Positions 1-64,000 of a DNA stretch of 64,000 nt are shown piece after piece. The position numbers and the translations under genes were made by a program. Every line of letters starts with the position of its first letter. The stretch's first letter is position 1. The stretch covers positions 1 through 64,000 of the forward strand of contig NZ_JADWYQ010000015.1 in the NCBI RefSeq assembly GCF_022414575.1. Reading direction: 5' to 3'. This DNA comes from Streptomyces sp. MUM 178J. GTDB taxonomy: Bacteria; Actinomycetota; Actinomycetes; Streptomycetales; Streptomycetaceae. A model generated the notes under the pieces. The model did not search any database. It was not told where the DNA came from and was given only the letters and a program-made list of their open reading frames with translations.

Positions 1-525
1 GGCCTCACCGTCGGCGCTCCGGAGGGGAGCGGCCGCGGCCGGGCAGCGACGGCCGTCGCTGCGGCGGGGCCGGCGACCCGCGCGGACGCCGCGGACGCCG
101 TGGACGAGGCCGACGACGCCGTGCGGGTGCGGTTGGGGATCGGGCAGGCCGCAGTCTTGTCGGCACTGGTGGCCGGGACCCCCGCGCCCGAAGGGTTCGA
201 CTCGCGGCGGATGCGGGTGCAGAGCCGCGCGCTGTCCGTCAAGCGGGCCCACGTCGTCGCCAAGGTCGCCCCCGAGCTGCCGGAGATCCTCGGCGGCGGC
301 TATCGCGACGCGTTCCTCGCCTACGCGAGGAACCGCCCGATGCGCTCCGGCTACCGCCGCGACGCCCTCGACTTCGCCGCGCATCTGCTGGCCTCCGGCC
401 GTGTCACGGACGTGCGGGTCCGCCGCCGGCTCACCCTGTGGCATGACGAGAGAGCCGCCGCCCGTCCGCCGCTGCGGGCGACCAGGTTCGTACGGGCAGC
501 CCGCGCCGCGCTCACCATTCGCTGA
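1..525 (+). CDS. 3' end of an uncharacterised protein (5' end outside the window)
   Basis: The frame is open from the first base of the window through to the TGA at 523-525, so this is the C-terminal portion (174 codons) of a gene that begins upstream. A GTG at 100 is in frame but has no ribosome-binding site, and the residues before it are in the same frame, so I treat it as internal. The C-terminal part is Arg/Ala-rich and basic, with a segment about a protein being able to form helices (residues [13 protein letters not shown] and [13 protein letters not shown]). By position next to a TIGR04222 gene it probably corresponds to the SCO6045-like C-terminal domain family; this is recall, not a search. 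No catalytic motif is visible and I assign no function. Confidence 0.6.
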
Positions 526-619
526 ACCATGCGACGCGATGTCACGAAGCGGTAACGCTCGGTCCGTTGCGGCGGACGCCCCATGGCGCACTCAAGGACG
601 CCTCGCGTACAACTCGCAC

Positions 620-1453
620 ATGTACTCGGGCATATACGGGGATGTCTTCTGGGTTCTGCTGCTTCTGGTGGCCTGGGCCGCGGCCGGGCTGAGCTGCGTA
701 CGGCTGTGCCGTGCCGCCGTCGACGCCGCGCGCCCCGCCCCGCCGGCCCCGCAGGACGGGCAGCCCGGCACGGTCGGCGGGGCGCAGCCGCTGAGCCTGT
801 ACGAGGCGGCGTTCCTCGCCGGCGGGCCGCACCGGGTCGCCGACCTCACGCTCGTCTCGCTGCACCGCCGCCGACGGCTGCTGCTGGCGCACACCGGCTG
901 GGCCACCATCGTGGACCCGGAGGGCGGGGACGACCTGGAACGCTCGGTCATCGGCGCGATCGGACCGGCGGGCCAGGCGCGGATCGCCGCCGTACGGGCC
1001 GCCGCGTGTGCCGCAGGGGCGGTGCGCGCCCTCGGCGACGGCCTCGTACGCGCCGGGCTCGCCGTCCCCGAAGCCGCGCGGGCGCAGGTCTCCTCGGCGG
1101 TGCGGACCGTACGGGCCGCCGCCGCCCTCACCGTCGCGCTGGCCGCGGTCGCACAGCTGACCTTCCCTCAGGGGCCCGGCGGCGGGGCGCCGGTGCTCGG
1201 CTGGTTCGCGCTGCCCCTCGTCCTCACCCTGGGCTGTCTGGCCATCGCCCGCATCGAGGTCCACCCGTACAGCACCTGGGCCTCCCCCGACGGGCAGCGG
1301 CTGCTCGGGGCACTCTCCCGCGGCGGGCGCGAGGGCCGCGACGGCGAGCGCGAGGTGCTGACCGCCGTTGCCGTACGGGGGGTGCGCGCGCTCGACGATC
1401 CCGCCCTGCGCGCGGCGCTCGCGCCGGGCCGTACGGCGCATCGGGGTCATTGA
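620..1453 (+). CDS. TIGR04222-type membrane protein
   Basis: A 277-residue protein. I chose the ATG at 620 because it begins directly with a hydrophobic segment (YGDVFWVLLLLVAWAAAGL, residues about 6-24), the expected first membrane helix; longer in-frame extensions upstream are Arg/Ser-rich and look non-coding. A second hydrophobic block lies near residues 170-215 (AAAALTVALAAVAQLTF, then FALPLVLTLGCLAIA). Between them is a cytoplasmic region starting LSLYEAAFLAGGPHRVADLTLVSLHRRRRL, in which the AAFLAGGP-R-V-A pattern is typical of TIGR04222 membrane proteins of actinobacteria. The family has no established role. It follows the preceding gene by 94 nt on the same strand. Confidence 0.75.
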   Translation: MYSGIYGDVFWVLLLLVAWAAAGLSCVRLCRAAVDAARPAPPAPQDGQPGTVGGAQPLSLYEAAFLAGGPHRVADLTLVSLHRRRRLLLAHTGWATIVDPEGGDDLERSVIGAIGPAGQARIAAVRAAACAAGAVRALGDGLVRAGLAVPEAARAQVSSAVRTVRAAAALTVALAAVAQLTFPQGPGGGAPVLGWFALPLVLTLGCLAIARIEVHPYSTWASPDGQRLLGALSRGGREGRDGEREVLTAVAVRGVRALDDPALRAALAPGRTAHRGH

Positions 1454-1587
1454 CGCCGACACCGGGCCGCGGTGCTTTACTTCGCCAAACCGCTCTGCTG
1501 ATGATCCTTTCGTCTATGGCCTCTGCGTCTGTGTGTCTGTGTGCGTGTCCACGGCTGCGGAGCCGCCGCCCGCACGAAGGGAACGCG

Positions 1588-3243
1588 ATGAGAGCAACCG
1601 CGCTCAAGGGGGCCGCTGCCGGCCTCACCTCCTTGGCTCTGACCGCCGTCGCCGTCACTCCCGCGGGCAGCGCACCCCTCTCGTCTCCCGAGGCCGTACA
1701 CCAGACCGCACAGCGGACCGCAGCGGAGGCGGCAGGCTGGGCGGAGGCCGCGGGCGTCGAGGTCGCCGCCGCCCACGCGGCTGTCTCCGGCGTCGACTTC
1801 GGCAGCTGCCACAAGGACGAGAAGCTGCCCGCGGCCGTGGAGTGCGGCGCCGTCACGGTCCCCCTCGACTACGCCGACCCCGCCGGCGAGCAGATCGAAC
1901 TGACCGTCAGCCGCATCACGGCCCGCGGCGAGCCCGCCGAACGCCAGGGCGCCCTCGTCTACAACCCCGGCGGCCCCGGCGCGTCCAGCATGTACTTCCC
2001 TCTGCTCGGCGGGCTCAAGGAGTGGAAGGGGATCGCCCAGGCATACGACCTGGTCGGCTATGCGCCGCGCGGTGTGGCCCGCTCGGCTCCGCTGTCCTGC
2101 CAGGACCCCGCCGACTTCGCCAAGGCCCCCACCCAGGCCCCGTCGCACCCCTCCCCCTCGTACAAGAAGGAGCGGATCGCCGAGGCGAAGGCGTACGCAC
2201 ACGGCTGCGCCCACCGGAACGGGCCGGCGCTGCGCCACTACCACTCCCTCAACAACGCCCGCGATCTGGAGGTGCTGCGCGCGGCGCTCGGCGAGCGGAA
2301 GCTGACGTTCATGGGCGCTTCGTACGGCACGTACGTCGGCGCCCTGTACGCCACGCTCCACCCCTCCCGGGTCCGCCGTATGGTCTTCGACTCGGCGGTC
2401 GACCCCGACCCGCGGCAGATCTGGTACCACAACAACCTCGACCAGTCGCTGGCCTTCGAAGCCCGCTGGGCGGACTTCCGCACCTGGACCGCCCGCCACG
2501 ACGACGTCTACGGGCTCGGCTCGACGGCCGAGGAGGTGGCGCGCAGCTATGAGAAGGTGCGGGCCCGGCTGGCGTACCGCCCCGCGGGTGGGACCGTCGG
2601 CCCCGGTCAGCTGCATGCGGCGATGCTGGGTGTGGCCTACTACGACGACTACTGGCCGCGGCGGGCGACGGCGCTGTCGGAGTTCCTCAAGGGGAACGAC
2701 AAGCCGCTGATCGAGCAGGCCGCGCCGAGGGCGGAGACGGCGAAGGCCCGGGAGAACGGCAACGCCGTCTACACGGCCATCGAGTGCAATGACGCGCCCT
2801 GGCCGACCCAGTGGGAGGTGTGGGACCGCGACAACAGCGAACTGGCCCTGAAGGCGCCCTTCGAGACCTGGGACAACGCCTGGATGAACCTTCCGTGCGC
2901 CTACTGGTCCGAGCCGCGGCAGCGGCCGCTCGACGTGGGCGCCGGGGAGGGCGAACTGCCTCCGACGCTGATCCTGGCCGCGGAGCGGGACGCGGCGACG
3001 CCGTACGCGGGTGCGCTGGAGCTGCAGCGGCGGCTGGCGGGCTCGGCGCTGGTCACCGAGCTGGGCGCGGGCACGCACGGCATCGGGGGCGGCGCCAACG
3101 CCTGTGTCAACGAGCACATGGAGCGCTATCTGCTGACCGGGAAGACGCCGGAGCGGCGCGCTGCGTGCGCGCCGCACCCGGTGCCCGACCCGGTGTCGCT
3201 GGAGCAGCACGCGGAGACCGGGAGGGTTCCGCGAGCCGTCTGA
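1588..3243 (+). CDS. secreted tripeptidyl aminopeptidase-like alpha/beta-hydrolase
   Basis: A 551-residue secreted serine hydrolase of the TAP/SlpD family that releases N-terminal peptides outside the cell. The ATG at 1588 follows an AAGGG ribosome site and starts a Sec signal peptide (residues 1-29, ending TPAGSA). The alpha/beta-hydrolase core opens with VYNPGGPGASS (oxyanion region, 124-134). The nucleophile elbow is GASYG with Ser245. A C-terminal TAP-like domain supplies Asp468 (AERDAATP) and His497 (GTHG), so the triad is complete. Cysteines at the ends of the domain (FGSCHKDE, AVECG, NDAPW, NLPCAY) fit disulfides of an exported enzyme. Substrate specificity cannot be read from the sequence. 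Confidence 0.88.
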   Translation: MRATALKGAAAGLTSLALTAVAVTPAGSAPLSSPEAVHQTAQRTAAEAAGWAEAAGVEVAAAHAAVSGVDFGSCHKDEKLPAAVECGAVTVPLDYADPAGEQIELTVSRITARGEPAERQGALVYNPGGPGASSMYFPLLGGLKEWKGIAQAYDLVGYAPRGVARSAPLSCQDPADFAKAPTQAPSHPSPSYKKERIAEAKAYAHGCAHRNGPALRHYHSLNNARDLEVLRAALGERKLTFMGASYGTYVGALYATLHPSRVRRMVFDSAVDPDPRQIWYHNNLDQSLAFEARWADFRTWTARHDDVYGLGSTAEEVARSYEKVRARLAYRPAGGTVGPGQLHAAMLGVAYYDDYWPRRATALSEFLKGNDKPLIEQAAPRAETAKARENGNAVYTAIECNDAPWPTQWEVWDRDNSELALKAPFETWDNAWMNLPCAYWSEPRQRPLDVGAGEGELPPTLILAAERDAATPYAGALELQRRLAGSALVTELGAGTHGIGGGANACVNEHMERYLLTGKTPERRAACAPHPVPDPVSLEQHAETGRVPRAV

Positions 3244-3255
3244 TCTTCCGGGTTC

Positions 3256-3288
3256 CCCGGCAGGCCGTCGGCCTGCCGACGGCCGGGG
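3256..3288. terminator. bidirectional terminator hairpin between convergent genes
   Basis: A GC-rich inverted repeat, core GGCCGTCGGC / GCCGACGGCC (3263-3272 and 3275-3284) with flanking CCCCGG/CCGGGG, lies in the 145-nt gap between the aminopeptidase gene and the convergent hemQ. There is no U-tract, as is usual in streptomycetes. Confidence 0.55.
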
Positions 3289-3388
3289 CCGCCGCCGGTG
3301 AAGGCGGATGCCCCGGCCGTCGCGTTCCCATGCCTCGCGCGGCAGCCGCAGGCGGACTCAAGCGACCTTGGAGCGACCTTGGGCGGCC

Positions 3389-4108
3389 TCAGGCCAGACC
3401 GGCCACCAGGTCCGCGACCGACTTGCGGCGGCCGGTGAAGAACGGGACCTCCTCACGGACGTGCATCCGCGCCTCGGAACCCCGCAGATGCCGCATCAGG
3501 TCGACGATCCGGTACAGCTCGTCCGCCTCGAAGGCGAGCAGCCACTCGTAGTCGCCGAGCGAGAACGACGCCACCGTGTTGGCGCGTACGTCCGGGAAGC
3601 CGCGGGCCATCTTGCCGTGGTCGGCGAGCATCCGGCGGCGGTCCTCGTCCGGCAGCAGGTACCAGTCGTAGGAGCGCACGAAGGGATAGACCGAGACGTA
3701 GTTGCGGGGCGTCTCGTCGGCCAGGAAGGCCGGGATGTGCGACTTGTTGAACTCGGCGGGGCGGTGCAGCGCCATGTTCGACCAGACCGGCTCCAGCGCC
3801 CGGCCGAGCCCGGTGCGGCGGAAGAGGTTGTACGCCTCCTGCAGCTCGTCCGCGGTCTCCGCGTGCCACCAGATCATCAGGTCGGCGTCGGCGCGCAGCC
3901 CGGAGACGTCGTAGGCGCCGCGCACGGTGACGTCCTTGGCGGCGAGCTTGTCGAACAGCTCCTGGACCTCGGCCGCGCACCCCGCGCGGTCGGTGTCGGC
4001 GGGAAGCACGTCGCGCAGCTTGAAGACGGACCACAGCGTGTAGCGGATGACCTCGTTGAGGTCCTTGGCCTTCTTGCCGGCGTTCGGGATCTTTTCGGGG
4101 GCGGTCAT
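3389..4108 (-). CDS. hemQ: coproheme decarboxylase HemQ (ChdC)
   Basis: A 239-residue member of the chlorite-dismutase-fold family that converts coproheme III to haem b with peroxide, the last step of the coproporphyrin-dependent pathway of actinobacteria. The family pattern [15 protein letters not shown] carries the catalytic Tyr141 (YPFVRS), and DHGKMAR carries the proximal haem ligand His164. Length matches the family (about 230-250). The ATG at 4108 is preferred over upstream in-frame codons because it lies 4 nt after the hemY stop, implying translational coupling. With hemY and hemE nearby it forms the late haem module. The distal residue pattern marks it as HemQ and not a true chlorite dismutase. 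Confidence 0.95.
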
Positions 4109-4112
4109 GAGG

Positions 4113-5582
4113 CTATTGTCCCGCGTCCTGTCCGGCGCTCCGCGCCAGGGTGGGCATGGCGAGGATCTCATCCGCCGCACGGTGGGCGCTTGCGATGCAG
4201 GCGGGGATGCCGACGCCGTCGTACACCGCCCCGCAGACCCGGAGTCCGGGCAGCTTGGCGACCTCCTCGCGGATGCGGGCGACGCGTGCCGGATGGCCGA
4301 CGGGGTACTGCGGAAGGCCGCCGATCCAGCGGGTCACCTCGGCGGCCACGGGCCGGGCGGCCAGGCCGGCCGCCTCGCCGAGGTCGGCCAGGGAGGCCGC
4401 GACCAGTTCATGGTCCTCGCGATGGAGCTGCTCCTCCTCGCCGTATCTGCCGAGGGAGGTGCGCAGCACGAACAGGTCGGGGGCGGCGCGGTCGAGCCAG
4501 CCCCACTTGCGGGTGGAGAAGGTGGACGCCTTGATCGCGCGGCCGTCGACGGGCGGCACCAGGAAGCCGCTGCCGTCCGGCAGTCCCCGGCCCGCACCTG
4601 CCCCGGCCAGGTCGGTGCGGCGGAAGGCGAGGGTGACCAGCGCCATGGAGGCGTACTCGACGCGGGCGAGTTCCGCGGACGCCGCCGGTGACTCGTCGGC
4701 GAGCAGCGCGGAGGCGGACCAGGCGGGGGCGGCCAGGACCACGCCGTCGGCGGTGAACGTGCGCTCGTCGGTGCGGATCCGCCAGCCGCCGCCGGCGGCG
4801 GCGCGGGTGAGCTCGACGACGGGTGTCTCGGTGAGGATCCGCCCTCCGTGGGCGCGGACGGCGGCGGCCACCGCGTCCGGCAGCAGCCCGACGCCGCCCT
4901 CGATGCCTGTGAAGACCGGTCCGGCGCCCGGCTGTGCCGCGTCGGCCTCGGCCTGGACCTCCCGTACGGCGGCGAGCAGCGAGGCGTGTTGGCGGGCGGC
5001 CTCGAAGAGGCGGGGGACGGCTGCGCGCATCGAGATGCGGTACGCGTCGCCCGCGTACACCCCGCCGAGCAGCGGCTCCACCAGCCGGTCGACGACCTCG
5101 CGGCCGAGCCGCTCGGCCACAAGGGCGCCGATCGCGACGTCGTCGCCGAGTTCGGCGGGCGGCAGCTCCGGCTCGCGGGCGATGCGGTCGACGGCCTCGG
5201 CGGAGAGCAGCCCGGCGAGCGCGGCGGGGTCGCCGGGGACGCCCATGACATGGCCCTTGGGCATCGGGCGGAGCGCGCCGCGGGTCCAGACGGAGGCGGA
5301 GGCGGTGGCGGGCGGCTGGAGCCGGTCGCCGAGTCCCGCGGCTCTGGCCAGTTCGACGGCCTCGGGGCGGCGGGCGAGCATGGACTCGGCGCCCAGGTCG
5401 ACCTGCGCGCCCGCGATCTCTCCCGTCTGCAGCTTGCCGCCGAGGCGGCTGGCAGCCTCCAGCAGCGTGACCCTCGCACCGGAGCCTACGAGCCGGTGCG
5501 CGGCCGCGAGCCCGGCGATGCCGCCTCCGATGACGACGACATGAGCCGCATCCGCGTGAGCCGTGCCTGTGTCCGCGTTCAT
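4113..5582 (-). CDS. hemY: coproporphyrinogen III oxidase HemY/CgoX (protoporphyrinogen-oxidase family)
   Basis: A 489-residue FAD-dependent oxidase that aromatises coproporphyrinogen III to coproporphyrin III in actinobacteria; it is classically annotated protoporphyrinogen oxidase. The N-terminal dinucleotide fold is [17 protein letters not shown], followed by [12 protein letters not shown], the normal FAD and substrate-domain signature. A C-terminal FAD segment with the family pattern [11 protein letters not shown] lies near the end. The ATG at 5582 starts 12 residues before the Rossmann motif; upstream in-frame sequence would run into the divergent flavoprotein promoter. Its stop is 4 nt before hemQ, so the two are one transcription unit. 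The gene product should hand coproporphyrin to ferrochelatase encoded elsewhere, then HemQ. Confidence 0.93.
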
Positions 5583-5658
5583 GCGGTCCACTCTCTCAGA
5601 CCGCTCTGCCCGTCGATCACCCCGTGCAGACGTCGTCACGGCGCATAGGTTGTGCGTC

Positions 5659-7071
5659 ATGAGTCGTATGCGTCGTACGAGTGGTGGGAAACGGGAACGG
5701 CTTGTGGTCGTCGGCGGCGATGCGGCGGGCATGTCCGCCGCATCGCGGGCACGTCGGCTGAAGGGCCCCGAAGAGCTGGAGATCACGGCGTTCGAGCGTG
5801 GGCGGTTCAGCTCGTACTCGGCGTGCGGCATTCCGTACTGGGTGGGCGGTGCGGTCGCGGACCGCGACGCGCTGGTCGCGCGTACGCCCGAGGAGCACCG
5901 CGAGCGCGCCATCGATCTGCGGATGCGCACGGAGGTGACCGAGATCGACGTGGCCGCCGGGCGGGTGCGTGCGCGTGATCTGTCGACGGGGGCGCAGACG
6001 TGGACCGGCTACGACAAGCTCGTCATCGCGACCGGGGCACGGCCCGTGCGCCCGCCCATCCCGGGCATCGACGCGCCGGGCGTACACGGGGTGCAGACCC
6101 TGGACGACGGTCAGGCGCTGCTGGATGCCCTCGAAGAGATCGAAGGCCGGGACGGCAGGCGCGCCGTGGTCGTGGGCGCGGGGTACATCGGCGTCGAGAT
6201 GGCGGAGGCGCTGATGCGCCGCGGCTACACCGTGACGCTCGTCGACCGCCGCGAGCAGCCGATGGCGACGCTGGACCCGGACATGGGCGCGCTGGTGCGC
6301 GGCGCGCTGGACGATCTGGGCGTCACCACGGTGAGCGGCGCCGACGTCGTCGGGATCCTCACCGGCGACGACGGGCGGGCCCGCGGGGTGGCCGTGAAGG
6401 ACGCGGAGTACCCGGCGGACGTGGTGGTGCTCGGCATCGGCGTACGCCCGGAGACCGGCCTCGCCCGCGCGGCGGGCCTGCCGCTGGGGGTGTACGGAGG
6501 GCTGCTCACCGATCTGTCGATGCGGGTGCGCGGCTGCGGGAACATCTGGGCGGGCGGCGACTGTGTGGAGGTGCTCGACCTGGTCTCCGGGCGGGAGCGC
6601 CATATCGCCCTGGGCACGCACGCCAACAAGCACGGCCAGGTGATCGGCGCGAACGTCGCCGGCGGCTACGGCACGTTCCCGGGGGTGGTGGGTACAGCCG
6701 TCAGCAAGGTCTGCGACCTGGAGATCGCGCGGACCGGGCTGCGGGAGAAGGACGCTCAGGCGGTGGGCCTGAAGTACGTCACCGCGACCATCGAGGCGAC
6801 CAACAGCGCCGGGTACTACCCCGGGGCCGCCCCGATGACCGTCAAGATGCTCGCCGAACGCCGCACGGGGCGTCTGCTCGGCGTGCAGATCGTGGGGCGG
6901 GAGGGCGCGGGCAAGCGCGTCGACGTCGCGGCGACGGCGCTGACGGCGGGCATGACCGTGGAGCAGCTGACGGCGCTGGACCTGGGCTACGCCCCGCCGT
7001 TCTCCCCGGTGTGGGATCCGGTCCTGGTGGCGGCGAGGCGGGCGGCCTCCGCCGTGCGCGACGCAGGCTGA
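5659..7071 (+). CDS. CoA-disulfide-reductase-like FAD/NAD(P) oxidoreductase
   Basis: A 470-residue group III pyridine-nucleotide disulfide oxidoreductase. The FAD fold is VVVGGDAAGMSAASRARR (residues about 17-34). The redox-active single cysteine sits in SAYCGIPYW-like context (SSYSACGIPYWVGG), as in CoA-disulfide reductases, persulfide reductases and NADH oxidases. The second Rossmann fold is AVVVGAGYIGVEMAEAL, and GNIWAGGDCVE is the C-terminal FAD contact. It therefore reduces a small disulfide or polysulfide, or oxygen, with NAD(P)H; the exact substrate cannot be read. It is divergent from hemY, with only 76 nt between start codons and no clear ribosome site, so a leaderless or very short leader transcript is likely. 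It ends 25 nt from the convergent hemE. Confidence 0.85.
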   Translation: MSRMRRTSGGKRERLVVVGGDAAGMSAASRARRLKGPEELEITAFERGRFSSYSACGIPYWVGGAVADRDALVARTPEEHRERAIDLRMRTEVTEIDVAAGRVRARDLSTGAQTWTGYDKLVIATGARPVRPPIPGIDAPGVHGVQTLDDGQALLDALEEIEGRDGRRAVVVGAGYIGVEMAEALMRRGYTVTLVDRREQPMATLDPDMGALVRGALDDLGVTTVSGADVVGILTGDDGRARGVAVKDAEYPADVVVLGIGVRPETGLARAAGLPLGVYGGLLTDLSMRVRGCGNIWAGGDCVEVLDLVSGRERHIALGTHANKHGQVIGANVAGGYGTFPGVVGTAVSKVCDLEIARTGLREKDAQAVGLKYVTATIEATNSAGYYPGAAPMTVKMLAERRTGRLLGVQIVGREGAGKRVDVAATALTAGMTVEQLTALDLGYAPPFSPVWDPVLVAARRAASAVRDAG

Positions 7072-7096
7072 GCCCGCCTCCCGGCCTTCCCGCCCC

Positions 7097-8173
7097 CTAG
7101 CGTGCGGTCTCGGTGTGGACGAACTCGACCAGTCGGGTCAGCGCGTCGGCGTCGGTCGTCGGCAGGACGCCGTGGCCGAGGTTGAAGACATGCCCTTCGA
7201 GGCCCGCCGCCGCGGCGAGCACCTCGCGGGTCTTGGTCTCGACCGCCTCGGGCGTGGCGAACAGGACGGCCGGGTCCAGGTTCCCCTGGAGCGCCTTGCC
7301 GGGCCCGACCCTGCGGGCCGCCTCGTCGAGCGGCACCCGCCAGTCGACGCCGACGACGTCCGCCCCCGCCTCGCCGAGGAGGCCGAGGAGTTCCCCGGTG
7401 CCCACGCCGAAGTGAATGCGCGGGACGCCGTACTCGGCGACGGCCTGGAAGACCTTGGCGGACGCCGGCAGCACCGATCGCCGGTAGTCCGCCGGGGCCA
7501 GCGCCCCGACCCAGGAGTCGAAGAGCTGGACGGCCGACGCGCCCGCCTCGATCTGGACCTTCAGGAAGGACGAGGTGATCGCGGCGAGGCGGTCGAGCAG
7601 ATCGGCCCACAGCTGCGGGTCGCCGTACATCAGCGCCTTGGTGTGCTCGTGGTTGCGGGACGGCCCGCCCTCCACGAGATAGCTGGCGAGGGTGAAGGGG
7701 GCTCCCGCGAACCCGATCAGCGGGGTCTCGCCCAGCTCGCCGGTGAGCAGCCCGATGGCCTCGGTGACGTACCAGACGTCCTCCGGGGTCAGCTCGCGCA
7801 GCCGCGCCAGGTCCGCACGCGACCGGATCGGCTCGGCGACGACGGGGCCGACGCCCGGCTTGATGTCGAGGTCGACGCCGATGGCCTTGAGCGGCACGAC
7901 GATGTCGCTGAAGTAGATCGCCGCGTCGACCTTGTGGCGGCGCACCGGCTGCATGGTGATCTCGCTGACAAGCTCGGGCCGCATGCAGGATTCGAGCATG
8001 GGGATGCCCTCGCGCACCTTGAGGTACTCGGGGAGCGAGCGCCCCGCCTGCCGCATGAACCAGACCGGCGTGTGCGGCACCGGCTCGCGCCGGCACGCCT
8101 TGAGGAACGTCGAGTCGTACGTCGTCGTCTGCGGGCCCGGCGGCCGGCCCGATGGGCTGTCGTTGGCGGTCAC
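7097..8173 (-). CDS. hemE: uroporphyrinogen III decarboxylase
   Basis: A 358-residue enzyme that removes four carboxyls from uroporphyrinogen III to give coproporphyrinogen III. Both signatures are present: [15 protein letters not shown] near residue 40 (substrate arginines) and [14 protein letters not shown] near residue 150. A TIM-barrel length of about 350 fits. Translation starts at GTG 8173, giving MTANDSPSG. It lies in the same haem neighbourhood as hemY and hemQ but is separated from them by the oppositely oriented flavoprotein, so it is transcribed on its own. It is divergent from the DUF3000 gene, sharing a 92-nt promoter region. Confidence 0.95.
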
Positions 8174-8265
8174 GCCCAGAATCTTCGCACGTGCTCGTGA
8201 AGTGCCCGCTTCGGCCCGGGTGTCCTTCCCTGCGCAATGCCCCCGTTCCGCCTACTCTTCCCCGC

Positions 8266-8958
8266 ATGGCTGCGCCTCAGGGACACTTTTCCGATCATTC
8301 CAACAGCTCCGAGAGCGGGCGCGGTCGCGCGGCGGAGAACGAGGGGGACCACGAAGGAGGGTCGGTCCCGCACGCGTTCCGGCTCGCGGTCGAAGCGCTG
8401 CGGTCCGCGCGGCTGCGCCCGGAGATCGAAATGGACCCGACACGTCCCCCGCAGCGGCTGGCCCCCTACTCGTACGCCCTGGAGGCGGCGGTCGTCCAGG
8501 ACGAGGAGGATCTGGCGGACGGCCGTCTGGTGCTGCTGTACGACCCGGCCGGGCACGACGCCTGGCGGGGGACGTTCCGGCTGGTGACGCTGGTGCGCGC
8601 GGAACTGGAGCCGGAGATGGCGGCGGATCCGCTGCTGCCGGAGGTCTGCTGGTCGTGGCTGACGGGGGCGCTTGAGGCAAGGGGCCTGGAGTACGGGGAG
8701 CCGAGCGGGACCGTCACCCGTGCGGGGTCTCACTATTTCGGTGGACTCGCGGAACGGCGTCCGGCCTCGCAGATCGAGATCCGCGCGTCCTGGACACCGG
8801 CCGAGTCGCCGCACGGCGTCCCGGACACGGCGTCCCACCTCACGGCCTGGTGCGATCTGCTGTGCCAGATCGCCGGCCTGCCGCCCGCCCCGGCCGGCGG
8901 GGACGCCGGCACGGGCGTGGTCTCCCTGCCGCAGCGGCGCGGCCCCCAGCAGCACTGA
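8266..8958 (+). CDS. DUF3000 family protein
   Basis: A 230-residue cytoplasmic protein conserved in actinobacteria and usually found beside hemE, as here. Family hallmarks seen are HAFRLAVEALRSARLRPEIEMDP near residue 35, RLAPYSYALEA, and the closing stretch LTAWCDLLCQIAGLPP. There are no membrane segments or metal-binding clusters. The ATG at 8266 is chosen because the homologous region begins soon after it and the extension upstream overlaps the hemE start. Function is unknown; its fixed position suggests a link with haem metabolism or with the nearby RNase D, but that is inference. Confidence 0.85.
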   Translation: MAAPQGHFSDHSNSSESGRGRAAENEGDHEGGSVPHAFRLAVEALRSARLRPEIEMDPTRPPQRLAPYSYALEAAVVQDEEDLADGRLVLLYDPAGHDAWRGTFRLVTLVRAELEPEMAADPLLPEVCWSWLTGALEARGLEYGEPSGTVTRAGSHYFGGLAERRPASQIEIRASWTPAESPHGVPDTASHLTAWCDLLCQIAGLPPAPAGGDAGTGVVSLPQRRGPQQH

Positions 8959-9558
8959 GGCCACAGCGTGCGGGACGCACGGGGGAGACTGCCCCCGCGC
9001 AGCCGGCCGGCGGCCGGTACGGAGCCGACGCGGTCCGGCGACGCCCCCACGGGGCGCGGGGCAGTGTCGACGGGCGGCTCCGCCGCGTGGGCGCGGCCGG
9101 GCCACGATGTGCCCGCATGCGCTCGACGGCCGATCTCGCGGACTTCGCCCGGGGTGTTCGGCCCGTACGCTGACGCGGGCAGCCGGGCAGCCGGGCGGGC
9201 AGGCCACGCGGGGCTGCCGTGCGGCCGGCCATGCAGGGCTGCCGTGCGGGCAGGCCACGTGGGAAGCCTCTGTGAGCGTCCCGGCGGGGGCCATGCGCGC
9301 CGGGCGCAAGCGCCGCGCACGCCTCGGGCGGCGGGGCACTCGGGCGCGCACGCATCACCCGAGCGCGCTGCTCCGGACGGCTTCCTCGTAGGATGATCGA
9401 TCACCCGTCCGAATTGCCCGGATTGTTACTCACCAAATCGTGATCATTCTCTAAAGGACGCCGGGATTGGTGCCGAAGAGGTCAGTGACCCTAACTGCAC
9501 GGTTCGCCCCGGCTTCATCCCCGAGCCGGCCCGTCTCGCACCTTCCCCAGGAGGCCTG
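8959..9558. other. 600-bp non-coding gap with GC repeats and an AT-rich promoter-like end
   Basis: No gene with credible start or codon pattern is visible. The middle (about 9177-9262) holds imperfect direct repeats built on GGGCTGCCGTGCGG and GGGCAGGCCACG. The last 170 bp change character: an AT-richer stretch (9390-9460) contains the palindrome TGATCGATCA (9394-9403) and the sequence TTGTTACTCACCAAATCG, which may be the promoter of the response-regulator gene. A good ribosome site (AGGAGG, 9549-9554) closes the gap. Confidence 0.5.
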
Positions 9559-10221
9559 GTGTCCGTTCTTCTCGAGCAGCCCGCAAGCCTGGTCGCCTAC
9601 CGCCCGAACAAACCGACGGCCATGGTCGTCGTCGCCGACCCGCGCGTCCGCTCCACCGTCACCCGCCACCTGTGGGCGCTTGGAGTGCGCGACGTCATCG
9701 AGGCATCGTCCATCGCGGAGGCCCGTCCCCGAATCGGCAACCCGCGCGACATCTGCGTGGCCGACGTCCACCTGCCCGACGGTTCCGGGCTGACCCTGCT
9801 GTCCGAGACCCGTGCCGCGGGCTGGCCCAACGGCCTGGCGCTCTCCGCGGCCGACGACATCGGCGCCGTGCGCAACGCCCTCGCCGGAGGCGTCAAGGGC
9901 TACGTCGTCACCGGCACCCGGACCAACATCGGGCATCCGGCCCGCCCCGGCGTCTCCCCGATCGGCGCCGCGGCCGGCCGTATGCACCGCCGCCCCCCGG
10001 GCGCCCCCAGCCACCCCGGCGGCTACCGCGAGCTGTCCGGCCGCGAGGTCGAGGTGCTGCGGCTGGTCGCCGAAGGGCAGTCGAACAAGGCCATCGGCGT
10101 CTCGATGGGGCTGTCCGCGCTGACCGTGAAGAGCCACCTCGCCCGCATCGCGCGCAAGCTCGGCACCGGCGACCGGGCCGGCATGGTCGCGGTGGCACTG
10201 CGCACGGGCATCATCCACTGA
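9559..10221 (+). CDS. orphan NarL/LuxR-type response regulator
   Basis: A 220-residue DNA-binding regulator with an N-terminal receiver domain (about 20-125) and a C-terminal LuxR helix-turn-helix (about 157-215; YRELSGREVEVLRLVAEG, then NKAIGVSMGLS). The phospho-acceptor is Asp69 (ADVHLPDGSG) and the conserved Lys is Lys114 (GVKGYV). The usual acidic pair after the first strand is reduced to Ala26-Asp27 (VVVADP), so phosphorylation or Mg binding may be altered. No histidine kinase is adjacent. The GTG start at 9559 lies 5 nt after AGGAGG. Conserved next to RNase D in streptomycetes as I recall; regulon unknown. Confidence 0.85.
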   Translation: MSVLLEQPASLVAYRPNKPTAMVVVADPRVRSTVTRHLWALGVRDVIEASSIAEARPRIGNPRDICVADVHLPDGSGLTLLSETRAAGWPNGLALSAADDIGAVRNALAGGVKGYVVTGTRTNIGHPARPGVSPIGAAAGRMHRRPPGAPSHPGGYRELSGREVEVLRLVAEGQSNKAIGVSMGLSALTVKSHLARIARKLGTGDRAGMVAVALRTGIIH

Positions 10222-10238
10222 CCCCGGCCGCGGCCCGC

Positions 10239-10272
10239 GCGCCCGTCGACGGAACGTTCCGTCGACGGGCGC
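10239..10272. terminator. 34-nt perfect palindrome, probable terminator
   Basis: A perfect palindrome with arms GCGCCCGTCGACGGAAC / GTTCCGTCGACGGGCGC centred at 10255/10256. It sits 17 nt after the response-regulator stop and 26 nt before the RNase D start. Most simply it is a terminator, but such a symmetric site could also bind a dimeric regulator controlling rnd. Confidence 0.6.
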
Positions 10273-10298
10273 CTTCCGTTCACAGATACCCTTGACAC

Positions 10299-11582
10299 GT
10301 GACCGACGCCCAAGAGACCGCAGCAGAGACAGCACTGCGAACCGCCGGGGGCGCTCCTCCGGACGACGGCGTCGCAGCCGCCGAGGCCCCCATCCCCCTT
10401 CTGGAGCCCCGCGAGGGGGTTCCGCCGGTGATCGCCACGCAGGAGGCGCTGGACGAGGCGACCGCCGCTTTCGCGCGCGGCCGCGGCCCGGTGGCCGTCG
10501 ACGCCGAGCGGGCGTCCGGCTACCGCTACGGACAGCGCGCCTATCTGGTGCAGCTCCGCCGGGCGGGCGCGGGCACGGCGCTCATCGACCCCGTCGGCTG
10601 CCCCGATCTCTCCGGGCTGGGCGAGGCGCTGGCCGGCGCGGAGTGGATCCTGCACGCGGCGACCCAGGACCTGCCGTGCCTGCGGGAGATAGGCATGCTC
10701 CCCTCCCGGCTGTTCGACACCGAGCTGGCCGGACGGCTCGCGGGTTTTCCGCGGGTCGGGCTGGGCGCGATGGTGGAGAGCGTCCTCGGGTACGCGCTGG
10801 AGAAGGGCCACTCGGCGGTCGACTGGTCCACCCGGCCGCTGCCCGACCCCTGGCTGCGGTACGCGGCGCTCGACGTGGAGCTGCTGATCGATCTGCGCGA
10901 CGCGCTGGAGAAGGAACTCGACCGGCAGGGCAAGCTGGAGTGGGCCCGCCAGGAATTCGACGCGATCGCCTCGGCGCCGCCCCCGCAGCCGCGCAAGGAC
11001 CCCTGGCGCCGCACGTCCGGCATGCACAAGGTGCGCCGCCGCCGTCAGATGGCGGTGGTGCGGGAGCTGTGGACGGCGCGGGACAAGGTGGCCCAGCGGC
11101 GTGACGTCTCCCCCGGCAAGGTGCTCGGCGACGGGGCGATCGTGGAGGCGGCGCTCGCCATGCCCGCGAATGTGCACGCGCTGACCGGGCTGCCGGGCTT
11201 TGGCCACCGGATGGGGCGGAGGCAGCTCGAGCACTGGCAGGCCGCGGTGGACCGGGCGAAGGCGCTTCCGGACGCGGAACTGCCGCAGCCGGGCCAGCAG
11301 CTGAACGGCCCGCCGCCGCCCCGGTCCTGGGCGGACAAGGACCCGGCTGCGGCCGCCCGGCTCTCCGCGGCGCGGGCGGCGGTGTCGGCGCTCGCCGAGG
11401 AGCTCGGACTGCCGCAGGAGAACCTGATCACGCCGGACACGGTGCGCCGGGTGTGCTGGGAGCCGCCGGCCGAGCCGACGCCTGAGGCGGTGCGCACGGC
11501 GCTGGCCTCCCATGGCGCACGCCCCTGGCAGATCGACCAGGTCGCCCCGCTCCTGACCCACGCACTCACCGCGAAGCCCTGA
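10299..11582 (+). CDS. rnd: ribonuclease D
   Basis: A 427-residue 3'-5' exoribonuclease for tRNA and structured-RNA 3'-end trimming. DEDDy exonuclease residues are visible: Asp68 and Glu70 (VAVDAERASG), Asp124 (ATQDLPCL), Tyr188 and Asp192 (YAALDVELL). An HRDC-like RNA-binding domain follows (about 230-310, RRRRQMAVVRELWTARD). The C-terminal third is an actinobacterial extension. Translation starts at GTG 10299, with no ribosome site, about 10 nt after an A/T-rich GATACCCTTG stretch, consistent with a leaderless transcript. Confidence 0.93.
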   Translation: MTDAQETAAETALRTAGGAPPDDGVAAAEAPIPLLEPREGVPPVIATQEALDEATAAFARGRGPVAVDAERASGYRYGQRAYLVQLRRAGAGTALIDPVGCPDLSGLGEALAGAEWILHAATQDLPCLREIGMLPSRLFDTELAGRLAGFPRVGLGAMVESVLGYALEKGHSAVDWSTRPLPDPWLRYAALDVELLIDLRDALEKELDRQGKLEWARQEFDAIASAPPPQPRKDPWRRTSGMHKVRRRRQMAVVRELWTARDKVAQRRDVSPGKVLGDGAIVEAALAMPANVHALTGLPGFGHRMGRRQLEHWQAAVDRAKALPDAELPQPGQQLNGPPPPRSWADKDPAAAARLSAARAAVSALAEELGLPQENLITPDTVRRVCWEPPAEPTPEAVRTALASHGARPWQIDQVAPLLTHALTAKP

Positions 11583-11628
11583 CCCCTGGCCTGACCGCTT
11601 GAACGGTCCGGCCCCTGCCGAACGGCCC

Positions 11629-11655
11629 GGCCCCTGCCCCTCAGGAGCAGGGGCC
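11629..11655 (+). terminator. terminator hairpin after rnd
   Basis: Arms GGCCCCTGC (11629-11637) and GCAGGGGCC (11647-11655) with a 9-nt loop, followed by TTCGT, 47 nt beyond the rnd stop. Confidence 0.6.
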
Positions 11656-11910
11656 TTCGTCTGCGCCCCGGCGCCGGGCGGACCCCGGGCCTCTGCCCTG
11701 CCTCAGCGGCACGCAGACGCCGCCGCCCCGGCGTGGCGGAGACCCGGGCGCCCCGGGCAGCGGCCTGGAGCACTCAACCCCGTGTGACGTTCACCGCTGT
11801 CGTCGTGGGGGCTGGGCAGCATGGTTACCCATAAGTAGCATGGGCGTAGCAAGCGCGCGCTTAGGCGCGCCCCGCAGCAGTGCCACCCCGCACCCTGGAG
11901 GAGAGCCATC
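11656..11910. other. fadAB promoter region
   Basis: Together with the rnd terminator this closes a 328-nt gap without a gene. Most is featureless GC-rich sequence. From 11819 an A/T-richer stretch (GGTTACCCATAAGTAGCATG) is the likely promoter, followed by the palindrome listed separately and by the GGAGGAG ribosome site just before the fadA start. Confidence 0.45.
11851..11862. promoter_or_regulatory. candidate TetR-type operator before fadAB
   Basis: The perfect palindrome AAGCGCGCGCTT lies between the A/T-rich promoter-like stretch and the fadA ribosome site. Palindromes with AAGCG/CGCTT half-sites are common for TetR-family regulators of fatty-acid degradation. The position, 49 nt before the GTG, suits repression. 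The identity of the regulator is not in this window. Confidence 0.4.
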
Positions 11911-13131
11911 GTGCCTCGTACCGTCAGGGACGTCGTCTTCGTCGACGGCGTCCGCACCCCGTTCGGCAAGGCGGGCCCGAAGGGCGTTTACCACGAGACC
12001 CGGGCCGACGACCTCGTCGTGAAGTCCATCCGGGAGCTGCTGCGCCGCAACCCCGGTCTGGACCCGGCCAAGATCGACGAGGTCGCGATCGCCGCGACCA
12101 CGCAGATCGGCGACCAGGGACTCACCCTGGGCCGCACCGCCGGCCTGCTCGCCGGGCTGCCCCACTCCGTGCCCGGCTACTCCATCGACCGCATGTGCGC
12201 GGGCGCGATGACCGCCGTGACGACCGCCGCCGGCTCCATCGCCTTCGGCGCGTACGACGCCGTCATCGCCGGCGGTGTCGAGCACATGGGCCGTCACCCC
12301 ATGGGCGAGGGCGTCGACCCGAACCCCCGCTTCGTCTCGGAGAAGCTGGTCGACGAGTCCGCCCTGGTCATGGGTATGACCGCGGAGAACCTCCACGACC
12401 GCTACCCGCAGATCACCAAGCAGCGCGCCGACGAGTACGCCGTGCGCTCCCAGGAGAAGGCCGCCAAGGCGTACGCCAACGGAAAGATCCAGCAGGACCT
12501 GGTGCCGATCTCGGTGCGCCGCACCACGCCGGAGGGCGGGGAGACGGGCTGGGGCCTGGTCACCGCCGACGAGCCGATGCGCCCGGGCACCACCCTGGAG
12601 AACCTCGCCGGTCTGAAGACGCCGTTCCGCGTGCACGGCCGGGTCACCGCCGGCAACGCCGCGGGCCTCAACGACGGCGCCACCGCCTCCGTCATCGCCT
12701 CGGAGGACTTCGCCCGCGAGCACGGCCTGCCGGTCAAGATGCGCCTGGTGTCCTACGCCTTCACCGGCGTCGAGCCGGAGGTGATGGGCTACGGTCCGAT
12801 CCCGGCGACCGAGAAGGCGCTGGCGAAGGCGGGCCTGTCCATCGGCGACATCGGCCTGTTCGAGATCAACGAGGCGTTCGCCGTCCAGGTCCTGGCCCTG
12901 CTGGACCACTACGGAATCGCCGACGACGACCCGCGCGTCAACCAGTACGGCGGCGCGATCGCGTACGGCCACCCCCTCGCCTCCTCCGGCGTACGGCTGA
13001 TGACGCAGCTGGCCCGCCAGTTCGAGGAGCAGCCCGAGGTCCGCTACGGCCTGACCACCATGTGCGTCGGCATCGGCATGGGCGCGACGGTCATCTGGGA
13101 GAACCCGCACTTCGACGGAGGCAACAAGTGA
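11911..13131 (+). CDS. fadA: acetyl-CoA C-acyltransferase (thiolase), beta-oxidation
   Basis: A 406-residue thiolase that cleaves 3-ketoacyl-CoA with CoA. Catalytic residues are Cys96 (SIDRMCAGAMT), His354 (GHPLASSG) and Cys385 (TMCVGIGMG). Length matches the FadA-type enzymes. Translation starts at GTG 11911, 6 nt after GGAGGAG. The last codon and stop (AAG TGA) overlap the fadB GTG in a GTGA junction, so the two subunits of the multienzyme complex are made in step. Confidence 0.95.
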   Translation: MPRTVRDVVFVDGVRTPFGKAGPKGVYHETRADDLVVKSIRELLRRNPGLDPAKIDEVAIAATTQIGDQGLTLGRTAGLLAGLPHSVPGYSIDRMCAGAMTAVTTAAGSIAFGAYDAVIAGGVEHMGRHPMGEGVDPNPRFVSEKLVDESALVMGMTAENLHDRYPQITKQRADEYAVRSQEKAAKAYANGKIQQDLVPISVRRTTPEGGETGWGLVTADEPMRPGTTLENLAGLKTPFRVHGRVTAGNAAGLNDGATASVIASEDFAREHGLPVKMRLVSYAFTGVEPEVMGYGPIPATEKALAKAGLSIGDIGLFEINEAFAVQVLALLDHYGIADDDPRVNQYGGAIAYGHPLASSGVRLMTQLARQFEEQPEVRYGLTTMCVGIGMGATVIWENPHFDGGNK

Positions 13132-15257
13132 GCACCACCGCTGAACTCCTGAAGGGCGCGGCCGAGCTGTTCCCTGACGAGGTCGTCACCCAGGCGCATG
13201 TGCGCCACTTCCAGCTCCCGGCGGGCGCGGGCAACTTCGCGCTGATCACGCTGGACAACGGCCTGGACCACACCAAGCCGACCACCTTCGGACCCCAGTC
13301 GCTGGCGAACCTGAACGCCGCTCTCGACCAGGTGGAGAAGGAGGCCGCCGAGGGCCAGATCACCGGTGTCGGCCTCACCGGCAAGCCGTTCATCTTCGCC
13401 GTCGGCGCCGACCTCAAGGGCGTGGAGCTGCTCAAGCGCCACGAGGACGCGCTGGCCATCGGCAAGGGCGGCCACGAGGTCTTCAAGCGGCTGTCGTCGC
13501 TGGCCGTGCCGACGTTCGCGTACTACAACGGCGCGGCGATGGGCGGCGGCGTCGAGGCCGGCCTGCACTGCACCTACCGCACCGTCTCCAAGGCGCTGCC
13601 CGCCTTCTCGCTGCCGGAGGTCTTCCTCGGGCTCGTACCGGGCTGGGGCGGCTGCACGATCCTGCCGAACCTGATCGGCGCGGACAAGGCGGTCTCGGTG
13701 ATCATCGAGAACTCGCTCAACCAGAACAAGCAGCTGAAGGGCGCGCAGGTCTTCGATCTCGGGATCGCGGACGCGATCTTCGAGGGCGCCGACTTCCTGG
13801 AGCAGTCGCTCAGCTGGACGGCGTCGGTGCTGAACGGCTCCGTGACCGTGGAGCGCACGGAGATCGACCGCGGCGAGGCCTGGGACCAGGCCGTCGCACG
13901 CGGCCGGTTCATCGCCGACTCCAAGGTGCACGGCGCGGCCCCGGCCGCGTACCGCGCCCTGGACATCATCGAGGCGGCCAAGGACGCCGATCTGCAGAAG
14001 GGCTTCGACGCCGAGGACGTCGCCCTCGCCGACCTGATCATGGGCGGCGAGCTGCGCTCCGGCATCTACGCCTTCAACCTGGTGCAGAAGCGCGGCAAGC
14101 GCCCGGCGGGTGCGCCGGACAAGTCGCTGGCCCGTCCGGTCACCAAGGTCGGCGTCGTCGGCGCGGGACTGATGGCCTCTCAGCTGGCGCTGCTGTTCCT
14201 GCGCCGCCTCGAGGTGCCGGTCGTGCTGACCGACATCGACCAGGAGCGCGTCGACAAGGGTGTGGGCTATGTCCACGGCGAGATCGACAAGCTGCTCGGC
14301 AAGGGCCGTGTCAACCAGGACAAGGCCAACCGCCTCAAGGCCATGGTCACCGGTGTGCTGGACAAGGCCGAGGGCTTCTCCGACGCCGACTTCATCATCG
14401 AGGCCGTCTTCGAGGAGATCGGCGTCAAGCAGCAGGTGTTCGCCGAGGTCGAGGCGGTCGCCCCGGAGCACGCGATCCTCGCCACCAACACCTCCTCCCT
14501 GTCGGTGACGGAGATGGCCTCCAAGCTCAAGCACCCGGAGCGTGTGGTCGGCTTCCACTTCTTCAACCCGGTCGCGGTGCTGCCGCTGCTGGAGATCGTG
14601 CGCGGCGAGCAGACCGACGACGCTTCGCTGGCCACCGCCTTCGGCGTGGCGAAGAAGCTGAAGAAGACCGCGGTGCTGGTCAAGGACGCCCCGGCCTTCG
14701 TGGTCAACCGCATCCTGACCCGCTTCATGGGCGAGATCCAGAACGTCATCGACGAGGGCACTCCGGTCGCCACGGCAGAGAAGGCCGTCGAGCCGCTGGG
14801 GCTGCCGATGTCGCCGCTGGTCCTGCTGGAGCTTGTCGGCCCGGCGATCGGCCTGCATGTCTCCGAGACCCTCAACCGAGCCTTCCCGGACCGCTTCAAG
14901 GTCTCCCCGAACCTGAAGGCGGTCGTGGAGGCGGGCAAGCGCGGCTTCTACGTCTACGATTCCGGGAAGCCGGAGCTGGACCCGGAGGTCGCCGCCCTCC
15001 TCAAGCAGGGCGACACGGCCCTGACCGAGGAGCAGGTCCGCGCCCGCGTCCTGGAGGCGGTGGCCCGGGAGATCGGCCTGATGCTCGACGAGGGCGTCGT
15101 CGCCGAGGCCCAGGACATCGACCTCTGCCTGATCACCGGCGCCGGCTGGCCCTTCCACCTGGGCGGCATCACGCCGTACCTGGACCGCGAGGGCGTCTCC
15201 GAGCGGGTGAACGGAAAGACGTTCCTGCAGCCTGGGACGGCCTCCGTCCCCGCGTGA
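13128..15257 (+). CDS. fadB: fatty-oxidation complex alpha subunit: enoyl-CoA hydratase / 3-hydroxyacyl-CoA dehydrogenase
   Basis: A 709-residue bifunctional protein. The N-terminal crotonase domain (about 20-280) has the acyl-CoA-binding region KPFIFAVGADLKG and the oxyanion loop AAMGGGVEAG. From about residue 340 comes the NAD-binding fold (VGVVGAGLMASQLALLFL), then the dehydrogenase signature HFFNPVAVLPLLEIV and two C-terminal 3HCDH domains. It hydrates enoyl-CoA and oxidises the resulting hydroxyacyl-CoA, handing the product to FadA. GTG start at 13128 overlaps the fadA stop. A strong hairpin follows 14 nt after the stop. Confidence 0.95.
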   Translation: MSTTAELLKGAAELFPDEVVTQAHVRHFQLPAGAGNFALITLDNGLDHTKPTTFGPQSLANLNAALDQVEKEAAEGQITGVGLTGKPFIFAVGADLKGVELLKRHEDALAIGKGGHEVFKRLSSLAVPTFAYYNGAAMGGGVEAGLHCTYRTVSKALPAFSLPEVFLGLVPGWGGCTILPNLIGADKAVSVIIENSLNQNKQLKGAQVFDLGIADAIFEGADFLEQSLSWTASVLNGSVTVERTEIDRGEAWDQAVARGRFIADSKVHGAAPAAYRALDIIEAAKDADLQKGFDAEDVALADLIMGGELRSGIYAFNLVQKRGKRPAGAPDKSLARPVTKVGVVGAGLMASQLALLFLRRLEVPVVLTDIDQERVDKGVGYVHGEIDKLLGKGRVNQDKANRLKAMVTGVLDKAEGFSDADFIIEAVFEEIGVKQQVFAEVEAVAPEHAILATNTSSLSVTEMASKLKHPERVVGFHFFNPVAVLPLLEIVRGEQTDDASLATAFGVAKKLKKTAVLVKDAPAFVVNRILTRFMGEIQNVIDEGTPVATAEKAVEPLGLPMSPLVLLELVGPAIGLHVSETLNRAFPDRFKVSPNLKAVVEAGKRGFYVYDSGKPELDPEVAALLKQGDTALTEEQVRARVLEAVAREIGLMLDEGVVAEAQDIDLCLITGAGWPFHLGGITPYLDREGVSERVNGKTFLQPGTASVPA

Positions 15258-15270
15258 CGATGGAAGTGGT

Positions 15271-15312
15271 CCGGCCCGGTGGCCGCCGTCGTACCGGCGG
15301 CCACCGGGCCGG
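15271..15312 (+). terminator. strong terminator after fadAB
   Basis: An 18-bp stem (15271-15288 with 15295-15312; arm CCGGCCCGGTGGCCGCCG) and 6-nt loop, followed by GCCTTTCC. Confidence 0.8.
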
Positions 15313-15524
15313 GCCTTTCCTGGCTTGCGGAAACGCAGCCTGCTGCCGCAGAACTGCGGCACGACCGTGGCGAGTCGGTGAACGCGGGAAATGCATCCAC
15401 CGAGGGCATCGAGTCGAAAATCTGTCTATAGTGCACGGTCAGCCAGCTGTTCCCGCGGACCGGCCACCCCCCACCCGAGTCCCGCCCCGCCTTGAGCGGA
15501 TGCCCAGCAGAGGATTCGAGGAGT

Positions 15525-16592
15525 ATGACGGAGAACGCCGCCCCTTCCGGCCGCCGAACACGACGGGCCACCGCAGGCCGTAAGAGAAGGTGGGGCAGGA
15601 TCGTACTGCTGACGCTCGTGGTGCTGCTGCTCGCCGCCGGGGGCACCGGCTACTGGCTGTACAGCAGACTCGACGGCAATATCGAGGCCGTCGATCTGAA
15701 CAAGTCCCTCGGCGAGGACCGGCCGGAGAAGACGGTCGCCGGGGCCACCGACGTCCTGGTGCTGGGGTCCGATTCGCGCGCCGGGGACAACAAGGCGCTG
15801 GGCGGCGGGAATGCGACCGGGGCGCGGTCGGACACCGCGCTGGTGGTGCACATCCCGCAGGGCCGGACCAAGGCGGTCGCGGTCAGCATTCCCCGCGACA
15901 CCCTGGTGACCCGGCCCGAGTGTGTGAAGCGCGACGGGGCTGCACTGCCGTCGGCCGAGCGTGTGATGTTCAACTCCGTCTACACCAGCGCCGGTCCGGC
16001 CTGTGTGGTCAAGACCGTGGAGCAGATGTCCGGCGTACGCATCGACCACTACATGGAGATCGATTTCGCCGGGTTCAAGGATCTCGTGGACGCCATAGGC
16101 GGGGTCACCGTGGAACTCGAGGAGCCCATCCACGACAGGCACACCGGCCTCAACCTGGCGGCCGGTCCGCAGAAGCTCGACGGCGCCGACTCGCTGAAGT
16201 TCGTCCGCACCCGGCACGGCATAGGCGACGGGAGCGACCTCGGCAGGATCGGACTGCAGCAGCAGTTCCTGACCGCGCTGCTCAGCGAGGTCAAGGAGCA
16301 GGACCTGCTGGGCAGCCCCACCAAGACGTACAAGATCGCCGACTCGGCGACCAGGTCGCTCACCACCGACTCGGAACTCGCCTCGCTGAGCAAGCTGGCG
16401 GACTTCGCGAAGAGCATGCAGGGCGTGGACCCGGGCTCCATGGAGACCATCATGCTGCCGGTGGCCTACGACGCCGTCGACCCCAACCGTGTGGTGGCCG
16501 CGGAACCGCAGGCAGAGCAGTTGTGGAAGGCCGTCCGCGAAGACTCGGAGATACCCCAGTCCGCGAAGAAGTCCCCCGCCACCGGGGGCTGA
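15525..16592 (+). CDS. LytR-CpsA-Psr (LCP) family cell-wall glycopolymer ligase
   Basis: A 355-residue membrane-anchored enzyme of the family that transfers teichoic-acid or other glycopolymers from lipid carrier to peptidoglycan. A basic N-terminus precedes one membrane helix (about 25-46, IVLLTLVVLLLAAGG), and the LCP domain follows outside the cell: TDVLVLGSDSRAGD (76-89), ARSDTALVVHI, SIPRDTLV with Arg124, and later HYMEIDFAGFKDLVDAIGG and DSLKFVRTRH. The ATG at 15525 has GAGGAG almost abutting it and AGAGGA further up, so spacing is not ideal, but the codon pattern begins here. It is monocistronic after the fadAB terminator. Confidence 0.88.
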   Translation: MTENAAPSGRRTRRATAGRKRRWGRIVLLTLVVLLLAAGGTGYWLYSRLDGNIEAVDLNKSLGEDRPEKTVAGATDVLVLGSDSRAGDNKALGGGNATGARSDTALVVHIPQGRTKAVAVSIPRDTLVTRPECVKRDGAALPSAERVMFNSVYTSAGPACVVKTVEQMSGVRIDHYMEIDFAGFKDLVDAIGGVTVELEEPIHDRHTGLNLAAGPQKLDGADSLKFVRTRHGIGDGSDLGRIGLQQQFLTALLSEVKEQDLLGSPTKTYKIADSATRSLTTDSELASLSKLADFAKSMQGVDPGSMETIMLPVAYDAVDPNRVVAAEPQAEQLWKAVREDSEIPQSAKKSPATGG

Positions 16593-16697
16593 CGCGCCGG
16601 GCGGCGTCCCCGGCCCTCAGTGGAACCCTGGACCGGGGGACACCGCCGTGTCCCGGAAGGGCCCGGTGCACGGGTTGCCATGTCGTGGGGAGAGCGT

Positions 16698-17147
16698 ATG
16701 GACGGTCGGGAACCGCTGGGCCCTGCGGGGGCGCGTCCGGCGCTGGTCGTGGTCGACGGGGCGAACGTCGTCGGCTCCGTACCGGACGGCTGGTGGCGCG
16801 ACCGCCGCGGCGCCGCCGAACGGCTCCGCGACCGGCTCGCCCTGCTGACGTCGACAGGGCTGGCCGGGCATCCTGGCCCCGTCGAGATCGTCCTCGTGGT
16901 GGAGGGCGCGGCGCGTGGGGTGGAGTCCGCACCCGGCGTCCGCGTCGACTCCGCACCGCGCAGCGGCGACGACCGGATCGTGGAACTCGTCCGGGACGAG
17001 GCGACCGGGTGCGGGCGGCCGGCCGGCGGTGTGAGCGGCAGTCAGGGCGGCCGCGCCGTGGTCGTGGTCACGGCGGACCGCGAGCTGCGGGCGCGGGTGG
17101 AGGCGTACGGGGCGCGGTGCGTGGGGCCGCGGACGGTGCGGGGGTAG
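16698..17147 (+). CDS. small NYN/YacP-like (PIN-fold) protein
   Basis: A 149-residue protein often labelled NTP pyrophosphohydrolase, but what I see are the acidic motifs of a PIN/NYN ribonuclease-like fold: VVVDGANVVGS (first Asp), RSGDDRIVELVRDE, and VVVVTADRELRARVEAYGA near the C-terminus. The ATG at 16698 is chosen over one at 16680 because GGGGAGAG (16687-16694) sits just before it. The last codons and the stop lie in a 15-bp tandem repeat. The role, possibly RNA processing or decay, is inferred only from the fold. It is 105 nt after the LCP gene and may be co-transcribed. Confidence 0.65.
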   Translation: MDGREPLGPAGARPALVVVDGANVVGSVPDGWWRDRRGAAERLRDRLALLTSTGLAGHPGPVEIVLVVEGAARGVESAPGVRVDSAPRSGDDRIVELVRDEATGCGRPAGGVSGSQGGRAVVVVTADRELRARVEAYGARCVGPRTVRG

Positions 17148-17188
17148 ACGGTGCGGGGGTAGACGGCGCGGGGGTAGACGGCGCGGGG
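17132..17188 (+). repeat. 15-bp tandem repeat, about 3.8 copies
   Basis: Units GACGGTGCGGGGGTA (17132, 17147) and GACGGCGCGGGGGTA (17162, then a partial at 17177). The first unit encodes the last codons and the TAG stop of the NYN-like gene, so the other units are in the 3' UTR and each contains an in-frame-like TAG. This looks like recent slippage expansion. Confidence 0.8.
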
Positions 17189-17208
17189 CGCAGGGGCGTG
17201 GCACGGCG

Positions 17209-17239
17209 CAGGGGCGTGGGCTTGCGGCCCACGCCCCTG
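17209..17239. terminator. bidirectional terminator between NYN gene and dxs
   Basis: Arms CAGGGGCGTGGGC (17209-17221) and GCCCACGCCCCTG (17227-17239) with loop TTGCG, between convergent genes. Confidence 0.75.
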
Positions 17240-17261
17240 TTCGCGCTGCTGGGGTCCGGCG

Positions 17262-19229
17262 TCAGTCGCGGGCCGGTTCCACCGCCTCGCTCTCGTAGCG
17301 GCCGTCCAGCTTCGCCACCAGGCCCGTGACCTGACGGGCGATGTCCGGGGCGGTCAGGCCGATCTCGGCGAGGACCTCCTTGCGGGAGGCGTGGTCGAGG
17401 AAGCGCGGCGGGATGCCGAAGTCACGCAGCGGGACGTCGACGCCCGCGTCGCGCAGGGCCTGGGAGACCGCCGCGCCGACGCCGCCGACGCGGCAGTTGT
17501 CCTCGACGGTGACGACGACGCGATGCCGCTCGGCCAGCGGCGCGAGCGCCTCGTCGACCGGCTTGACCCAGCGGGGGTCGACGACGGTCGCGGAGATGCC
17601 CTGGGCGTCGAGGAGTTCGGCGACCTCCAGACACATCGGGGCGAGCGCGCCGACGGAGACGATGAGGACGTCCGGACGCTCGGCGTCCTCGGGCGTGCGC
17701 AGCACGTCCATCCCGCCGATCCGGCCGACGGCCTGGACCGCCGGGCCCACCGCGCCCTTGGAGAAGCGCACCACGGTCGGCGCGTCGTCGACCTCGACCG
17801 CCTCGCGCAGTTGGGCGCGCACCTGGTCGGCGTCGCGCGGGGCTGCGATCCGCAGCCCGGGGACGACCTGCAGGATGGACATGTCCCACATGCCGTTGTG
17901 GGACGCGCCGTCGGTGCCGGTGACGCCGGCCCGGTCGAGGACGAAGGTGACGCCGCACCTGTGCAGCGCCACATCCATCAGCACCTGGTCGAAGGCGCGG
18001 TTGAGGAAGGTGGCGTACACGGCGAAGACGGGGTGGAGCCCGCCGGTGGCGAGACCGGCGGCGGAGACCGCGCCGTGCTGCTCGGCGATGCCGACGTCGT
18101 ACACCCGGTCGGGGAAGACCTTGGCGAACCTGTCGAGGCCGACCGGCTGGAGCATCGCGGCGGTGATCGCGACGATGTCCTCGCGCTCCTCGCCGAGCTT
18201 GACCATCTCCTCGCCGAAGACCGAGGTCCAGTCGAGGCCTGAACTGGCGATCGGCAGCCCGGTGTCGGGGTGGATCTTGCCGACGGCGTGGAAGCGGTCG
18301 GCCTCGTCCTGGAGGGCGGGCTGGTAGCCGCGGCCCTTCTCGGTGAGGCAGTGGACGATGACGGGTCCGCCGAAGCGCTTGGCCCGCGACAGGGCGGACT
18401 CCAGGGCCTCCAGGTCATGGCCGTCGATCGGCCCGACGTACTTCAGTCCGAGGTCCTCGAACATGCCCTGCGGGGCGATGAAGTCCTTCAGGCCCTTCTT
18501 CGCGCCGTGCAGGGTGTCGAAGAGCGGCTTGCCGACGACCGGGGTGCGCTCCAGCACCTCCTTCGTGCGGGCCAGGAAGCGCTCGTAGCCGTCGGTGGTG
18601 CGCAGGGTGGCGAGGTGGTTGGCGAGGCCGCCGATCGTGGGGGCGTAGGAGCGCTCGTTGTCGTTGACGACGATGACCAGCGGGCGGTCCTTGGCGTCCG
18701 CGATGTTGTTCAGCGCCTCCCAGGCCATGCCTCCGGTGAGCGCCCCGTCGCCGATCACTGCGACGACGTGGTCGCCGCGCCCGAGGACCTCGTTGGCCTT
18801 GGCGAGGCCGTCGGCCCAGCCCAGGACGGTCGAGGCATGCGAGTTCTCGATGACGTCGTGGTCGGACTCGGCGCGCGCGGGGTAGCCGGACAGGCCCCCC
18901 TTGGCCTTGAGCCGGGAGAAGTCCTGGCGGCCGGTGAGCAGCTTGTGGACATAGCTCTGGTGTCCGGTGTCCCACAGGACCTTGTCCCTGGGCGAGTCGA
19001 AGACACGGTGCAGGGCGATGGTCAGCTCGACCACCCCGAGGTTGGGGCCGAGGTGTCCGCCGGTCTTGGAGACGGCGTCCACGAGGAAGGTCCGGATCTC
19101 CGCGGCGAGCTTGTCGAGCTGCTCCGGGCCGAGCCGGTCCAGATCGCGCGGTCCGCTGATGCGGGTCAGCAGCTCCCACCCGTCGCCCGCCACCGTCTTC
19201 GGCGGTCGCGGTTTGCGCGGCTGTTCCAC
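17262..19229 (-). CDS. dxs: 1-deoxy-D-xylulose-5-phosphate synthase
   Basis: A 655-residue ThDP enzyme condensing pyruvate and glyceraldehyde-3-phosphate, the first step of the MEP isoprenoid pathway. Visible features are [33 protein letters not shown] (active-site His), the ThDP/Mg motif [16 protein letters not shown], and the pyrimidine-activating Glu in DVGIAEQHG. Start: GTG 19229 ([10 protein letters not shown]) is preceded by AAGGAGG at 19234-19240, whereas the further upstream ATG has no ribosome site. It is monocistronic, flanked by hairpins on both sides. Confidence 0.95.
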
Positions 19230-19342
19230 CCTGCCTCCTTGCGTTGAGCATGCCGATTCCGCCGAGTCTAGTGTTCCGCCGGCGGGCGCGGTCATCGGAC
19301 TGTGCGTTCTACGTCACCCGTACGGTGCATGACGACGGCACG

Positions 19343-19383
19343 CAGCGGTGCCCGGCGTCGTCTGCCGACGCCGGGCACCGCTG
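19343..19383 (-). terminator. strong terminator of the xylFGH operon
   Basis: An 18-bp stem (19343-19360 with 19366-19383; arm CAGCGGTGCCCGGCGTCG) and 5-nt loop TCTGC, 15 nt beyond the xylH stop and upstream of the dxs promoter. Confidence 0.8.
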
Positions 19384-19397
19384 TGATCTGCCGTGTG

Positions 19398-20711
19398 TCA
19401 GGCGCGGCCCGCAGTCTTCTGCGTCTTGCGGGTGACCGAGTCGATGACGACCGTGATGAGCAGCACTGCTCCGGTGATCATGTACTGGACCGGGGTGCGG
19501 ATGCCCTCCAGGGCCAGCCCGTACTGGATCGAGACGATCACCATGACGCCGAGCAGGGCGTTCCAGGTGCGGCCGCGGCCGCCGAAGAGGCTGGTGCCGC
19601 CGATCACGGCCGCCGCGATCACGTTCATCAGCAGTTCGCCGGTGCCGGCGCTCTGGTTGGCGGCGGCGATCTTGGAGGCCCAGAAGAGGCCGCCGATGGC
19701 CGCGAAGGTGCCGGCGAGGGCGAAGACGGAGATCCGGATCGCCGTGACGTTGATGCCGGCGCGCCGGGACGCCTCGACGCTGCCGCCGAGGGCGAAGATC
19801 TTCCGCCCGTACGGCGTGCGGCGCAGCATGAAGTCCGTGCCCACCAGGACCGCCAGGAACAGCACCAGCGCCAGCGGCAGCCCCTTGTACTGGTTGAACA
19901 TATAGGCGGCGGCGAAGGCGATGACCGCGAGCACGGCGGCGCGCAGCGCGATGTCGCTCAGCGGCCGGGCGGGGACTCCGGCGGCCTCACGGCGGCGGCT
20001 GTCCAGGAAGCCGGAGAGGAAGTACGCGGCCACGGCGAAGGCTGCCAGGCCGTAGGCGGCGGCGACATCGGTGAAGAAGTACGTGGTCAGGCTGCCGACC
20101 GCGCCTTCGCGGTCGATGTTGATGGTGCCGGTGTCGCCGAGGAGCTGGAGCATGAAGCCCTGCCAGAAGAGCAGGCCCGCCAGGGTGACGGCGAAGGCCG
20201 GCGCTCCGATTCTGGCGAAGAAGAAGCCGTGCAGCGCGCCGATGACCGCGCCGCCCGCGACGGCGACGAGGAGCGCGAGCCATTCGTTCATGCCCTGGCT
20301 GACGCTGAGCACGGCGACGACCGCGCCGGAGACTCCGCTGACCGCGCCGACCGACAGGTCGATCTCACCGAGCAGCAGGACGAAGATCACGCCGACGGCC
20401 ATCATGCCGGTGGCCACCATCGTGACCGCGATGTCGCTGAGGTTCTTGGCGGAGAGGAAGTTGGAGTTCAGGCTCTGGAAGATGGCCGCGATGACGATCA
20501 GCCCGACGACGACGGGGACGGAGCCGAGGTCGCCGGCGTGCAGCTTGCGCTTGAACTCCCCGAAGTAGCCGGCGAGGCCCTGTTCACGCACCAGCAGCCG
20601 GGGGTCGACGGCGGCGACGGCGTCGTGCGCCGCCTCGGGGTTCTCGACCTGGTGGTCCGCGGGCGCTTCGGCCGTGGCCGCCGTCGCGGTGGAGGTCTTC
20701 TCGGTGCTCAC
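19398..20711 (-). CDS. xylH: sugar ABC transporter permease (XylH-type)
   Basis: A 437-residue polytopic permease of the ribose/xylose (BPD_transp_2) class with roughly ten hydrophobic helices, e.g. VPVVVGLIVIAAIFQ and AVGVIFVLLLGEIDLSVGAVSG, the GEIDLSVG motif being characteristic of the family. The C-terminal part has ISVFALAGTFAAIGGLFWASK and TSLFGGRG. A 60-residue soluble N-terminus precedes the first helix. Start GTG 20711 overlaps the ATPase stop (GTGA). It should form the membrane channel with XylG, fed by XylF. Substrate assignment as xylose follows from recall of the S. coelicolor rok7B7-xylFGH locus, not from residues. Confidence 0.82.
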   Translation of the reverse strand: MSTEKTSTATAATAEAPADHQVENPEAAHDAVAAVDPRLLVREQGLAGYFGEFKRKLHAGDLGSVPVVVGLIVIAAIFQSLNSNFLSAKNLSDIAVTMVATGMMAVGVIFVLLLGEIDLSVGAVSGVSGAVVAVLSVSQGMNEWLALLVAVAGGAVIGALHGFFFARIGAPAFAVTLAGLLFWQGFMLQLLGDTGTINIDREGAVGSLTTYFFTDVAAAYGLAAFAVAAYFLSGFLDSRRREAAGVPARPLSDIALRAAVLAVIAFAAAYMFNQYKGLPLALVLFLAVLVGTDFMLRRTPYGRKIFALGGSVEASRRAGINVTAIRISVFALAGTFAAIGGLFWASKIAAANQSAGTGELLMNVIAAAVIGGTSLFGGRGRTWNALLGVMVIVSIQYGLALEGIRTPVQYMITGAVLLITVVIDSVTRKTQKTAGRA

Positions 20712-21556
20712 TTGTTCGCCTCCGCCTTCTCCGCGTTCTCCGCGCTCTTGTCGTTCGTCGCGCTCTCCCCGTTCTTCGCCTCCGCGCTGCGTGCCGCACG
20801 GCGGGTCACAGCGTTGTCCGTGGCGCCGGTGATGGCGGAGATGATCTCTTCCTGCGAGGTGCTCTTCACGTCGAAGACGCCGTTGTTGCAGCCGAGCCGC
20901 AGGACGGCCACCCGGTCGGCGACGGCCTTGACGTCGGCCATGTTGTGGCTGATGAGGATGACCGCGTGGCCGCGCTCGCGCAGCCGCTCGACCAGGTCGA
21001 GCACCTGGGCGGTCTGCTCGACGCCGAGGGCGGCGGTGGGCTCGTCGAGGATGACGAGCTTGGGCTCGCCGAGCATCGAGCGGGCGATGGCCACCGTCTG
21101 GCGCTGGCCGCCGGAGAGCGAGGCGATCGGGATGCGGACGCTGGGGATGCGGATCGACAGCGTGCTGAGCAGCTCGCGGGCGCGGCGCTCCATCTCGATC
21201 TCGTCCAGGACGCCGCGCTTGTGCAGCTCCCGGCCGAGGTAGAGGTTGCCGACGACGTCGATGTTGTCGCAGAGCGCGAGGTCCTGGTAGACGGTCGCGA
21301 TGCCCAGGTCCTGAGCGTCGTGCGGCCGGCTGATCGTGACCGGGCGGCCCTCCCACTCGATGACGCCCTCGTCGATCGGGTGGACGCCGGCGATCGTCTT
21401 GACCAGCGTGGACTTGCCTGCGCCGTTGTCGCCGACCAGGGCGACCACCTCGCCGGCGTGGATCTCGAGCTCTACGTCGGTGAGCGCCTGTACGGCGCCG
21501 AACCGCTTGGAGACCCCTCGCAACGCCAGCACGGGCGTAGCGGACACGTGAACCAT
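20708..21556 (-). CDS. xylG: sugar ABC transporter ATPase (XylG-type, single ABC domain)
   Basis: A 282-residue ATPase: Walker A GDNGAGKST (42-50), signature LSGGQRQTVAIARSML, Walker B LVILDEPTAALG, and the H-loop in ISHNMADV. Unlike E. coli XylG or RbsA, which carry two ABC domains in about 500 residues, only one is present, followed by a 35-residue Ala/Glu/Lys tail. The ATG at 21556 abuts AAGGAG, so the GTG at 21547, nine nucleotides downstream with good spacing, may be the true start (279 residues). Co-transcribed with xylH through a GTGA overlap. Confidence 0.83.
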   Translation of the reverse strand: MVHVSATPVLALRGVSKRFGAVQALTDVELEIHAGEVVALVGDNGAGKSTLVKTIAGVHPIDEGVIEWEGRPVTISRPHDAQDLGIATVYQDLALCDNIDVVGNLYLGRELHKRGVLDEIEMERRARELLSTLSIRIPSVRIPIASLSGGQRQTVAIARSMLGEPKLVILDEPTAALGVEQTAQVLDLVERLRERGHAVILISHNMADVKAVADRVAVLRLGCNNGVFDVKSTSQEEIISAITGATDNAVTRRAARSAEAKNGESATNDKSAENAEKAEANK

Positions 21557-21752
21557 CTCCTTCGCCGCCTGACCGGCGGGGATTTCACCGCCTGACGGCG
21601 GGGACGCCGCGCCCGACAGGGGGTGGAGCGCGGAGGCTGAGCAGAAGTGTGCAGAAGTCTGCGGTGCCGCGAAAGGCCGTGGGCGGTCTCTCGCAGCGGC
21701 AGGGACGGCGACCGGCGAACGGTCGGCCAGAGGAACAGCAGATACGTTTCGC

Positions 21753-21799
21753 CCGGTGCTCCGCCCAGTTGCGGGGCTGGATGCGGTGCGGAGCACCGG
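21753..21799 (-). other. stem-loop in the xylF-xylG intercistronic region
   Basis: Within the 280-nt gap between the binding-protein and ATPase genes, arms CCGGTGCTCCGC (21753-21764) and GCGGAGCACCGG (21788-21799) close a 23-nt loop that itself contains CCAG/CTGG. Such hairpins after binding-protein genes usually protect or partly terminate the transcript, giving excess binding protein over ATPase and permease. The rest of the gap shows no ORF. Confidence 0.5.
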
Positions 21800-21836
21800 A
21801 CGAGATCGTGGGGCGGCCCGAAGGGGGCCTGCGGCC

Positions 21837-22952
21837 TTACTTCAGGCCGATCGCGTCACAGGCGGCCTTGTACTTGTCCGTGCAGATGTCCTGCACCGTG
21901 TAGACGCCGTCCTTGATGACGGTGTCCTTGATGTTCTCCTTGGTCAGCGAGACCACCGGGACCAGCACGGTGGGAACGCCCTTGGTAGTGGGGCTGTCCA
22001 CGGTGTCCTTGGCGATGGCGTCGAGCTTCTCGCCCTTGGCGAGGGCGACGGCCATCTCGGCGGCGGCCGCGGCCTCGGGGGCGTACGGCTTGTAGACGCT
22101 CATGTACTGCTCGCCCGCCACGATCCGCTGCACGCCGGAGAGCTCGGCGTCCTGGCCGGTGACCGGCGGGAGCTTGCTGAAGCCGCCGCCCTGGAGTGCG
22201 GTGATGATGCCGCCCGCCATGCCGTCGTTGGCGGAGTAGACGCCGACGATCTTGTCCTTGCCAAGGGCCGAGATCGCCGCCTCCATGTTGGAGTTGGCGT
22301 TCTCCGGCTTCCACTCCTTGGTGTCGTACTCCTTGCCGACGTTGACCTTGCCGTCGAGGACGGACTTGGCGCCCTTCTTGAACAGCGCGGCGTTCGGGTC
22401 GGTGATCGCGCCGTGCATCATCACGATCTGGCCGTCCTTGGCCTTGTCGCCGAGCGCGTCGAGCAGCGCCTGGCCCTGGACGCGGCCGACCTCTTCGTTG
22501 TCGAAGGAGGTGTAGGCGTCGATCGGGCCCTCGGCGAGGCGGTCGTAGGCGACGACCGGGATGCCGGCTTCCTCGGCCTTGCTGACGCTGCCGGCGATGG
22601 CCTTGGCGTCTACCGCGTCCAGGATGAGCACGTCGACCTTGTTGGTGATCATGGTGTCGACCTGCTGCGACTGCAGGGTGGCGTCCTGCTTGGCGTTGGA
22701 GTAGACGACCTTCGCCTTGCCGCCGGTCAGCTCGCTGATCTTCTTCTCGATCAGCGGCTTGTCGAACTTCTCGTAGCGGGCGGTCTGGTTCTCGGGAAGA
22801 AGCAGGCCGATCGTGAGGTCGTCGCCCTTCTTCTTCTCACCGGTCTCGGCGGCCTTGTCGCCGGACTCCTTGGCGCTGCCGCAGGCGGCGAGGGAAACGG
22901 CCATCGCACCAGCGGCGACGGCGACGGCTGCACGACGCATACGCGTGTTCAT
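21837..22952 (-). CDS. xylF: sugar ABC transporter substrate-binding lipoprotein (XylF-type)
   Basis: A 371-residue lipoprotein with lipobox LAAC (Cys24) after a 20-residue signal. The type I periplasmic-binding fold is clear: LTIGLLLPENQTARYEKFDKP, then DVLILDAVDAKAIAG, GIPVVAYDRLAEGPID and a C-terminal GVYTVQDICT. Asn/Arg/Asp residues in the PENQTARYEKF and NDGMAGG segments are typical sugar contacts. It feeds XylGH. GGAGG in the leader lies 10 nt upstream of the ATG. Transcription should be controlled by the neighbouring ROK protein. Confidence 0.87.
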   Translation of the reverse strand: MNTRMRRAAVAVAAGAMAVSLAACGSAKESGDKAAETGEKKKGDDLTIGLLLPENQTARYEKFDKPLIEKKISELTGGKAKVVYSNAKQDATLQSQQVDTMITNKVDVLILDAVDAKAIAGSVSKAEEAGIPVVAYDRLAEGPIDAYTSFDNEEVGRVQGQALLDALGDKAKDGQIVMMHGAITDPNAALFKKGAKSVLDGKVNVGKEYDTKEWKPENANSNMEAAISALGKDKIVGVYSANDGMAGGIITALQGGGFSKLPPVTGQDAELSGVQRIVAGEQYMSVYKPYAPEAAAAAEMAVALAKGEKLDAIAKDTVDSPTTKGVPTVLVPVVSLTKENIKDTVIKDGVYTVQDICTDKYKAACDAIGLK

Positions 22953-23074
22953 CTTCTAAAACCTCCCTGACGCGGCCGCGGCGTTGCGGCCGAGGTGGCT
23001 GGAAGTCAACTCGGCCCCGCTGCTGCCGTCAAGGAGTAAATTCTTAACGAGATGACAACGGTGCCATGTGTTCT

Positions 23075-24274
23075 CTAAGTGAACGCTGGGCTACTGGGCT
23101 GCAACGCACTGCCCAGAAGGGTCGAATCGCCCATTTCGCTGAGCACAAGAGCGAGGGCGCCCAGCACTTCGGCCCGCCCGCCGAGAGCCCCGGGGGCCAC
23201 GGACAGCTGCCGTGCGGCACTGGGGATGGCATAGCGGGACACAGAGTCCCTGATGGGCCCCAGGACCAGTTCTCCGGCCTCGGCCAGATCGCCGCCGAGC
23301 ACCACCCTGCTGGGGTTCAGGAGATTGCACAGGTTGGCCACACCGCTGCCGACATGACGGCCGACGTCCCCGATGACCCGGCGGCAGCCCGGATCGCCCT
23401 CGCGGGCGAGCTGGACCACGCGCTCCATTGTCAGATCGGCTCCATGGCCGGGCTGGAGCAGGGGCAGCACATAGCGGGCCGCGGCGAAGGTCTCCAGACA
23501 GCCGCGGTTTCCGCAGCGGCACACCGGGCCGGACTCGTCCAGCGTGATGTGCCCGATCTCCCCGGCGGTGCCGCCCGGCCCCCGGTAGATCTGCCCGTCG
23601 ATCACCAGACCGGCGCCGACTCCGGACGCGACCTTGATATAGGCGAGGTCCTTCACCCCGCGGCCGCTCCCCCACACCAGCTCTCCCAGCGCGCCGAGGT
23701 TGGCGTCGTTGTCGACGTAGACCGGCGCGCCGAGCCGGGCGGAGAGCTCCTGGCTGGGGTTGATCCCGCTCCAGCCCGGCAGGATCGCGGTGGAGCCGAG
23801 GGTGCCGGACTCCACGTCGATCGGGCCCGGCACGCCGAGACCCACGCCGATCACCTTGTCCCGGCCGATGCCGCAGGCCGCGATCAGCCGTTTGACCAGC
23901 TGTTCCGCCCGGTCGAAGCCCTGCGCGGCGGAGGCGTCGACATCGAGCGGCTCGGACTCCTCGGCCAGCACCTGGTGGGCGAGGTTGCCGACGGCGACCC
24001 GCAGATGCGTATGGCCGAAGTCGACGCCGATGACGATGCCCGCGTCGCCGCTGAGGGAGACGCTGCGGGCCCGGCGGCCGCCAGCGGAGGTGGGGGTGAC
24101 CTCGACCGTGCCGCCGTCCTTCAGTTCACGAACGATATTGGAGACCGTGGCGGCCGACAGGCCGGTGCTTCTGGCGATCTCCGCCTGGGTGAGCGAGCCC
24201 GCCAAGCGCACGGCCCTGACGACCCGCTCGAGGTTGGCCCGGTGCAGTGATGTCTGCGACCCCGGAGTCTCCAT
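23075..24274 (-). CDS. rok7B7: ROK-family regulator, Rok7B7-type
   Basis: A 399-residue repressor/sensor. The N-terminal winged HTH (about 12-70: GSLTQAEIARSTGLSAATVSNIVRELK) is followed by the ROK sugar-kinase-like fold: GVDFGHTHLRVAVG, GVGLGVPGPIDVESG, and the zinc site GHITLDESGPVCRCGNRGC. The ATP-binding residues are less kinase-like, as in ROK repressors. In S. coelicolor Rok7B7 controls xylFGH, carbon-catabolite effects and antibiotic output (established for that species, recalled). Start ATG 24274; a GTG at 24286 would add four residues. It sits between xylF and ngcG on the same strand but behind its own terminator-isolated promoter. Confidence 0.88.
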   Translation of the reverse strand: METPGSQTSLHRANLERVVRAVRLAGSLTQAEIARSTGLSAATVSNIVRELKDGGTVEVTPTSAGGRRARSVSLSGDAGIVIGVDFGHTHLRVAVGNLAHQVLAEESEPLDVDASAAQGFDRAEQLVKRLIAACGIGRDKVIGVGLGVPGPIDVESGTLGSTAILPGWSGINPSQELSARLGAPVYVDNDANLGALGELVWGSGRGVKDLAYIKVASGVGAGLVIDGQIYRGPGGTAGEIGHITLDESGPVCRCGNRGCLETFAAARYVLPLLQPGHGADLTMERVVQLAREGDPGCRRVIGDVGRHVGSGVANLCNLLNPSRVVLGGDLAEAGELVLGPIRDSVSRYAIPSAARQLSVAPGALGGRAEVLGALALVLSEMGDSTLLGSALQPSSPAFT

Positions 24275-24480
24275 TGACCCATCCACTCCTGCCCCCGGTG
24301 GGCGGCACGACCGCCGCCCCCGGCCGGGTTCACCACGATGTGACCCAGCATCTCTCCAACTTATGAACTCTAAGCTGACCCGGAGGGGGCATATCGCGTC
24401 AAGACCTTGAGCGAGAGGAGAACCGTAAGGAGACCTCGCCGAGATCTGGCCTCCCCCGCCCGGAGGACGGGCGAAGACGT

Positions 24481-24513
24481 CCGCCCGTATGCGCACGCTG
24501 CGCATACGGGCGG
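24481..24513 (-). terminator. terminator of the ngcEFG operon
   Basis: A 14-bp stem CCGCCCGTATGCGC (24481-24494) / GCGCATACGGGCGG (24500-24513), loop ACGCT, 46 nt beyond the ngcG stop and upstream of the rok7B7 promoter. Confidence 0.8.
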
Positions 24514-24559
24514 TTCCGGCAGGTCGGGGTTCTTCAGCCGCGGGTCGGCTCGCTCGGCG

Positions 24560-25507
24560 TCACTTCAACGTGCCCGCCGTGAGGCCGGACTGGACCTGGC
24601 GCTGGAACGACAGGTACACGACCAGCATCGGGATCATGGCGATGGTCACCCCGGCGAACAGCACCGGAAGATCGCTGGCGTACCCCTGCTGCTGCTGGAG
24701 CTGCACCAGCCCCTGGGTGAGCAGATAGCGCTCGGGGTCGCTGTTGTCCCTGGGCTGCATCAGCACCACGGGCAGGATGTACTGGTTCCACTGGCCCAGC
24801 GCGTTGAAGATGCCCACGCTCAGCAGCCCCGGCTTTGCCATCGGCAGCATGACCTGGAAGAACGCACGGGTGTGCGAGGCCCCGTCGATCACCGCCGCCT
24901 CGTGCACTGCCGTCGGCAGGGTGCGGAAGAAGGCGTGCATAAAGAACACCGTGAAGGGCATCGAGTAGGCGATGTAGACCAGGATCAGACCCTGGTAGGT
25001 GTTCAGCATCCCGAACCGCTCGACCATGAAGTAGAGCGGGACGAGCGCGAGGAAGACGGGGAACATCGCCCCGCCGACGAAGAAGAAGTACAGGAAGCGG
25101 TTGCCCGGGAACTCATAGCGCGCCAGCACATACGCCGCCATCGACCCGAACAGCATGGTCAGCGGCACCGAGAAGGCAAGCACTATCACCGTGTTGGTGA
25201 AGTAGTCGCCGATGCCCTTGTCCCAGGCCCGTACGAAGACGTCGAAGGTCCAGTTGGTGGGCCAGCTCAGTGCGGAGCCGCCGATCTGGGCGTCGGTCTT
25301 GAAGGAGCTCAGCACGAGCCAGAGCAGCGGCAGCACGATCAGCACGGCCCAGAGCGCCAGAAAGCCGTGCGAGAAGACATTGAGGGTGATGCCCTCGGTG
25401 GCGCGGTCGCCGGGGCGCAAGGTCCGCCGGCCGCTCTTCGGCCCGTCGCCCCGCGGGCCGTCGGAGCCCGGCTCTGTGGCGGCGGACTCCTTGGCAGTGA
25501 TGCTCAT
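24560..25507 (-). CDS. ngcG: carbohydrate ABC transporter permease (NgcG-type)
   Basis: A 315-residue MalG-class permease. A 60-residue basic N-terminus precedes six helices. The EAA loop that contacts the ATPase is present as EAAVIDGASHTRAFFQVMLPMAKPG. The C-terminal RQVQSGLTAGTLK ending is typical of MalG-like sugar permeases. It pairs with NgcF; the operon has no own ATPase, so it presumably uses the shared MsiK ATPase, as known for streptomycete chitobiose and cellobiose systems. It starts 12 nt after the ngcF stop. Confidence 0.88.
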   Translation of the reverse strand: MSITAKESAATEPGSDGPRGDGPKSGRRTLRPGDRATEGITLNVFSHGFLALWAVLIVLPLLWLVLSSFKTDAQIGGSALSWPTNWTFDVFVRAWDKGIGDYFTNTVIVLAFSVPLTMLFGSMAAYVLARYEFPGNRFLYFFFVGGAMFPVFLALVPLYFMVERFGMLNTYQGLILVYIAYSMPFTVFFMHAFFRTLPTAVHEAAVIDGASHTRAFFQVMLPMAKPGLLSVGIFNALGQWNQYILPVVLMQPRDNSDPERYLLTQGLVQLQQQQGYASDLPVLFAGVTIAMIPMLVVYLSFQRQVQSGLTAGTLK

Positions 25508-25519
25508 CGCTCTCCCCGC

Positions 25520-26449
25520 TCAGAATTCGATGCGCTCGCGGCGGGTGGCGCGGAGCGTGACGACGGACAGGATCAGGGTCAGCAGCAGCATCACCACACC
25601 CATGGCGCAGGCGTAGCCGCTCTTTCCGAAGTACAGGAAGTTGCGCATCAGGACCGTGGCCATGACCTCGCTGTGGTGGTCGGGGCCGCCGCCGAACTGA
25701 CCCGATGTCATGGTCGACACCAGGACGAACAGATCCATCGCGGTGATTCCGAGGTAGACCCAGGAGGTCTGCACGGATTCCCACAGCAGCGGGAGGGTGA
25801 CCCGGAAGAACGTCTGGGCCCGGCCCGCGCCGTCCAGGAGGGAGGCTTCGTAGATCTCCTTGGGGATGGACTGCATCGCCGCGGAGAACAGCACGAGATA
25901 GAACCCGACACCGTGCCAGACGACGACGGCCAGCAGACACCACAGCACCAGGGAGGGCTCGTTGAGCCACTCGACGGGCCGGCCCGCGTCGACCAGACCC
26001 GCCTTGACGAGCAGGCCGTTGAGCAGTCCGCCCTGGTCGCTGCGGTAGACGGCGCCGAAGAGCACCGCGAGGATCGCCAGCGAGAGGACCTGCGGGAAGA
26101 AGTACACGATCTTGTAGAAGCCGGAGCCCTGGATGCCCGTGACCCCTCCCGCGCCGCCCCGGCCGCCCGCGTTGAGCATAAAGGCGAAGAAGAGGGCGAG
26201 CAGGATGGTGATCACCGGAATGAACACCAGGAACAGGATGTTGTGCCAGATCGCCTGCAGGAAGACGTTGTCCTCGAGCAGTGCTGCGTAGTTGTCGAGG
26301 CCTACGAACCCGAAGGTCTGCGACTGGCCCTTCCAGTCGGTGAAGGAGTATCCGATCGTCTGGAGATACGGCCAGATCACAAAGATCAGATACAGCGCCA
26401 TGGGAGCGAGAAGAAATCCCGTGACGAACTGGTACTGCCCTTTTCGCAT
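25520..26449 (-). CDS. ngcF: carbohydrate ABC transporter permease (NgcF-type)
   Basis: A 309-residue MalF-class permease with six predicted helices and the EAA loop EASLLDGAGRAQTFFRVTLPLLWES. The ATG at 26449 (MRKGQYQFVTGFLLAP) begins just before the first helix; longer in-frame extension is Arg/Gly-rich and non-coding in character. It is 101 nt downstream of ngcE and 12 nt upstream of ngcG on the same strand, consistent with one transcript. Function: membrane half-channel for GlcNAc/chitooligosaccharide import, by family and operon context. Confidence 0.88.
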   Translation of the reverse strand: MRKGQYQFVTGFLLAPMALYLIFVIWPYLQTIGYSFTDWKGQSQTFGFVGLDNYAALLEDNVFLQAIWHNILFLVFIPVITILLALFFAFMLNAGGRGGAGGVTGIQGSGFYKIVYFFPQVLSLAILAVLFGAVYRSDQGGLLNGLLVKAGLVDAGRPVEWLNEPSLVLWCLLAVVVWHGVGFYLVLFSAAMQSIPKEIYEASLLDGAGRAQTFFRVTLPLLWESVQTSWVYLGITAMDLFVLVSTMTSGQFGGGPDHHSEVMATVLMRNFLYFGKSGYACAMGVVMLLLTLILSVVTLRATRRERIEF

Positions 26450-26550
26450 GGCATCCTGTCCCTGGTGTTCCGGGTGTTTCCGGTGGTTCCCGTTGTACCG
26501 GCCGAGCCGCGGGAAACCGCTGAACCGCGTACGGCGGCTCAGTCGCGAGC

Positions 26551-28026
26551 TCAGTCGCGGCGGTTGTTCTTGCTGTTCGGGTCCTTGGCCGCCTTGTCGA
26601 CCGCGGCCTGGGCCCGCTTCAGCCATTCCGCCGGCTGGATGCGCTTGGCCATCAGCTCATTGGACGCGTTCTGGATCTCCACATCCATCTCGCTGTACCA
26701 GTTCGGGTAGAGGTAGTTGAAGGTGTTGTCGCCCGCGGCCTTCACCGCGTCCACGGCCGCCTTTGTGCCCGGCCGCAGTTGCACGCCGGCGTCGACGCCG
26801 TCCTTGACGATGGTCAGCGAGTTCGCCTGCTGAGCGAAGATCGTCGACCACTCCTTGGAGAGCATGGAGCGCAGGAACTCCTGCCCCGCGGCCTTGTTCT
26901 TCGCCTTCTCCGGGACGATGAACGGCTCGCCCGCCCCGGCCCGGATCGCCTCGAAGGGGAGCGCGCTGCCGGGCAGCAGCGGCATCGGCAGGAACTTCAT
27001 GTCGAAGTCGTCCGGCGTGGTCTTGAGCTGCTCGTTCTCCAGCCAGGAGCCGCTGGTGACGAACGCGGCCTTGTACTGGTTCCAGCGGGTCTGCGACTCG
27101 GTGTGCGTCAGGCCGTTGGTGCCGGGCATGAGGTAGCCCTTCTCGACGACCTCGTAGATCGCCTCGACGGACTGCTTGGCGGCGTCGCTGCCGACGAAGG
27201 CCTTCGGATCGAGGTTGTCGATCGCCTTCATGGCGTCCAGACCGCCGAGCTTGGCGATCAGGTCCATGATGGCGACGTTGATGTAGTACGGGAACTTGCC
27301 CTGGTGGGCGAGGCCGCCGATGCCGGCGTCCTTGGCGGCCTTGCAGACGGCGAGGAACTCGTCCCAGGTCTTGGGCGGCGTCCAGCCCTTGTCCTTGAAG
27401 AGTTTGCCCGAGTACCACAGGCCCCAGACGGTGTAGACGTAGTTGAGCGACACGATCTTGCCGCCCTGCAGCCCCTGATCCACGGTGCCGGGGATCAGGG
27501 TGTCCCGGACCTTCTTGGTGGGGTCGTCGAGGGAGGGGGCGTCCAGCACCGGGGCCAGATCGCTGAGCTGACCGCTCTTGAACAGCACATCCAGCTTGAT
27601 CTGCTGTGCGCCGGAGTTGTCCACGACGTCCGGGGGGTTGCCCGCGTTGAACCGCGGCTGGAGCTTTCCGGTGATCTCCTGGGTGCCCAGATGGGAGGAG
27701 GTCGTGCCCCACTTCTTGTCGAACGCGGTTTCCCATGCCTTGGCGTAGTCGTCGCCGTATCCGCCCTTGAAGACGACTACCTCGACCTTGCTCCCCTCGG
27801 CCACACCGAAGGGGTTGTCCTTGGAGACCTTGCCCTTGGTCTGGCTGCCGCCTTCGCCACCGCCGCCGCCGGAGGCGCACGCGGACAGGAAACTCATGGT
27901 CGGCACGGTGATCAGGCCGAGCGCGGCGGAGCGCTTGATCAGATCGCGGCGGCCGAGGCCCCCTCGGTTCGGGGCCTCGTCGGTGCTGGTGGAGCCCTCA
28001 TTGCTGTGGGCGGAGGTGGATCCCAT
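26551..28026 (-). CDS. ngcE: N-acetylglucosamine/chitobiose-type binding lipoprotein (NgcE-type)
   Basis: A 491-residue extracellular solute-binding lipoprotein. A twin-arginine signal is visible (GRRDLIKRSAALGLITVP, Arg26-Arg27) ending in lipobox LSAC (Cys50), so it is a Tat-exported lipoprotein. The mature protein has the type II binding fold, with NAGNPPDVVD and GSWLENEQL matching the NgcE family. In S. coelicolor the SCO6005 orthologue binds diacetylchitobiose/chitooligosaccharides (recalled). The ATG at 28026 has GAGGA 7 nt upstream, which favours it over a TTG two codons earlier. It is the first gene of the operon and divergent from the GH92 gene. Confidence 0.9.
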   Translation of the reverse strand: MGSTSAHSNEGSTSTDEAPNRGGLGRRDLIKRSAALGLITVPTMSFLSACASGGGGGEGGSQTKGKVSKDNPFGVAEGSKVEVVVFKGGYGDDYAKAWETAFDKKWGTTSSHLGTQEITGKLQPRFNAGNPPDVVDNSGAQQIKLDVLFKSGQLSDLAPVLDAPSLDDPTKKVRDTLIPGTVDQGLQGGKIVSLNYVYTVWGLWYSGKLFKDKGWTPPKTWDEFLAVCKAAKDAGIGGLAHQGKFPYYINVAIMDLIAKLGGLDAMKAIDNLDPKAFVGSDAAKQSVEAIYEVVEKGYLMPGTNGLTHTESQTRWNQYKAAFVTSGSWLENEQLKTTPDDFDMKFLPMPLLPGSALPFEAIRAGAGEPFIVPEKAKNKAAGQEFLRSMLSKEWSTIFAQQANSLTIVKDGVDAGVQLRPGTKAAVDAVKAAGDNTFNYLYPNWYSEMDVEIQNASNELMAKRIQPAEWLKRAQAAVDKAAKDPNSKNNRRD

Positions 28027-28481
28027 GCTCAAGTCCTCGCCTTCTCCAGGACTCAGGCGGTGTACCGGTCGCCCGTCACATCTCGCCTCAGGCGAAGGGC
28101 CCCGCCACCGCGGTCAGTTGCTGTGCATCCCTGAGGGAAACTCAGTGAAGCCGGTGTTGCGCACACGGATAGAACTGGAACGTGTGGAGCTGGAAGGTAT
28201 GGAACAGCCTTGCGGACGCCGACAGGTATAGTCCACTTCCCGCTGTCCGAGCAAGATCGAAAGCAACTTTGGGCGGCAGTCTTTCCCGAGTTGAGACCTC
28301 GTGACCAGATGCCCCGTACAGACAACCCGGCGGTTCCGGCAGGCGTTACGGAACGAGTGATTCCGGGTGATCGACAGGCTCAACACCCTTGACACCGTAC
28401 GGCACTTGCCTCCCTACTAGAGCCTGCGCATCGCGCCTGACAACGTTGTCCGAGATTGCCTCCCCAGGAGGAAAGACCGGA
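28027..28481. other. 455-bp divergent control region between ngcE and the GH92 gene
   Basis: No gene is visible. The ngcE half (28027-28300) is A/T-richer than its surroundings. Near the GH92 gene a perfect TTGACA (28389-28394) followed 20 nt later by TACTAG (28415-28420) could be its promoter, though the spacing is long; the operator listed separately lies just downstream. AGGAGGA at about 28467 is the GH92 ribosome site. I see no DasR-type (dre) palindrome. Confidence 0.45.
28439..28450. promoter_or_regulatory. LacI-type operator GACAACGTTGTC before the GH92 gene
   Basis: A perfect palindrome GACAACGTTGTC, within TGACAACGTTGTCCG, matches the central AACGTT core typical of LacI/GalR-family operators. 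It lies 32 nt upstream of the GH92 start, downstream of the presumed promoter, where a bound repressor would block transcription. No LacI gene is in the window, so the regulator acts in trans. Confidence 0.65.
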
Positions 28482-31400
28482 ATGCATATGACTCCAACGG
28501 CCCATTCGGTCACCCTGACGGTGGCCGCGTCTCTTCTGGCGTTGACGGCCCAGTCGGCCGCAGTCGCCCTGCCGTTGCCGGCTCAGGCGGCGCCCGCCGC
28601 CCGGCACTCCACCCCCGCCGCGTCCTTCGTCTCGTCGTTCGAGGACGGCGACCCGCAGCCGGACTGGCGGCATGCCGTGGAGACCGGGCCGGACGGCCGG
28701 CAGCGGACGTCCGGCGTCGACGGCGGATTCGCCGCGGGGATTCCGGGCAATGTCACCGACCGAGTGGTCCGGCTGCGCGCCAGCGGTGAGAACACCGGGG
28801 CGGGCGAGACCAAGGAGAATCTCGTCGACCTCCAGCCCAGCACCAAATGGCTGACATTCGCCCCCACCGCCTGGATCGAGTTCGACACCGACGAACCCAT
28901 CGAAGTCGCCAGATATGCGCTGACCTCCGCCAATGACTTCGCCGGTCGCGACCCCGCGGACTGGACGCTGAAGGGCTCCGCCGACGGCAAGCGGTGGACC
29001 GTCCTCGACACCCGCAAGGGCGAGTCGTTCGCCAAGCGCTTCGAGACCAAGACGTACGACGTCGCCGCCGGGACGGCGGAGCCGACGCCGTACGCCCACT
29101 ACCGGCTGGAGATCGCCCGCAACAACGGCGCACCCGACATCACCCAGCTCGCGGATGTCCAGTTCTCCGACGGCGACGACAGCACCCCGACGCCTCCGTC
29201 GATGCGCAGTCATGTGGACGGCGGCCCCGCAGGCTCCCCCACCGCCAAGGCCCGCGCCGGTTTCACCGGAAAGCGGGCACTGCGCTACGCCGGTTCGCAC
29301 AACCCGGACGGCCGGGCCTACTCGTACAACAAGATCTTCGACGTCGACACACTCGTCCGGCGGGACACCGCGCTGTCGTACCGGGTCTTCCCCTCCATGC
29401 CGGAGACGGATCTGAACTACCCGGCCACCCATGTCGCCGTGGACCTGGCCTTCACCGACGGCTCCTATCTCAGCGAGCTGAAGGCGGCCGACTCCCATGG
29501 CGGGCGGCTGACCCCGCAGGGCCAGGGCGCGGCCAAGAGGCTCTACGCCAACCAGTGGAACCATGTGGCGTCGCGGATCGGCGAGGTCGCCGCGGGCAAG
29601 AGGGTCGACCGGATTCTGGTGGCGTACGACTCCCCCGTGGGCCCGGCGAAGTTCCAGGGCTGGATCGACGACATCACCCTGGCGCCCGAACCGCCCGAGC
29701 GGCCGCTCGCCCATCTGTCCGACTATGTGTCCACGGTCCGCGGCACCAACTCGAGCGGCTCGTACTCGCGCGGCAACACCTTTCCCGCGACCGCCGTCCC
29801 GCACGGCTTCAACTTCTGGACCCCGGTGACCAACGCCGGCTCCCGGAGCTGGCTGTACGAGTACGCGCGCGCCAACAACGCCGACAATCTGCCCACCCTC
29901 CAGGCGCTGAGCGCCAGCCATGAACCCAGCCCCTGGATGGGCGACCGGCAGACGTTCCAGCTGATGCCGTCCGCGGCGGCCGGCGTCCCGGACACCTCCC
30001 GCACGGCGCGCGCCCTGCCCTTCCGCCACGACAACGAGACCGCGCGCCCGCACTACTACGGCGTGACATTCGAGAACGGGCTGAAGGCCGAGATCGCACC
30101 GGCCGACCACGCGGCGGTGATGCGCTTCCGCTACCCCGGCGACGACGCGAGCGTGATCTTCGACAACGTCACGGCCGAGGGCGGGCTGAGCCTGGACGCG
30201 GACTCCCGCTCCTTCACCGGGTACTCGGACGTCAAGAGCGGGCTGTCGACCGGCGCGACCCGGATGTTCGTCTACGGCGTCTTCGACGCACCGGTGCTCG
30301 ACGCCGCCTCCGAGGGGGTCACGGGCCGCTTCCGCTTCGACGCGGGCCCGGACCGCACGGTGACGCTGCGGCTGGCCACCTCGCTGATCAGCGTCGAGCA
30401 GGCCAAGCGGAACCTGTCATACGAGATCCCGCACACGATGCGCTTCGAGCAGGTCATGCGCAGGGCGCAGGGGCAATGGGACCGGATTCTGGGGCGGGTG
30501 CGGGTCGAGGGGGCCACCCGCGACCAGCTCACCACGCTCTACTCGGGCCTCTACCGGCTCTACCTCTACCCCAATTCCGGCTTCGAGAACGCCGGAACAC
30601 CGCACCGCCCGCGCCACCGCTACGCGAGCCCCTTCTCCCCCGCGGAGGGGCCCGACACCCCGACGCACACCGGCGCGAAGATCGTCGAGGGGAAGGTCTA
30701 TGTGAACAACGGCTTCTGGGACACCTACCGGACGACCTGGCCCGCGTACTCCTTCCTGACCCCTCGCAAGACGGGTGAGCTGGTGGACGGCTTCGTCCAG
30801 CAGTACAAGGACGGCGGCTGGATCTCCCGCTGGTCCTCCCCCGGCTACGCCGACCTGATGACCGGCACCAGCTCCGACGTCGCCTTCGCCGACGCCTATG
30901 TGAAGGGTGTGCGATTTGACGCGGAAGCCGCGTACGAGGCGGCGCTGAAGAACGCGACGGTCGTGCCCCCGTCGTCGGGAGTGGGCCGCAAGGGCATGGA
31001 GACCTCGCCGTTCCTCGGCTACGCCTCGACCCGGACCCATGAGGGTCTGTCCTGGTCGCTGGAGGGCTGTCTCAACGACTACGGCCTGGCGAAGATGGGC
31101 GAGGCCCTCTACGAGAAGACGGGGAAGGCGCGCTACAAGGAGGAGTCGGCGTACTTCCTCAACCGGGCGCGGAACTATGTGACGCTGTTCGACTCCGAAG
31201 CCGGGTTCTTCCAGGGCCGCGGCCCGGACGGCGCCTGGCGGGTGCCCGGCGACGCGTACGACCCCCGGGTGTGGGGCTACGACTACACCGAGACCAACGG
31301 CTGGGGCTATGCCTTCACCGCACCCCAGGACTCACGCGGTCTGGCCAATCTGTACGGAGGCCGGGCGGGGCTCGGGCAGAAGCTGGACGCGTACTTCTCC

Positions 31401-32336
31401 ACCCCGGAGACGGCGTCGCCGGAGTTCGTCGGCTCGTACGGCTCGGTGATCCACGAGATGACGGAGGCGCGGGATGTCCGGATGGGCATGTACGGGCACT
31501 CCAACCAGGTCGCGCACCATGCCGCGTATATGTACAACGCCGCCGCGCAGCCCTGGAAGACCCAGGAGAAGGTCCGGGAGGTGCTCTCCCGTCTCTACGT
31601 CGGCAGTGAGATCGGGCAGGGGTACCACGGCGACGAGGACAACGGAGAGCAGTCGGCCTGGTACCTCTTCAGCGCGCTGGGCTTCTATCCGCTGGTGATG
31701 GGCAGCGGGGAGTACGCGATCGGCTCGCCGCTCTTCACCAAGGCGACGGTGCGGATGGACAACGGCCGCACGCTGGTGGTCAGGGCCCCGCGGAACAGCG
31801 CGGAGAACGTCTATGTGCAGGGGGTTCGGCTGAACGGCAAGCGGTGGACGTCCACCGCGCTGCCGCACCGGCTGCTGGCGCGCGGCGGGGTGCTGGAGTT
31901 CCAGATGGGGCCGCGGCCGTCGTCGTGGGGAACGGGGCCGGACGCCGCGCCGGTGTCCATCACGACGGATGACGCGGCGCCGTCGCCCCGTGCGGACGTC
32001 CTGCGGCGGTCGGGCCCGCTGGCCGACGACTCGTCGGCGACGACCGCGGAGTTCACAGAGGCGGATCTGCCTCTGCGCGAGGACGCCGCCGGGAAGCCGG
32101 TCGTCCAGTACACCCTGACCTCGTCCGCGGCGGCGCAGGCGCCGTCCGGCTGGACGCTGCAGGGCTCGCTGGACGGCACGGCCTGGAAGACCCTGGACCG
32201 GCGCTCGGGCGAGTCGTTCGCCTGGGACCGGCAGACCCGCGCCTTCACCGTCGCCCGGCCGGGCCCCTACACGCTGTACCGCCTGGTCCCGGCGAGCCCG
32301 GGCGCGACGCTCGCGGAGGTGGAGCTGCTCTCGTAG
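28482..32336 (+). CDS. secreted GH92 alpha-mannosidase with flanking discoidin-like domains
   Basis: A 1,284-residue exported glycoside hydrolase of the GH92 family (Ca-dependent exo-alpha-mannosidases acting on N-glycans or mannans). The start ATG 28482 follows AGGAGGA and encodes a Sec signal (about 1-42). A first F5/8-type-C-like domain (about 110-235) contains DWTLKGSADGKRWTVLD. GH92 then starts at about 410 (LSDYVSTVRGTNSSGSYSRGNTFPATAVP) and includes VNNGFWDTYRTTWPAYS, MYGHSNQVAHH and GDEDNGEQSAWYLFSALGFYP, all typical of the catalytic domain. A second, related discoidin-like domain closes the protein (GWTLQGSLDGTAWKTLD). Context with ngcEFG suggests scavenging of glycoprotein sugars: GH92 takes mannose while the transporter takes GlcNAc; this is inference. 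Confidence 0.92.
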   Translation: MHMTPTAHSVTLTVAASLLALTAQSAAVALPLPAQAAPAARHSTPAASFVSSFEDGDPQPDWRHAVETGPDGRQRTSGVDGGFAAGIPGNVTDRVVRLRASGENTGAGETKENLVDLQPSTKWLTFAPTAWIEFDTDEPIEVARYALTSANDFAGRDPADWTLKGSADGKRWTVLDTRKGESFAKRFETKTYDVAAGTAEPTPYAHYRLEIARNNGAPDITQLADVQFSDGDDSTPTPPSMRSHVDGGPAGSPTAKARAGFTGKRALRYAGSHNPDGRAYSYNKIFDVDTLVRRDTALSYRVFPSMPETDLNYPATHVAVDLAFTDGSYLSELKAADSHGGRLTPQGQGAAKRLYANQWNHVASRIGEVAAGKRVDRILVAYDSPVGPAKFQGWIDDITLAPEPPERPLAHLSDYVSTVRGTNSSGSYSRGNTFPATAVPHGFNFWTPVTNAGSRSWLYEYARANNADNLPTLQALSASHEPSPWMGDRQTFQLMPSAAAGVPDTSRTARALPFRHDNETARPHYYGVTFENGLKAEIAPADHAAVMRFRYPGDDASVIFDNVTAEGGLSLDADSRSFTGYSDVKSGLSTGATRMFVYGVFDAPVLDAASEGVTGRFRFDAGPDRTVTLRLATSLISVEQAKRNLSYEIPHTMRFEQVMRRAQGQWDRILGRVRVEGATRDQLTTLYSGLYRLYLYPNSGFENAGTPHRPRHRYASPFSPAEGPDTPTHTGAKIVEGKVYVNNGFWDTYRTTWPAYSFLTPRKTGELVDGFVQQYKDGGWISRWSSPGYADLMTGTSSDVAFADAYVKGVRFDAEAAYEAALKNATVVPPSSGVGRKGMETSPFLGYASTRTHEGLSWSLEGCLNDYGLAKMGEALYEKTGKARYKEESAYFLNRARNYVTLFDSEAGFFQGRGPDGAWRVPGDAYDPRVWGYDYTETNGWGYAFTAPQDSRGLANLYGGRAGLGQKLDAYFSTPETASPEFVGSYGSVIHEMTEARDVRMGMYGHSNQVAHHAAYMYNAAAQPWKTQEKVREVLSRLYVGSEIGQGYHGDEDNGEQSAWYLFSALGFYPLVMGSGEYAIGSPLFTKATVRMDNGRTLVVRAPRNSAENVYVQGVRLNGKRWTSTALPHRLLARGGVLEFQMGPRPSSWGTGPDAAPVSITTDDAAPSPRADVLRRSGPLADDSSATTAEFTEADLPLREDAAGKPVVQYTLTSSAAAQAPSGWTLQGSLDGTAWKTLDRRSGESFAWDRQTRAFTVARPGPYTLYRLVPASPGATLAEVELLS

Positions 32337-32462
32337 GGGCGTTGCAGGGAACGTCCGGCAGCCGCTGGTCACTCTGGCTGCCGCGACGTCCCGAGGACCG
32401 ACGGATCCGGCCGCCGGCTCCCGCCCTTGTGCAGAACACGGCGTCGGGCGCGCGTACGGCGA

Positions 32463-32494
32463 GGGCCGCACCCCGGTGTGACGGGGTGCGGCCC
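32463..32494. terminator. bidirectional terminator in the GH92-KASIII gap
   Basis: A 12-bp stem GGGCCGCACCCC (32463-32474) / GGGGTGCGGCCC (32483-32494), loop GGTGTGAC. The surrounding gap 32337-32685 (349 nt) holds no gene that I can support, so this hairpin serves both convergent transcripts. Confidence 0.7.
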
Positions 32495-32685
32495 CTTGTG
32501 CGGCGCGTGCGGGACGCGCTCAGCTGCGGATCAGGGGCGGCGCTCTGCTCGGTGAGATCGTCGGTGTGGAACTGCGGGGAGCGGTGGGCCTGGACGACGG
32601 CCCGTTGCATCGCCTCGTGTTCAGGGCGGTGGGGAGACGGGCTCTCGTTCAGGGCACGTCGGAGCAGTACGGGGAGGTCGATCGC

Positions 32686-33705
32686 TCAGTCCCGTCCACC
32701 GTGCCAGCGGACGGCGACGGCACCGGCGAAGTCGCCCGCGTGCGCGAACCCTCCGAGTACCACCAGGTCGCCGTCCTCGACCTGCCGGGAGCGGATCGCA
32801 CGGTCCAGGGTGACCGGGATCGCCGCGCCGAACAGATTCCCGTACGCGTCGAAGGTGTTCAGGTGCCGTTCGGCCGGCAGCTGCAGCGCCTCTCGCCAGT
32901 TTCGTAGAAAGGTGCGGTTGGGCTGGTTGGTGATGAGCACATCGATGTCGGCGGTCGCCACGCCGAGCCGCCGGCACAGGTCCGCGACCACCTCGGGGAC
33001 GAGGCGGTTCCCGCGTGCCAGGACCTTGGCGACGCCGGCGTCGGTGAACGCGATCCGCAGTTGGGACTCTCCCGGTTCCCAGTACTTGCGGCCGTCGTCG
33101 ACGGCCAGGGTCATGTCCCCGGCGTAACTGCCGATGTGCCGGGTCTCCACGTCGAGGACCGGTGCGCCGGACGACGTCGTCACATACCCCACGCCGCAGC
33201 CGTCGCCCGGGATCGCGGCCTGGGCGAGCCGGCGCACCTGGGACTGGGTGAACCATTGACCCGCGGCGCTTTGAGCATTGCAGATCAGGGCGGTCTTCGC
33301 ATCGGCGGTGGTGAGGATCTGCCGGGCCAGCTTCAGCATGTACACGAAGGAGGCGCAGCCCGCGTTGGCCACGTCGACGAGCCATTCCGGGTTCAGGCCC
33401 AGTCGGCGCGCCACCTCGGTGCCCGCGCCCACGAAGGGCAGGTCCGGCAACTGGCTGTGTACCAACAGCACGTCGACGGCTCGGATCTCTTCCCTGCCGT
33501 GCCGTTCGATCAGTGGCTGTACGGCGCGTTCGATCATGTCCGCGTTCGTCTCGTCCGCGGCCACGTGGTGCCGTAATGGCGGGACCTTGAACATGGGGTG
33601 GTGGCGGAGCTTGTCCTCGGCTCCGGGGTACTCGGTGTAGAACTCGGCGGGGACCGGCTCACCGGGAAGGTAGCTCGCGACGTCGGTGAGGCTGACCGTC
33701 GTCAC
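32686..33705 (-). CDS. KASIII (FabH-like) protein with an altered catalytic triad
   Basis: A 339-residue thiolase-fold protein of the 3-oxoacyl-ACP synthase III family. The nucleophile is Cys117 (ANAGCASFVYM) and the family Asn is Asn290 (DAYGN), but the His of the usual HQAN motif is replaced by Asn260 (TNQPNRTF). The glycine-rich loop near the end is GGFAHAGDFAGA. Loss of the His should impair malonyl decarboxylation, so acyl transfer (ester or thioester) is more likely than chain extension; this is inferred from family mechanism. Start GTG 33705 overlaps the SRPBCC stop (GTGA). It is the last gene of a four-gene operon. Confidence 0.85.
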   Translation of the reverse strand: MTTVSLTDVASYLPGEPVPAEFYTEYPGAEDKLRHHPMFKVPPLRHHVAADETNADMIERAVQPLIERHGREEIRAVDVLLVHSQLPDLPFVGAGTEVARRLGLNPEWLVDVANAGCASFVYMLKLARQILTTADAKTALICNAQSAAGQWFTQSQVRRLAQAAIPGDGCGVGYVTTSSGAPVLDVETRHIGSYAGDMTLAVDDGRKYWEPGESQLRIAFTDAGVAKVLARGNRLVPEVVADLCRRLGVATADIDVLITNQPNRTFLRNWREALQLPAERHLNTFDAYGNLFGAAIPVTLDRAIRSRQVEDGDLVVLGGFAHAGDFAGAVAVRWHGGRD

Positions 33706-34355
33706 CGCGTCACCGCCCGCGACGGAGCCGTGCTGACCGGGAGGCCGTTGCGGTGGCGGTGTTCCAGGATCGCCTTGAGGTTGTTCATCTCCACGGTGTG
33801 CCCCGCGTAGAAGAGGTCCCAGTAGTCGCCCACCCAGGGCCGGTCCGGGCGGGGCGCCTTCTCGGGATGCGGGTTGGCGTCGTAGTAGGGGTGCCGGCAG
33901 TTGGTCCAGGTGATCACCGAACCCGGCTTGTCCAGCACCAGCCGGGCCGGGACGACGCGCATCAGGTAGATCATCCACAGCTTCTCGCCCTGGTCCCACG
34001 AGCAGTGGTAGTCCACGGTCATGGCCTCGGGGTTGGCGACCACTTCGCAGTAGATCCTGGTGTCGTCCTCAAGCCGGTCGTGGCCGACCCACCGCCCCGG
34101 TGTGCCGGAGGGTGCGAAGTCCCGCAGGCTGCATGTCCATTCCTGCAGGTGGTGGCCCTGGCGCAGGTAGTCGTAGACCGCCTCCGGGGGGCAGTCCACG
34201 TACTCGTGGAGGGTGCAGTACTGCCCGTAGACCTGATGGTGGGGGTAGACGGCGTGGGTGAGCTCCAGGCAGCGGGCGGTCAGTTCCTCCTTGCCGGCGT
34301 TCTCGATCCGCAGCAGGCCGGGTATGTCAGCCAACGTGGACGATGCCTCGCTCAT
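33702..34355 (-). CDS. SRPBCC (START/Bet v1-like) family protein
   Basis: A 217-residue protein with the helix-grip pattern expected of polyketide cyclase/aromatase-like and START-type proteins: CTLHEYVDCPPEAVYDYLRQGHHLQEWT near residues 47-74 and GRWVGHDRLEDDTRIYCEV. Trp, His and Tyr residues are numerous, suggesting a hydrophobic or aromatic ligand pocket. The ATG at 34355 is preceded by AAGGAGAG and lies inside the 3' end of the ThDP gene (29-nt overlap). Its own stop overlaps the KASIII start. It could be a cyclase, a lipid/ketone binding protein or a chaperone for the carboligase product; the sequence does not decide. Confidence 0.75.
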   Translation of the reverse strand: MSEASSTLADIPGLLRIENAGKEELTARCLELTHAVYPHHQVYGQYCTLHEYVDCPPEAVYDYLRQGHHLQEWTCSLRDFAPSGTPGRWVGHDRLEDDTRIYCEVVANPEAMTVDYHCSWDQGEKLWMIYLMRVVPARLVLDKPGSVITWTNCRHPYYDANPHPEKAPRPDRPWVGDYWDLFYAGHTVEMNNLKAILEHRHRNGLPVSTAPSRAVTR

Positions 34356-36099
34356 CTGAACTCTCCTTGCTCTCGGGGCCGTTGTTGCTCTCGGTGAGGT
34401 CGGTGAAGGACCGGAAGGGGAGGAACGGCGGGATCTCCCGCGGGTCGCAGTCCACGGCGACGAACGCCGGGCCGTCGCCCGCGTTGCCTCGCAGCAGTGC
34501 CGTGCGCAGTTGCGCCGCGTCGCCGGCGCCTGTGGCATCGAGGGACGGGAAGGCGGCGGCCACTCCCGCGGCGAGGTCGGTTCGGGCGAACCGGTCGTCG
34601 TTGCGGACGCCGCCCTGGAAGAACTCCTCGCGCAGCGCGCACATGGCGTGGGCGTTGTTGTTGAAGATCACGAAGGTCACGGGTGCGGCGTACTCCACGG
34701 CGGTGTGCACTTCCATCCCGTGCATGAAGAAGGACCCGTCTCCGGCGAGGACGTAGGTGCGTCGCCCGGTGGCGAGCGCGGCGCCGATGCCGGCGCCGAA
34801 GGTGTAGCCCATGCCGCCCATGCCGACCGCCACCACGAAGCGGCCGCGGCGCGGCGCCGGGAGCAGATGGACGGCGCTGGCCCCCGCGTTGCCGGCGTCC
34901 ACGAAGACGTGTGCGGCCTCGGGGAGCGCGGCCTCCACCGCGGCGAGCGCCTGGGCGCAGGGGATGGTTCGCCCGCGGGCTTGAGGAGGCGGGCTCGGCA
35001 TGGGGGTGGGAAGGGGGCCAGCGTGCGGGGGGCAGGGACGTGGGCGGGGCGGCAGGCGGGCGGTCACCGCGCGCAGCGCGTCCCGCAGGTTCCCCTTCAG
35101 CGCGGTACCTGCCACAAACGGCGGTTCGGGGCCGAGGCAGACGACATCGGTGGTGGCCAGGGCCCGGTCGAGGCCGCCGCGTGCCAGGAGCGGCAGCCGG
35201 GTACCGACCAGCAGACATACGTCGGCCCGCCGCAGACACTCTTCGACGTTGGCGTGGCCCATCACCCCGGCCACGCCCGCGAAGCGCGGGTCATGATTGT
35301 CGAAGACGTCCTTGGCGTCCGGGGTGACCGCGACCCATGCCCCGAGGCGCCGAGCCAGTTCGGCCAGCTCCGTGCGCGCGTCGGCGGCGGCGAGTTCCTC
35401 ACCGGCGATGACGAGGACGCGGCCGGCCTCGCGAAGGGTGTCCGACACGGTGGTGAGGGTGGCTTGGTCGAGCCGCGCCGCCGATACCGTCCGCACCGGG
35501 GCGCACGGGTCCGGGGCCACGCGACGGCCGGTCACCTGGAGCCGTGCCTGCTGCACGTCCTTGGGTAGCAACAGTACGGCCGGCCCGCGCGGATCGGCCT
35601 GCGCCGCCGCCACTGCCCGGGGCAGCAACTCCACGAGCGCGTCCGCGTCGTCCACCCGGGCGCAGAACCGGGAGACGGGGGCGAAAACCTCCTTGGCGTC
35701 GAAGGAGCCCGCCTTGCCGCTGGAGTCCTGGAACGCCCCGCGGCCCTCCTGGCCGGTCGGCGGCTGGCCCACAAGGGCCAGCACGGGCACCCGCGAGGCA
35801 TGGGCCTCCGCCAGGCCCGGTAGGAGATTCATCGCCCCGCCGCCCGAGGTGGCGGCTACGACACCGATGCGCCTGGTGGTGCGCGCGTATCCGTCGGCCA
35901 TGGTGACGGCGGAGAACTCGTGTTTGGCGACGACTCCGCGGACGGCGCCACAGCGGTGCACCGCGTCGTACAGGTCCTCGATGTTCGCGCCGCCGACGCC
36001 GAACACGTGGGTGACGCCGGCCTTCGCGAGTTCCGCGACCAGATGGTCGACGAGGCGTTCCGTTTGCGCCTCGCGTAGATTCGAGGTCGTCCGGGTCAT
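34327..36099 (-). CDS. ThDP-dependent carboligase/decarboxylase (acetolactate-synthase family)
   Basis: A 590-residue enzyme with the three-domain layout of the family: PYR (about 1-180), central (about 195-330) and PP (about 375-565). The cofactor-activating Glu61 is in AKHEFSAVTMADGYAR. The ThDP/Mg motif is GDGS (453-456) to NNN (480-482). The usual GxPG near the N-terminus is replaced by GVGGAN. The linker around residues 350-375 is unusually Pro-rich (PPRPRPCPPHAGPLPTPMPS). Overall it resembles acetolactate synthase, sulfopyruvate/phosphonopyruvate decarboxylase and acyloin synthases. It is not a housekeeping IlvB: no regulatory subunit is adjacent. ATG 36099 overlaps the stop of the regulator gene (ATGA). 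Confidence 0.85.
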   Translation of the reverse strand: MTRTTSNLREAQTERLVDHLVAELAKAGVTHVFGVGGANIEDLYDAVHRCGAVRGVVAKHEFSAVTMADGYARTTRRIGVVAATSGGGAMNLLPGLAEAHASRVPVLALVGQPPTGQEGRGAFQDSSGKAGSFDAKEVFAPVSRFCARVDDADALVELLPRAVAAAQADPRGPAVLLLPKDVQQARLQVTGRRVAPDPCAPVRTVSAARLDQATLTTVSDTLREAGRVLVIAGEELAAADARTELAELARRLGAWVAVTPDAKDVFDNHDPRFAGVAGVMGHANVEECLRRADVCLLVGTRLPLLARGGLDRALATTDVVCLGPEPPFVAGTALKGNLRDALRAVTARLPPRPRPCPPHAGPLPTPMPSPPPQARGRTIPCAQALAAVEAALPEAAHVFVDAGNAGASAVHLLPAPRRGRFVVAVGMGGMGYTFGAGIGAALATGRRTYVLAGDGSFFMHGMEVHTAVEYAAPVTFVIFNNNAHAMCALREEFFQGGVRNDDRFARTDLAAGVAAAFPSLDATGAGDAAQLRTALLRGNAGDGPAFVAVDCDPREIPPFLPFRSFTDLTESNNGPESKESSDERGIVHVG

Positions 36100-37118
36100 A
36101 CGGGGCTCCTGTCCCTCTCATGCTGCCGGTCGATGAGGCCGGACGGCGAGATGACCTGAAAACGGTGCCGGTATTCCTTCGGGGTGAGGCCCAGGATCCG
36201 TCCGAAGGAGCGGAAGAAGGTTTCGGGGGCGGCGAATCCGCAACGGCCAGCTATCTGACAGATCGTCAGGTCGGTGGTCTCCAGCAGTTCACGAGCGCGG
36301 GCGATACGCATCCGCTCGACGTACTGGCCGGGTGTCGTGCCCGTCTCGCGCCGGAAGACCCGGGCGAAGTTGCGCTGACTCATGGTGGCCTGCCGGGCGA
36401 TCTCGGCCACGGGCAGCGGGTTGTGCAGGTTGCCCAGAATCCACTCCTGCGCCGCCCTGATCGGCGGATGGTCGGCCAACTGGGCATCGAGGACCGCGCT
36501 GTACTGGGACTGCCCCCCGTGCCGCTTGAGGAACAGCACCAGAAACCGTGCCGTCTCCAGCGCGAGCGCCGCCCCGTGATCGGCCTCCACAAGAGCCAGC
36601 GCCATGTCGATGCCCGTCGACACGCCCGCGGAGGTCACGAACGGGCCGTCCCAGACGAAGATCGGCTCGGCATCCACCGTCACTGCCGGATAGCGGCACG
36701 CCATCGCTTCGCTGTACGCCCAGTGCGTGGTGGCGCGCCTGCCGGCGAGCAGGCCCGCCTCGGCCAGCAGAAAAGATCCGCCGCACACGGAGGCGATGCG
36801 GCGCGACCGGGCCGCCGCCCCGCCGATCCAGGAGATCAACTCCCGGTCCCGCAGTGCGTCGTGGAGACTCCAGCCGCCCGGCACGAGGAGTGTGTCGATC
36901 GGCCCCTGCCCCGCCTCCAGGGGCGCGGCTTCCACCACAACTCCTGAACTCGTGTGCACCAGCGGGGCGTCGGCGGAGACGAAGTCGACGCGGTAGGGGG
37001 CGCCCGACGGGCCGAGGAGCCGGTTGGCGGTATCGAACACTTCAATGGGCCCGGTGATGTCCAGGGCCATCGCGCCCGCGTACACCACCACAACAACACG
37101 TCGTTCGATCACGGTCAC
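36096..37118 (-). CDS. GlxA-family (DJ-1/AraC) transcriptional regulator
   Basis: A 340-residue regulator with an N-terminal DJ-1/PfpI-like domain (RVVVVVYAGAMALDITGPIEVFD; nucleophile-elbow-like SVCGGSFLLAEAG) and a C-terminal AraC-type double HTH (about 215-320: ATMSQRNFARVFRRETGTTP). A minus-strand promoter, TTGCAG (37143-37148) and TACAGA (37121-37126) spaced 16 nt, ends three nucleotides before GTG 37118, so translation probably begins without a leader at GTG 37118 or at GTG 37112. Its stop overlaps the ThDP gene start, so regulator and enzymes are one operon, probably autoregulated. Confidence 0.85.
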   Translation of the reverse strand: MTVIERRVVVVVYAGAMALDITGPIEVFDTANRLLGPSGAPYRVDFVSADAPLVHTSSGVVVEAAPLEAGQGPIDTLLVPGGWSLHDALRDRELISWIGGAAARSRRIASVCGGSFLLAEAGLLAGRRATTHWAYSEAMACRYPAVTVDAEPIFVWDGPFVTSAGVSTGIDMALALVEADHGAALALETARFLVLFLKRHGGQSQYSAVLDAQLADHPPIRAAQEWILGNLHNPLPVAEIARQATMSQRNFARVFRRETGTTPGQYVERMRIARARELLETTDLTICQIAGRCGFAAPETFFRSFGRILGLTPKEYRHRFQVISPSGLIDRQHERDRSPV

Positions 37119-37421
37119 AGTCTGTATTGCACGCCGAACTGGCTGCAATGACAGATTACTGACGTATCCGGCCAACAAGCAGCCGGCGGACCGGGCAGAG
37201 GGCTGCCGGCCAGGCAGTTCGGGCGCCTGAGCGGACGGGCCGGGTGAGGCAGCTCACAGTGCATCGGTGCAGTCGTGCAGCGGAGCGGCGCCATCGGGGT
37301 GGCGGCAGGCTGCTGTGAATTCGTGGGGTGTTTGAACGCAGCCGGGGTCGTCTGCGTAGGGGGTGGAAGGTCTTCACTTTGACCGTCATTCCCGGGCAGC
37401 ACGACGCGTAGGAGTATTCTC
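37119..37421. other. 303-bp divergent gap between the regulator and the DUF1996 gene
   Basis: It holds the minus-strand promoter described for the regulator (37121-37148). On the other side, TTGACC (37379-37384) and the TAGGAG ribosome site (37409-37414) belong to the DUF1996 gene. The middle, about 37160-37370, has no convincing ORF or repeat. Confidence 0.45.
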
Positions 37422-39773
37422 GTGAGACGCAACGCACGCAGACGCCCTACAGGCGCACGGCGCGCGACCTTCGCATCGGTCGCGCTGATCATGGGCGGAG
37501 GGGGGCTGGTAGCGGCGAACTTCTACGCTTCGGCGCACGAGTCCAACGACTCCGGGCAGAACCGGACGAAGTCTGCTGCCACCCAGATCGCGACCATCAA
37601 GTGCCCTGACATCGGGCAGCAGTTGGCGGACGTGCCGGACAAGGCGCGGGCCGGCGTCGACAGGGAGCTGGCGAACCTCGACAAGCAGGTCAACGAGGCC
37701 TATGCGAGGCTGACGTCCACGCGCAAGGCGCAGGCGGGTGACACGTCGTTCGTGCAGAACGCGATCCTCGGTCCGCTGAAGGACAAGCGGACGGCGGTGA
37801 TCGACAGGATACGGGTGGACATCGAGCGTCTCGGCGGTACCTTCGACGACTCGCTGAAGGAACTCGCGAACTGCACCGCGGTGGCCGCCGACCAGGTGCA
37901 GGCCGATGCCGGCCAGAACAACGGCGACCAGCAGCCCGGCGGTGAGCAGGGGCAGAACGACAACGGCGGGCAGCCGAACATCGGCGGTCAGGTCGGCAAC
38001 GGTCCGGTGGCGGACGACTTCGTCGACATCACCACGGTCCAGCCCAACGTCCAGCCGGCGCCGCGGGCCAACGGCAGTGCCTCGACCGGCACGTTCAGCG
38101 TCTCCTGCGGTGTAAACGAGAACAACAACTTCAACACCGACAACCTGATCGTGGCCCCCGGTGTGAACAACGGCGCGCGCCACACGCACGACTATGTGGG
38201 CAACCAGGATGTCAACGCCTTCTCCAAGGACCAGGACCTGGCCAACGCCGCCACCACCTGCTCGGAGAAGGGCGACAAGTCGGCCTACTACTGGCCGGTC
38301 CTGCGTCTGCAGGACGGCACCAAGGAGTTCGACGACAACAAGCTCGGCGGCGGTGCGGAGGGCAACGCGGGCAGGATCCTCAAGGCGAGGACGGCCGAGA
38401 TCACGTACGTGGGCAGCCCGACGAGCAAGGTCGTCGCGATGCCGAAGTTCCTGCGCATCATCACCGGTGACGCCAAGGCCTTCAGCAACGGCACGGCGAA
38501 TGCCAACGCGCACTGGAGCTGCACCGGCTTCGAGGACAAGGTCCAGCTCACGGACAAGTACCCGCTGTGTCCCCAAGGCAGCGGCGTGGTCCGCTCGTTC
38601 GCCTTCCAGAGCTGCTGGGACGGCCGGAACATCGACAGCGCCAACCACCGCTCGCACGTCGCCTTCGCCGACGCCGAGGGCAACTGCCAGAACGGCTTCA
38701 AGGCGATTCCGCAGCTGACGATGCGGCTGGTGTACGACGTTCCGACGCCGACCATCGAGAACGGCCAGGTGAAGAACCCGTTCGCGGTCGACGGGTTCCA
38801 GACCGAGTTGCACAAGGCGATCACCGACCACGACGACTTCATCAACGTCATGGACGGCAACCTGATGAACAAGGTGGTCGACTGCATCAACAGCGGTCGG
38901 CAGTGCGGCACCGGAGCCGCGGAACAGCCACAGGACGAGCCCACGGCGACCGTTGACGCGGGCGCCGGGTCCGGGAACGGCAAGGGCGGCATGAACCAGG
39001 ACACCTCCGGAAACATGAACCCGCCGCAGGCAACGCCCAGCACGCGGGCAGCCGAACCGGCGCGCGAGGGCTCGACCAGGGACCACAGCGCGGCGCCCGA
39101 GGTGGACAAGGCGTCCTCCCCGGCCGGAGAGGTGGACAAGGCGCCCTTGTCGGCCGAGCAGAAGGCAAGCACGCCCTTGTCGGCCGAGCAGAAGGACAAG
39201 GCGCCCTCCTCGACCGAGCACCAGGACAAGGACAAGGCACCCTCGTCGGCCGAGCAGAAGGACAAGGCGCCCTCCTCGACCGAGCACCAGGACAAGGACA
39301 AGGCACCCTCGTCGGCCGAGCAGAAGGACAAGGCGCCCTCCTCGACCGAGCACCAGGACAAGGACAAGGCACCCTCGTCGGCCGAGCAGAAGGACAAGGC
39401 GCCCTCCTCGACCGAGCACCAGGACAAGGACAAGGCACCCTCGTCGGCCGAGCAGAAGGACAAGGCGCCCTCGTCGACCGAACACCAGGACACGGCGCCC
39501 TCCTCGACCGACCAAGGGGAAGAGCCCACAGAGGCATTCCGGAACGGCTCGGACGACAGCCAGGTCACCGGTGCGGCCGACCCCGAAGCCTCGTCGGTCG
39601 CTTCGCCCGCCGGTGGGGGTGCTCCGTCCACGGAGCCGCAGACCGAAACGCAGACGGTCGCGGGTGACCTGGCCGAGACCGGCACGACCCTGTGGCCGGC
39701 CATGATCGGCGGGGCGCTCATGCTCGCCGGTGCGATGCTCCTCCTCGCCAAACGGCGGCGCCGCTCCGTGTGA
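37422..39773 (+). CDS. sortase-anchored DUF1996 surface protein with Lys/Pro/Ser repeats
   Basis: A 783-residue cell-surface protein. GTG 37422 follows TAGGAG. After a basic start comes an export helix (about 18-33, [19 protein letters not shown]). A Gln/Asn-rich linker ([10 protein letters not shown]) precedes the DUF1996 domain (about 228-470), with Cys-containing segments ([29 protein letters not shown]) and HTHDYVGNQ. The C-terminal 180 residues are low-complexity ([10 protein letters not shown] repeats) and act as a wall-spanning stalk. It ends with the sortase motif LAETG (750-754), a hydrophobic stretch and KRRRR, i.e. a class E type sorting signal. The role of DUF1996 is unknown; in fungi and actinobacteria it is secreted. 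Confidence 0.87.
39195..39491 (+). repeat. 66-bp coding tandem repeat (4 full copies plus half)
   Basis: Four copies at 39195, 39261, 39327 and 39393 and a 33-bp partial copy (39459-39491), the full copies essentially identical at nucleotide level. Each encodes 22 residues in two halves, [12 protein letters not shown] and [10 protein letters not shown]. Degenerate earlier units (LSAEQK) occur from about 39150. Nucleotide identity rather than mere amino-acid similarity implies recent expansion by recombination or slippage. Confidence 0.9.
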
Positions 39774-39800
39774 GGTGACGTCACCAGCAAGAGTTCACAA

Positions 39801-39843
39801 GTGAGACCGCCCGTACCTGCCCGGCAGGTACGGGCGGTCTCAC
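39801..39843. terminator. very strong bidirectional terminator (DUF1996/acnA)
   Basis: A 21-bp perfect stem between 39801-39821 (GTGAGACCGCCCGTACCTGCC) read in the first 20 bases and its complement 39823-39843; formal loop of one base, so the apical pairs open in practice. It lies between convergent genes. Confidence 0.85.
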
Positions 39844-39943
39844 TCACCGCCGAGCCGGCCGGCGCGGAGTCCGCCGGCCGGCTCCGGCCCGGCACCCGTC
39901 GGCCGTCAGTGCCGACCACCCAGGCCGCTCAGTTCACGTCAGG

Positions 39944-42688
<2,745 letters not shown>

Positions 42689-42727
42689 TCACCGCATCCT
42701 GCCGTCCGGGGGTCTTCACCCATCCGC

Positions 42728-42746
42728 TAAGGTGAGGCTAAGTTAG
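42728..42746. promoter_or_regulatory. candidate DmdR/IdeR iron box upstream of acnA
   Basis: TAAGGTGAGGCTAAGTTAG agrees at 14 of 19 positions with the consensus TTAGGTTAGGCTAACCTAA, counted by eye. It is nested in a wider inverted repeat CCGCTAAGG (42724-42732) / CCTTAGCGG (42752-42760). Located 70-88 nt before the acnA start. Confidence 0.5.
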
Positions 42747-42801
42747 GTAACCCTTAGCGGACTCTTCCGACGGTAGGTGGTGCGGCACGCCTTCGGTAGA
42801 T

Positions 42802-42817
42802 ATCTCGATGTCGAGAT
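42802..42817. promoter_or_regulatory. palindromic operator ATCTCGATGTCGAGAT upstream of acnA
   Basis: A perfect 8+8 palindrome with a 2-nt centre when one base on each side is included (TATCTCGA-TG-TCGAGATA, 42801-42818). It is 144 nt upstream of the acnA start. The size and sequence resemble MarR-family sites; MarR-type TamR is reported to control aconitase in S. coelicolor. The same ATCTC-N6-GAGAT frame recurs before HTH-murA. Confidence 0.6.
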
Positions 42818-42818
42818 A

Positions 42819-43189
42819 ACTCTAGTACATGACCGCCGTCCGGTCATGCCCGGGCACACCCGCGCCCTGTTGCGGCGCCGACTCGATCGCAATCGCACGG
42901 GAGCACGCGTACGGCTCTCGCCGCGAGGGCGCCGCCGCTGACGCACGACTTCCAGTCCTGGCCGCTGCTCGCCGCAGCGGGGGCGGCAGAGAGCACAGGA
43001 CTTCTGACGGGAGTGGCGACCGTCTCGGGCGTGTCGTTCATGGGCGGTTCCGCACCTTCCGCCCGATACGGACACCGACGGCGGAGCGAGCTGAATCCGC
43101 TCGCCCCCGCAGCCGGCCGTCGGCTGAACGGGACCCGTACGGCGGCGCTCTCGTTGCCGCCCGGGCGACGGGAACCGAGCATCAAAGGC
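42819..43189. other. gap before the VOC gene, no supported gene
   Basis: 371 nt of GC-rich sequence. Frames are open by base composition only; none has a ribosome site with plausible codon pattern. Short A/T-richer sequence just after the operator (ACTCTAGTACATG) may be the promoter reading right. Confidence 0.4.
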
Positions 43190-43546
43190 ATGTTCAACGG
43201 CGCGCATGTGATCCTCTACACGCACGACGCCGAAGCCGACCGGGCGTTCATCAGGGACAAACTGGGCTTCGCGCATGTCGAGGCCGGTCACGGCTGGCTG
43301 ATTTTCAAACTGCCGCCCGCGGAGCTCGCCGTACACCCGACCGGCGACGCTCCGCATCATGAGCTGTTTCTCATGTGCGACGACCTGGAGCACACACTCG
43401 CCCGGCTGGCCGAGCACGACGTCGAGGTCTCCCAGTCGCCAACGGACCGCGGCTGGGGCCTTCTCGCGGCGGTCCGCCTGCCCAGCGGAGCCGAACTCCC
43501 GCTGTATGAGCCGCATCACCCGGTAGCCCATGGGCTGTCACCCTGA
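43190..43546 (+). CDS. VOC (glyoxalase/bleomycin-resistance fold) protein
   Basis: A 118-residue single-domain vicinal-oxygen-chelate protein: GAHVILYTHDAEADRAFIRDKLGF at the start, HHELFLMCDDLEHTLARLAEHDVEV in the middle and PSGAELPLYEPHHP at the end. The His and Glu of the metal-binding pattern (HVILY, HELFL, LYEPHH) are partly present. The ribosome site is weak (AAAGG). It could be a small-molecule binding or resistance protein; substrate unknown. It is just upstream of the HTH-murA promoter, same strand, with the second palindrome between them. Confidence 0.75.
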   Translation: MFNGAHVILYTHDAEADRAFIRDKLGFAHVEAGHGWLIFKLPPAELAVHPTGDAPHHELFLMCDDLEHTLARLAEHDVEVSQSPTDRGWGLLAAVRLPSGAELPLYEPHHPVAHGLSP

Positions 43547-43568
43547 TGGCCTACCCCCGCGCGATCAC

Positions 43569-43584
43569 ATCTCATATCTGAGAT
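43569..43584. promoter_or_regulatory. palindromic operator ATCTCATATCTGAGAT before HTH-murA
   Basis: Arms ATCTCA and TGAGAT around a TATC centre. The ATCTC-N6-GAGAT frame is the same as at 42802-42817. It ends 11 nt before the ATG, overlapping the expected start of transcription, so a bound protein would block initiation. Confidence 0.6.
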
Positions 43585-43595
43585 AGCCTGCCGCC

Positions 43596-45125
43596 ATGGC
43601 AGATGACTACCTCGTACGCATCGGCAAGCTCATCCGTGACGCCCGTCAGCATCGAGGCTGGACACAGACGCAGCTCGCCGAAGCGCTCGGCACCAGCCAG
43701 AGCGCCGTCAACCGCATCGAGCGCGGCAATCAGAACATCAGCCTTGAGATGATCGCCCGAATCGGTGAGGCGCTGGACAGCGAGATCGTTTCGCTCGGCT
43801 ATGCCGGCCCCATGCATCTGCGCGTCGTCGGCGGACGCCGGCTCTCCGGCTCGATCGACGTCAAGACGAGCAAGAACGCCTGTGTCGCGCTGCTCTGCGG
43901 CTCGCTGCTGAACAAGGGACGCACCGTGCTGCGCCGCGTCGCCCGCATCGAGGAGGTCTACCGGCTGCTGGAGGTGCTCAACTCCATCGGGGTGCGCACA
44001 CGCTGGATCAACGACGGCGTGGACCTGGAGATCGTGCCGCCGGCCGACCTCGACCTGGACGCGATGGACGCGGACGCGGCCCGCCGCACCCGGTCGATCA
44101 TCATGTTCCTCGGCCCGCTGCTGCACCGCACGGACGCCTTCCGGCTGCCGTACGCGGGCGGCTGCGATCTGGGCACCCGCACCATCGAGCCGCATATGAT
44201 CGCGCTGCGCCGCTTCGGGCTCGACATCACCGCGACCGAGGGTCTCTACCACGCCCAGGTGGACCGCTCGGTCACCCCCGGCCGCCCGATCGTGCTGACC
44301 GAACGCGGCGACACGGTGACCGAGAACGCGCTGCTGGCGGCCGCCCGCTACGACGGCGTCACCGTCATCCGCAACGCCTCCTCCAACTACATGGTCCAGG
44401 ACCTGTGCTTCTTCCTGAAGGCGCTGGGAGTGGAGGTAGAGGGCGTCGGCACCACCACGCTCACCGTGCACGGTGTGCCCAACATCGACGCGGACGTGGA
44501 CTACTCCCCCTCCGAGGACCCGGTCGAGGCGATGAGCCTGCTGGCCGCCGCGGTGGTCACCGAATCCGAGCTGACGATCCGTCGTGTTCCCATCGAGTTC
44601 CTCGAGATCGAGCTCGCGGTGCTGGAGGAGATGGGCCTTGACCACGACCGCTCCGCCGAATACCCCGCGGACAACGGCCACACCCGTCTGGCAGACCTGA
44701 CCGTGCGCCCCTCCAAGCTGGAGGCGCCGATCGACAAGATCCACCCCATGCCCTTCCCGGGCCTCAACATCGACAATGTGCCCTTCTTCGCGGCCATCGC
44801 GGCCGCAGCCCAGGGTCAGAGCCTCATCCACGACTGGGTCTACGACAACCGCGCCATCTACCTCACCGACCTCAACCGCCTCGGCGGCCGTCTCCAACTC
44901 CTCGACCCCCACCGCGTCCTGGTCGAAGGCCCCACCCGCTGGCGCGCCGCCGAGATGATGTGCCCGCCGGCCCTGCGCCCGGCGGTGGTCGTCCTGCTCG
45001 CGATGATGGCGGCCGAAGGCACCTCCGTCCTGCGGAACGTCTATGTCATCAACCGCGGGTACGAGGAGTTGGCGGAGCGGCTCAACTCGGTGGGCGCGCA
45101 GATCGAGATCTTCCGGGACATCTGA
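43596..45125 (+). CDS. murA: HTH-MurA fusion: XRE-type DNA-binding domain plus UDP-GlcNAc enolpyruvyltransferase
   Basis: A 509-residue protein. Residues about 8-60 are a canonical Cro/C1-type HTH (IRDARQHRGWTQTQLAEALGTSQSAVNRIERG). From about 70 to the end it is MurA (EPSP-synthase fold), transferring enolpyruvate from PEP to UDP-GlcNAc in peptidoglycan synthesis: GSIDVKTSKNACVALLCG (Lys-Asn pair), the fosfomycin-site Cys190 (YAGGCDLG), PHPMPFPG-like IHPMPFPGLNIDN and the final YEELAERLNSVGA. All catalytic residues appear intact. No ribosome site is visible upstream, suggesting a leaderless transcript. Known as the second, non-essential-looking MurA of streptomycetes; the fused HTH may allow autoregulation. 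Confidence 0.9.
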   Translation: MADDYLVRIGKLIRDARQHRGWTQTQLAEALGTSQSAVNRIERGNQNISLEMIARIGEALDSEIVSLGYAGPMHLRVVGGRRLSGSIDVKTSKNACVALLCGSLLNKGRTVLRRVARIEEVYRLLEVLNSIGVRTRWINDGVDLEIVPPADLDLDAMDADAARRTRSIIMFLGPLLHRTDAFRLPYAGGCDLGTRTIEPHMIALRRFGLDITATEGLYHAQVDRSVTPGRPIVLTERGDTVTENALLAAARYDGVTVIRNASSNYMVQDLCFFLKALGVEVEGVGTTTLTVHGVPNIDADVDYSPSEDPVEAMSLLAAAVVTESELTIRRVPIEFLEIELAVLEEMGLDHDRSAEYPADNGHTRLADLTVRPSKLEAPIDKIHPMPFPGLNIDNVPFFAAIAAAAQGQSLIHDWVYDNRAIYLTDLNRLGGRLQLLDPHRVLVEGPTRWRAAEMMCPPALRPAVVVLLAMMAAEGTSVLRNVYVINRGYEELAERLNSVGAQIEIFRDI

Positions 45126-45132
45126 TCGGAGC

Positions 45133-45168
45133 GATGTCGTGCCCCTTGGAGGCAAGGGGCACGACATC
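45133..45168 (+). terminator. strong terminator after HTH-murA
   Basis: A 16-bp stem GATGTCGTGCCCCTTG (45133-45148) / CAAGGGGCACGACATC (45153-45168), loop GAGG, 7 nt after the stop. Confidence 0.85.
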
Positions 45169-45834
45169 ACAACATGCCAGCTGACCTGCGGATACCCACC
45201 TTCACGACCCTCCATTGATCACCGTTGTTTTTCAGCGCCTTGTGCAACACACGTGCAAGATGATCTTGAATCGTTGACGACACGTCAGAGATATCTGAGC
45301 ATCCGTCATCCTTCACGGAGAGTCATCGTCGGAGTGACCTCGCAACGTCCGAGGAGCGGCGGTGACGGTGGCGTCCCACGTCCCCGTCGACAACCCGCAA
45401 GTACGGTTCGTGTCGATGCATTCGCCGCCCACGAAGTATCGGGCCATGTTCGATCCGCACCTACATGCGTTGGCCGCGGCGATCCGTGCGGCTCGGCCGG
45501 ACGTCGGTGCAGCCGTCCCGGCGTGATGGGGCGAGTAGACATTCATCCAGCGTCGCGATGTCCCGTCTCGAGCGCTTTGCCACTACGGGCCTTGCTGGCG
45601 AACAATCTGGCTACTGGCGGCGCTGCCCCGTGGCGGTGCCCGCAGCGACACACGGCGCCCCGCATGCACGAGTAGGAACGAGCTGGTTTGCCGGGCCAGG
45701 AGTTGCGCAGTGCCTCCCAGGCCCGGTTACTGGAGCGGCCCACGGTGAGCGGCTCATCTGGATCAAATTGTTGGCGGGGCCTGCAGCCCTCCCCTTCTCG
45801 GTCCTCCTGAGGCTCCCCACGCCGGAAGTCGGCC
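45169..45834. other. 666-bp boundary region between core and island
   Basis: Left of this stretch gene order is core, right of it accessory. No tRNA gene, integrase or attachment repeat is recognisable. Two short palindromes occur, CAAGATGATCTTG (45256-45268) and TCAGAGATATCTGA (45285-45298), followed by a possible small ORF (listed separately). From 45540 to 45834 codon patterns are poor in all frames. Confidence 0.45.
45362..45526 (+). CDS. possible small protein, 54 residues
   Basis: GTG 45362 is preceded by GAGGAG (45351-45356) at 5-nt spacing and opens a 54-codon frame with GC-biased third positions (VTVASHVPVDNPQVRFVS, then SPPTKYRAMFDPHLHALAAA) ending at TGA 45524-45526. The two palindromes 65-105 nt upstream could be its control sites. 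I recognise no family. It may equally be a fragment of a larger decayed gene. Confidence 0.35.
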   Translation: MTVASHVPVDNPQVRFVSMHSPPTKYRAMFDPHLHALAAAIRAARPDVGAAVPA

Positions 45835-47166
45835 TCACGGTGTCCAGAGGGGGGCCGGACGAGGGTCCGGAGGAGCTGACAACAGGGATGACACACCCCC
45901 GGGGACGCCGAGCTTCGCCAGAGCCCAGTTGAGCGAGGCTGACTCGGCATCGCACATGCGGGCGATCAGGCTCGTCTGCTCGGGCAAGAGGATCCTCCGG
46001 GGGATCACGATGGTCTCGCGGACCCTGTCGAGAGGCAATCCGCGCTGAAAGCCCTGTCCGGCGCGACGGGGCGCGTCCTCGTCCGGCGGGAGGGGCAGGC
46101 GTCGGTGGGCTGCGTTCGAGACGACGATTCCAGCGACATGGGTGTACTCCTTCAGAACGGGTCCAAGCAGGTCCGCGAGCGCGTCGGTCTTCGCAGCGAG
46201 CGTCATGTCGGCGAAGGGCGTAGGGAAGTGGAAGAGGCCGCTGTGGTCCTCCACCCAGATCCACGCGGTGCCGGCTCCCTCCGTCTTGGCACCCTTACCC
46301 CGCACCTTGCCCAGGAGTCGCTTGCCCTGGTCGCTTTCCACCGCGTCCCCGGCCAGGCTGGTGCCGAGAGGAGCCTTCCCAGGGCGGACGGTCAGCCGTC
46401 GCCCTGAACTGGTCACGACGTCACCTGCGGTTCCCGAGGCCATGCACTCGTCGGCAGCTTCTTCGGTGCGCTTCTTCCACGCCTCGAAGTCGTTGCCGTT
46501 CAGGAGTTCGGGGAGATCACCTTCCCAGTAGATCTCACGCCCCCTATCCAGGGTGAAAAGGTGGATGCGGCAACTCTCGCGGAACCTCTCGTAGTCCTGG
46601 AGCCTCTGATCCTCTGCGAAGGTGACGACCTCGATGAAGAGCGGTCCAATCCGGATGTCGCCGGGGCCCCCGCTGGCCTTCGCTGGCTCCAGCTCGACCG
46701 GGAGTCCGCGGGCCGCGCCCATGAGCGCAAGGCGGGCCTGTGTCTGGGTGTGCAGGAATCGGGACAGGGTGACGTCACGGCGGGCGTCCCGGCGAATGGA
46801 GGCAAAGCCAGGTACCTCGGCATTCTCCAAGTAGGCGTACGCAGCCCACCACCGGACCGCCTCAACCCACGCCCCCTTGTCGGCGCCGTTGAAGAACTGA
46901 AGCACTGGGGAGGAGCGGCCCAGTCCGACGAAAGTGTCTCTGGCCCGGCTTGCCGCGGGCGAGGGGGTCACGGCCTTCGGCAGCCAGCGGCTGTCGAAGA
47001 ACGACGTCAGGCCGGCCACCGCCCGGGCAGTAACCTCGTGTCCGGCCGCGGAGAGATAGTCGGCCCCCTCCGGGTGGCCGAACCACGCCTCCCAGTCGAT
47101 CTCCCGGTCGCCCCGATCGATCGCCCGCCATATCTCTTTGTCGCGAGGGTGCATGTCCTCCAGCAT
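45835..47166 (-). CDS. uncharacterised island protein (443 residues)
   Basis: I do not recognise a family. The N-terminal 150 residues are rich in Trp/Arg/Asp and probably helical (EIWRAIDRGDREIDWEAWFG; AWVEAVRWWAAYAYLENAE). Residues 166-185 (GGPGDIRIGPLFIEVVTF) resemble the D...E-x-(K) strand pair of PD-(D/E)XK nucleases, with Asp170 and Glu179, but the expected Lys is Val, so catalysis is doubtful. A basic linker (GKRLLGKVRGKGAKT) follows. No signal peptide or membrane helix. It is the last gene of the minus-strand island operon, 265 nt after the kinase. The start is uncertain: the same frame continues upstream without a stop for about 30 codons but without a start codon. Confidence 0.6.
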   Translation of the reverse strand: MLEDMHPRDKEIWRAIDRGDREIDWEAWFGHPEGADYLSAAGHEVTARAVAGLTSFFDSRWLPKAVTPSPAASRARDTFVGLGRSSPVLQFFNGADKGAWVEAVRWWAAYAYLENAEVPGFASIRRDARRDVTLSRFLHTQTQARLALMGAARGLPVELEPAKASGGPGDIRIGPLFIEVVTFAEDQRLQDYERFRESCRIHLFTLDRGREIYWEGDLPELLNGNDFEAWKKRTEEAADECMASGTAGDVVTSSGRRLTVRPGKAPLGTSLAGDAVESDQGKRLLGKVRGKGAKTEGAGTAWIWVEDHSGLFHFPTPFADMTLAAKTDALADLLGPVLKEYTHVAGIVVSNAAHRRLPLPPDEDAPRRAGQGFQRGLPLDRVRETIVIPRRILLPEQTSLIARMCDAESASLNWALAKLGVPGGVSSLLSAPPDPRPAPLWTP

Positions 47167-47431
47167 GACGGCCCGCAGATAGGCACGAAGGGCATTTTTT
47201 GGGGGGCTCTGACCAGCTCGGCCCGATGGTGTCCCGCATCGTGGTGTACGGGATCAGCGGCCGGGACTGCCCGGGCGCACTTCAGGGGTGAGTGCCGCTC
47301 CCTGAACAGGAGGCGGGCTACGGCGTAACTCTCCTTGGCGAATGCCCAGTTCAACCACGACGAGTGCACGATGGCCCTGTCCCAGTCTGAACTGATAGGG
47401 CTCCCTCGACCGATGGAATTGAGCTCATCGA
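47167..47431 (-). other. kinase/hypothetical gap with a possible broken 5' gene segment
   Basis: Reading the minus strand, a GTG near 47367 opens a frame that looks coding (VHSSWLNWAFAKESYAVARL), shifts out at a C6A6 homopolymer (minus strand; 47195-47206 on the plus strand) and, in a different frame, the sequence PPKNALRAYLRAV leads directly into the start of the 443-residue protein. One reading is a frameshifted longer gene whose N-terminal part lies here. Confidence 0.3.
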
Positions 47432-49072
47432 TTAGCCCAGGTCCTGGCGAAGGCGGCGGAGATAGGCGTCAATCTGCGCCAGCCCCGGCCAGTCGTACCC
47501 CCGTAGATGGGAGGTTTCCGACCGGAGGCGGTCACCGACCTCCAGTGCCTGGGGGAGGTTTTCCGCCGCTGCATACAGACTCATGAGTCGTGCGAGGGTA
47601 TCCAGGTGGCGGTTGACGGCGTCCTCGTCGTCGGGAGCAGGCGTGATCTCTGCGACGTGGTCGAAGGCCCGGATGGCGGCGCTCGCTTCACCAAGTTCCA
47701 TCCGGCATTGCGCGGCGTAGTACCAGCACAGCTGTGCTTGCTCGTCCTCGTCGCCGTAGCGGTTGGTGTATTCGTGGGCGAGTGGCTCGAACAGCGCGAG
47801 GGCCTCGCGGTGGCTTCCGGCCAGGAACTTCACTTGGGCAAGGCTGAACTGCATGCCTTCCCTGAGCTCCGGATCGGTGGCCCTCGTGATTGCCTCGTCC
47901 AGAGCGTCTGCGGCCTGGGTGAACTGGCCCTCCTGAGCCAGCCGAGCTGCCCGGTCCGAAATCGCGTCCGCCTCCGGTTCGGTCAGTGCGGCGGTGTCTG
48001 ACTGCACCGCCGCCTGCGGGAGTGCGAGTGGCGAGGGAACCACCACGGTGGGTCTGTGAGAAGTGGCTACGCCGGTGCCACGCGCCCGACCGCCGAAGGG
48101 GCGTAGGAACGGCAGCCGGGGGTCGAGGACACCGTCGTCGGTCTCAGCAAGGGCGCTGGTGGTGGCATGAATGAAGGGCAGGAGGACGTCGTAGACCTCC
48201 ATCGCGCCCATACGCTGCTCGGATTCCTTAGTGAGCATCGCCAACAGCAGTTTCTCGATGTCGGCCGGCACATCCGGGCGCACGGCGCGGATGGGAGGGG
48301 GCGGGGTGTGGACGTGGTGCCACATGTGGGAGCGGCTGTCGTCGGGAGCGAACGGCGGCTTTCCGGTGAGGAGTTCGTGGAGCACGCAAGCGAGAGCGTA
48401 GACATCGGCGGCGGGGCCTACGGCATTGGCCAGACTCTGCTCGGGTGACATGTAGGGCGGGGTTCCCACGGTCATACCAACCTGGGTGAGCCGGGGCAGG
48501 GTGCCGACTCCGCGCAGGGCGGCGACGCCGAAGTCGAGGACCTTGACTACACCTCCGGGGGAGATCATCAGGTTGGAGGGCTTGATGTCGCGGTGGACGA
48601 CGTCGTGGTGATGCACGGTGTCGAGAACTGAGGCGATCTGGGCGCCGACGGCCGCGGCCCAGGAGACAGGGACCTCTTCGCTTTCGTAGTCGGTTTCGTC
48701 GATGAAAGTCTGCAGCTCGCGGCCCTGCAGGAGCTGCATGACGACGAACAGCCGTCCGCTTGCCTCGTCAGTGCCCGTGTCGTAGACAGCGGGAACACCG
48801 AGGTGTTCGATGCCGGCGGTGATCTGGACCTCGCGCAGGAAGCGGGCACGGCGGGTCTGCAGGGTCTCCTCGAAGGCCGCGCCCTGGAATCCGGGCGGAA
48901 CCGGGCTTTCGGCCAGCATCATCTTCACGGCCACCCGGCGATCCAAGCGTTCGTCGTACGCCTGCCAGACCTCGCCCATGCCGCCGGCGCCGATGGGTGT
49001 ATGCAGCCGGTACCGGCCCGCGATGATGCGGGCCGGTACCCCGGCGTCGGAGGTTGGCGTGCCGTGCACCAT
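47432..49072 (-). CDS. soluble Ser/Thr protein kinase with TPR-like C-terminus
   Basis: A 546-residue Hanks-type kinase. The glycine loop is IGAGGMGEV (28-35), the ATP Lys is Lys50 (VAVKMM), the catalytic loop HRDIKPSN (160-167) and DFG at 180-182; GTPPYMSPEQ is the activation-loop end. All catalytic residues are present. After about residue 300 comes a linker and then a tetratricopeptide-like helical array (about 400-546; AARLAQEGQFTQAADALDEA). No transmembrane helix or PASTA domain, unlike housekeeping PknB-type kinases. The ATG at 49072 has GAGAGG 9 nt upstream; longer readings would run into hsdR. It starts 76 nt after hsdR on the same strand, so it is probably co-transcribed with the restriction genes. 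Confidence 0.87.
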   Translation of the reverse strand: MVHGTPTSDAGVPARIIAGRYRLHTPIGAGGMGEVWQAYDERLDRRVAVKMMLAESPVPPGFQGAAFEETLQTRRARFLREVQITAGIEHLGVPAVYDTGTDEASGRLFVVMQLLQGRELQTFIDETDYESEEVPVSWAAAVGAQIASVLDTVHHHDVVHRDIKPSNLMISPGGVVKVLDFGVAALRGVGTLPRLTQVGMTVGTPPYMSPEQSLANAVGPAADVYALACVLHELLTGKPPFAPDDSRSHMWHHVHTPPPPIRAVRPDVPADIEKLLLAMLTKESEQRMGAMEVYDVLLPFIHATTSALAETDDGVLDPRLPFLRPFGGRARGTGVATSHRPTVVVPSPLALPQAAVQSDTAALTEPEADAISDRAARLAQEGQFTQAADALDEAITRATDPELREGMQFSLAQVKFLAGSHREALALFEPLAHEYTNRYGDEDEQAQLCWYYAAQCRMELGEASAAIRAFDHVAEITPAPDDEDAVNRHLDTLARLMSLYAAAENLPQALEVGDRLRSETSHLRGYDWPGLAQIDAYLRRLRQDLG

Positions 49073-49148
49073 GCGAGGTGCCTCTCTGCATGGACGGAGC
49101 GGCAACCACCCCGCCTGGCCGTGTAGGTAACGTACTGTCAGACACAGG

Positions 49149-52100
49149 CTAGGCGGTCGGTGGCTCCGCCCGACGGCTTCCGGTGGACTTGAGTTCGGCA
49201 GCCCGCTGCTCGGTGGCCCGGCGCTCGGCTTCACGTCGGACCGGGCGCCGGATGAGCTGGTACGCCTGTTGGGTCGCGACCTGCTTGAACAGGCGGTTGA
49301 CGTCGGCGTCGTCGAAGTAGCGGACCATCAGGGCGTCGTTGGACGCCGCCTGGTCGATGACGATCCGGTCGAGGTCCTTCTCCAGTTCCCCGCCGAAAAC
49401 ATCCTGGTCCTGGTGCAGGGCGATGGCCCGGAGTTCCGGGTCCTCGCTGACGGCTACCACGAGCTGGCCGAGCAGAATCTGGTCGGTGGTGGACAGCCCG
49501 GTCCCGTACTCCTCGTTGACGGACTGGATCACCTCGGCCAGCGACATCTCCTCAGCCTCGGCCACCGCTCCGGCCGCCTCAGGTACCAGGCCAGCCAGTA
49601 TCTGCGCGCCCGCCGCCTCCAGGCGCAGCTCCGGGGTGCCCGTCTGAGCGATGCGCATGTGACTCGGGGCGGCCGTCCCTATGTCGGCGCCGGCGCTGCG
49701 GGCGGGCGCGGGCAGGCGGCGCAGCAGGAAGCGTCCGTACTGGTAGAGCCGTTCCAGTTCGAGGTTCTCGAATCCGATGACGTGGGAGAGCCATCCGTAC
49801 GCCTTGGTGTAGGACTCCAGGGCGCGGCGGAACTCAGAGGCAGTTTCGGGTTCGGTGGCGTTGAGGGCGTTGAAGCGGTCCAGGGCGGGCTGCAGGTAGC
49901 CGTAGAGCCGGGCGTGCGCCTTCATGATGGCGGTGTCGGTGGCCGAGCCGCCTTGGAAGGCTGCGAAGTACGCGGTCACGAAGGCATCCATCTCGGCTTC
50001 CACCAGGAGCTGGTAGGCCATCACCTCGCGTTCGCGGTCGAACAGCAGGTTGGGGTCGGTGGGCTCACTCACCGACGCCTCGTAGTACTGCTGGAAAGCC
50101 TGCTCGATGTCCTCGGGCCGGTTCGCGAAGTCGAGGATGAACAGGTCCTCGGTGGTCTTAAGGCGGTGGGTGCGGTTGAGCCGGGAAAGGGTCTGCACCG
50201 CGGCCAGCTTCACCAAGATCTTGTCCACGTACATGGTGGTCAGCAGCGGCTGGTCGAAGCCGGTCTGGTACTTCTCGGCGACGACGAGGATGCGGTGCTC
50301 GGGCTTGGGGACGGACGGCGGGTTCGGGTCGTCCGCGCGGGTGTAGCCGAAACGTGCCGGCAGTTCGCGTTCGGGGAAGCCGTTGAGCTTGGCCTCGGTG
50401 TACTCGATCCCATCGAGGGTCAGGGCCCCGGAGAACGCGACCAAGGTGCCGCAGTCGGTGAACCCTCGCTGGTCGATGTAGGCCCGCATGGCCTGGTAGA
50501 GCCGTACGGCGTGGTCACGGCCGGAGGTGACCACCATCGCCTTGGCCCGCCCGCCGAGACGCTGGCTGGAGTGCGACCGGAAATGGTCGACGATGATCTT
50601 CGCGCGGGAGGCCATCGACGCCTCCGACATCAGCGCGGCCCTCACCAGCCGCGAGCGGGCCTTGCGTGGGTCCACCTGCTGCTCCGCCTCCTCGGCGGCA
50701 GCCTCCTGGAGCTTGAAGTACGTGGCGTAGGTGATGTAGTTGCCTAGCACGTCGAGGATGAAGCCCTCCTCGATGGCCTGCCTCATCGAGTAGATGTGGA
50801 ACGGCCCCTTCTCCTGCTCCCCCGAGCCGGGATTGGCGTAAGGGTTGCCGAAGAGGTCGATCGTCTTCGCCTTGGGGGTGGCCGTGAACGCGAAGAAGGA
50901 CAGGTTCGGCTGCTTGCCGCGCGCCAGGGCCGCGGCCGTTAGTGGGTCGCCGTCCTCGTCGACCGCATCCGAGCCGAGACGTCCCAGCGCCTTCTTCAGT
51001 GCCGCCGCGCTTTCCCCGCCCTGCGAAGAGTGCGCCTCGTCGATGATCACCGCGTAGCGCTGAGTTCCCAGCCCCGCGACCTTGTCCAGGACGAAGGGGA
51101 ACTTCTGCACTGTGGTGATCACGATCCGGGCCGTCGGCCCGGTCAGCGCGTCCGCGAGCTGCTGGGAGTTCTCATCGATCCGCACGACCACGCCGGCCTT
51201 GTGGTCGAACTGGTAGATGGTGTCCTGGAGCTGCTTGTCCAGTACCCGCCGGTCGGTGATGACGATGACCTTGTCGAAGACCAGCTTGTTCGGCCCCAGC
51301 CCGGAGGCAAGGGCGGCGGGTGCGATCTGCCCAAGGTCGTGGGAGGTGTGCAGGCTGGACAGGTGGTGCGCGAGCCAGGCGATGGTGTTGGACTTGCCCG
51401 AGCCGGCGGAGTGCTGGATCAGGTAGTTCTCCCCCGCCCCGTGGCGGGCCGCGTGCGCGATGAGCTTGCGCACCGCGTCCCACTGGTGGAACCGCGGGAA
51501 GATCAACGGCTGCGTGTGCGCGCTGCCCGGCTTGTGCGACGGCGCTCGGCCGGCCTTCGCGGCGGCGTCCTCAACATGCAGGAACCGCTGCAGCAGCTCC
51601 AGCCAGTTGTCCCGGGCCCATACCTCGTCGAAGAGGTATGAGGTGGGGTACTTCCCATCGGTCGGGGCCGGGACGTTCCCCGCTCCGCCCATCTGGCCAG
51701 GGCCACCAGAGCCGGTGTTGAAGGGGAGGAAGCGGGTGGCGTCGCCGGCCAGGCGGGTCGTCAGAAATGCCAGCGTCGGATCGACCGCGAAGTGGACCAG
51801 GCTGCGCTTGGCAAAGAACAGCTCTTTCGGGTCGCGGTCGCGGCGGTACTGCCGCTTGGCGTCCTCGACGGTCTGGCCGGTCAGCCCGTTCTTCAACTCC
51901 ACCGAGGCGACGGGGAGTCCGTTGAGGAAGAAAGCCATGTCGAGGCTGTCGGCCGGGCGCGTGGCGGAGTAGTGGAACTGGCGCACAAAGGTGAGCCGGT
52001 TGGCGTCGTACTCGGCCAAGGCGTCGGCGGCGAGGGTATGCGCGGGGCGGAAGTACGCAAGCTGGATCTTCACGTTGCGGTCATTCACGCCCCGACGCAG

Positions 52101-52370
52101 TACGTCCAGCAGGCCGCGTGAGTCGATTTCCCGCGCCACGCGCTTCGCGAACCGACCGATGGCCTGCTCTTCGTCCTCACCGTAGGCGGCTTGGAGCGCC
52201 AACCACGCGTCGTTCTGCGACGCGCCGAGGAACGCGGACAACTCGGAGGTGTCGATACCGAGCGTGGGGTTGTACGTGTTCGACAGCCCGCGCTGCCAGC
52301 CGCTGCGCAACAGTGCCGCTTCCACGGCGTTCTCAAATGCCTTCTCGGTGTACACGCGGGCGTCGTTCAT
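49149..52370 (-). CDS. hsdR: type I restriction enzyme, R subunit
   Basis: A 1,073-residue endonuclease/translocase. The PD-(D/E)XK nuclease near the N-terminus has Asp144, Glu158 and Lys160 (DMAFFLNG, then ASVELKNG). The SF2 motor follows: Walker A HSAGSGKSN (320-328), DEAH box IIDEAHSSQGG (444-447) and SFFAFTATPKAKT. A C-terminal helical region contacts the methylase core. All catalytic residues are intact, so the system is probably active. It starts 11 nt after the hsdS stop. Confidence 0.95.
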   Translation of the reverse strand: MNDARVYTEKAFENAVEAALLRSGWQRGLSNTYNPTLGIDTSELSAFLGASQNDAWLALQAAYGEDEEQAIGRFAKRVAREIDSRGLLDVLRRGVNDRNVKIQLAYFRPAHTLAADALAEYDANRLTFVRQFHYSATRPADSLDMAFFLNGLPVASVELKNGLTGQTVEDAKRQYRRDRDPKELFFAKRSLVHFAVDPTLAFLTTRLAGDATRFLPFNTGSGGPGQMGGAGNVPAPTDGKYPTSYLFDEVWARDNWLELLQRFLHVEDAAAKAGRAPSHKPGSAHTQPLIFPRFHQWDAVRKLIAHAARHGAGENYLIQHSAGSGKSNTIAWLAHHLSSLHTSHDLGQIAPAALASGLGPNKLVFDKVIVITDRRVLDKQLQDTIYQFDHKAGVVVRIDENSQQLADALTGPTARIVITTVQKFPFVLDKVAGLGTQRYAVIIDEAHSSQGGESAAALKKALGRLGSDAVDEDGDPLTAAALARGKQPNLSFFAFTATPKAKTIDLFGNPYANPGSGEQEKGPFHIYSMRQAIEEGFILDVLGNYITYATYFKLQEAAAEEAEQQVDPRKARSRLVRAALMSEASMASRAKIIVDHFRSHSSQRLGGRAKAMVVTSGRDHAVRLYQAMRAYIDQRGFTDCGTLVAFSGALTLDGIEYTEAKLNGFPERELPARFGYTRADDPNPPSVPKPEHRILVVAEKYQTGFDQPLLTTMYVDKILVKLAAVQTLSRLNRTHRLKTTEDLFILDFANRPEDIEQAFQQYYEASVSEPTDPNLLFDREREVMAYQLLVEAEMDAFVTAYFAAFQGGSATDTAIMKAHARLYGYLQPALDRFNALNATEPETASEFRRALESYTKAYGWLSHVIGFENLELERLYQYGRFLLRRLPAPARSAGADIGTAAPSHMRIAQTGTPELRLEAAGAQILAGLVPEAAGAVAEAEEMSLAEVIQSVNEEYGTGLSTTDQILLGQLVVAVSEDPELRAIALHQDQDVFGGELEKDLDRIVIDQAASNDALMVRYFDDADVNRLFKQVATQQAYQLIRRPVRREAERRATEQRAAELKSTGSRRAEPPTA

Positions 52371-52381
52371 GTGAATCCCCC

Positions 52382-53653
52382 TCAGAGACTGCGGTGCGCA
52401 GGATGGGCCGTGGTGACGTCGAGCTGACCAGTGACAGCAGCAGTGATCAGTGCCTGACGGCGCTCGGCGAGGAGCACGAGCTGTGCCCGCAAGCGATCCT
52501 TGGCCCGGGCGATCCCGTCGAGCTTTCGCCGGATGACCCGAACCCTCGAATGCTGCACCTCCACCTTCGGCAACGGGATCGGAAATCCTAGAATCTTGCT
52601 GCTGTTCGTGGAAGCCAAGTTTGTTGTCTTGACACCCGTGCTCTCGAAATAGCAGCGCCCGTGCACCGTACGAGTCATGAGCGCCAGATAATCGGCGTCC
52701 AATTGCTGCTTGTCAGGACGGACGGCAAATACGTGATTTTGATGAAGGCACCCATCCAGCTCTCCGCGCCACACCGTTCCCCTTCCCAGCTTGTCGAGAT
52801 CACCACCTTCCGTCATTAGGACATCACCCGACAGGAGCGTGCTCCGCTTGGCGATACCCACAGGAACTACAATTTCGGAAACGTTGTCGACTTGAATTCG
52901 ATCAGCCTGAACATTGGCCACTCGCAGGTACGGTCGAGTCACCACGTCGCCCGAAACGTCGCGCTTCCCATCGACGGTTAGCCCGCTTTGAAGCCTGGCG
53001 ACGTAGCCGAGGCGCACCATTGGTGAATCGTCGAGTGGAGCCGGCAACCAAACCCAGGGCCACTTCTCCGCAGCGGAATCGAGGGAGCCAGGAATCAGAC
53101 CTTCGGTGACTTCGGCATACTCACACTCATCAAGGACAACAACCTGCCTTTCACGTGCCGAAACCAGTCGATCAATCCGCGCGGTCTCTGCGTCAAGGAA
53201 GTTGGCGATGCGGCACTGATCGCCCACAGGCGGAAGCGGGATGGAAATTTCGGCCAAATCTTCCCAGTACAGACGCCATTGTGCGGGCCTAATCCCTTTG
53301 GAACGACGCCCAAACTCGGAAACGACGGGACCCGACCTGAGCAAATGATGCAAGAATCCTGGATGCACGGATCGATCAATTGAGCAGACAAGATAGTCCG
53401 GGCTCACGATCCCATGATACCGAGAAACACCCAGGGATCCTTGCCACGCCTTCATCTTATTGATGACGAGATCCCCCGGACGCACTTCCTGATACCTGGA
53501 GAGATCGAGCGGTGTCTTATTATTGTTGTCATCCCGTGAACTCTTCGGAATGACACCAAAGTCTCGATATACCGACAGGACCTGCAGATGCGTGCGATCA
53601 GTTACCTCGCGAGGCCGCAGCACGTATCGAATCTTGATTCCGGCTGGGTTCAT
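52382..53653 (-). CDS. hsdS: type I restriction-modification specificity subunit
   Basis: A 423-residue DNA-recognition subunit with two target-recognition domains (about 15-160 and 215-365), each followed by a conserved helix (GDQCRIANFLDAETARIDRLVSAR; VIRRKLDGIARAKDRLRAQLVLLAERRQALI). The DNA of the recognition domains is clearly A/T-richer than its neighbours, as usual for laterally shuffled hsdS. ATG 53653 overlaps the hsdM TGA (TGATG); a GTG at 53656 is one codon earlier. The sequence specificity cannot be read. Confidence 0.92.
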   Translation of the reverse strand: MNPAGIKIRYVLRPREVTDRTHLQVLSVYRDFGVIPKSSRDDNNNKTPLDLSRYQEVRPGDLVINKMKAWQGSLGVSRYHGIVSPDYLVCSIDRSVHPGFLHHLLRSGPVVSEFGRRSKGIRPAQWRLYWEDLAEISIPLPPVGDQCRIANFLDAETARIDRLVSARERQVVVLDECEYAEVTEGLIPGSLDSAAEKWPWVWLPAPLDDSPMVRLGYVARLQSGLTVDGKRDVSGDVVTRPYLRVANVQADRIQVDNVSEIVVPVGIAKRSTLLSGDVLMTEGGDLDKLGRGTVWRGELDGCLHQNHVFAVRPDKQQLDADYLALMTRTVHGRCYFESTGVKTTNLASTNSSKILGFPIPLPKVEVQHSRVRVIRRKLDGIARAKDRLRAQLVLLAERRQALITAAVTGQLDVTTAHPAHRSL

Positions 53654-55683
53654 CACCTCGCTACCTCACTCAGCAGCGCCTGGATCTCGGCCTCCAGCGA
53701 CTTCAACTCCGCATCGATCTCTGGCAGCGGTCTCGGCGGCGTGTAGGTGTAGAAATGACGGGCGAAGGGGATCTCATACCCCAGCTTGAACCGCTCCATC
53801 TCCCTCGTCTTCGGGTTGCGGGTCTCCGCAATCCAGGCGTCGGGCACGTGAGGCAGTACCTCGCGGGCGACGTACTCATCGATGTCCTCGGTCAGCGGGA
53901 CATTCTCGTTGTCGCGCAGGTCGGGGTCGGGCTCCGGTTTCCCCTTAATGAGCTGGACCTCACCCTGCGGGTCGGATACACCAACTGCGTCGCGCATGGC
54001 CTTCTGGAACGGCGCAGCAGTGGGCCACAGCACACCACCGGCCACCATCGCCGTCCGCAGGGCGTCCCAGGCGTCAGCCTTGGTGGCCCACTGCGATCCG
54101 ACCAGCGGCTTGAGCGCGCTGAGCAGCAGCTCGACCCCCGCCTTGCCGCCGACCGCCTTCTCAACGGCGGCCGACGCACCGAGCTGGGCGAGGCTGTCCT
54201 CGGTCAGCTCGAAGCGGAGCTTGAGCGGGCGGTCCACGGTGATGCGCTGATAGCCGAATTCCCTGTTGGTGAAGACCTTCACCCGCCCGCAGTCCGGATG
54301 GGCTTCGTCACTCGCGATGCTGAGGGCGTCGCGGTAGATCGCGCAAATGTGTCCCATCTGCGCTCGGGTGATCTTCTTGCGCTTCTCGCCAAGCGACTTG
54401 TGCATTTTGGTCCACTGATCGCGGGCATCGAGCAAGATCACGTGGCCCTTGCGATCCGCGGGCTTGCGGTTGGTGACGATCCAGAAGTACGTGGAGATGC
54501 CAGTGTTGTAGAAGAGCTGGTCCGGGAGGGCGACGATCGCCTCCAGGTAGTCGTGCTCGATGATCCACCGACGGATCTCCGACTCGCCCGACCCCGCGCC
54601 ACCGGTGAACAACGGGGAGCCGTTGAAGACGATGGCCAGGCGGGTGCCGCCAGCCTCGTCGCCCGCCGCGTCCTTCTTGAGCGGCTGCATCTTGCTCATC
54701 ATGTGCTGCAGGAACAGCAACGAGCCGTCATTGATCCGAGGCAGGCCGGCTCCGAAGCGGCCGTCGAATCCGCGGTCCTCGTGCTCCTGGCGTACGACCT
54801 TCTCGACCTTCTTCCACTCCACGCCGAAGGGTGGGTTGGCGAGCATGTAGTTGAAGGTCTCGCCGTCGTGGCCGTCCTGGCTGAAGGAGTTGCCGAAGCG
54901 GATGTTCTTGGCCGTGTGGCCCTTCAGAAGCATGTCGGAGCGGCAGATCGCGTACGACTCGGCGTTCAGCTCCTGTCCGAACAGGTTGACACGCACGCGC
55001 GGGTTCAGCTTGCGGATGTGCTCTTCAGCTGCCGAGAGCATGCCGCCGGTGCCGCAGGCCGGGTCGAGGATCTTGACGACCTGGCCCTCTCCGTTCAGCC
55101 GGTCGTCGTCCGGGGCGAGCAGCAGCTCGACCATGAGCTCGATGACCTCGCGCGGGGTGAAGTGCTCACCGGCGGTCTCGTTGGAGGCATCGGCGAACTT
55201 GCGGATCAGCTCCTCGAAGACGTAGCCCATGTCGTGGTTGTCCACGGCCTCGAAGCTCAGGTTCAGGCCGGCGAACTTCCGCACCACCTGGTAGAGCAAG
55301 TCGGCGTTGTCCAGGCGGTCGATCTGGAGGTGGAATTCGTAGCGGTTGATGATCTCGGTGGCCTCCGAGGAGAATCCCCGGATGTAGTCCTTAAGGTTCT
55401 TCGCCACGTTGGCCGCGTCGCTGCTGATCGTGTCGAAGGTCTGCTCGGACAGGTTGTAGAACTTGAGTTTGGACGCTGCCAACAGCAGTCCGTCTTTGTT
55501 CTCTCCGGTGTAGGAGGCCGCCCGGTCCCACACCGCCTGTCGGGTCGGGGCCATGACGCAGTCCAGTCGGCGCAGCACCGTCAGCGGCAGGATGACCTTT
55601 CCGTACTCCGAGCGCTTGTAGTCACCGCGCAGGAGGTCGGCCACCGACCAGATGAAGTCGGCCAGTTCCTGGTTCTTGCTCAA
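53653..55683 (-). CDS. hsdM: type I restriction-modification DNA methyltransferase, M subunit
   Basis: A 676-residue N6-adenine methyltransferase: HsdM N-terminal helical domain (1-150; ELADFIWSVADLLRGDYKRSEYG), SAM motif I DPACGTGG (207-214) and catalytic NPPF (283-286), both intact. It is longer than the typical 500-530 residues, with about 150 additional C-terminal residues ending in a helical tail (LPEIDAELKSLEAEIQALLSE) that probably docks to HsdS. Start ATG 55683 overlaps the stop of the upstream gene (ATGA). Confidence 0.94.
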   Translation of the reverse strand: MSKNQELADFIWSVADLLRGDYKRSEYGKVILPLTVLRRLDCVMAPTRQAVWDRAASYTGENKDGLLLAASKLKFYNLSEQTFDTISSDAANVAKNLKDYIRGFSSEATEIINRYEFHLQIDRLDNADLLYQVVRKFAGLNLSFEAVDNHDMGYVFEELIRKFADASNETAGEHFTPREVIELMVELLLAPDDDRLNGEGQVVKILDPACGTGGMLSAAEEHIRKLNPRVRVNLFGQELNAESYAICRSDMLLKGHTAKNIRFGNSFSQDGHDGETFNYMLANPPFGVEWKKVEKVVRQEHEDRGFDGRFGAGLPRINDGSLLFLQHMMSKMQPLKKDAAGDEAGGTRLAIVFNGSPLFTGGAGSGESEIRRWIIEHDYLEAIVALPDQLFYNTGISTYFWIVTNRKPADRKGHVILLDARDQWTKMHKSLGEKRKKITRAQMGHICAIYRDALSIASDEAHPDCGRVKVFTNREFGYQRITVDRPLKLRFELTEDSLAQLGASAAVEKAVGGKAGVELLLSALKPLVGSQWATKADAWDALRTAMVAGGVLWPTAAPFQKAMRDAVGVSDPQGEVQLIKGKPEPDPDLRDNENVPLTEDIDEYVAREVLPHVPDAWIAETRNPKTREMERFKLGYEIPFARHFYTYTPPRPLPEIDAELKSLEAEIQALLSEVAR

Positions 55684-57413
55684 CGTGTCCTGTCCTCTCG
55701 CCCCACTGCGGCGTCTCCGTCGATCGTCGTGTTTAGGTGTTCAGGGTTCCGGCCGTCACGGGTCGCCAGCGGATCGAGTGCGCCGCCGGTGAGGCCGTCG
55801 CGGGCGAGCCGCGCAGCCCGGTCGCCCACGCTGGCGAGTTCGGCGAGTTCGCGCTCGAACGCGCCCAACGAGCGAAAGGCGTCGCCGTAGCGGCGCTGTC
55901 GCTCAACGTCCATGCGAGGCAGGCGCGCCGCCTGCAGCTCCGCTCGGAACGTACCCGAAGAGGACGTGCTACGACGGACGTTCGCCACGCTGCCGGCGAA
56001 TCCACGCACGTAGTCCGGGTCCAACTGGTCACTGACGGAGGTGAGCTCATCACCGTCCAGGCTTACCAGGCCGGCGGCAAGCAGGTCGCTTACCGCCACC
56101 GGGACGCCATCGTCCAGAGCGTCGGCCCGGCCACGTGGTGGCAGCTCGGGAAGCAGCACCCGAAGGCGGCGCAGGCGCGCGTCCAGATCCTCACGCAGCT
56201 TGGCGTACTCCACCGCATAGTCAGGTTCCGGCTCGCGTACGTAGCGGCTGGGAGTGAGGTCCACCTCGTTGTCCAGCAGATCGATCAGCTGCACCGCCGC
56301 CTCCTGGTGCGGCTTAGGTTCCCACGGTCCGTCCGGGCTGTTGGCGCTGAGATCCACCATGCGTACGGTCCCCGCCGCCCGCCCAGGGGCGGACGGACGG
56401 CTCAGCAGCCACAGGTGTAGCGGAAGTGAATGACTGGCGGCGAGGCCGGGCGGTAGAGCCACGACTGCGGTGACGCAGCCGCGACGCACCAACTCCGCAC
56501 GGATTCTGCGACCGGAGCGGCGATGGGCGACCGATGCTGGCAGGACCACCACGGCTCGCCCGCCGAGTGCCGTGTGGTGGTAGCAATGCTGAAGCCAGGC
56601 GAGTTCGCTCTCCCCACGCGAGGGCACGCCCGCCTCCCAGCGCGGATCAACAAGCAACTGCTCGCGGCCCCAGTCGGCCACGGCGGTTGGCGGCTCGCAC
56701 ACGACCAGGTCTGCGCGGAGGTCAGGGAACGCGTCGGCCCGCAGCGAGTCGCCTGCCACTACCTGAACCGGCACCGCTGTCCCAGTGGCGGCCAAGGCCG
56801 CACGCACCTGGGCTACGCGTGCCGCATCCGCTTGCGTGTCCTGCCCCAGCCTGCTCTGGACCGCACCGCCGCCCACCGCAACGAGGAGCGAGCCGATGCC
56901 GCACGCAGGGTCAAAGACGGTGCCTGAGGTCTCACCAGCGAATTCTCGGACCGCGCGAGCCAGTCGCAATGTCGAGGCCCCGTCCAACGCGGCGCGCGCG
57001 GTGGACTCCAGCAGTCGGGCGACCAGAGCATCCATCACCTCGGTGGGCGTCCGGTCGGCGACCAGCCCGTCCACCGCCTCTCGGGCGGCCTGGTCGGCGA
57101 GGTCTTCCGCATCGCCCCGGAGATATTCCCCGAGAGCAGCCAGCGCCCCGGCCATTTCCTCGCCGTAGGCACCGCGCAGCGCCTGCCAGAGCCGGACCTC
57201 GCCGCTGACCTCTCGCCCGTCGCGCTGCCCGTCCAGCCACTGCCGTACCTCGGCGAGCGAGAACAGGGGACTCGCCGAGGTGCCGCCTACGGGCGCGGGG
57301 AAGTCCGAACGACGCCTGCGCCAGTTGGACACCGCGGCACGCGTCACGCCCGCCAACCGTGCGATCTCTGCAGCGGTCGCCGTGGCATCAGGCGCCTCGT
57401 TTCCTCCGGTCAT
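55680..57413 (-). CDS. HTH plus N6-methylase-like protein with degenerate motif IV
   Basis: A 577-residue protein. N-terminal HTH (about 12-40: ATAAEIARLAGVTRAAVSNW) is followed by an HsdM-like fold with intact SAM motif I DPACGIGS (168-175), but where NPP(F/Y) is expected there is CEPPT (239-243), which lacks both the Asn and the aromatic residue. The C-terminal half contains a segment resembling a methylase-specificity domain (DLLAAGLVSLDGDELTS...). It may be a SAM-binding regulator or an accessory methylase partner. First gene of the operon; ATG 57413 has no ribosome site and lies near the start of transcription. The HTH suggests autoregulation from the operator at 57459. Confidence 0.75.
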   Translation of the reverse strand: MTGGNEAPDATATAAEIARLAGVTRAAVSNWRRRRSDFPAPVGGTSASPLFSLAEVRQWLDGQRDGREVSGEVRLWQALRGAYGEEMAGALAALGEYLRGDAEDLADQAAREAVDGLVADRTPTEVMDALVARLLESTARAALDGASTLRLARAVREFAGETSGTVFDPACGIGSLLVAVGGGAVQSRLGQDTQADAARVAQVRAALAATGTAVPVQVVAGDSLRADAFPDLRADLVVCEPPTAVADWGREQLLVDPRWEAGVPSRGESELAWLQHCYHHTALGGRAVVVLPASVAHRRSGRRIRAELVRRGCVTAVVALPPGLAASHSLPLHLWLLSRPSAPGRAAGTVRMVDLSANSPDGPWEPKPHQEAAVQLIDLLDNEVDLTPSRYVREPEPDYAVEYAKLREDLDARLRRLRVLLPELPPRGRADALDDGVPVAVSDLLAAGLVSLDGDELTSVSDQLDPDYVRGFAGSVANVRRSTSSSGTFRAELQAARLPRMDVERQRRYGDAFRSLGAFERELAELASVGDRAARLARDGLTGGALDPLATRDGRNPEHLNTTIDGDAAVGREDRTR

Positions 57414-57458
57414 GACGCGACCGTACACCGTTCGCGCCCGGGTATCCAAGTTACATTC

Positions 57459-57475
57459 AGTTGACGGCGTTAACT
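57459..57475. promoter_or_regulatory. near-palindrome in the divergent island promoter
   Basis: AGTTGACGGCGTTAACT reads almost the same on both strands (arms AGTT-AC / GT-AACT). It includes TTGACG and is centred 54 nt upstream of the HTH-methylase-like ATG. The whole gap 57414-57628 contains no gene; AAAGGAG (57616-57622) is the ribosome site of the divergent gene. Confidence 0.4.
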
Positions 57476-57628
57476 AGCTCCTGTTCACTGGGTGTCACGC
57501 CCCCAGGACTCCGCCGCACACAGCACACCCCACCGGAGGAGAACCGAGCGTGAGCACGAAGTCACGCGGATCGAGGAGAACGATCCCGCGGCACTGACCT
57601 CCGGCACCTCGACTCAAAGGAGCATGAC

Positions 57629-59320
57629 GTGGCCGCCAAGGAGAAGAGCAGTACCGGCACCCGAAAGTCCACGTTGCACCGGCTCGCTGTTCCCAACGGT
57701 GGCGAGGTGGAACTCCGCACTCTTGTGCGCCCCCACTATCTCGACAGACCCGGTTACCAGGTCCGCGAGTTCGCCTGGGAGGGTGTCACCGGGCTGCTGG
57801 TGAACGGGGGAATCCCCCGAGACCGCGCCGACTGGTGCCCGGCCGTCGAGCGGATCACCGGCCTGGAGGTCAACGAACGGAATCACTCCGCTGCGGGCCT
57901 GGTGCTCATGCGCACCGAGCGCGGCCTGTACGCCCTGAGTTACGGGGTCGGCCAGCACATGCTGGACCCGTACTACCGTGATGATGAGTTCGGCCTGGAG
58001 TTCGCCACCCGCTGCCTCGACGAGGACGGCATCATCAAGGTGCGCAACCAGATCATGGACGGACGAGGGCGTGTCGACGAGTACTCCGTCGCCAGGGGGG
58101 AGCGTATCGACGGCTTCGGGCTCGACCGGTTCGGCGCGGTCGTCCGCCGCATCTGTGGAACGGTCAGCGGCATCCCGTTGACTTCACTGCCCTCCGGTAC
58201 CTCCAAGCATGTTCGAGTCGAGTGTTCCGAGTCGACCATCAAGCTGCCGCTGGCCACTACCCCCGAGGAATTCCTCAGCGACCTGCGTGCGATAGAGGAG
58301 GTCTGCTCGCGCCCGGATCCGCTGCCCGAACTGGGCTTCGTCGATCGGCTCCGCACGCTGGACAACCGCAGCCGCAAGGCTGTAGATGCTCAGGCAGTTC
58401 TCGAGGGCATGCTCGCCGACCCGAGTCACCCGCGGCTCACGCTGGGAGTTCCGGAGAGCTGTCAGGAGGGCTTCGGCTCCGCCCAGGCGTTCCGGATCAG
58501 CTCTGGTAGCCGCAGCATCGACGTCACCGACCTGGCCCTTCCTGTCCTCCTCGAGTTCGTCTCGGACAAGACCGAGGGCGAGCGCCTCAAGGCGCTCGCC
58601 CAGGTACGGGTCGTCATGTTCAGCGACGACGACCTGAAAACGCCGGCCAGCGCCGCGACCACCGGCAAGGAGTGGCTCATCGCGGACGTCCCCGTGGGAA
58701 CGGCGCGGTACTTCTACGGCCACGGCAAGTGGTACGAGGTGGGAGCTGGATTCCTCGAGACGTTGGAGGAAGAGCTCCGGGAGCTACTGGGCAAGCCGTC
58801 CAGTGTCCAACTGCCCGCCTGGCCGAAGGGAGTACCGAACGCCAAGGGGCGGGACTCTCACGATGAAGACTGGTACAACAAGCAGGCGGCTGGCCAGGAG
58901 GGCTACCTCCTCTTCGACAAGAAGAACATCGTCACGGACAAGTTCAACGGTGGCGGGCTGGAGGTCTGCGATGTCCTCGGCCCGGACAACCAGCTGATCT
59001 GCGTCAAGAAGGCCACCAGTAGCGACGGCACCGCGCCCCTGAACCACCTCTTCGCCCAGGCGGTCACCGCCGTCGAAACCCTGCGCAGCGACGAAGCCAT
59101 CCGCAGCGCCTTCCTGAAGCAGGTTGCGGACCGTACTCCCGACCACCGCCTCCTGAGCGACTTCGGCACGCTGAAGGTCGTGCTCGCCATCCTCCTCAAG
59201 GACGGAAAGGAGATCACCGTCGACTCCCTCTTCGCCTTCGCCCAGGTCTCCCTCCTCCAGTCGGCACGTCGCTTGCGCGCGATGAACGCAGAGGCCGAGG
59301 TCGTCGCAGTCCGACGCTGA
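57629..59320 (+). CDS. DUF6119 / TIGR04141-type sporadically distributed protein
   Basis: A 563-residue cytoplasmic protein. The C-terminal third matches the family pattern: EGYLLFDKKNIVTDKFNGGG, then EVCDVLGPDNQLICVKKATSS and LNHLFAQAVTAVETLRSD. The N-terminal two thirds are poorly conserved. Such genes are patchily distributed and commonly sit beside restriction systems and phage-defence genes (recalled). No nuclease or helicase motif is evident; the DxxLICVKK strand could belong to a degenerate restriction-endonuclease-like fold. GTG 57629 follows AAAGGAG at 6-nt spacing. Divergent from the restriction operon, sharing its promoter region. Confidence 0.78.
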   Translation: MAAKEKSSTGTRKSTLHRLAVPNGGEVELRTLVRPHYLDRPGYQVREFAWEGVTGLLVNGGIPRDRADWCPAVERITGLEVNERNHSAAGLVLMRTERGLYALSYGVGQHMLDPYYRDDEFGLEFATRCLDEDGIIKVRNQIMDGRGRVDEYSVARGERIDGFGLDRFGAVVRRICGTVSGIPLTSLPSGTSKHVRVECSESTIKLPLATTPEEFLSDLRAIEEVCSRPDPLPELGFVDRLRTLDNRSRKAVDAQAVLEGMLADPSHPRLTLGVPESCQEGFGSAQAFRISSGSRSIDVTDLALPVLLEFVSDKTEGERLKALAQVRVVMFSDDDLKTPASAATTGKEWLIADVPVGTARYFYGHGKWYEVGAGFLETLEEELRELLGKPSSVQLPAWPKGVPNAKGRDSHDEDWYNKQAAGQEGYLLFDKKNIVTDKFNGGGLEVCDVLGPDNQLICVKKATSSDGTAPLNHLFAQAVTAVETLRSDEAIRSAFLKQVADRTPDHRLLSDFGTLKVVLAILLKDGKEITVDSLFAFAQVSLLQSARRLRAMNAEAEVVAVRR

Positions 59321-59444
59321 GCACACGACGCCCCGGGAGGGACGCCCCCTCCACTTCCGCCCTGACGCGTCCGGCGCCAGTCCAAGTCAGACAAGCCCCA
59401 CGCCGCTGATCAATTTCACACCGAACGACCCCGAGCCGTCCACG

Positions 59445-59570
59445 TTGGCCCAGAACGGCGAGAGGCCAGAGGACCCCGACGCGGCATATCGCCCGGGCAT
59501 CCACTGGGAATACCTGCAGGCCGGTTTCGATTGCTTCTCCTGTAGTGATCACGGAGGGGGACGCTGGTGA
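59445..59570 (+). CDS. possible 41-residue mini-protein or gene remnant
   Basis: A frame open from 59285 to TGA 59568-59570 with no ATG or GTG; TTG 59445 gives AQNGERPEDPDAAYRPGIHW and ends CFSCSDHGGGRW. The composition is protein-like, and its stop overlaps the next GTG (GTGA), which argues for real translation; the missing start argues for a truncated 5' end. The region 59321-59444 otherwise holds nothing recognisable. Confidence 0.35.
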   Translation: MAQNGERPEDPDAAYRPGIHWEYLQAGFDCFSCSDHGGGRW

Positions 59571-60502
59571 GCGACCTGAAGCTGTTCCGGCTCGACGCCG
59601 CCGGCCGGGATGTCGAGCTACACGGTTCGACGGTGGCGTTGGAGGTCGAGCTGCAGCGCCGGATTGAGGCCAGCATGGAGGCAATGCTTGGCATCCGCTT
59701 CCTCGCGTCCGAGTACCCGACCGGGCCGTGGCACCGAGGGCGGATCGACACTTTGGGGTTGGACGAGAACGGCAGCCCGGTGGTGATCGAGTTCAAGAAG
59801 GGCTCGGACAGCGGGGTGATGTCGCAGGCCGTCTCGTACCTGTCCTGGCTGGAGTCGGCGCAGCACGAGTTCGAGGCGCTCGTGCGGAAGGTGCTGGGCG
59901 CGGAGGCCGCCGAGGCGATCGACTGGCGTCGTCCGCGGATGGTCTGCATCGCGGCCGGCTTCTCCCACCACGACCGCGTGGCCGTGCAGCGGTTGCCTGA
60001 GCGGATCGACCTTGTGCGCTACCGCGTCTTCGAGGGTGGCCTGCTGAGCCTGCTGCTCGTCGACTCCTCGCCCGGCTCACCGACCGTCGCTTCGTCTCGG
60101 CGGAACCAGGAGCGGGGCGCGGCGGTCGACAGCGCGCCGGCGGCACTGGTGGCTCCTTCGCCTACGAGTGTCGGCCTCGTTCCCGAGTGTCTTCGGGACC
60201 TGTACACGGAGCTGGACGAGGCGCTGACGGCGTGGGGCGAGGTGGAGGTGGCGTCGCTGCGGCACTACATCGCCTACCGGCGGTTGGTGAACGTGGCGTC
60301 GGTGATCTTCCGTCCGAAGCACGAGGCGATCTTGGTGTACCTCAGACTCGACCCGGACACGGTCGAGCTGGAGGAGGGCTTCACCCGGGACATGCGCGGC
60401 ATCGGACACCTCGGGACCGGCGACCTGGAGGTCCGTGTCGTCTCGGCAGCCGACTTGGAGAAGGCGGCGCCGCTGATCCGGCGGGCGTTCGAGGCGGCCT
60501 GA
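59567..60502 (+). CDS. PD-(D/E)XK nuclease-like protein with DUF5655 C-terminus
   Basis: A 311-residue protein. The N-terminal half has the nuclease strand pair RIDTLGLDENGSPVVIEFKK, with Asp61, Glu75 and Lys77 in correct spacing, as in NucS/DUF91-like endonucleases. The C-terminal half (about 205-311; LRDLYTELDEALTAWG ... LYLRLDPDTVELEEGF) matches the DUF5655 family found in predicted nucleases and mislabelled transporters. No membrane segments. GTG 59567 follows GGAGGGGG. It faces a DNA methyltransferase across a terminator, so the two may be a restriction/modification pair; that is inference. Confidence 0.78.
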   Translation: MSDLKLFRLDAAGRDVELHGSTVALEVELQRRIEASMEAMLGIRFLASEYPTGPWHRGRIDTLGLDENGSPVVIEFKKGSDSGVMSQAVSYLSWLESAQHEFEALVRKVLGAEAAEAIDWRRPRMVCIAAGFSHHDRVAVQRLPERIDLVRYRVFEGGLLSLLLVDSSPGSPTVASSRRNQERGAAVDSAPAALVAPSPTSVGLVPECLRDLYTELDEALTAWGEVEVASLRHYIAYRRLVNVASVIFRPKHEAILVYLRLDPDTVELEEGFTRDMRGIGHLGTGDLEVRVVSAADLEKAAPLIRRAFEAA

Positions 60503-60511
60503 CGTAACAGG

Positions 60512-60555
60512 AGGGGCGGCTGGTGCATCGGTTAGTCAATGCTCCAGCCGCCCCT
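60512..60555. terminator. bidirectional terminator between convergent island genes
   Basis: A 12-bp stem AGGGGCGGCTGG (60512-60523) / CCAGCCGCCCCT (60544-60555) with a 20-nt loop and a short T-run (60555-60558), unusual here for its T-tract. Confidence 0.75.
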
Positions 60556-60601
60556 TTTGCGTCTGTGGGCCGCCGGCCCTGGCCTCTCTTCGCTCTCACG
60601 T

Positions 60602-61348
60602 TCATGCCTCCGGTCCGGCCAGCTCGAAGTCGTCCTTCGTCAGTTCGGCCCGCAGCCGCTCCTCGGCGACGTCCGCGTAGTGCGCGGACAGCTCGACGCC
60701 CACGAAGCGGCGTCCCTCTCGGAGGGCCGCGACCCCGGTGGAGCCGCTGCCGGTGAACGGGTCGAGGACGGTGCCGCCCTCGGGGCAGACCTGGACGAGC
60801 TGCTGCATGACCTCGACCGGCTTCTGGGTGATGTGAACCCGGCCCTTGCGGGGCTGGGAGGCGATGTAGTGCCCCGGCAGGTAGAGGTCGCGGGTGTTGT
60901 CGAGGGAGCCCTTGACGCCCCAGATGATGAACTCCGAGTCCTGCTTCGGCCCGCCCTTGCGGGGCCGACTGGACGGCTTGATCCACGGAATCGTGCCGCT
61001 CCAGGTCCATCCCGCCATCTGCAGGGCGTCGGAGGTGGTCGGCTCCTGGCGCCAGTCGGTGAAGACCATCGCGACCGCGTGCTCGGTCGAGGCCCGGTAC
61101 GCCTCGGTGAGAAGTTCGGTGAGCCAGGAGCGGTAGGAGCGCTGGTCGCGGTTCTCACCGGGGAAGTTGGCGAGGTCGTGCGCCGAGTTGCTCGTGACGT
61201 ACTTGGCACGTGCGGTACGGCCGGTCCGGTCGGAGCTGGTGCGGCCCCCGGAGTTGTACGGCGGATCGGTGATCACCGCCTGGACGCTCTCGTCCGGGAG
61301 GGACTTCAGGACGGTCAGGGCGTCGCCTCGGTGCAGCGTGTAGCTCAT
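60602..61348 (-). CDS. beta-class DNA methyltransferase (N6-adenine or N4-cytosine)
   Basis: A 248-residue modification enzyme in which the catalytic motif precedes the SAM motif: DPPYNSGG (motif IV, about 29-36), then PFTGSGSTG (motif I, about 200-208). This order and length fit beta-class enzymes such as M.MboII or CcrM relatives. The middle (GTIPWIKPSSRPRKGG) is the probable target-recognition segment. ATG 61348 (MSYTLHRGDAL) has AGAGAGG upstream. No cognate restriction gene is directly adjacent apart from the convergent nuclease-like gene; it may be a solitary methylase of the mobile element. Confidence 0.88.
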   Translation of the reverse strand: MSYTLHRGDALTVLKSLPDESVQAVITDPPYNSGGRTSSDRTGRTARAKYVTSNSAHDLANFPGENRDQRSYRSWLTELLTEAYRASTEHAVAMVFTDWRQEPTTSDALQMAGWTWSGTIPWIKPSSRPRKGGPKQDSEFIIWGVKGSLDNTRDLYLPGHYIASQPRKGRVHITQKPVEVMQQLVQVCPEGGTVLDPFTGSGSTGVAALREGRRFVGVELSAHYADVAEERLRAELTKDDFELAGPEA

Positions 61349-61664
61349 GGGGAGGGCCTCTCTTCGGGCGCGGCGGAGTCTGGACCTGCTCCGGACAGCG
61401 CTCAACGGCGTGCATCCGGTGCGAGGTTGCAGCGGAGGTTAACGGCGAATTCCGGCCGCGCCTAACGAGGTGGCTCCCTGCTTCGGGCCCCTGGATGGCA
61501 GTCGTTTGGCGCGGCCGGAATCCCGGTCTACTGTCTCGCCGTGCCACCGGGAAGGAGCGCTGCTCCACCCCCGTTGAGCTGCGCTTATCCGTGCTGTCTC
61601 GTCCAATCGGGCGGCGTCGGAGGCATGTTGCCCATCTGCCCTTGAACGCCGTGAGGAGGCCCCT
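61349..61664. other. 316-bp gap, no supported gene
   Basis: GC-rich, with no repeat or ORF having a ribosome site. GAGGAGG at 61653-61659 belongs to the leader ORF that follows. A promoter for the conjugation-like genes is expected here but I cannot point to it. Confidence 0.4.
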
Positions 61665-61745
61665 GTGCACTGCCTGAGATTACGAGCGCGGCTGGCTGCC
61701 GCGCGTGACCTGAAACCGGCGTCCTGGAGCTACCAACTCCTCTGA
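61665..61745 (+). CDS. 26-residue leader-peptide-like ORF
   Basis: GTG 61665 with an ideal GAGGAGG (61653-61659) at 5-nt spacing encodes MHCLRLRARLAAARDLKPAS and ends WSYQLL before TGA 61743-61745. It is followed 32 nt later by a hairpin and then by another mini-ORF coupled to the wall-hydrolase gene, a layout suggestive of translational or transcriptional attenuation. No known family. Confidence 0.45.
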   Translation: MHCLRLRARLAAARDLKPASWSYQLL

Positions 61746-61777
61746 CCCGGGCCCGCCGAGAGGCGGATGCACATCGG

Positions 61778-61816
61778 CGCGGTGCCGACGGCTTTGCACG
61801 AGAAGTCGGCACCGCG
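61778..61816 (+). promoter_or_regulatory. attenuator-like hairpin
   Basis: A 12-bp stem CGCGGTGCCGAC (61778-61789) / GTCGGCACCGCG (61805-61816), loop of 15 nt, between the leader ORF and the next ribosome site. Confidence 0.5.
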
Positions 61817-61845
61817 TCTCCTTCGAACACCGAGGAGCCGCTGCG

Positions 61846-61932
61846 ATGCAGCATGCCCTGACACACCCGCGCCCCGACCCACCTCCGTCGCCCCGTCCGC
61901 ACCGCCGTCGCGCTGAACGGCGGCGGCCGTGA
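61846..61932 (+). CDS. 28-residue mini-ORF coupled to the wall hydrolase
   Basis: ATG 61846 with GAGGAG (61832-61837) encodes MQHALTHPRPDPPPSPRPHR and more basic residues, ending in TGA 61930-61932 that overlaps the GTG of the next gene (GTGA). The Pro/Arg-rich sequence looks like a ribosome-delivery leader rather than a folded protein. Confidence 0.45.
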   Translation: MQHALTHPRPDPPPSPRPHRRRAERRRP

Positions 61933-63074
61933 AGAAGACGACGGGAGCCCTCGTTGGTCTGTGCGCCACCGGACCGCTCCTGCTGGCACTGCCGATCCTC
62001 GGCATCGGCGCCGGGACCGCCTCGGCCTCGTGCTCGACCGACAGTGCACAGAGTGTGGACGCCTCCGCCGTCGCCAAGCAGGTGAAGGCCATCCTGGACG
62101 GCGGCGACAAGGGCTCGGTCTCCGTACCGGGTCTGGACGCGCCAGCCGACCAGGTGCCCAACGCCAAGACGATCCAGGCCACGGGCGTCGCGATGAACAT
62201 CCCGGCCCGAGGGCAGGTCGTCGCCCTGGCGACCGCGCTGCAGGAGAGCGGCCTGCGGAACCTGACCTACGGCGACCGCGATTCGCTGGGCCTCTTCCAG
62301 CAGCGGCCGTCTATGGGCTGGGGCACAACCAGCCAGATCCTCGACCCGGTGCACGCCTCGACGAAGTTCTACGAGGGGCTCAAGAAGGTCTCCGGCTGGC
62401 AGTCCCTCTCTGTCACCCAGGCCGCCCAGGCGGTACAGAAGTCGGGCTTCCCGGAGGCGTACGCCAAATGGGAGCCGCTGGCCACCGCCCTACAGAAGGC
62501 CATCGAGCCCCTGCTGCAGAAGGCTGGCGGCGCATCGCCGAGCCCATCGCCGTCCGGCTCGGCCGACACCGGCAGCCCCTCTCCCGATTCCGCGGGGGGT
62601 TGTTCGGCGGACGGCGACGGGACGGACTTCGGCACCATCCCGGCGGGCGCCCTGCCGGACGAGTACAAGATTCCCGCCTCCGCGCCGCCGAAGGTACAGA
62701 CGGCGATCCGGTGGGCGCTCGGCCAGCTCGGCACCCCGTATCAGTGGGGCGGCACGTGCACCGACTCCCACGGTAAAAACCCGATGGGCCGCTGCGACTG
62801 CTCCTCCCTGATGCAGGGCGCGTACAAGGCCGCCGGGGTCACCCTGACGCGGACCACGTACACGCAGGTCAAGGACGGCAAGGCCGTCTCGGGCGATGCC
62901 CTCAAGCCGGGCGACCTCCTCTTCACCGAGGGGACGGCCGCCGTACCGGAACACGTCGGGATGGCGATCGGGCAGGGCCTGATCGTCCACGCCCCGCACA
63001 CCGGTGACGTCGTACGGATCACCACCGTCGCGTCCTGGAAATCGCGGATTCTCGCGGCCCGCCGAGTCGTCTGA
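61929..63074 (+). CDS. bifunctional lytic transglycosylase / NlpC-P60 (C40) peptidase
   Basis: A 381-residue exported wall hydrolase of the type found in actinobacterial conjugative elements, where it opens peptidoglycan for the transfer apparatus. Signal or anchor helix at about 8-28. A lysozyme-like domain (about 75-200) has TALQESGLRNL (catalytic Glu) and GLFQQRPSMGWG. A Pro/Ser linker (PSPSPSGSADTGSP) leads to the NlpC/P60 domain with Cys291 (GRCDCSSLM) and His342 (PEHVGMAIG). GTG 61929 is translationally coupled to the mini-ORF before it. Confidence 0.88.
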   Translation: MKKTTGALVGLCATGPLLLALPILGIGAGTASASCSTDSAQSVDASAVAKQVKAILDGGDKGSVSVPGLDAPADQVPNAKTIQATGVAMNIPARGQVVALATALQESGLRNLTYGDRDSLGLFQQRPSMGWGTTSQILDPVHASTKFYEGLKKVSGWQSLSVTQAAQAVQKSGFPEAYAKWEPLATALQKAIEPLLQKAGGASPSPSPSGSADTGSPSPDSAGGCSADGDGTDFGTIPAGALPDEYKIPASAPPKVQTAIRWALGQLGTPYQWGGTCTDSHGKNPMGRCDCSSLMQGAYKAAGVTLTRTTYTQVKDGKAVSGDALKPGDLLFTEGTAAVPEHVGMAIGQGLIVHAPHTGDVVRITTVASWKSRILAARRVV

Positions 63075-63162
63075 CCGGCGCTCCTCCCCCTCCTCACCTC
63101 CCCTCGCACCGCTGGTTCGCCCCTCCGGGCTTTGGCGTGCGCTCATTCGAACTGGAGTTCCC

Positions 63163-63471
63163 ATGTATCTCGCTGAACAGGTCATACAGCTCGCCTACGA
63201 CCCCGGAATCAAGCCCAACGAGGGCGGGCTCCCTGGCCTCAACGTCCTCAAGCAGGTGATGGGCTCGATCAACTTGTTCGGACTCATCGCCGTGGTCGGA
63301 GCCCTCGCCGTCAGTGCAGGCGTGTGGGCCTGGGGTCACCACTCCGGTGGTCACCAGGCCGAGGCGAACGGCAAGAAGGGCGTGCTGGTCAGCGCGGGCG
63401 CGGCCCTTCTTCTCGGTGCGGCCAACGGTGTAGTGGCGTTCTTCTCGACGCTCGGGACGCAGGTCCACTGA
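63163..63471 (+). CDS. DUF6112-like two-TM conjugation protein
   Basis: A 102-residue membrane protein with two hydrophobic segments (about 38-56, FGLIAVVGALAVSAGVWAW; about 76-95, VLVSAGAALLLGAANG) separated by a basic, His-rich loop. The N-terminus YLAEQVIQLAYDPGIKPN and the overall size fit DUF6112, a family I associate with actinobacterial integrative elements and VirB2/pilin-like or channel roles (recalled). ATG 63163 follows CTGGAG. Its stop overlaps the next start (TGATG). Confidence 0.72.
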   Translation: MYLAEQVIQLAYDPGIKPNEGGLPGLNVLKQVMGSINLFGLIAVVGALAVSAGVWAWGHHSGGHQAEANGKKGVLVSAGAALLLGAANGVVAFFSTLGTQVH

Positions 63472-64000
63472 TGGCTCAGCACTCCCCCCACCCCGGCGGC
63501 GCATCTCGCGTGCGCCGCCGGGCGCTGCTCGGCACTGCCGTCCTGGCGGTGCTCGTCGCCCTCGCCGGCCTGGCCGCCTACCTCACCCGCGAGGGCCGAA
63601 GCCCCTCCGATACCGCTTCCCCACCACCGAGTTCGCCCACCGCGTCCTCGTCGCCCGCAGCACCGTCCGGGCCGCACACCCGGCCCCGCGCTCTGCCCGT
63701 TCCGCCGAAAACCCACGACCCGATCACGTACGGGAAGGCCGCCGCCGCAGCGCTGTGGTCGTACGACACCCGCGCATACTCGCAGCCCGAGCTGCGCAAG
63801 GCGCTGCGCGGCTGGCTGACCACGGAGTCGAAGTACGCCGACCCGGCCTCCGTCGACCAGGCGGTCCCCTCGGCCGTGCTGTGGAAGGAGATGGCGGCCA
63901 ACAAGCAGGTCGCCACCGCCAAGATCAACGAGGGGCACTTCCCGCACGCTTTCACCCAGGCCCTCCAGGACGACCCCGGGGCGATCACCCAGGCGTACGT
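63471..64000 (+). CDS. membrane-anchored conjugation-type protein, truncated by the window edge
   Basis: ATG 63471 overlaps the preceding TGA; 176 codons are visible with no stop. A basic start (RVRRRALLG) precedes one membrane helix (about 18-37), then a Pro/Ser/Thr linker (PPPSSPTASSSPAAPSG) and an extracellular domain beginning HDPITYGKAAAAALWSYDTR. It resembles the membrane-anchored components that follow DUF6112 genes in such elements; no catalytic motif visible yet. Confidence 0.7.
   Translation, partial: MAQHSPHPGGASRVRRRALLGTAVLAVLVALAGLAAYLTREGRSPSDTASPPPSSPTASSSPAAPSGPHTRPRALPVPPKTHDPITYGKAAAAALWSYDTRAYSQPELRKALRGWLTTESKYADPASVDQAVPSAVLWKEMAANKQVATAKINEGHFPHAFTQALQDDPGAITQAY

Follow-up and report, generated by a model that had tools for sequence, protein, structure and literature searches.

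A GlxA-led operon in Streptomyces sp. MUM 178J as a likely minimal cassette for the carbazole core

In the window, i.e. the whole 64,000-nucleotide stretch of Streptomyces sp. MUM 178J DNA that was analyzed, four genes follow each other on the minus strand: a GlxA/FtrA-like regulator with DJ-1/PfpI and AraC HTH parts (36096..37112; 338 aa; GTG start, with an in-frame TTG at 37178 as a possible alternative), a CqsB3/NzsH-like ThDP-dependent carboligase (34327..36099; 590 aa), an SRPBCC protein (33702..34355; 217 aa; ATG at 34355) and a CqsB1-like KASIII-type ketosynthase (32686..33705; 339 aa; GTG start). All four are open and full length, and the gene calls agree with the overlaps of 4 nt (ATGA), 29 nt and 4 nt (GTGA) given in a preliminary description of the locus. 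The current annotation reads only SRPBCC, thiamine-pyrophosphate enzyme and 3-oxoacyl-ACP synthase. Pfam domains were identified in the regulator (DJ-1_PfpI and HTH_18), the carboligase (TPP_enzyme N, M and C) and the ketosynthase (ACP_syn_III and ACP_syn_III_C), and the best NCBIfam model for the regulator was FtrA (PRK09393), at 232.8 bits under a cut-off of 425. On the 3' side of the ketosynthase gene, tblastn detected what is left of a HisC-like (CqsB7/NzsD-like) aminotransferase gene, a decayed piece of its N-terminal part (32536..32682, minus strand; 64% over 50 aa, E 3e-11); nucleotide similarity to relatives ends at about 32537. The remnant is absent from the preliminary description.

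A dedicated promoter and a terminator had also been proposed. The upstream region (37113..37260, minus strand) is conserved among 26 aligned orthologues, taken from loci with a regulator >80% identical and at least 260 nt of upstream sequence, and includes a TGGCSNGWW box 62 nt and a GTGAG-N4-CTCAC repeat 145 nt before the GlxA GTG; however, no sigma-70-type promoter consensus was found upstream of the operon. The stretch that separates the operon from the convergent GH92 gene contains a perfect 13-bp GC-rich inverted repeat with a loop of 6 (32463..32494, no strand assigned), recovered also in the fold, which is a possible terminator without a T-run, but a scan requiring a T-run returned none 3' of the operon. 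The GlxA-type regulator probably acts on the operon that encodes it.

Pfam and NCBIfam alone leave the SRPBCC protein unnamed, since Polyketide_cyc2 scored 22.2 bits, under its gathering score of 27.4, and NCBIfam held nothing matching; its identity came from a PDB search, in which CqsB2 (6ipv), the carbazole synthase of carquinostatin, was the sole sequence match (E 3.7e-50). This match settles the SRPBCC fold at the level of sequence. The five catalytic residues named in CqsB2, E105, Y144, Y172, H206 and E209 (PMC7466098), align with D93, Y130, Y158, H186 and E189 in the window, i.e. four are identical and the fifth is a Glu-to-Asp change, with Asp found at this position in 39 of 39 closely related (group-A) loci. 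Judged by its sequence, the protein is a CqsB2-type carbazole synthase, and the pathway should therefore close a carbazole ring and not end at an acylated acyloin or butenolide.

In the ThDP enzyme, the catalytic Glu61 and the GDG/N motifs are kept in every aligned row. It is 33-36% identical to its counterparts in the six loci on the CqsB2 side of the tree described below, and its best PDB relatives are BbmA and CsmA, for which a literature search traced no paper. NzsH couples indole-3-pyruvate with pyruvate, according to a review (PMC9822442), and the NzsH/CqsB3 chemistry forms an acyloin-type acid (PMC7466098), which by analogy is the expected first intermediate of the window pathway. An acyloin-type compound, as in the preliminary description, is thus expected as an intermediate, while the acylated acyloin or butenolide end product is unsupported.

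The ketosynthase has FabH relatives among its PDB matches. The FabH catalytic triad is Cys-His-Asn; the window enzyme has Cys117-Asn260-Asn290, i.e. Cys and Asn are kept and Asn260 replaces His. All 68 rows outside the CqsB2 side carry this Asn (one locus is among them twice), while His stands in all six rows on that side. Because of this change, together with an identity of only 22-27% to the CqsB2-side ketosynthases, the reaction may differ. The Cys-His-Asn triad may not be a defining feature of the cassette, as the Asn change also occurs in chlocarbazomycin-like loci. The nearest ketosynthase protein cluster carries the name S. avermitilis, and a literature search on avermitilis and carbazole gave nothing relevant.

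Group A comprises 47 loci, 39 plus eight with longer stretches (L121-L128), while the residue, context and tree counts keep their own sets; the roughly 3-kb stretches L001-L030, partly the same loci as others, were excluded from the gene-order count, and a decayed copy seen twice (L068 = L077) lies outside the 47. The order GlxA-ThDP-SRPBCC-ketosynthase is found in 46 of these loci, the remaining one running off its record, and the regulator gene is likewise present in 46. ThDP and ketosynthase genes adjoin the SRPBCC gene in all 47, the presence of the latter being by construction, as the loci were located through its protein. The possibility, raised in the preliminary description, that the four genes do not occur together in other genomes is thus refuted, and its view of a ThDP carboligase and a KASIII-like enzyme in a regulator-linked small-molecule operon is supported. 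The conserved order, together with pairwise dN/dS values of 0.14-0.30, makes the arrangement more than a chance one. The operon occurs in 22 of the 392 Streptomyces genomes that were sampled, and the SRPBCC gene in two of 41 genomes examined as relatives, a set to which the genome of the window itself belongs. Context is variable: 39 group-A loci fall into 28 context groups (with crude gene calling and flanks no longer than 10 kb, in some cases less). A fixed chromosomal site was considered and rejected, as the predicted flanking genes of the window starting at 15-60 kb had no match in any fetched locus (>50% identity over half the length).

In the three-gene tree, 18 group-A rows form one clade (SH-aLRT 100), with L068, L077, L071, L082 and L088 left out as decayed or with a partly read ThDP gene, and 20 further group-A loci omitted for speed. 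The clade is on the same side as the chlocarbazomycin-like group-B and other clusters, far from carquinostatin, and its nearest neighbor is the f3/Nocardia/Rhodococcus/Tsukamurella set (support only 82), not the chlocarbazomycin-like loci. Two markers identified the CqsB2 side: L075 encodes a near-identical CqsB2, and L072 encodes a squalene/phytoene-synthase-type prenyltransferase with relatives in L074 and L075, so that this enzyme is represented in three of the five loci searched for it on this side. The group-B assignment was made by gene types and sizes, not accessions: gene content and several sizes fit the published chlocarbazomycin cluster (six of nine sizes in L085, five of nine in L083), while the 199-aa chlocarbazomycin synthase fits P0272/L071 and not L083 or L085.

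As in carquinostatin A biosynthesis (CqsB1/B2/B3 and B7), the window has adjacent genes for a ThDP enzyme, a carbazole synthase and a KASIII-like enzyme, and many relatives have a HisC-like aminotransferase as well. The gene order differs, however, and the window has the GlxA regulator, Asn for His in the ketosynthase and Asp for Glu105 in the synthase. Neocarazostatin A (NzsH/I/J), compared through a review (PMC9822442), has the same three enzyme types and differs from the window in the same ways. Carquinostatin-type loci carry a phytoene-synthase-like prenyltransferase, a P450 and an IPP isomerase. At the thresholds applied, neither the window nor any of the 47 group-A loci matched one of these, and the window is not of this subtype. 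Nor is it of the chlocarbazomycin subtype (chlCz2/3/5; group-B loci L083 and L085), with which it shares tree side, Asn ketosynthase and Asp synthase: the ACP, FAD oxidoreductase and SDR genes of group B were equally unmatched in the window and the 47 loci, and nine tailoring, supply and neighbor proteins of the B and C clusters were unmatched in the 47. Conversely, a search of the fetched loci of groups B, C and f3 for the GlxA-type regulator gave nothing at the thresholds set for that comparison.

Taken together, we consider it likely that the operon is a minimal, GlxA-led cassette for the carbazole core, the tryptophan-derived three-ring skeleton. The three enzymes of that core are in place: a CqsB2-type synthase, an adjacent ThDP enzyme with its catalytic Glu and an adjacent KASIII-like ketosynthase. 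The sequences show gene identities, catalytic residues, co-occurrence, clade, the loss of the aminotransferase and the lack of the genes named above nearby; acyl donor, product and regulation are inferred, and so, by homology, is each reaction. An aminotransferase would convert tryptophan to indole-3-pyruvate. A CqsB7-like one, near full length, is encoded next to the operon in 21 of the 47 loci; it shows 51-55% identity to its counterparts in three CqsB2-side loci, and 11 of the 13 loci from a distant actinobacterial family have one too. In the window strain another aminotransferase would have to serve. After the ThDP step, the KASIII-like enzyme would load an acyl group on Cys117 and condense it with the acyloin-type acid, with loss of CO2, and the SRPBCC protein would close and aromatize ring A to give a 1-alkyl-2-methylcarbazole-3,4-catechol, which would oxidize to the ortho-quinone. 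With no prenyltransferase, P450, FAD oxidoreductase, SDR or ACP gene nearby, the acyl group is probably supplied by primary metabolism and the product, which would be an untailored catechol or quinone of this type, is probably near the bare core, i.e. carbazoquinocin-like or a 1,2-dimethyl analogue. Carbazoquinocin in Micromonospora was tried as a product link and set aside as a weak lead, its identification being a computed annotation (0.05 by one tool, 58-71% by another; PMC10817652).

Two other chemistries were weighed. Xenocyloin-like acyloin ester pathways combine an acyloin-forming ThDP enzyme with an acylating KASIII, without a carbazole synthase, and to our knowledge neither the xenocyloin nor the sattazolin pathway includes one. 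The sattazolin pathway shares the acyloin-forming ThDP step with the window, as stated in the review (PMC9822442). An operon of this kind would make an acylated acyloin or butenolide signal: the KASIII-like enzyme would place the acyl group on the acyloin oxygen, with the SRPBCC protein there to bind or lactonize the acyloin. This route would suit the ThDP-KASIII pairing and a ketosynthase lacking the FabH His, which could mean other chemistry, and the CqsB1/NzsJ product is itself unstable and spontaneously becomes indole esters (PMC7466098). Yet the ester route needs no carbazole synthase, while a CqsB2-type one with catalytic residues kept, at odds with the xenocyloin-like definition, has the other two enzymes beside it in every group-A locus, and we regard this alternative as very improbable. 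Slightly less so, but still improbable, is the same three-step logic acting on phenylpyruvate or 4-hydroxyphenylpyruvate to give a non-carbazole aromatic ring: the sequence of a HisC-like aminotransferase does not mark it as specific for tryptophan and the ThDP enzyme is rather distant from those of the CqsB2 side, but the cyclase residues are kept, part of the same tree side resembles chlocarbazomycin clusters, and the ring closure proposed for CqsB2 is driven by indole pi electrons (PMC7466098).

The third alternative, compatible with the carbazole reading for the relatives, is that the operon is a non-producing relic in the window strain. Of the aminotransferase gene, the window has only the 50-residue remnant. 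Changes found only in the window number 19 synonymous to 17 nonsynonymous in the SRPBCC and ketosynthase genes together (21:7 on the side of the relative L031), which, in small numbers, hints at relaxed constraint in this strain; the ratios are 25:10 in the GlxA gene (L031 side 17:6) and 28:10 in the ThDP gene (37:16). One decayed copy of the operon also exists in another strain. Against a relic stand the four intact genes, pairwise dN/dS values of 0.14-0.30, the 20 of 47 loci with no aminotransferase match that still keep the other genes, and another aminotransferase in the genome, 43% identical to that of L031 (with one TGA in the matched stretch). A relic is unlikely, although less so than the other two alternatives, and we take the aminotransferase (CqsB7/NzsD/chlCz1) as a replaceable supply gene outside the three-enzyme core.

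On the carbazole reading, the operon is a regulated, stripped-down relative of known carbazole sets. The preliminary description had asked whether orthologous operons were already characterized: homologous three-enzyme sets (cqs, nzs) are, but no description of a GlxA-led version was found in the literature searched, as far as its accessible parts go. A wider reading, less likely than not, is that bacterial carbazole machinery is deeply split in two, a Cys-His-Asn/Glu side using beta-hydroxyacyl donors and a Cys-Asn-Asn/Asp side using plain acyl donors, the latter proposed for the window clade, the chlocarbazomycin-like clusters, the Nocardia/Rhodococcus/Tsukamurella set and a large second actinobacterial family. 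The window clade would then be its bare, GlxA-regulated, tailoring-free and location-variable form, making a simple redox-active alkylcarbazole quinone sensed by its own regulator.

Known carbazole pathways yield antioxidants and antibiotics, and we know of no product for the group-A clade. An operon annotated by generic names is here placed in known chemistry with a predicted product class, and three or four enzymes would make a very short carbazole route, readily expressed. That ketosynthases throughout the clade have Asn in place of His poses a directly testable question on the mechanism of this enzyme class. If the two-subtype reading is true, actinobacteria would make carbazoles far more often than the few known producers suggest.

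All four genes lie on the minus strand and are joined by ATGA, 29-nt and GTGA overlaps, as claimed in the preliminary description, with minus-strand starts at 37112 (GTG, GlxA/AraC regulator), 36099 (ATG, ThDP enzyme), 34355 (ATG, SRPBCC protein) and 33705 (GTG, KASIII-like ketosynthase, KAS). Pfam identified the regulator as a DJ-1/PfpI plus AraC HTH protein and likewise named the ThDP and KASIII-like enzymes, with the SRPBCC protein staying under the cut-off. A sequence search of the PDB (E up to 1) gave the latter a single match, CqsB2 (E 3.7e-50), described in the accessible text of a review as the carbazole synthase of carquinostatin biosynthesis (PMC7466098). According to the same text, CqsB7 converts tryptophan to indole-3-pyruvate, CqsB3/NzsH (ThDP) couples this with pyruvate, CqsB1/NzsJ (KASIII-like) condenses the product with an acyl-ACP and CqsB2/NzsI closes ring A, i.e. 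carquinostatin and neocarazostatin involve the same enzyme trio as the operon (PMC7466098). Published work deals with the gene trio (PMC7466098, PMC10100901) and with NzsH (PMC9822442).

Homologous loci were grouped by the identity of their SRPBCC protein to that of the window. Group A (at least 71%) at first comprised 39 loci with flanks (L031-L064, L067, L086-L088 and the window), and 47 with L121-L128. Group B (53-61%) contributed 13 loci to the residue comparison, while group C (39-45%; L072-L076, later L091) is the CqsB2 side and includes L075, which has a near-identical CqsB2. A squalene/phytoene-synthase-type protein, a P450 and a NUDIX protein in L072 have relatives in L074 and L075, and none in L073 or L076. 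A further 13 loci (L108-L120) come from a second actinobacterial family, f3. The order GlxA-ThDP-SRPBCC-KAS was found in all of the first 39 group-A loci (the ThDP gene of L088 being in two pieces) and in seven of the eight added ones, the record of the eighth (L127) starting within the ThDP gene. The GlxA regulator had no match in the fetched group B, C and f3 loci; 11 of the 13 f3 loci have the order ThDP-SRPBCC-KAS-aminotransferase. One further copy (L068, the same as L077) is decayed, with no regulator visible; its strain, Streptomyces sp. NRRL S-337 in L068, also has a copy with all four genes, on a separate contig (L086).

The five CqsB2 catalytic residues named in the available part of the review (PMC7466098) were mapped via L075, a single numbering offset fitting all five, and align with D93, Y130, Y158, H186 and E189 of the window protein. 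The first position (E105 in CqsB2) is Asp in 39/39 group-A loci, 13/13 group-B loci and all 120 database proteins listed, and Glu in 5/5 group-C loci; a wider comparison gave Asp for 221/221 database proteins, with 69 Asp and six Glu among 75 locus rows. Exceptions at the remaining four positions were gaps in L119 and in the database protein P0339, which also has a Thr, while the decayed L068/L077 synthase has Gln and Arg. In the KAS, Cys117, Asn260 and Asn290 align with the FabH Cys, His and Asn. Asn replaces this His in 120/120 of the database matches listed and in 68/68 locus rows off the CqsB2 side (one locus counted twice, the window left out), and the His is kept in 6/6 on the CqsB2 side. 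According to the review, the acyl donors of the carbazoquinocin and carbazomycin enzymes probably lack a beta-hydroxy group (PMC7466098), which suggests that the His/Asn difference may be tied to the acyl donor.

A HisC-like aminotransferase gene, near full length, directly follows the KAS gene in 21 of the 47 group-A loci (17/39 and 4/8); four of the 17 matched stretches contain one stop, and the open frames called there are 332 to 349 aa. The gene is partial or a remnant in five loci (the window, L040, L056, L086, L125) and cut off by a contig end in L032, and 20 loci gave no match 3' of KAS. The L031 protein (Aminotran_1_2) is 51-55% identical to those of three group-C loci. With it, tblastn located the remnant of this fifth operon gene in the window at 32536-32682 on the minus strand (64% over 50 residues); nucleotide similarity to the relatives stops at about 32537, and ATC stands at the position of their start codon. 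Elsewhere in the genome, a different aminotransferase, which shares 43% identity with the L031 protein and has one TGA in the matched stretch, could stand in for the lost gene. Pairwise dN/dS of the four remaining genes is 0.14-0.30. For SRPBCC and KAS together, the ratio of synonymous to nonsynonymous changes confined to the window was 19:17, vs 21:7 for the L031 side, which would count against full function in this strain. No such shift was seen in GlxA (25:10 vs 17:6) or ThDP (28:10 vs 37:16).

SRPBCC relatives were seen in 37 of 392 Streptomyces genomes (22, counting the window's own, in group A, 11 at 53-60% and five at 42-45%, with both of these last two types present in one genome), in 14 of 396 genomes of a phylum-wide draw (12 of them from f3) and in two of the 41 genomes searched as relatives, own counted. 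Sorting the first 39 group-A loci by common flanking genes gave 28 context groups, and the window's flanking genes had no match in any fetched locus; the operon is patchy in distribution and variable in location, which fits horizontal transfer. Plasmid-borne ThDP-SRPBCC-KAS sets were seen in Tsukamurella (L089, with a TrpB-like gene nearby) and Rhodococcus (L090). Tsukamurella is the source genus of the lipocarbazoles.

The upstream region is kept in an alignment of 26 orthologues. A TGGCSNGWW box lies 62 nt ahead of the regulator start in 23 (24 with the box anywhere) and a GTGAG-N4-CTCAC inverted repeat (37244-37257, minus strand, in the window) 144-147 nt ahead in 20, counts (n=26) inflated by the kinship of the sequences. 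Counted over both strands, the 64-kb window holds nine such boxes and one such repeat. AdpA is a regulator of DJ-1/AraC architecture, like that of the operon; its full consensus, TGGCSNGWWY, fits only five of the 26 regions. As to the dedicated promoter and terminator of the preliminary description, a scan of 32200-37600 gave no sigma-70-type promoter by consensus and no T-run terminator 3' of the operon, the sole T-run site lying within the regulator gene. A perfect 13-bp inverted repeat (32463-32494) lies between the operon and the convergent GH92 gene. On the other side, a DUF1996 protein gene (37422-39773, plus strand) contains 4.8 tandem copies of a 66-bp unit (39174-39492, 98% matches); its product ends in LAETG-hydrophobic-RRRR, read from the sequence, and so looks like a surface protein of the sortase-anchored class.

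In a quick-method tree of SRPBCC, KAS and ThDP (50 rows, rooted on group C by choice), all 18 group-A rows form one clade (support 100) and the six group-C rows another (100), and a long branch separates the two. On the side of group A, the first to split off are eight group-B rows from Streptomyces (85); the next partner of group A, at weak support (82), is a clade that unites f3, Nocardia, Rhodococcus, Tsukamurella and L069. Among the genes that the group-B loci L070, L071, L080, L083, L084 and L085 have in common are an FAD oxidoreductase and two SDRs. The published sizes of the chlocarbazomycin genes chlCz3, 4, 6a, 7a, 7b and 2 (341, 83, 441, 308, 338 and 585 aa) are all matched in L085, and all except 585 aa in L083, some by chance because the size search ran mechanically through every frame; for chlCz1, 5 and 6b the corresponding genes did not have the published size (PMC10100901). 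Pfam names PP-binding, DAO and adh_short in L083, and the 199-aa synthase size fits the database protein P0272, 96% identical to L071. Two further genes of these six chlocarbazomycin-like group-B loci, one for a cyclopropane-synthase-like methyltransferase and one desaturase-like, are absent from the published chlCz table (PMC10100901).

Nine group B/C proteins (ACP, cyclopropane-synthase-like methyltransferase, FAD oxidoreductase, two SDRs, desaturase-like protein, prenyltransferase, P450 and isopentenyl-isomerase-like protein) were looked for in group A. Neither the window (E 1e-3) nor the remaining group-A loci (E 1e-10, 35% identity, 60% length), nor L121-L128, gave a match to any of them. 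Among the openly licensed papers listed for the subject, none was seen to describe a GlxA-led, tailoring-free carbazole-core form; judging from these sequences, the operon, proposed in the preliminary description to make an acylated acyloin-like or butenolide-like metabolite, is very probably such a form, a minimal member of the carbazole-core class.
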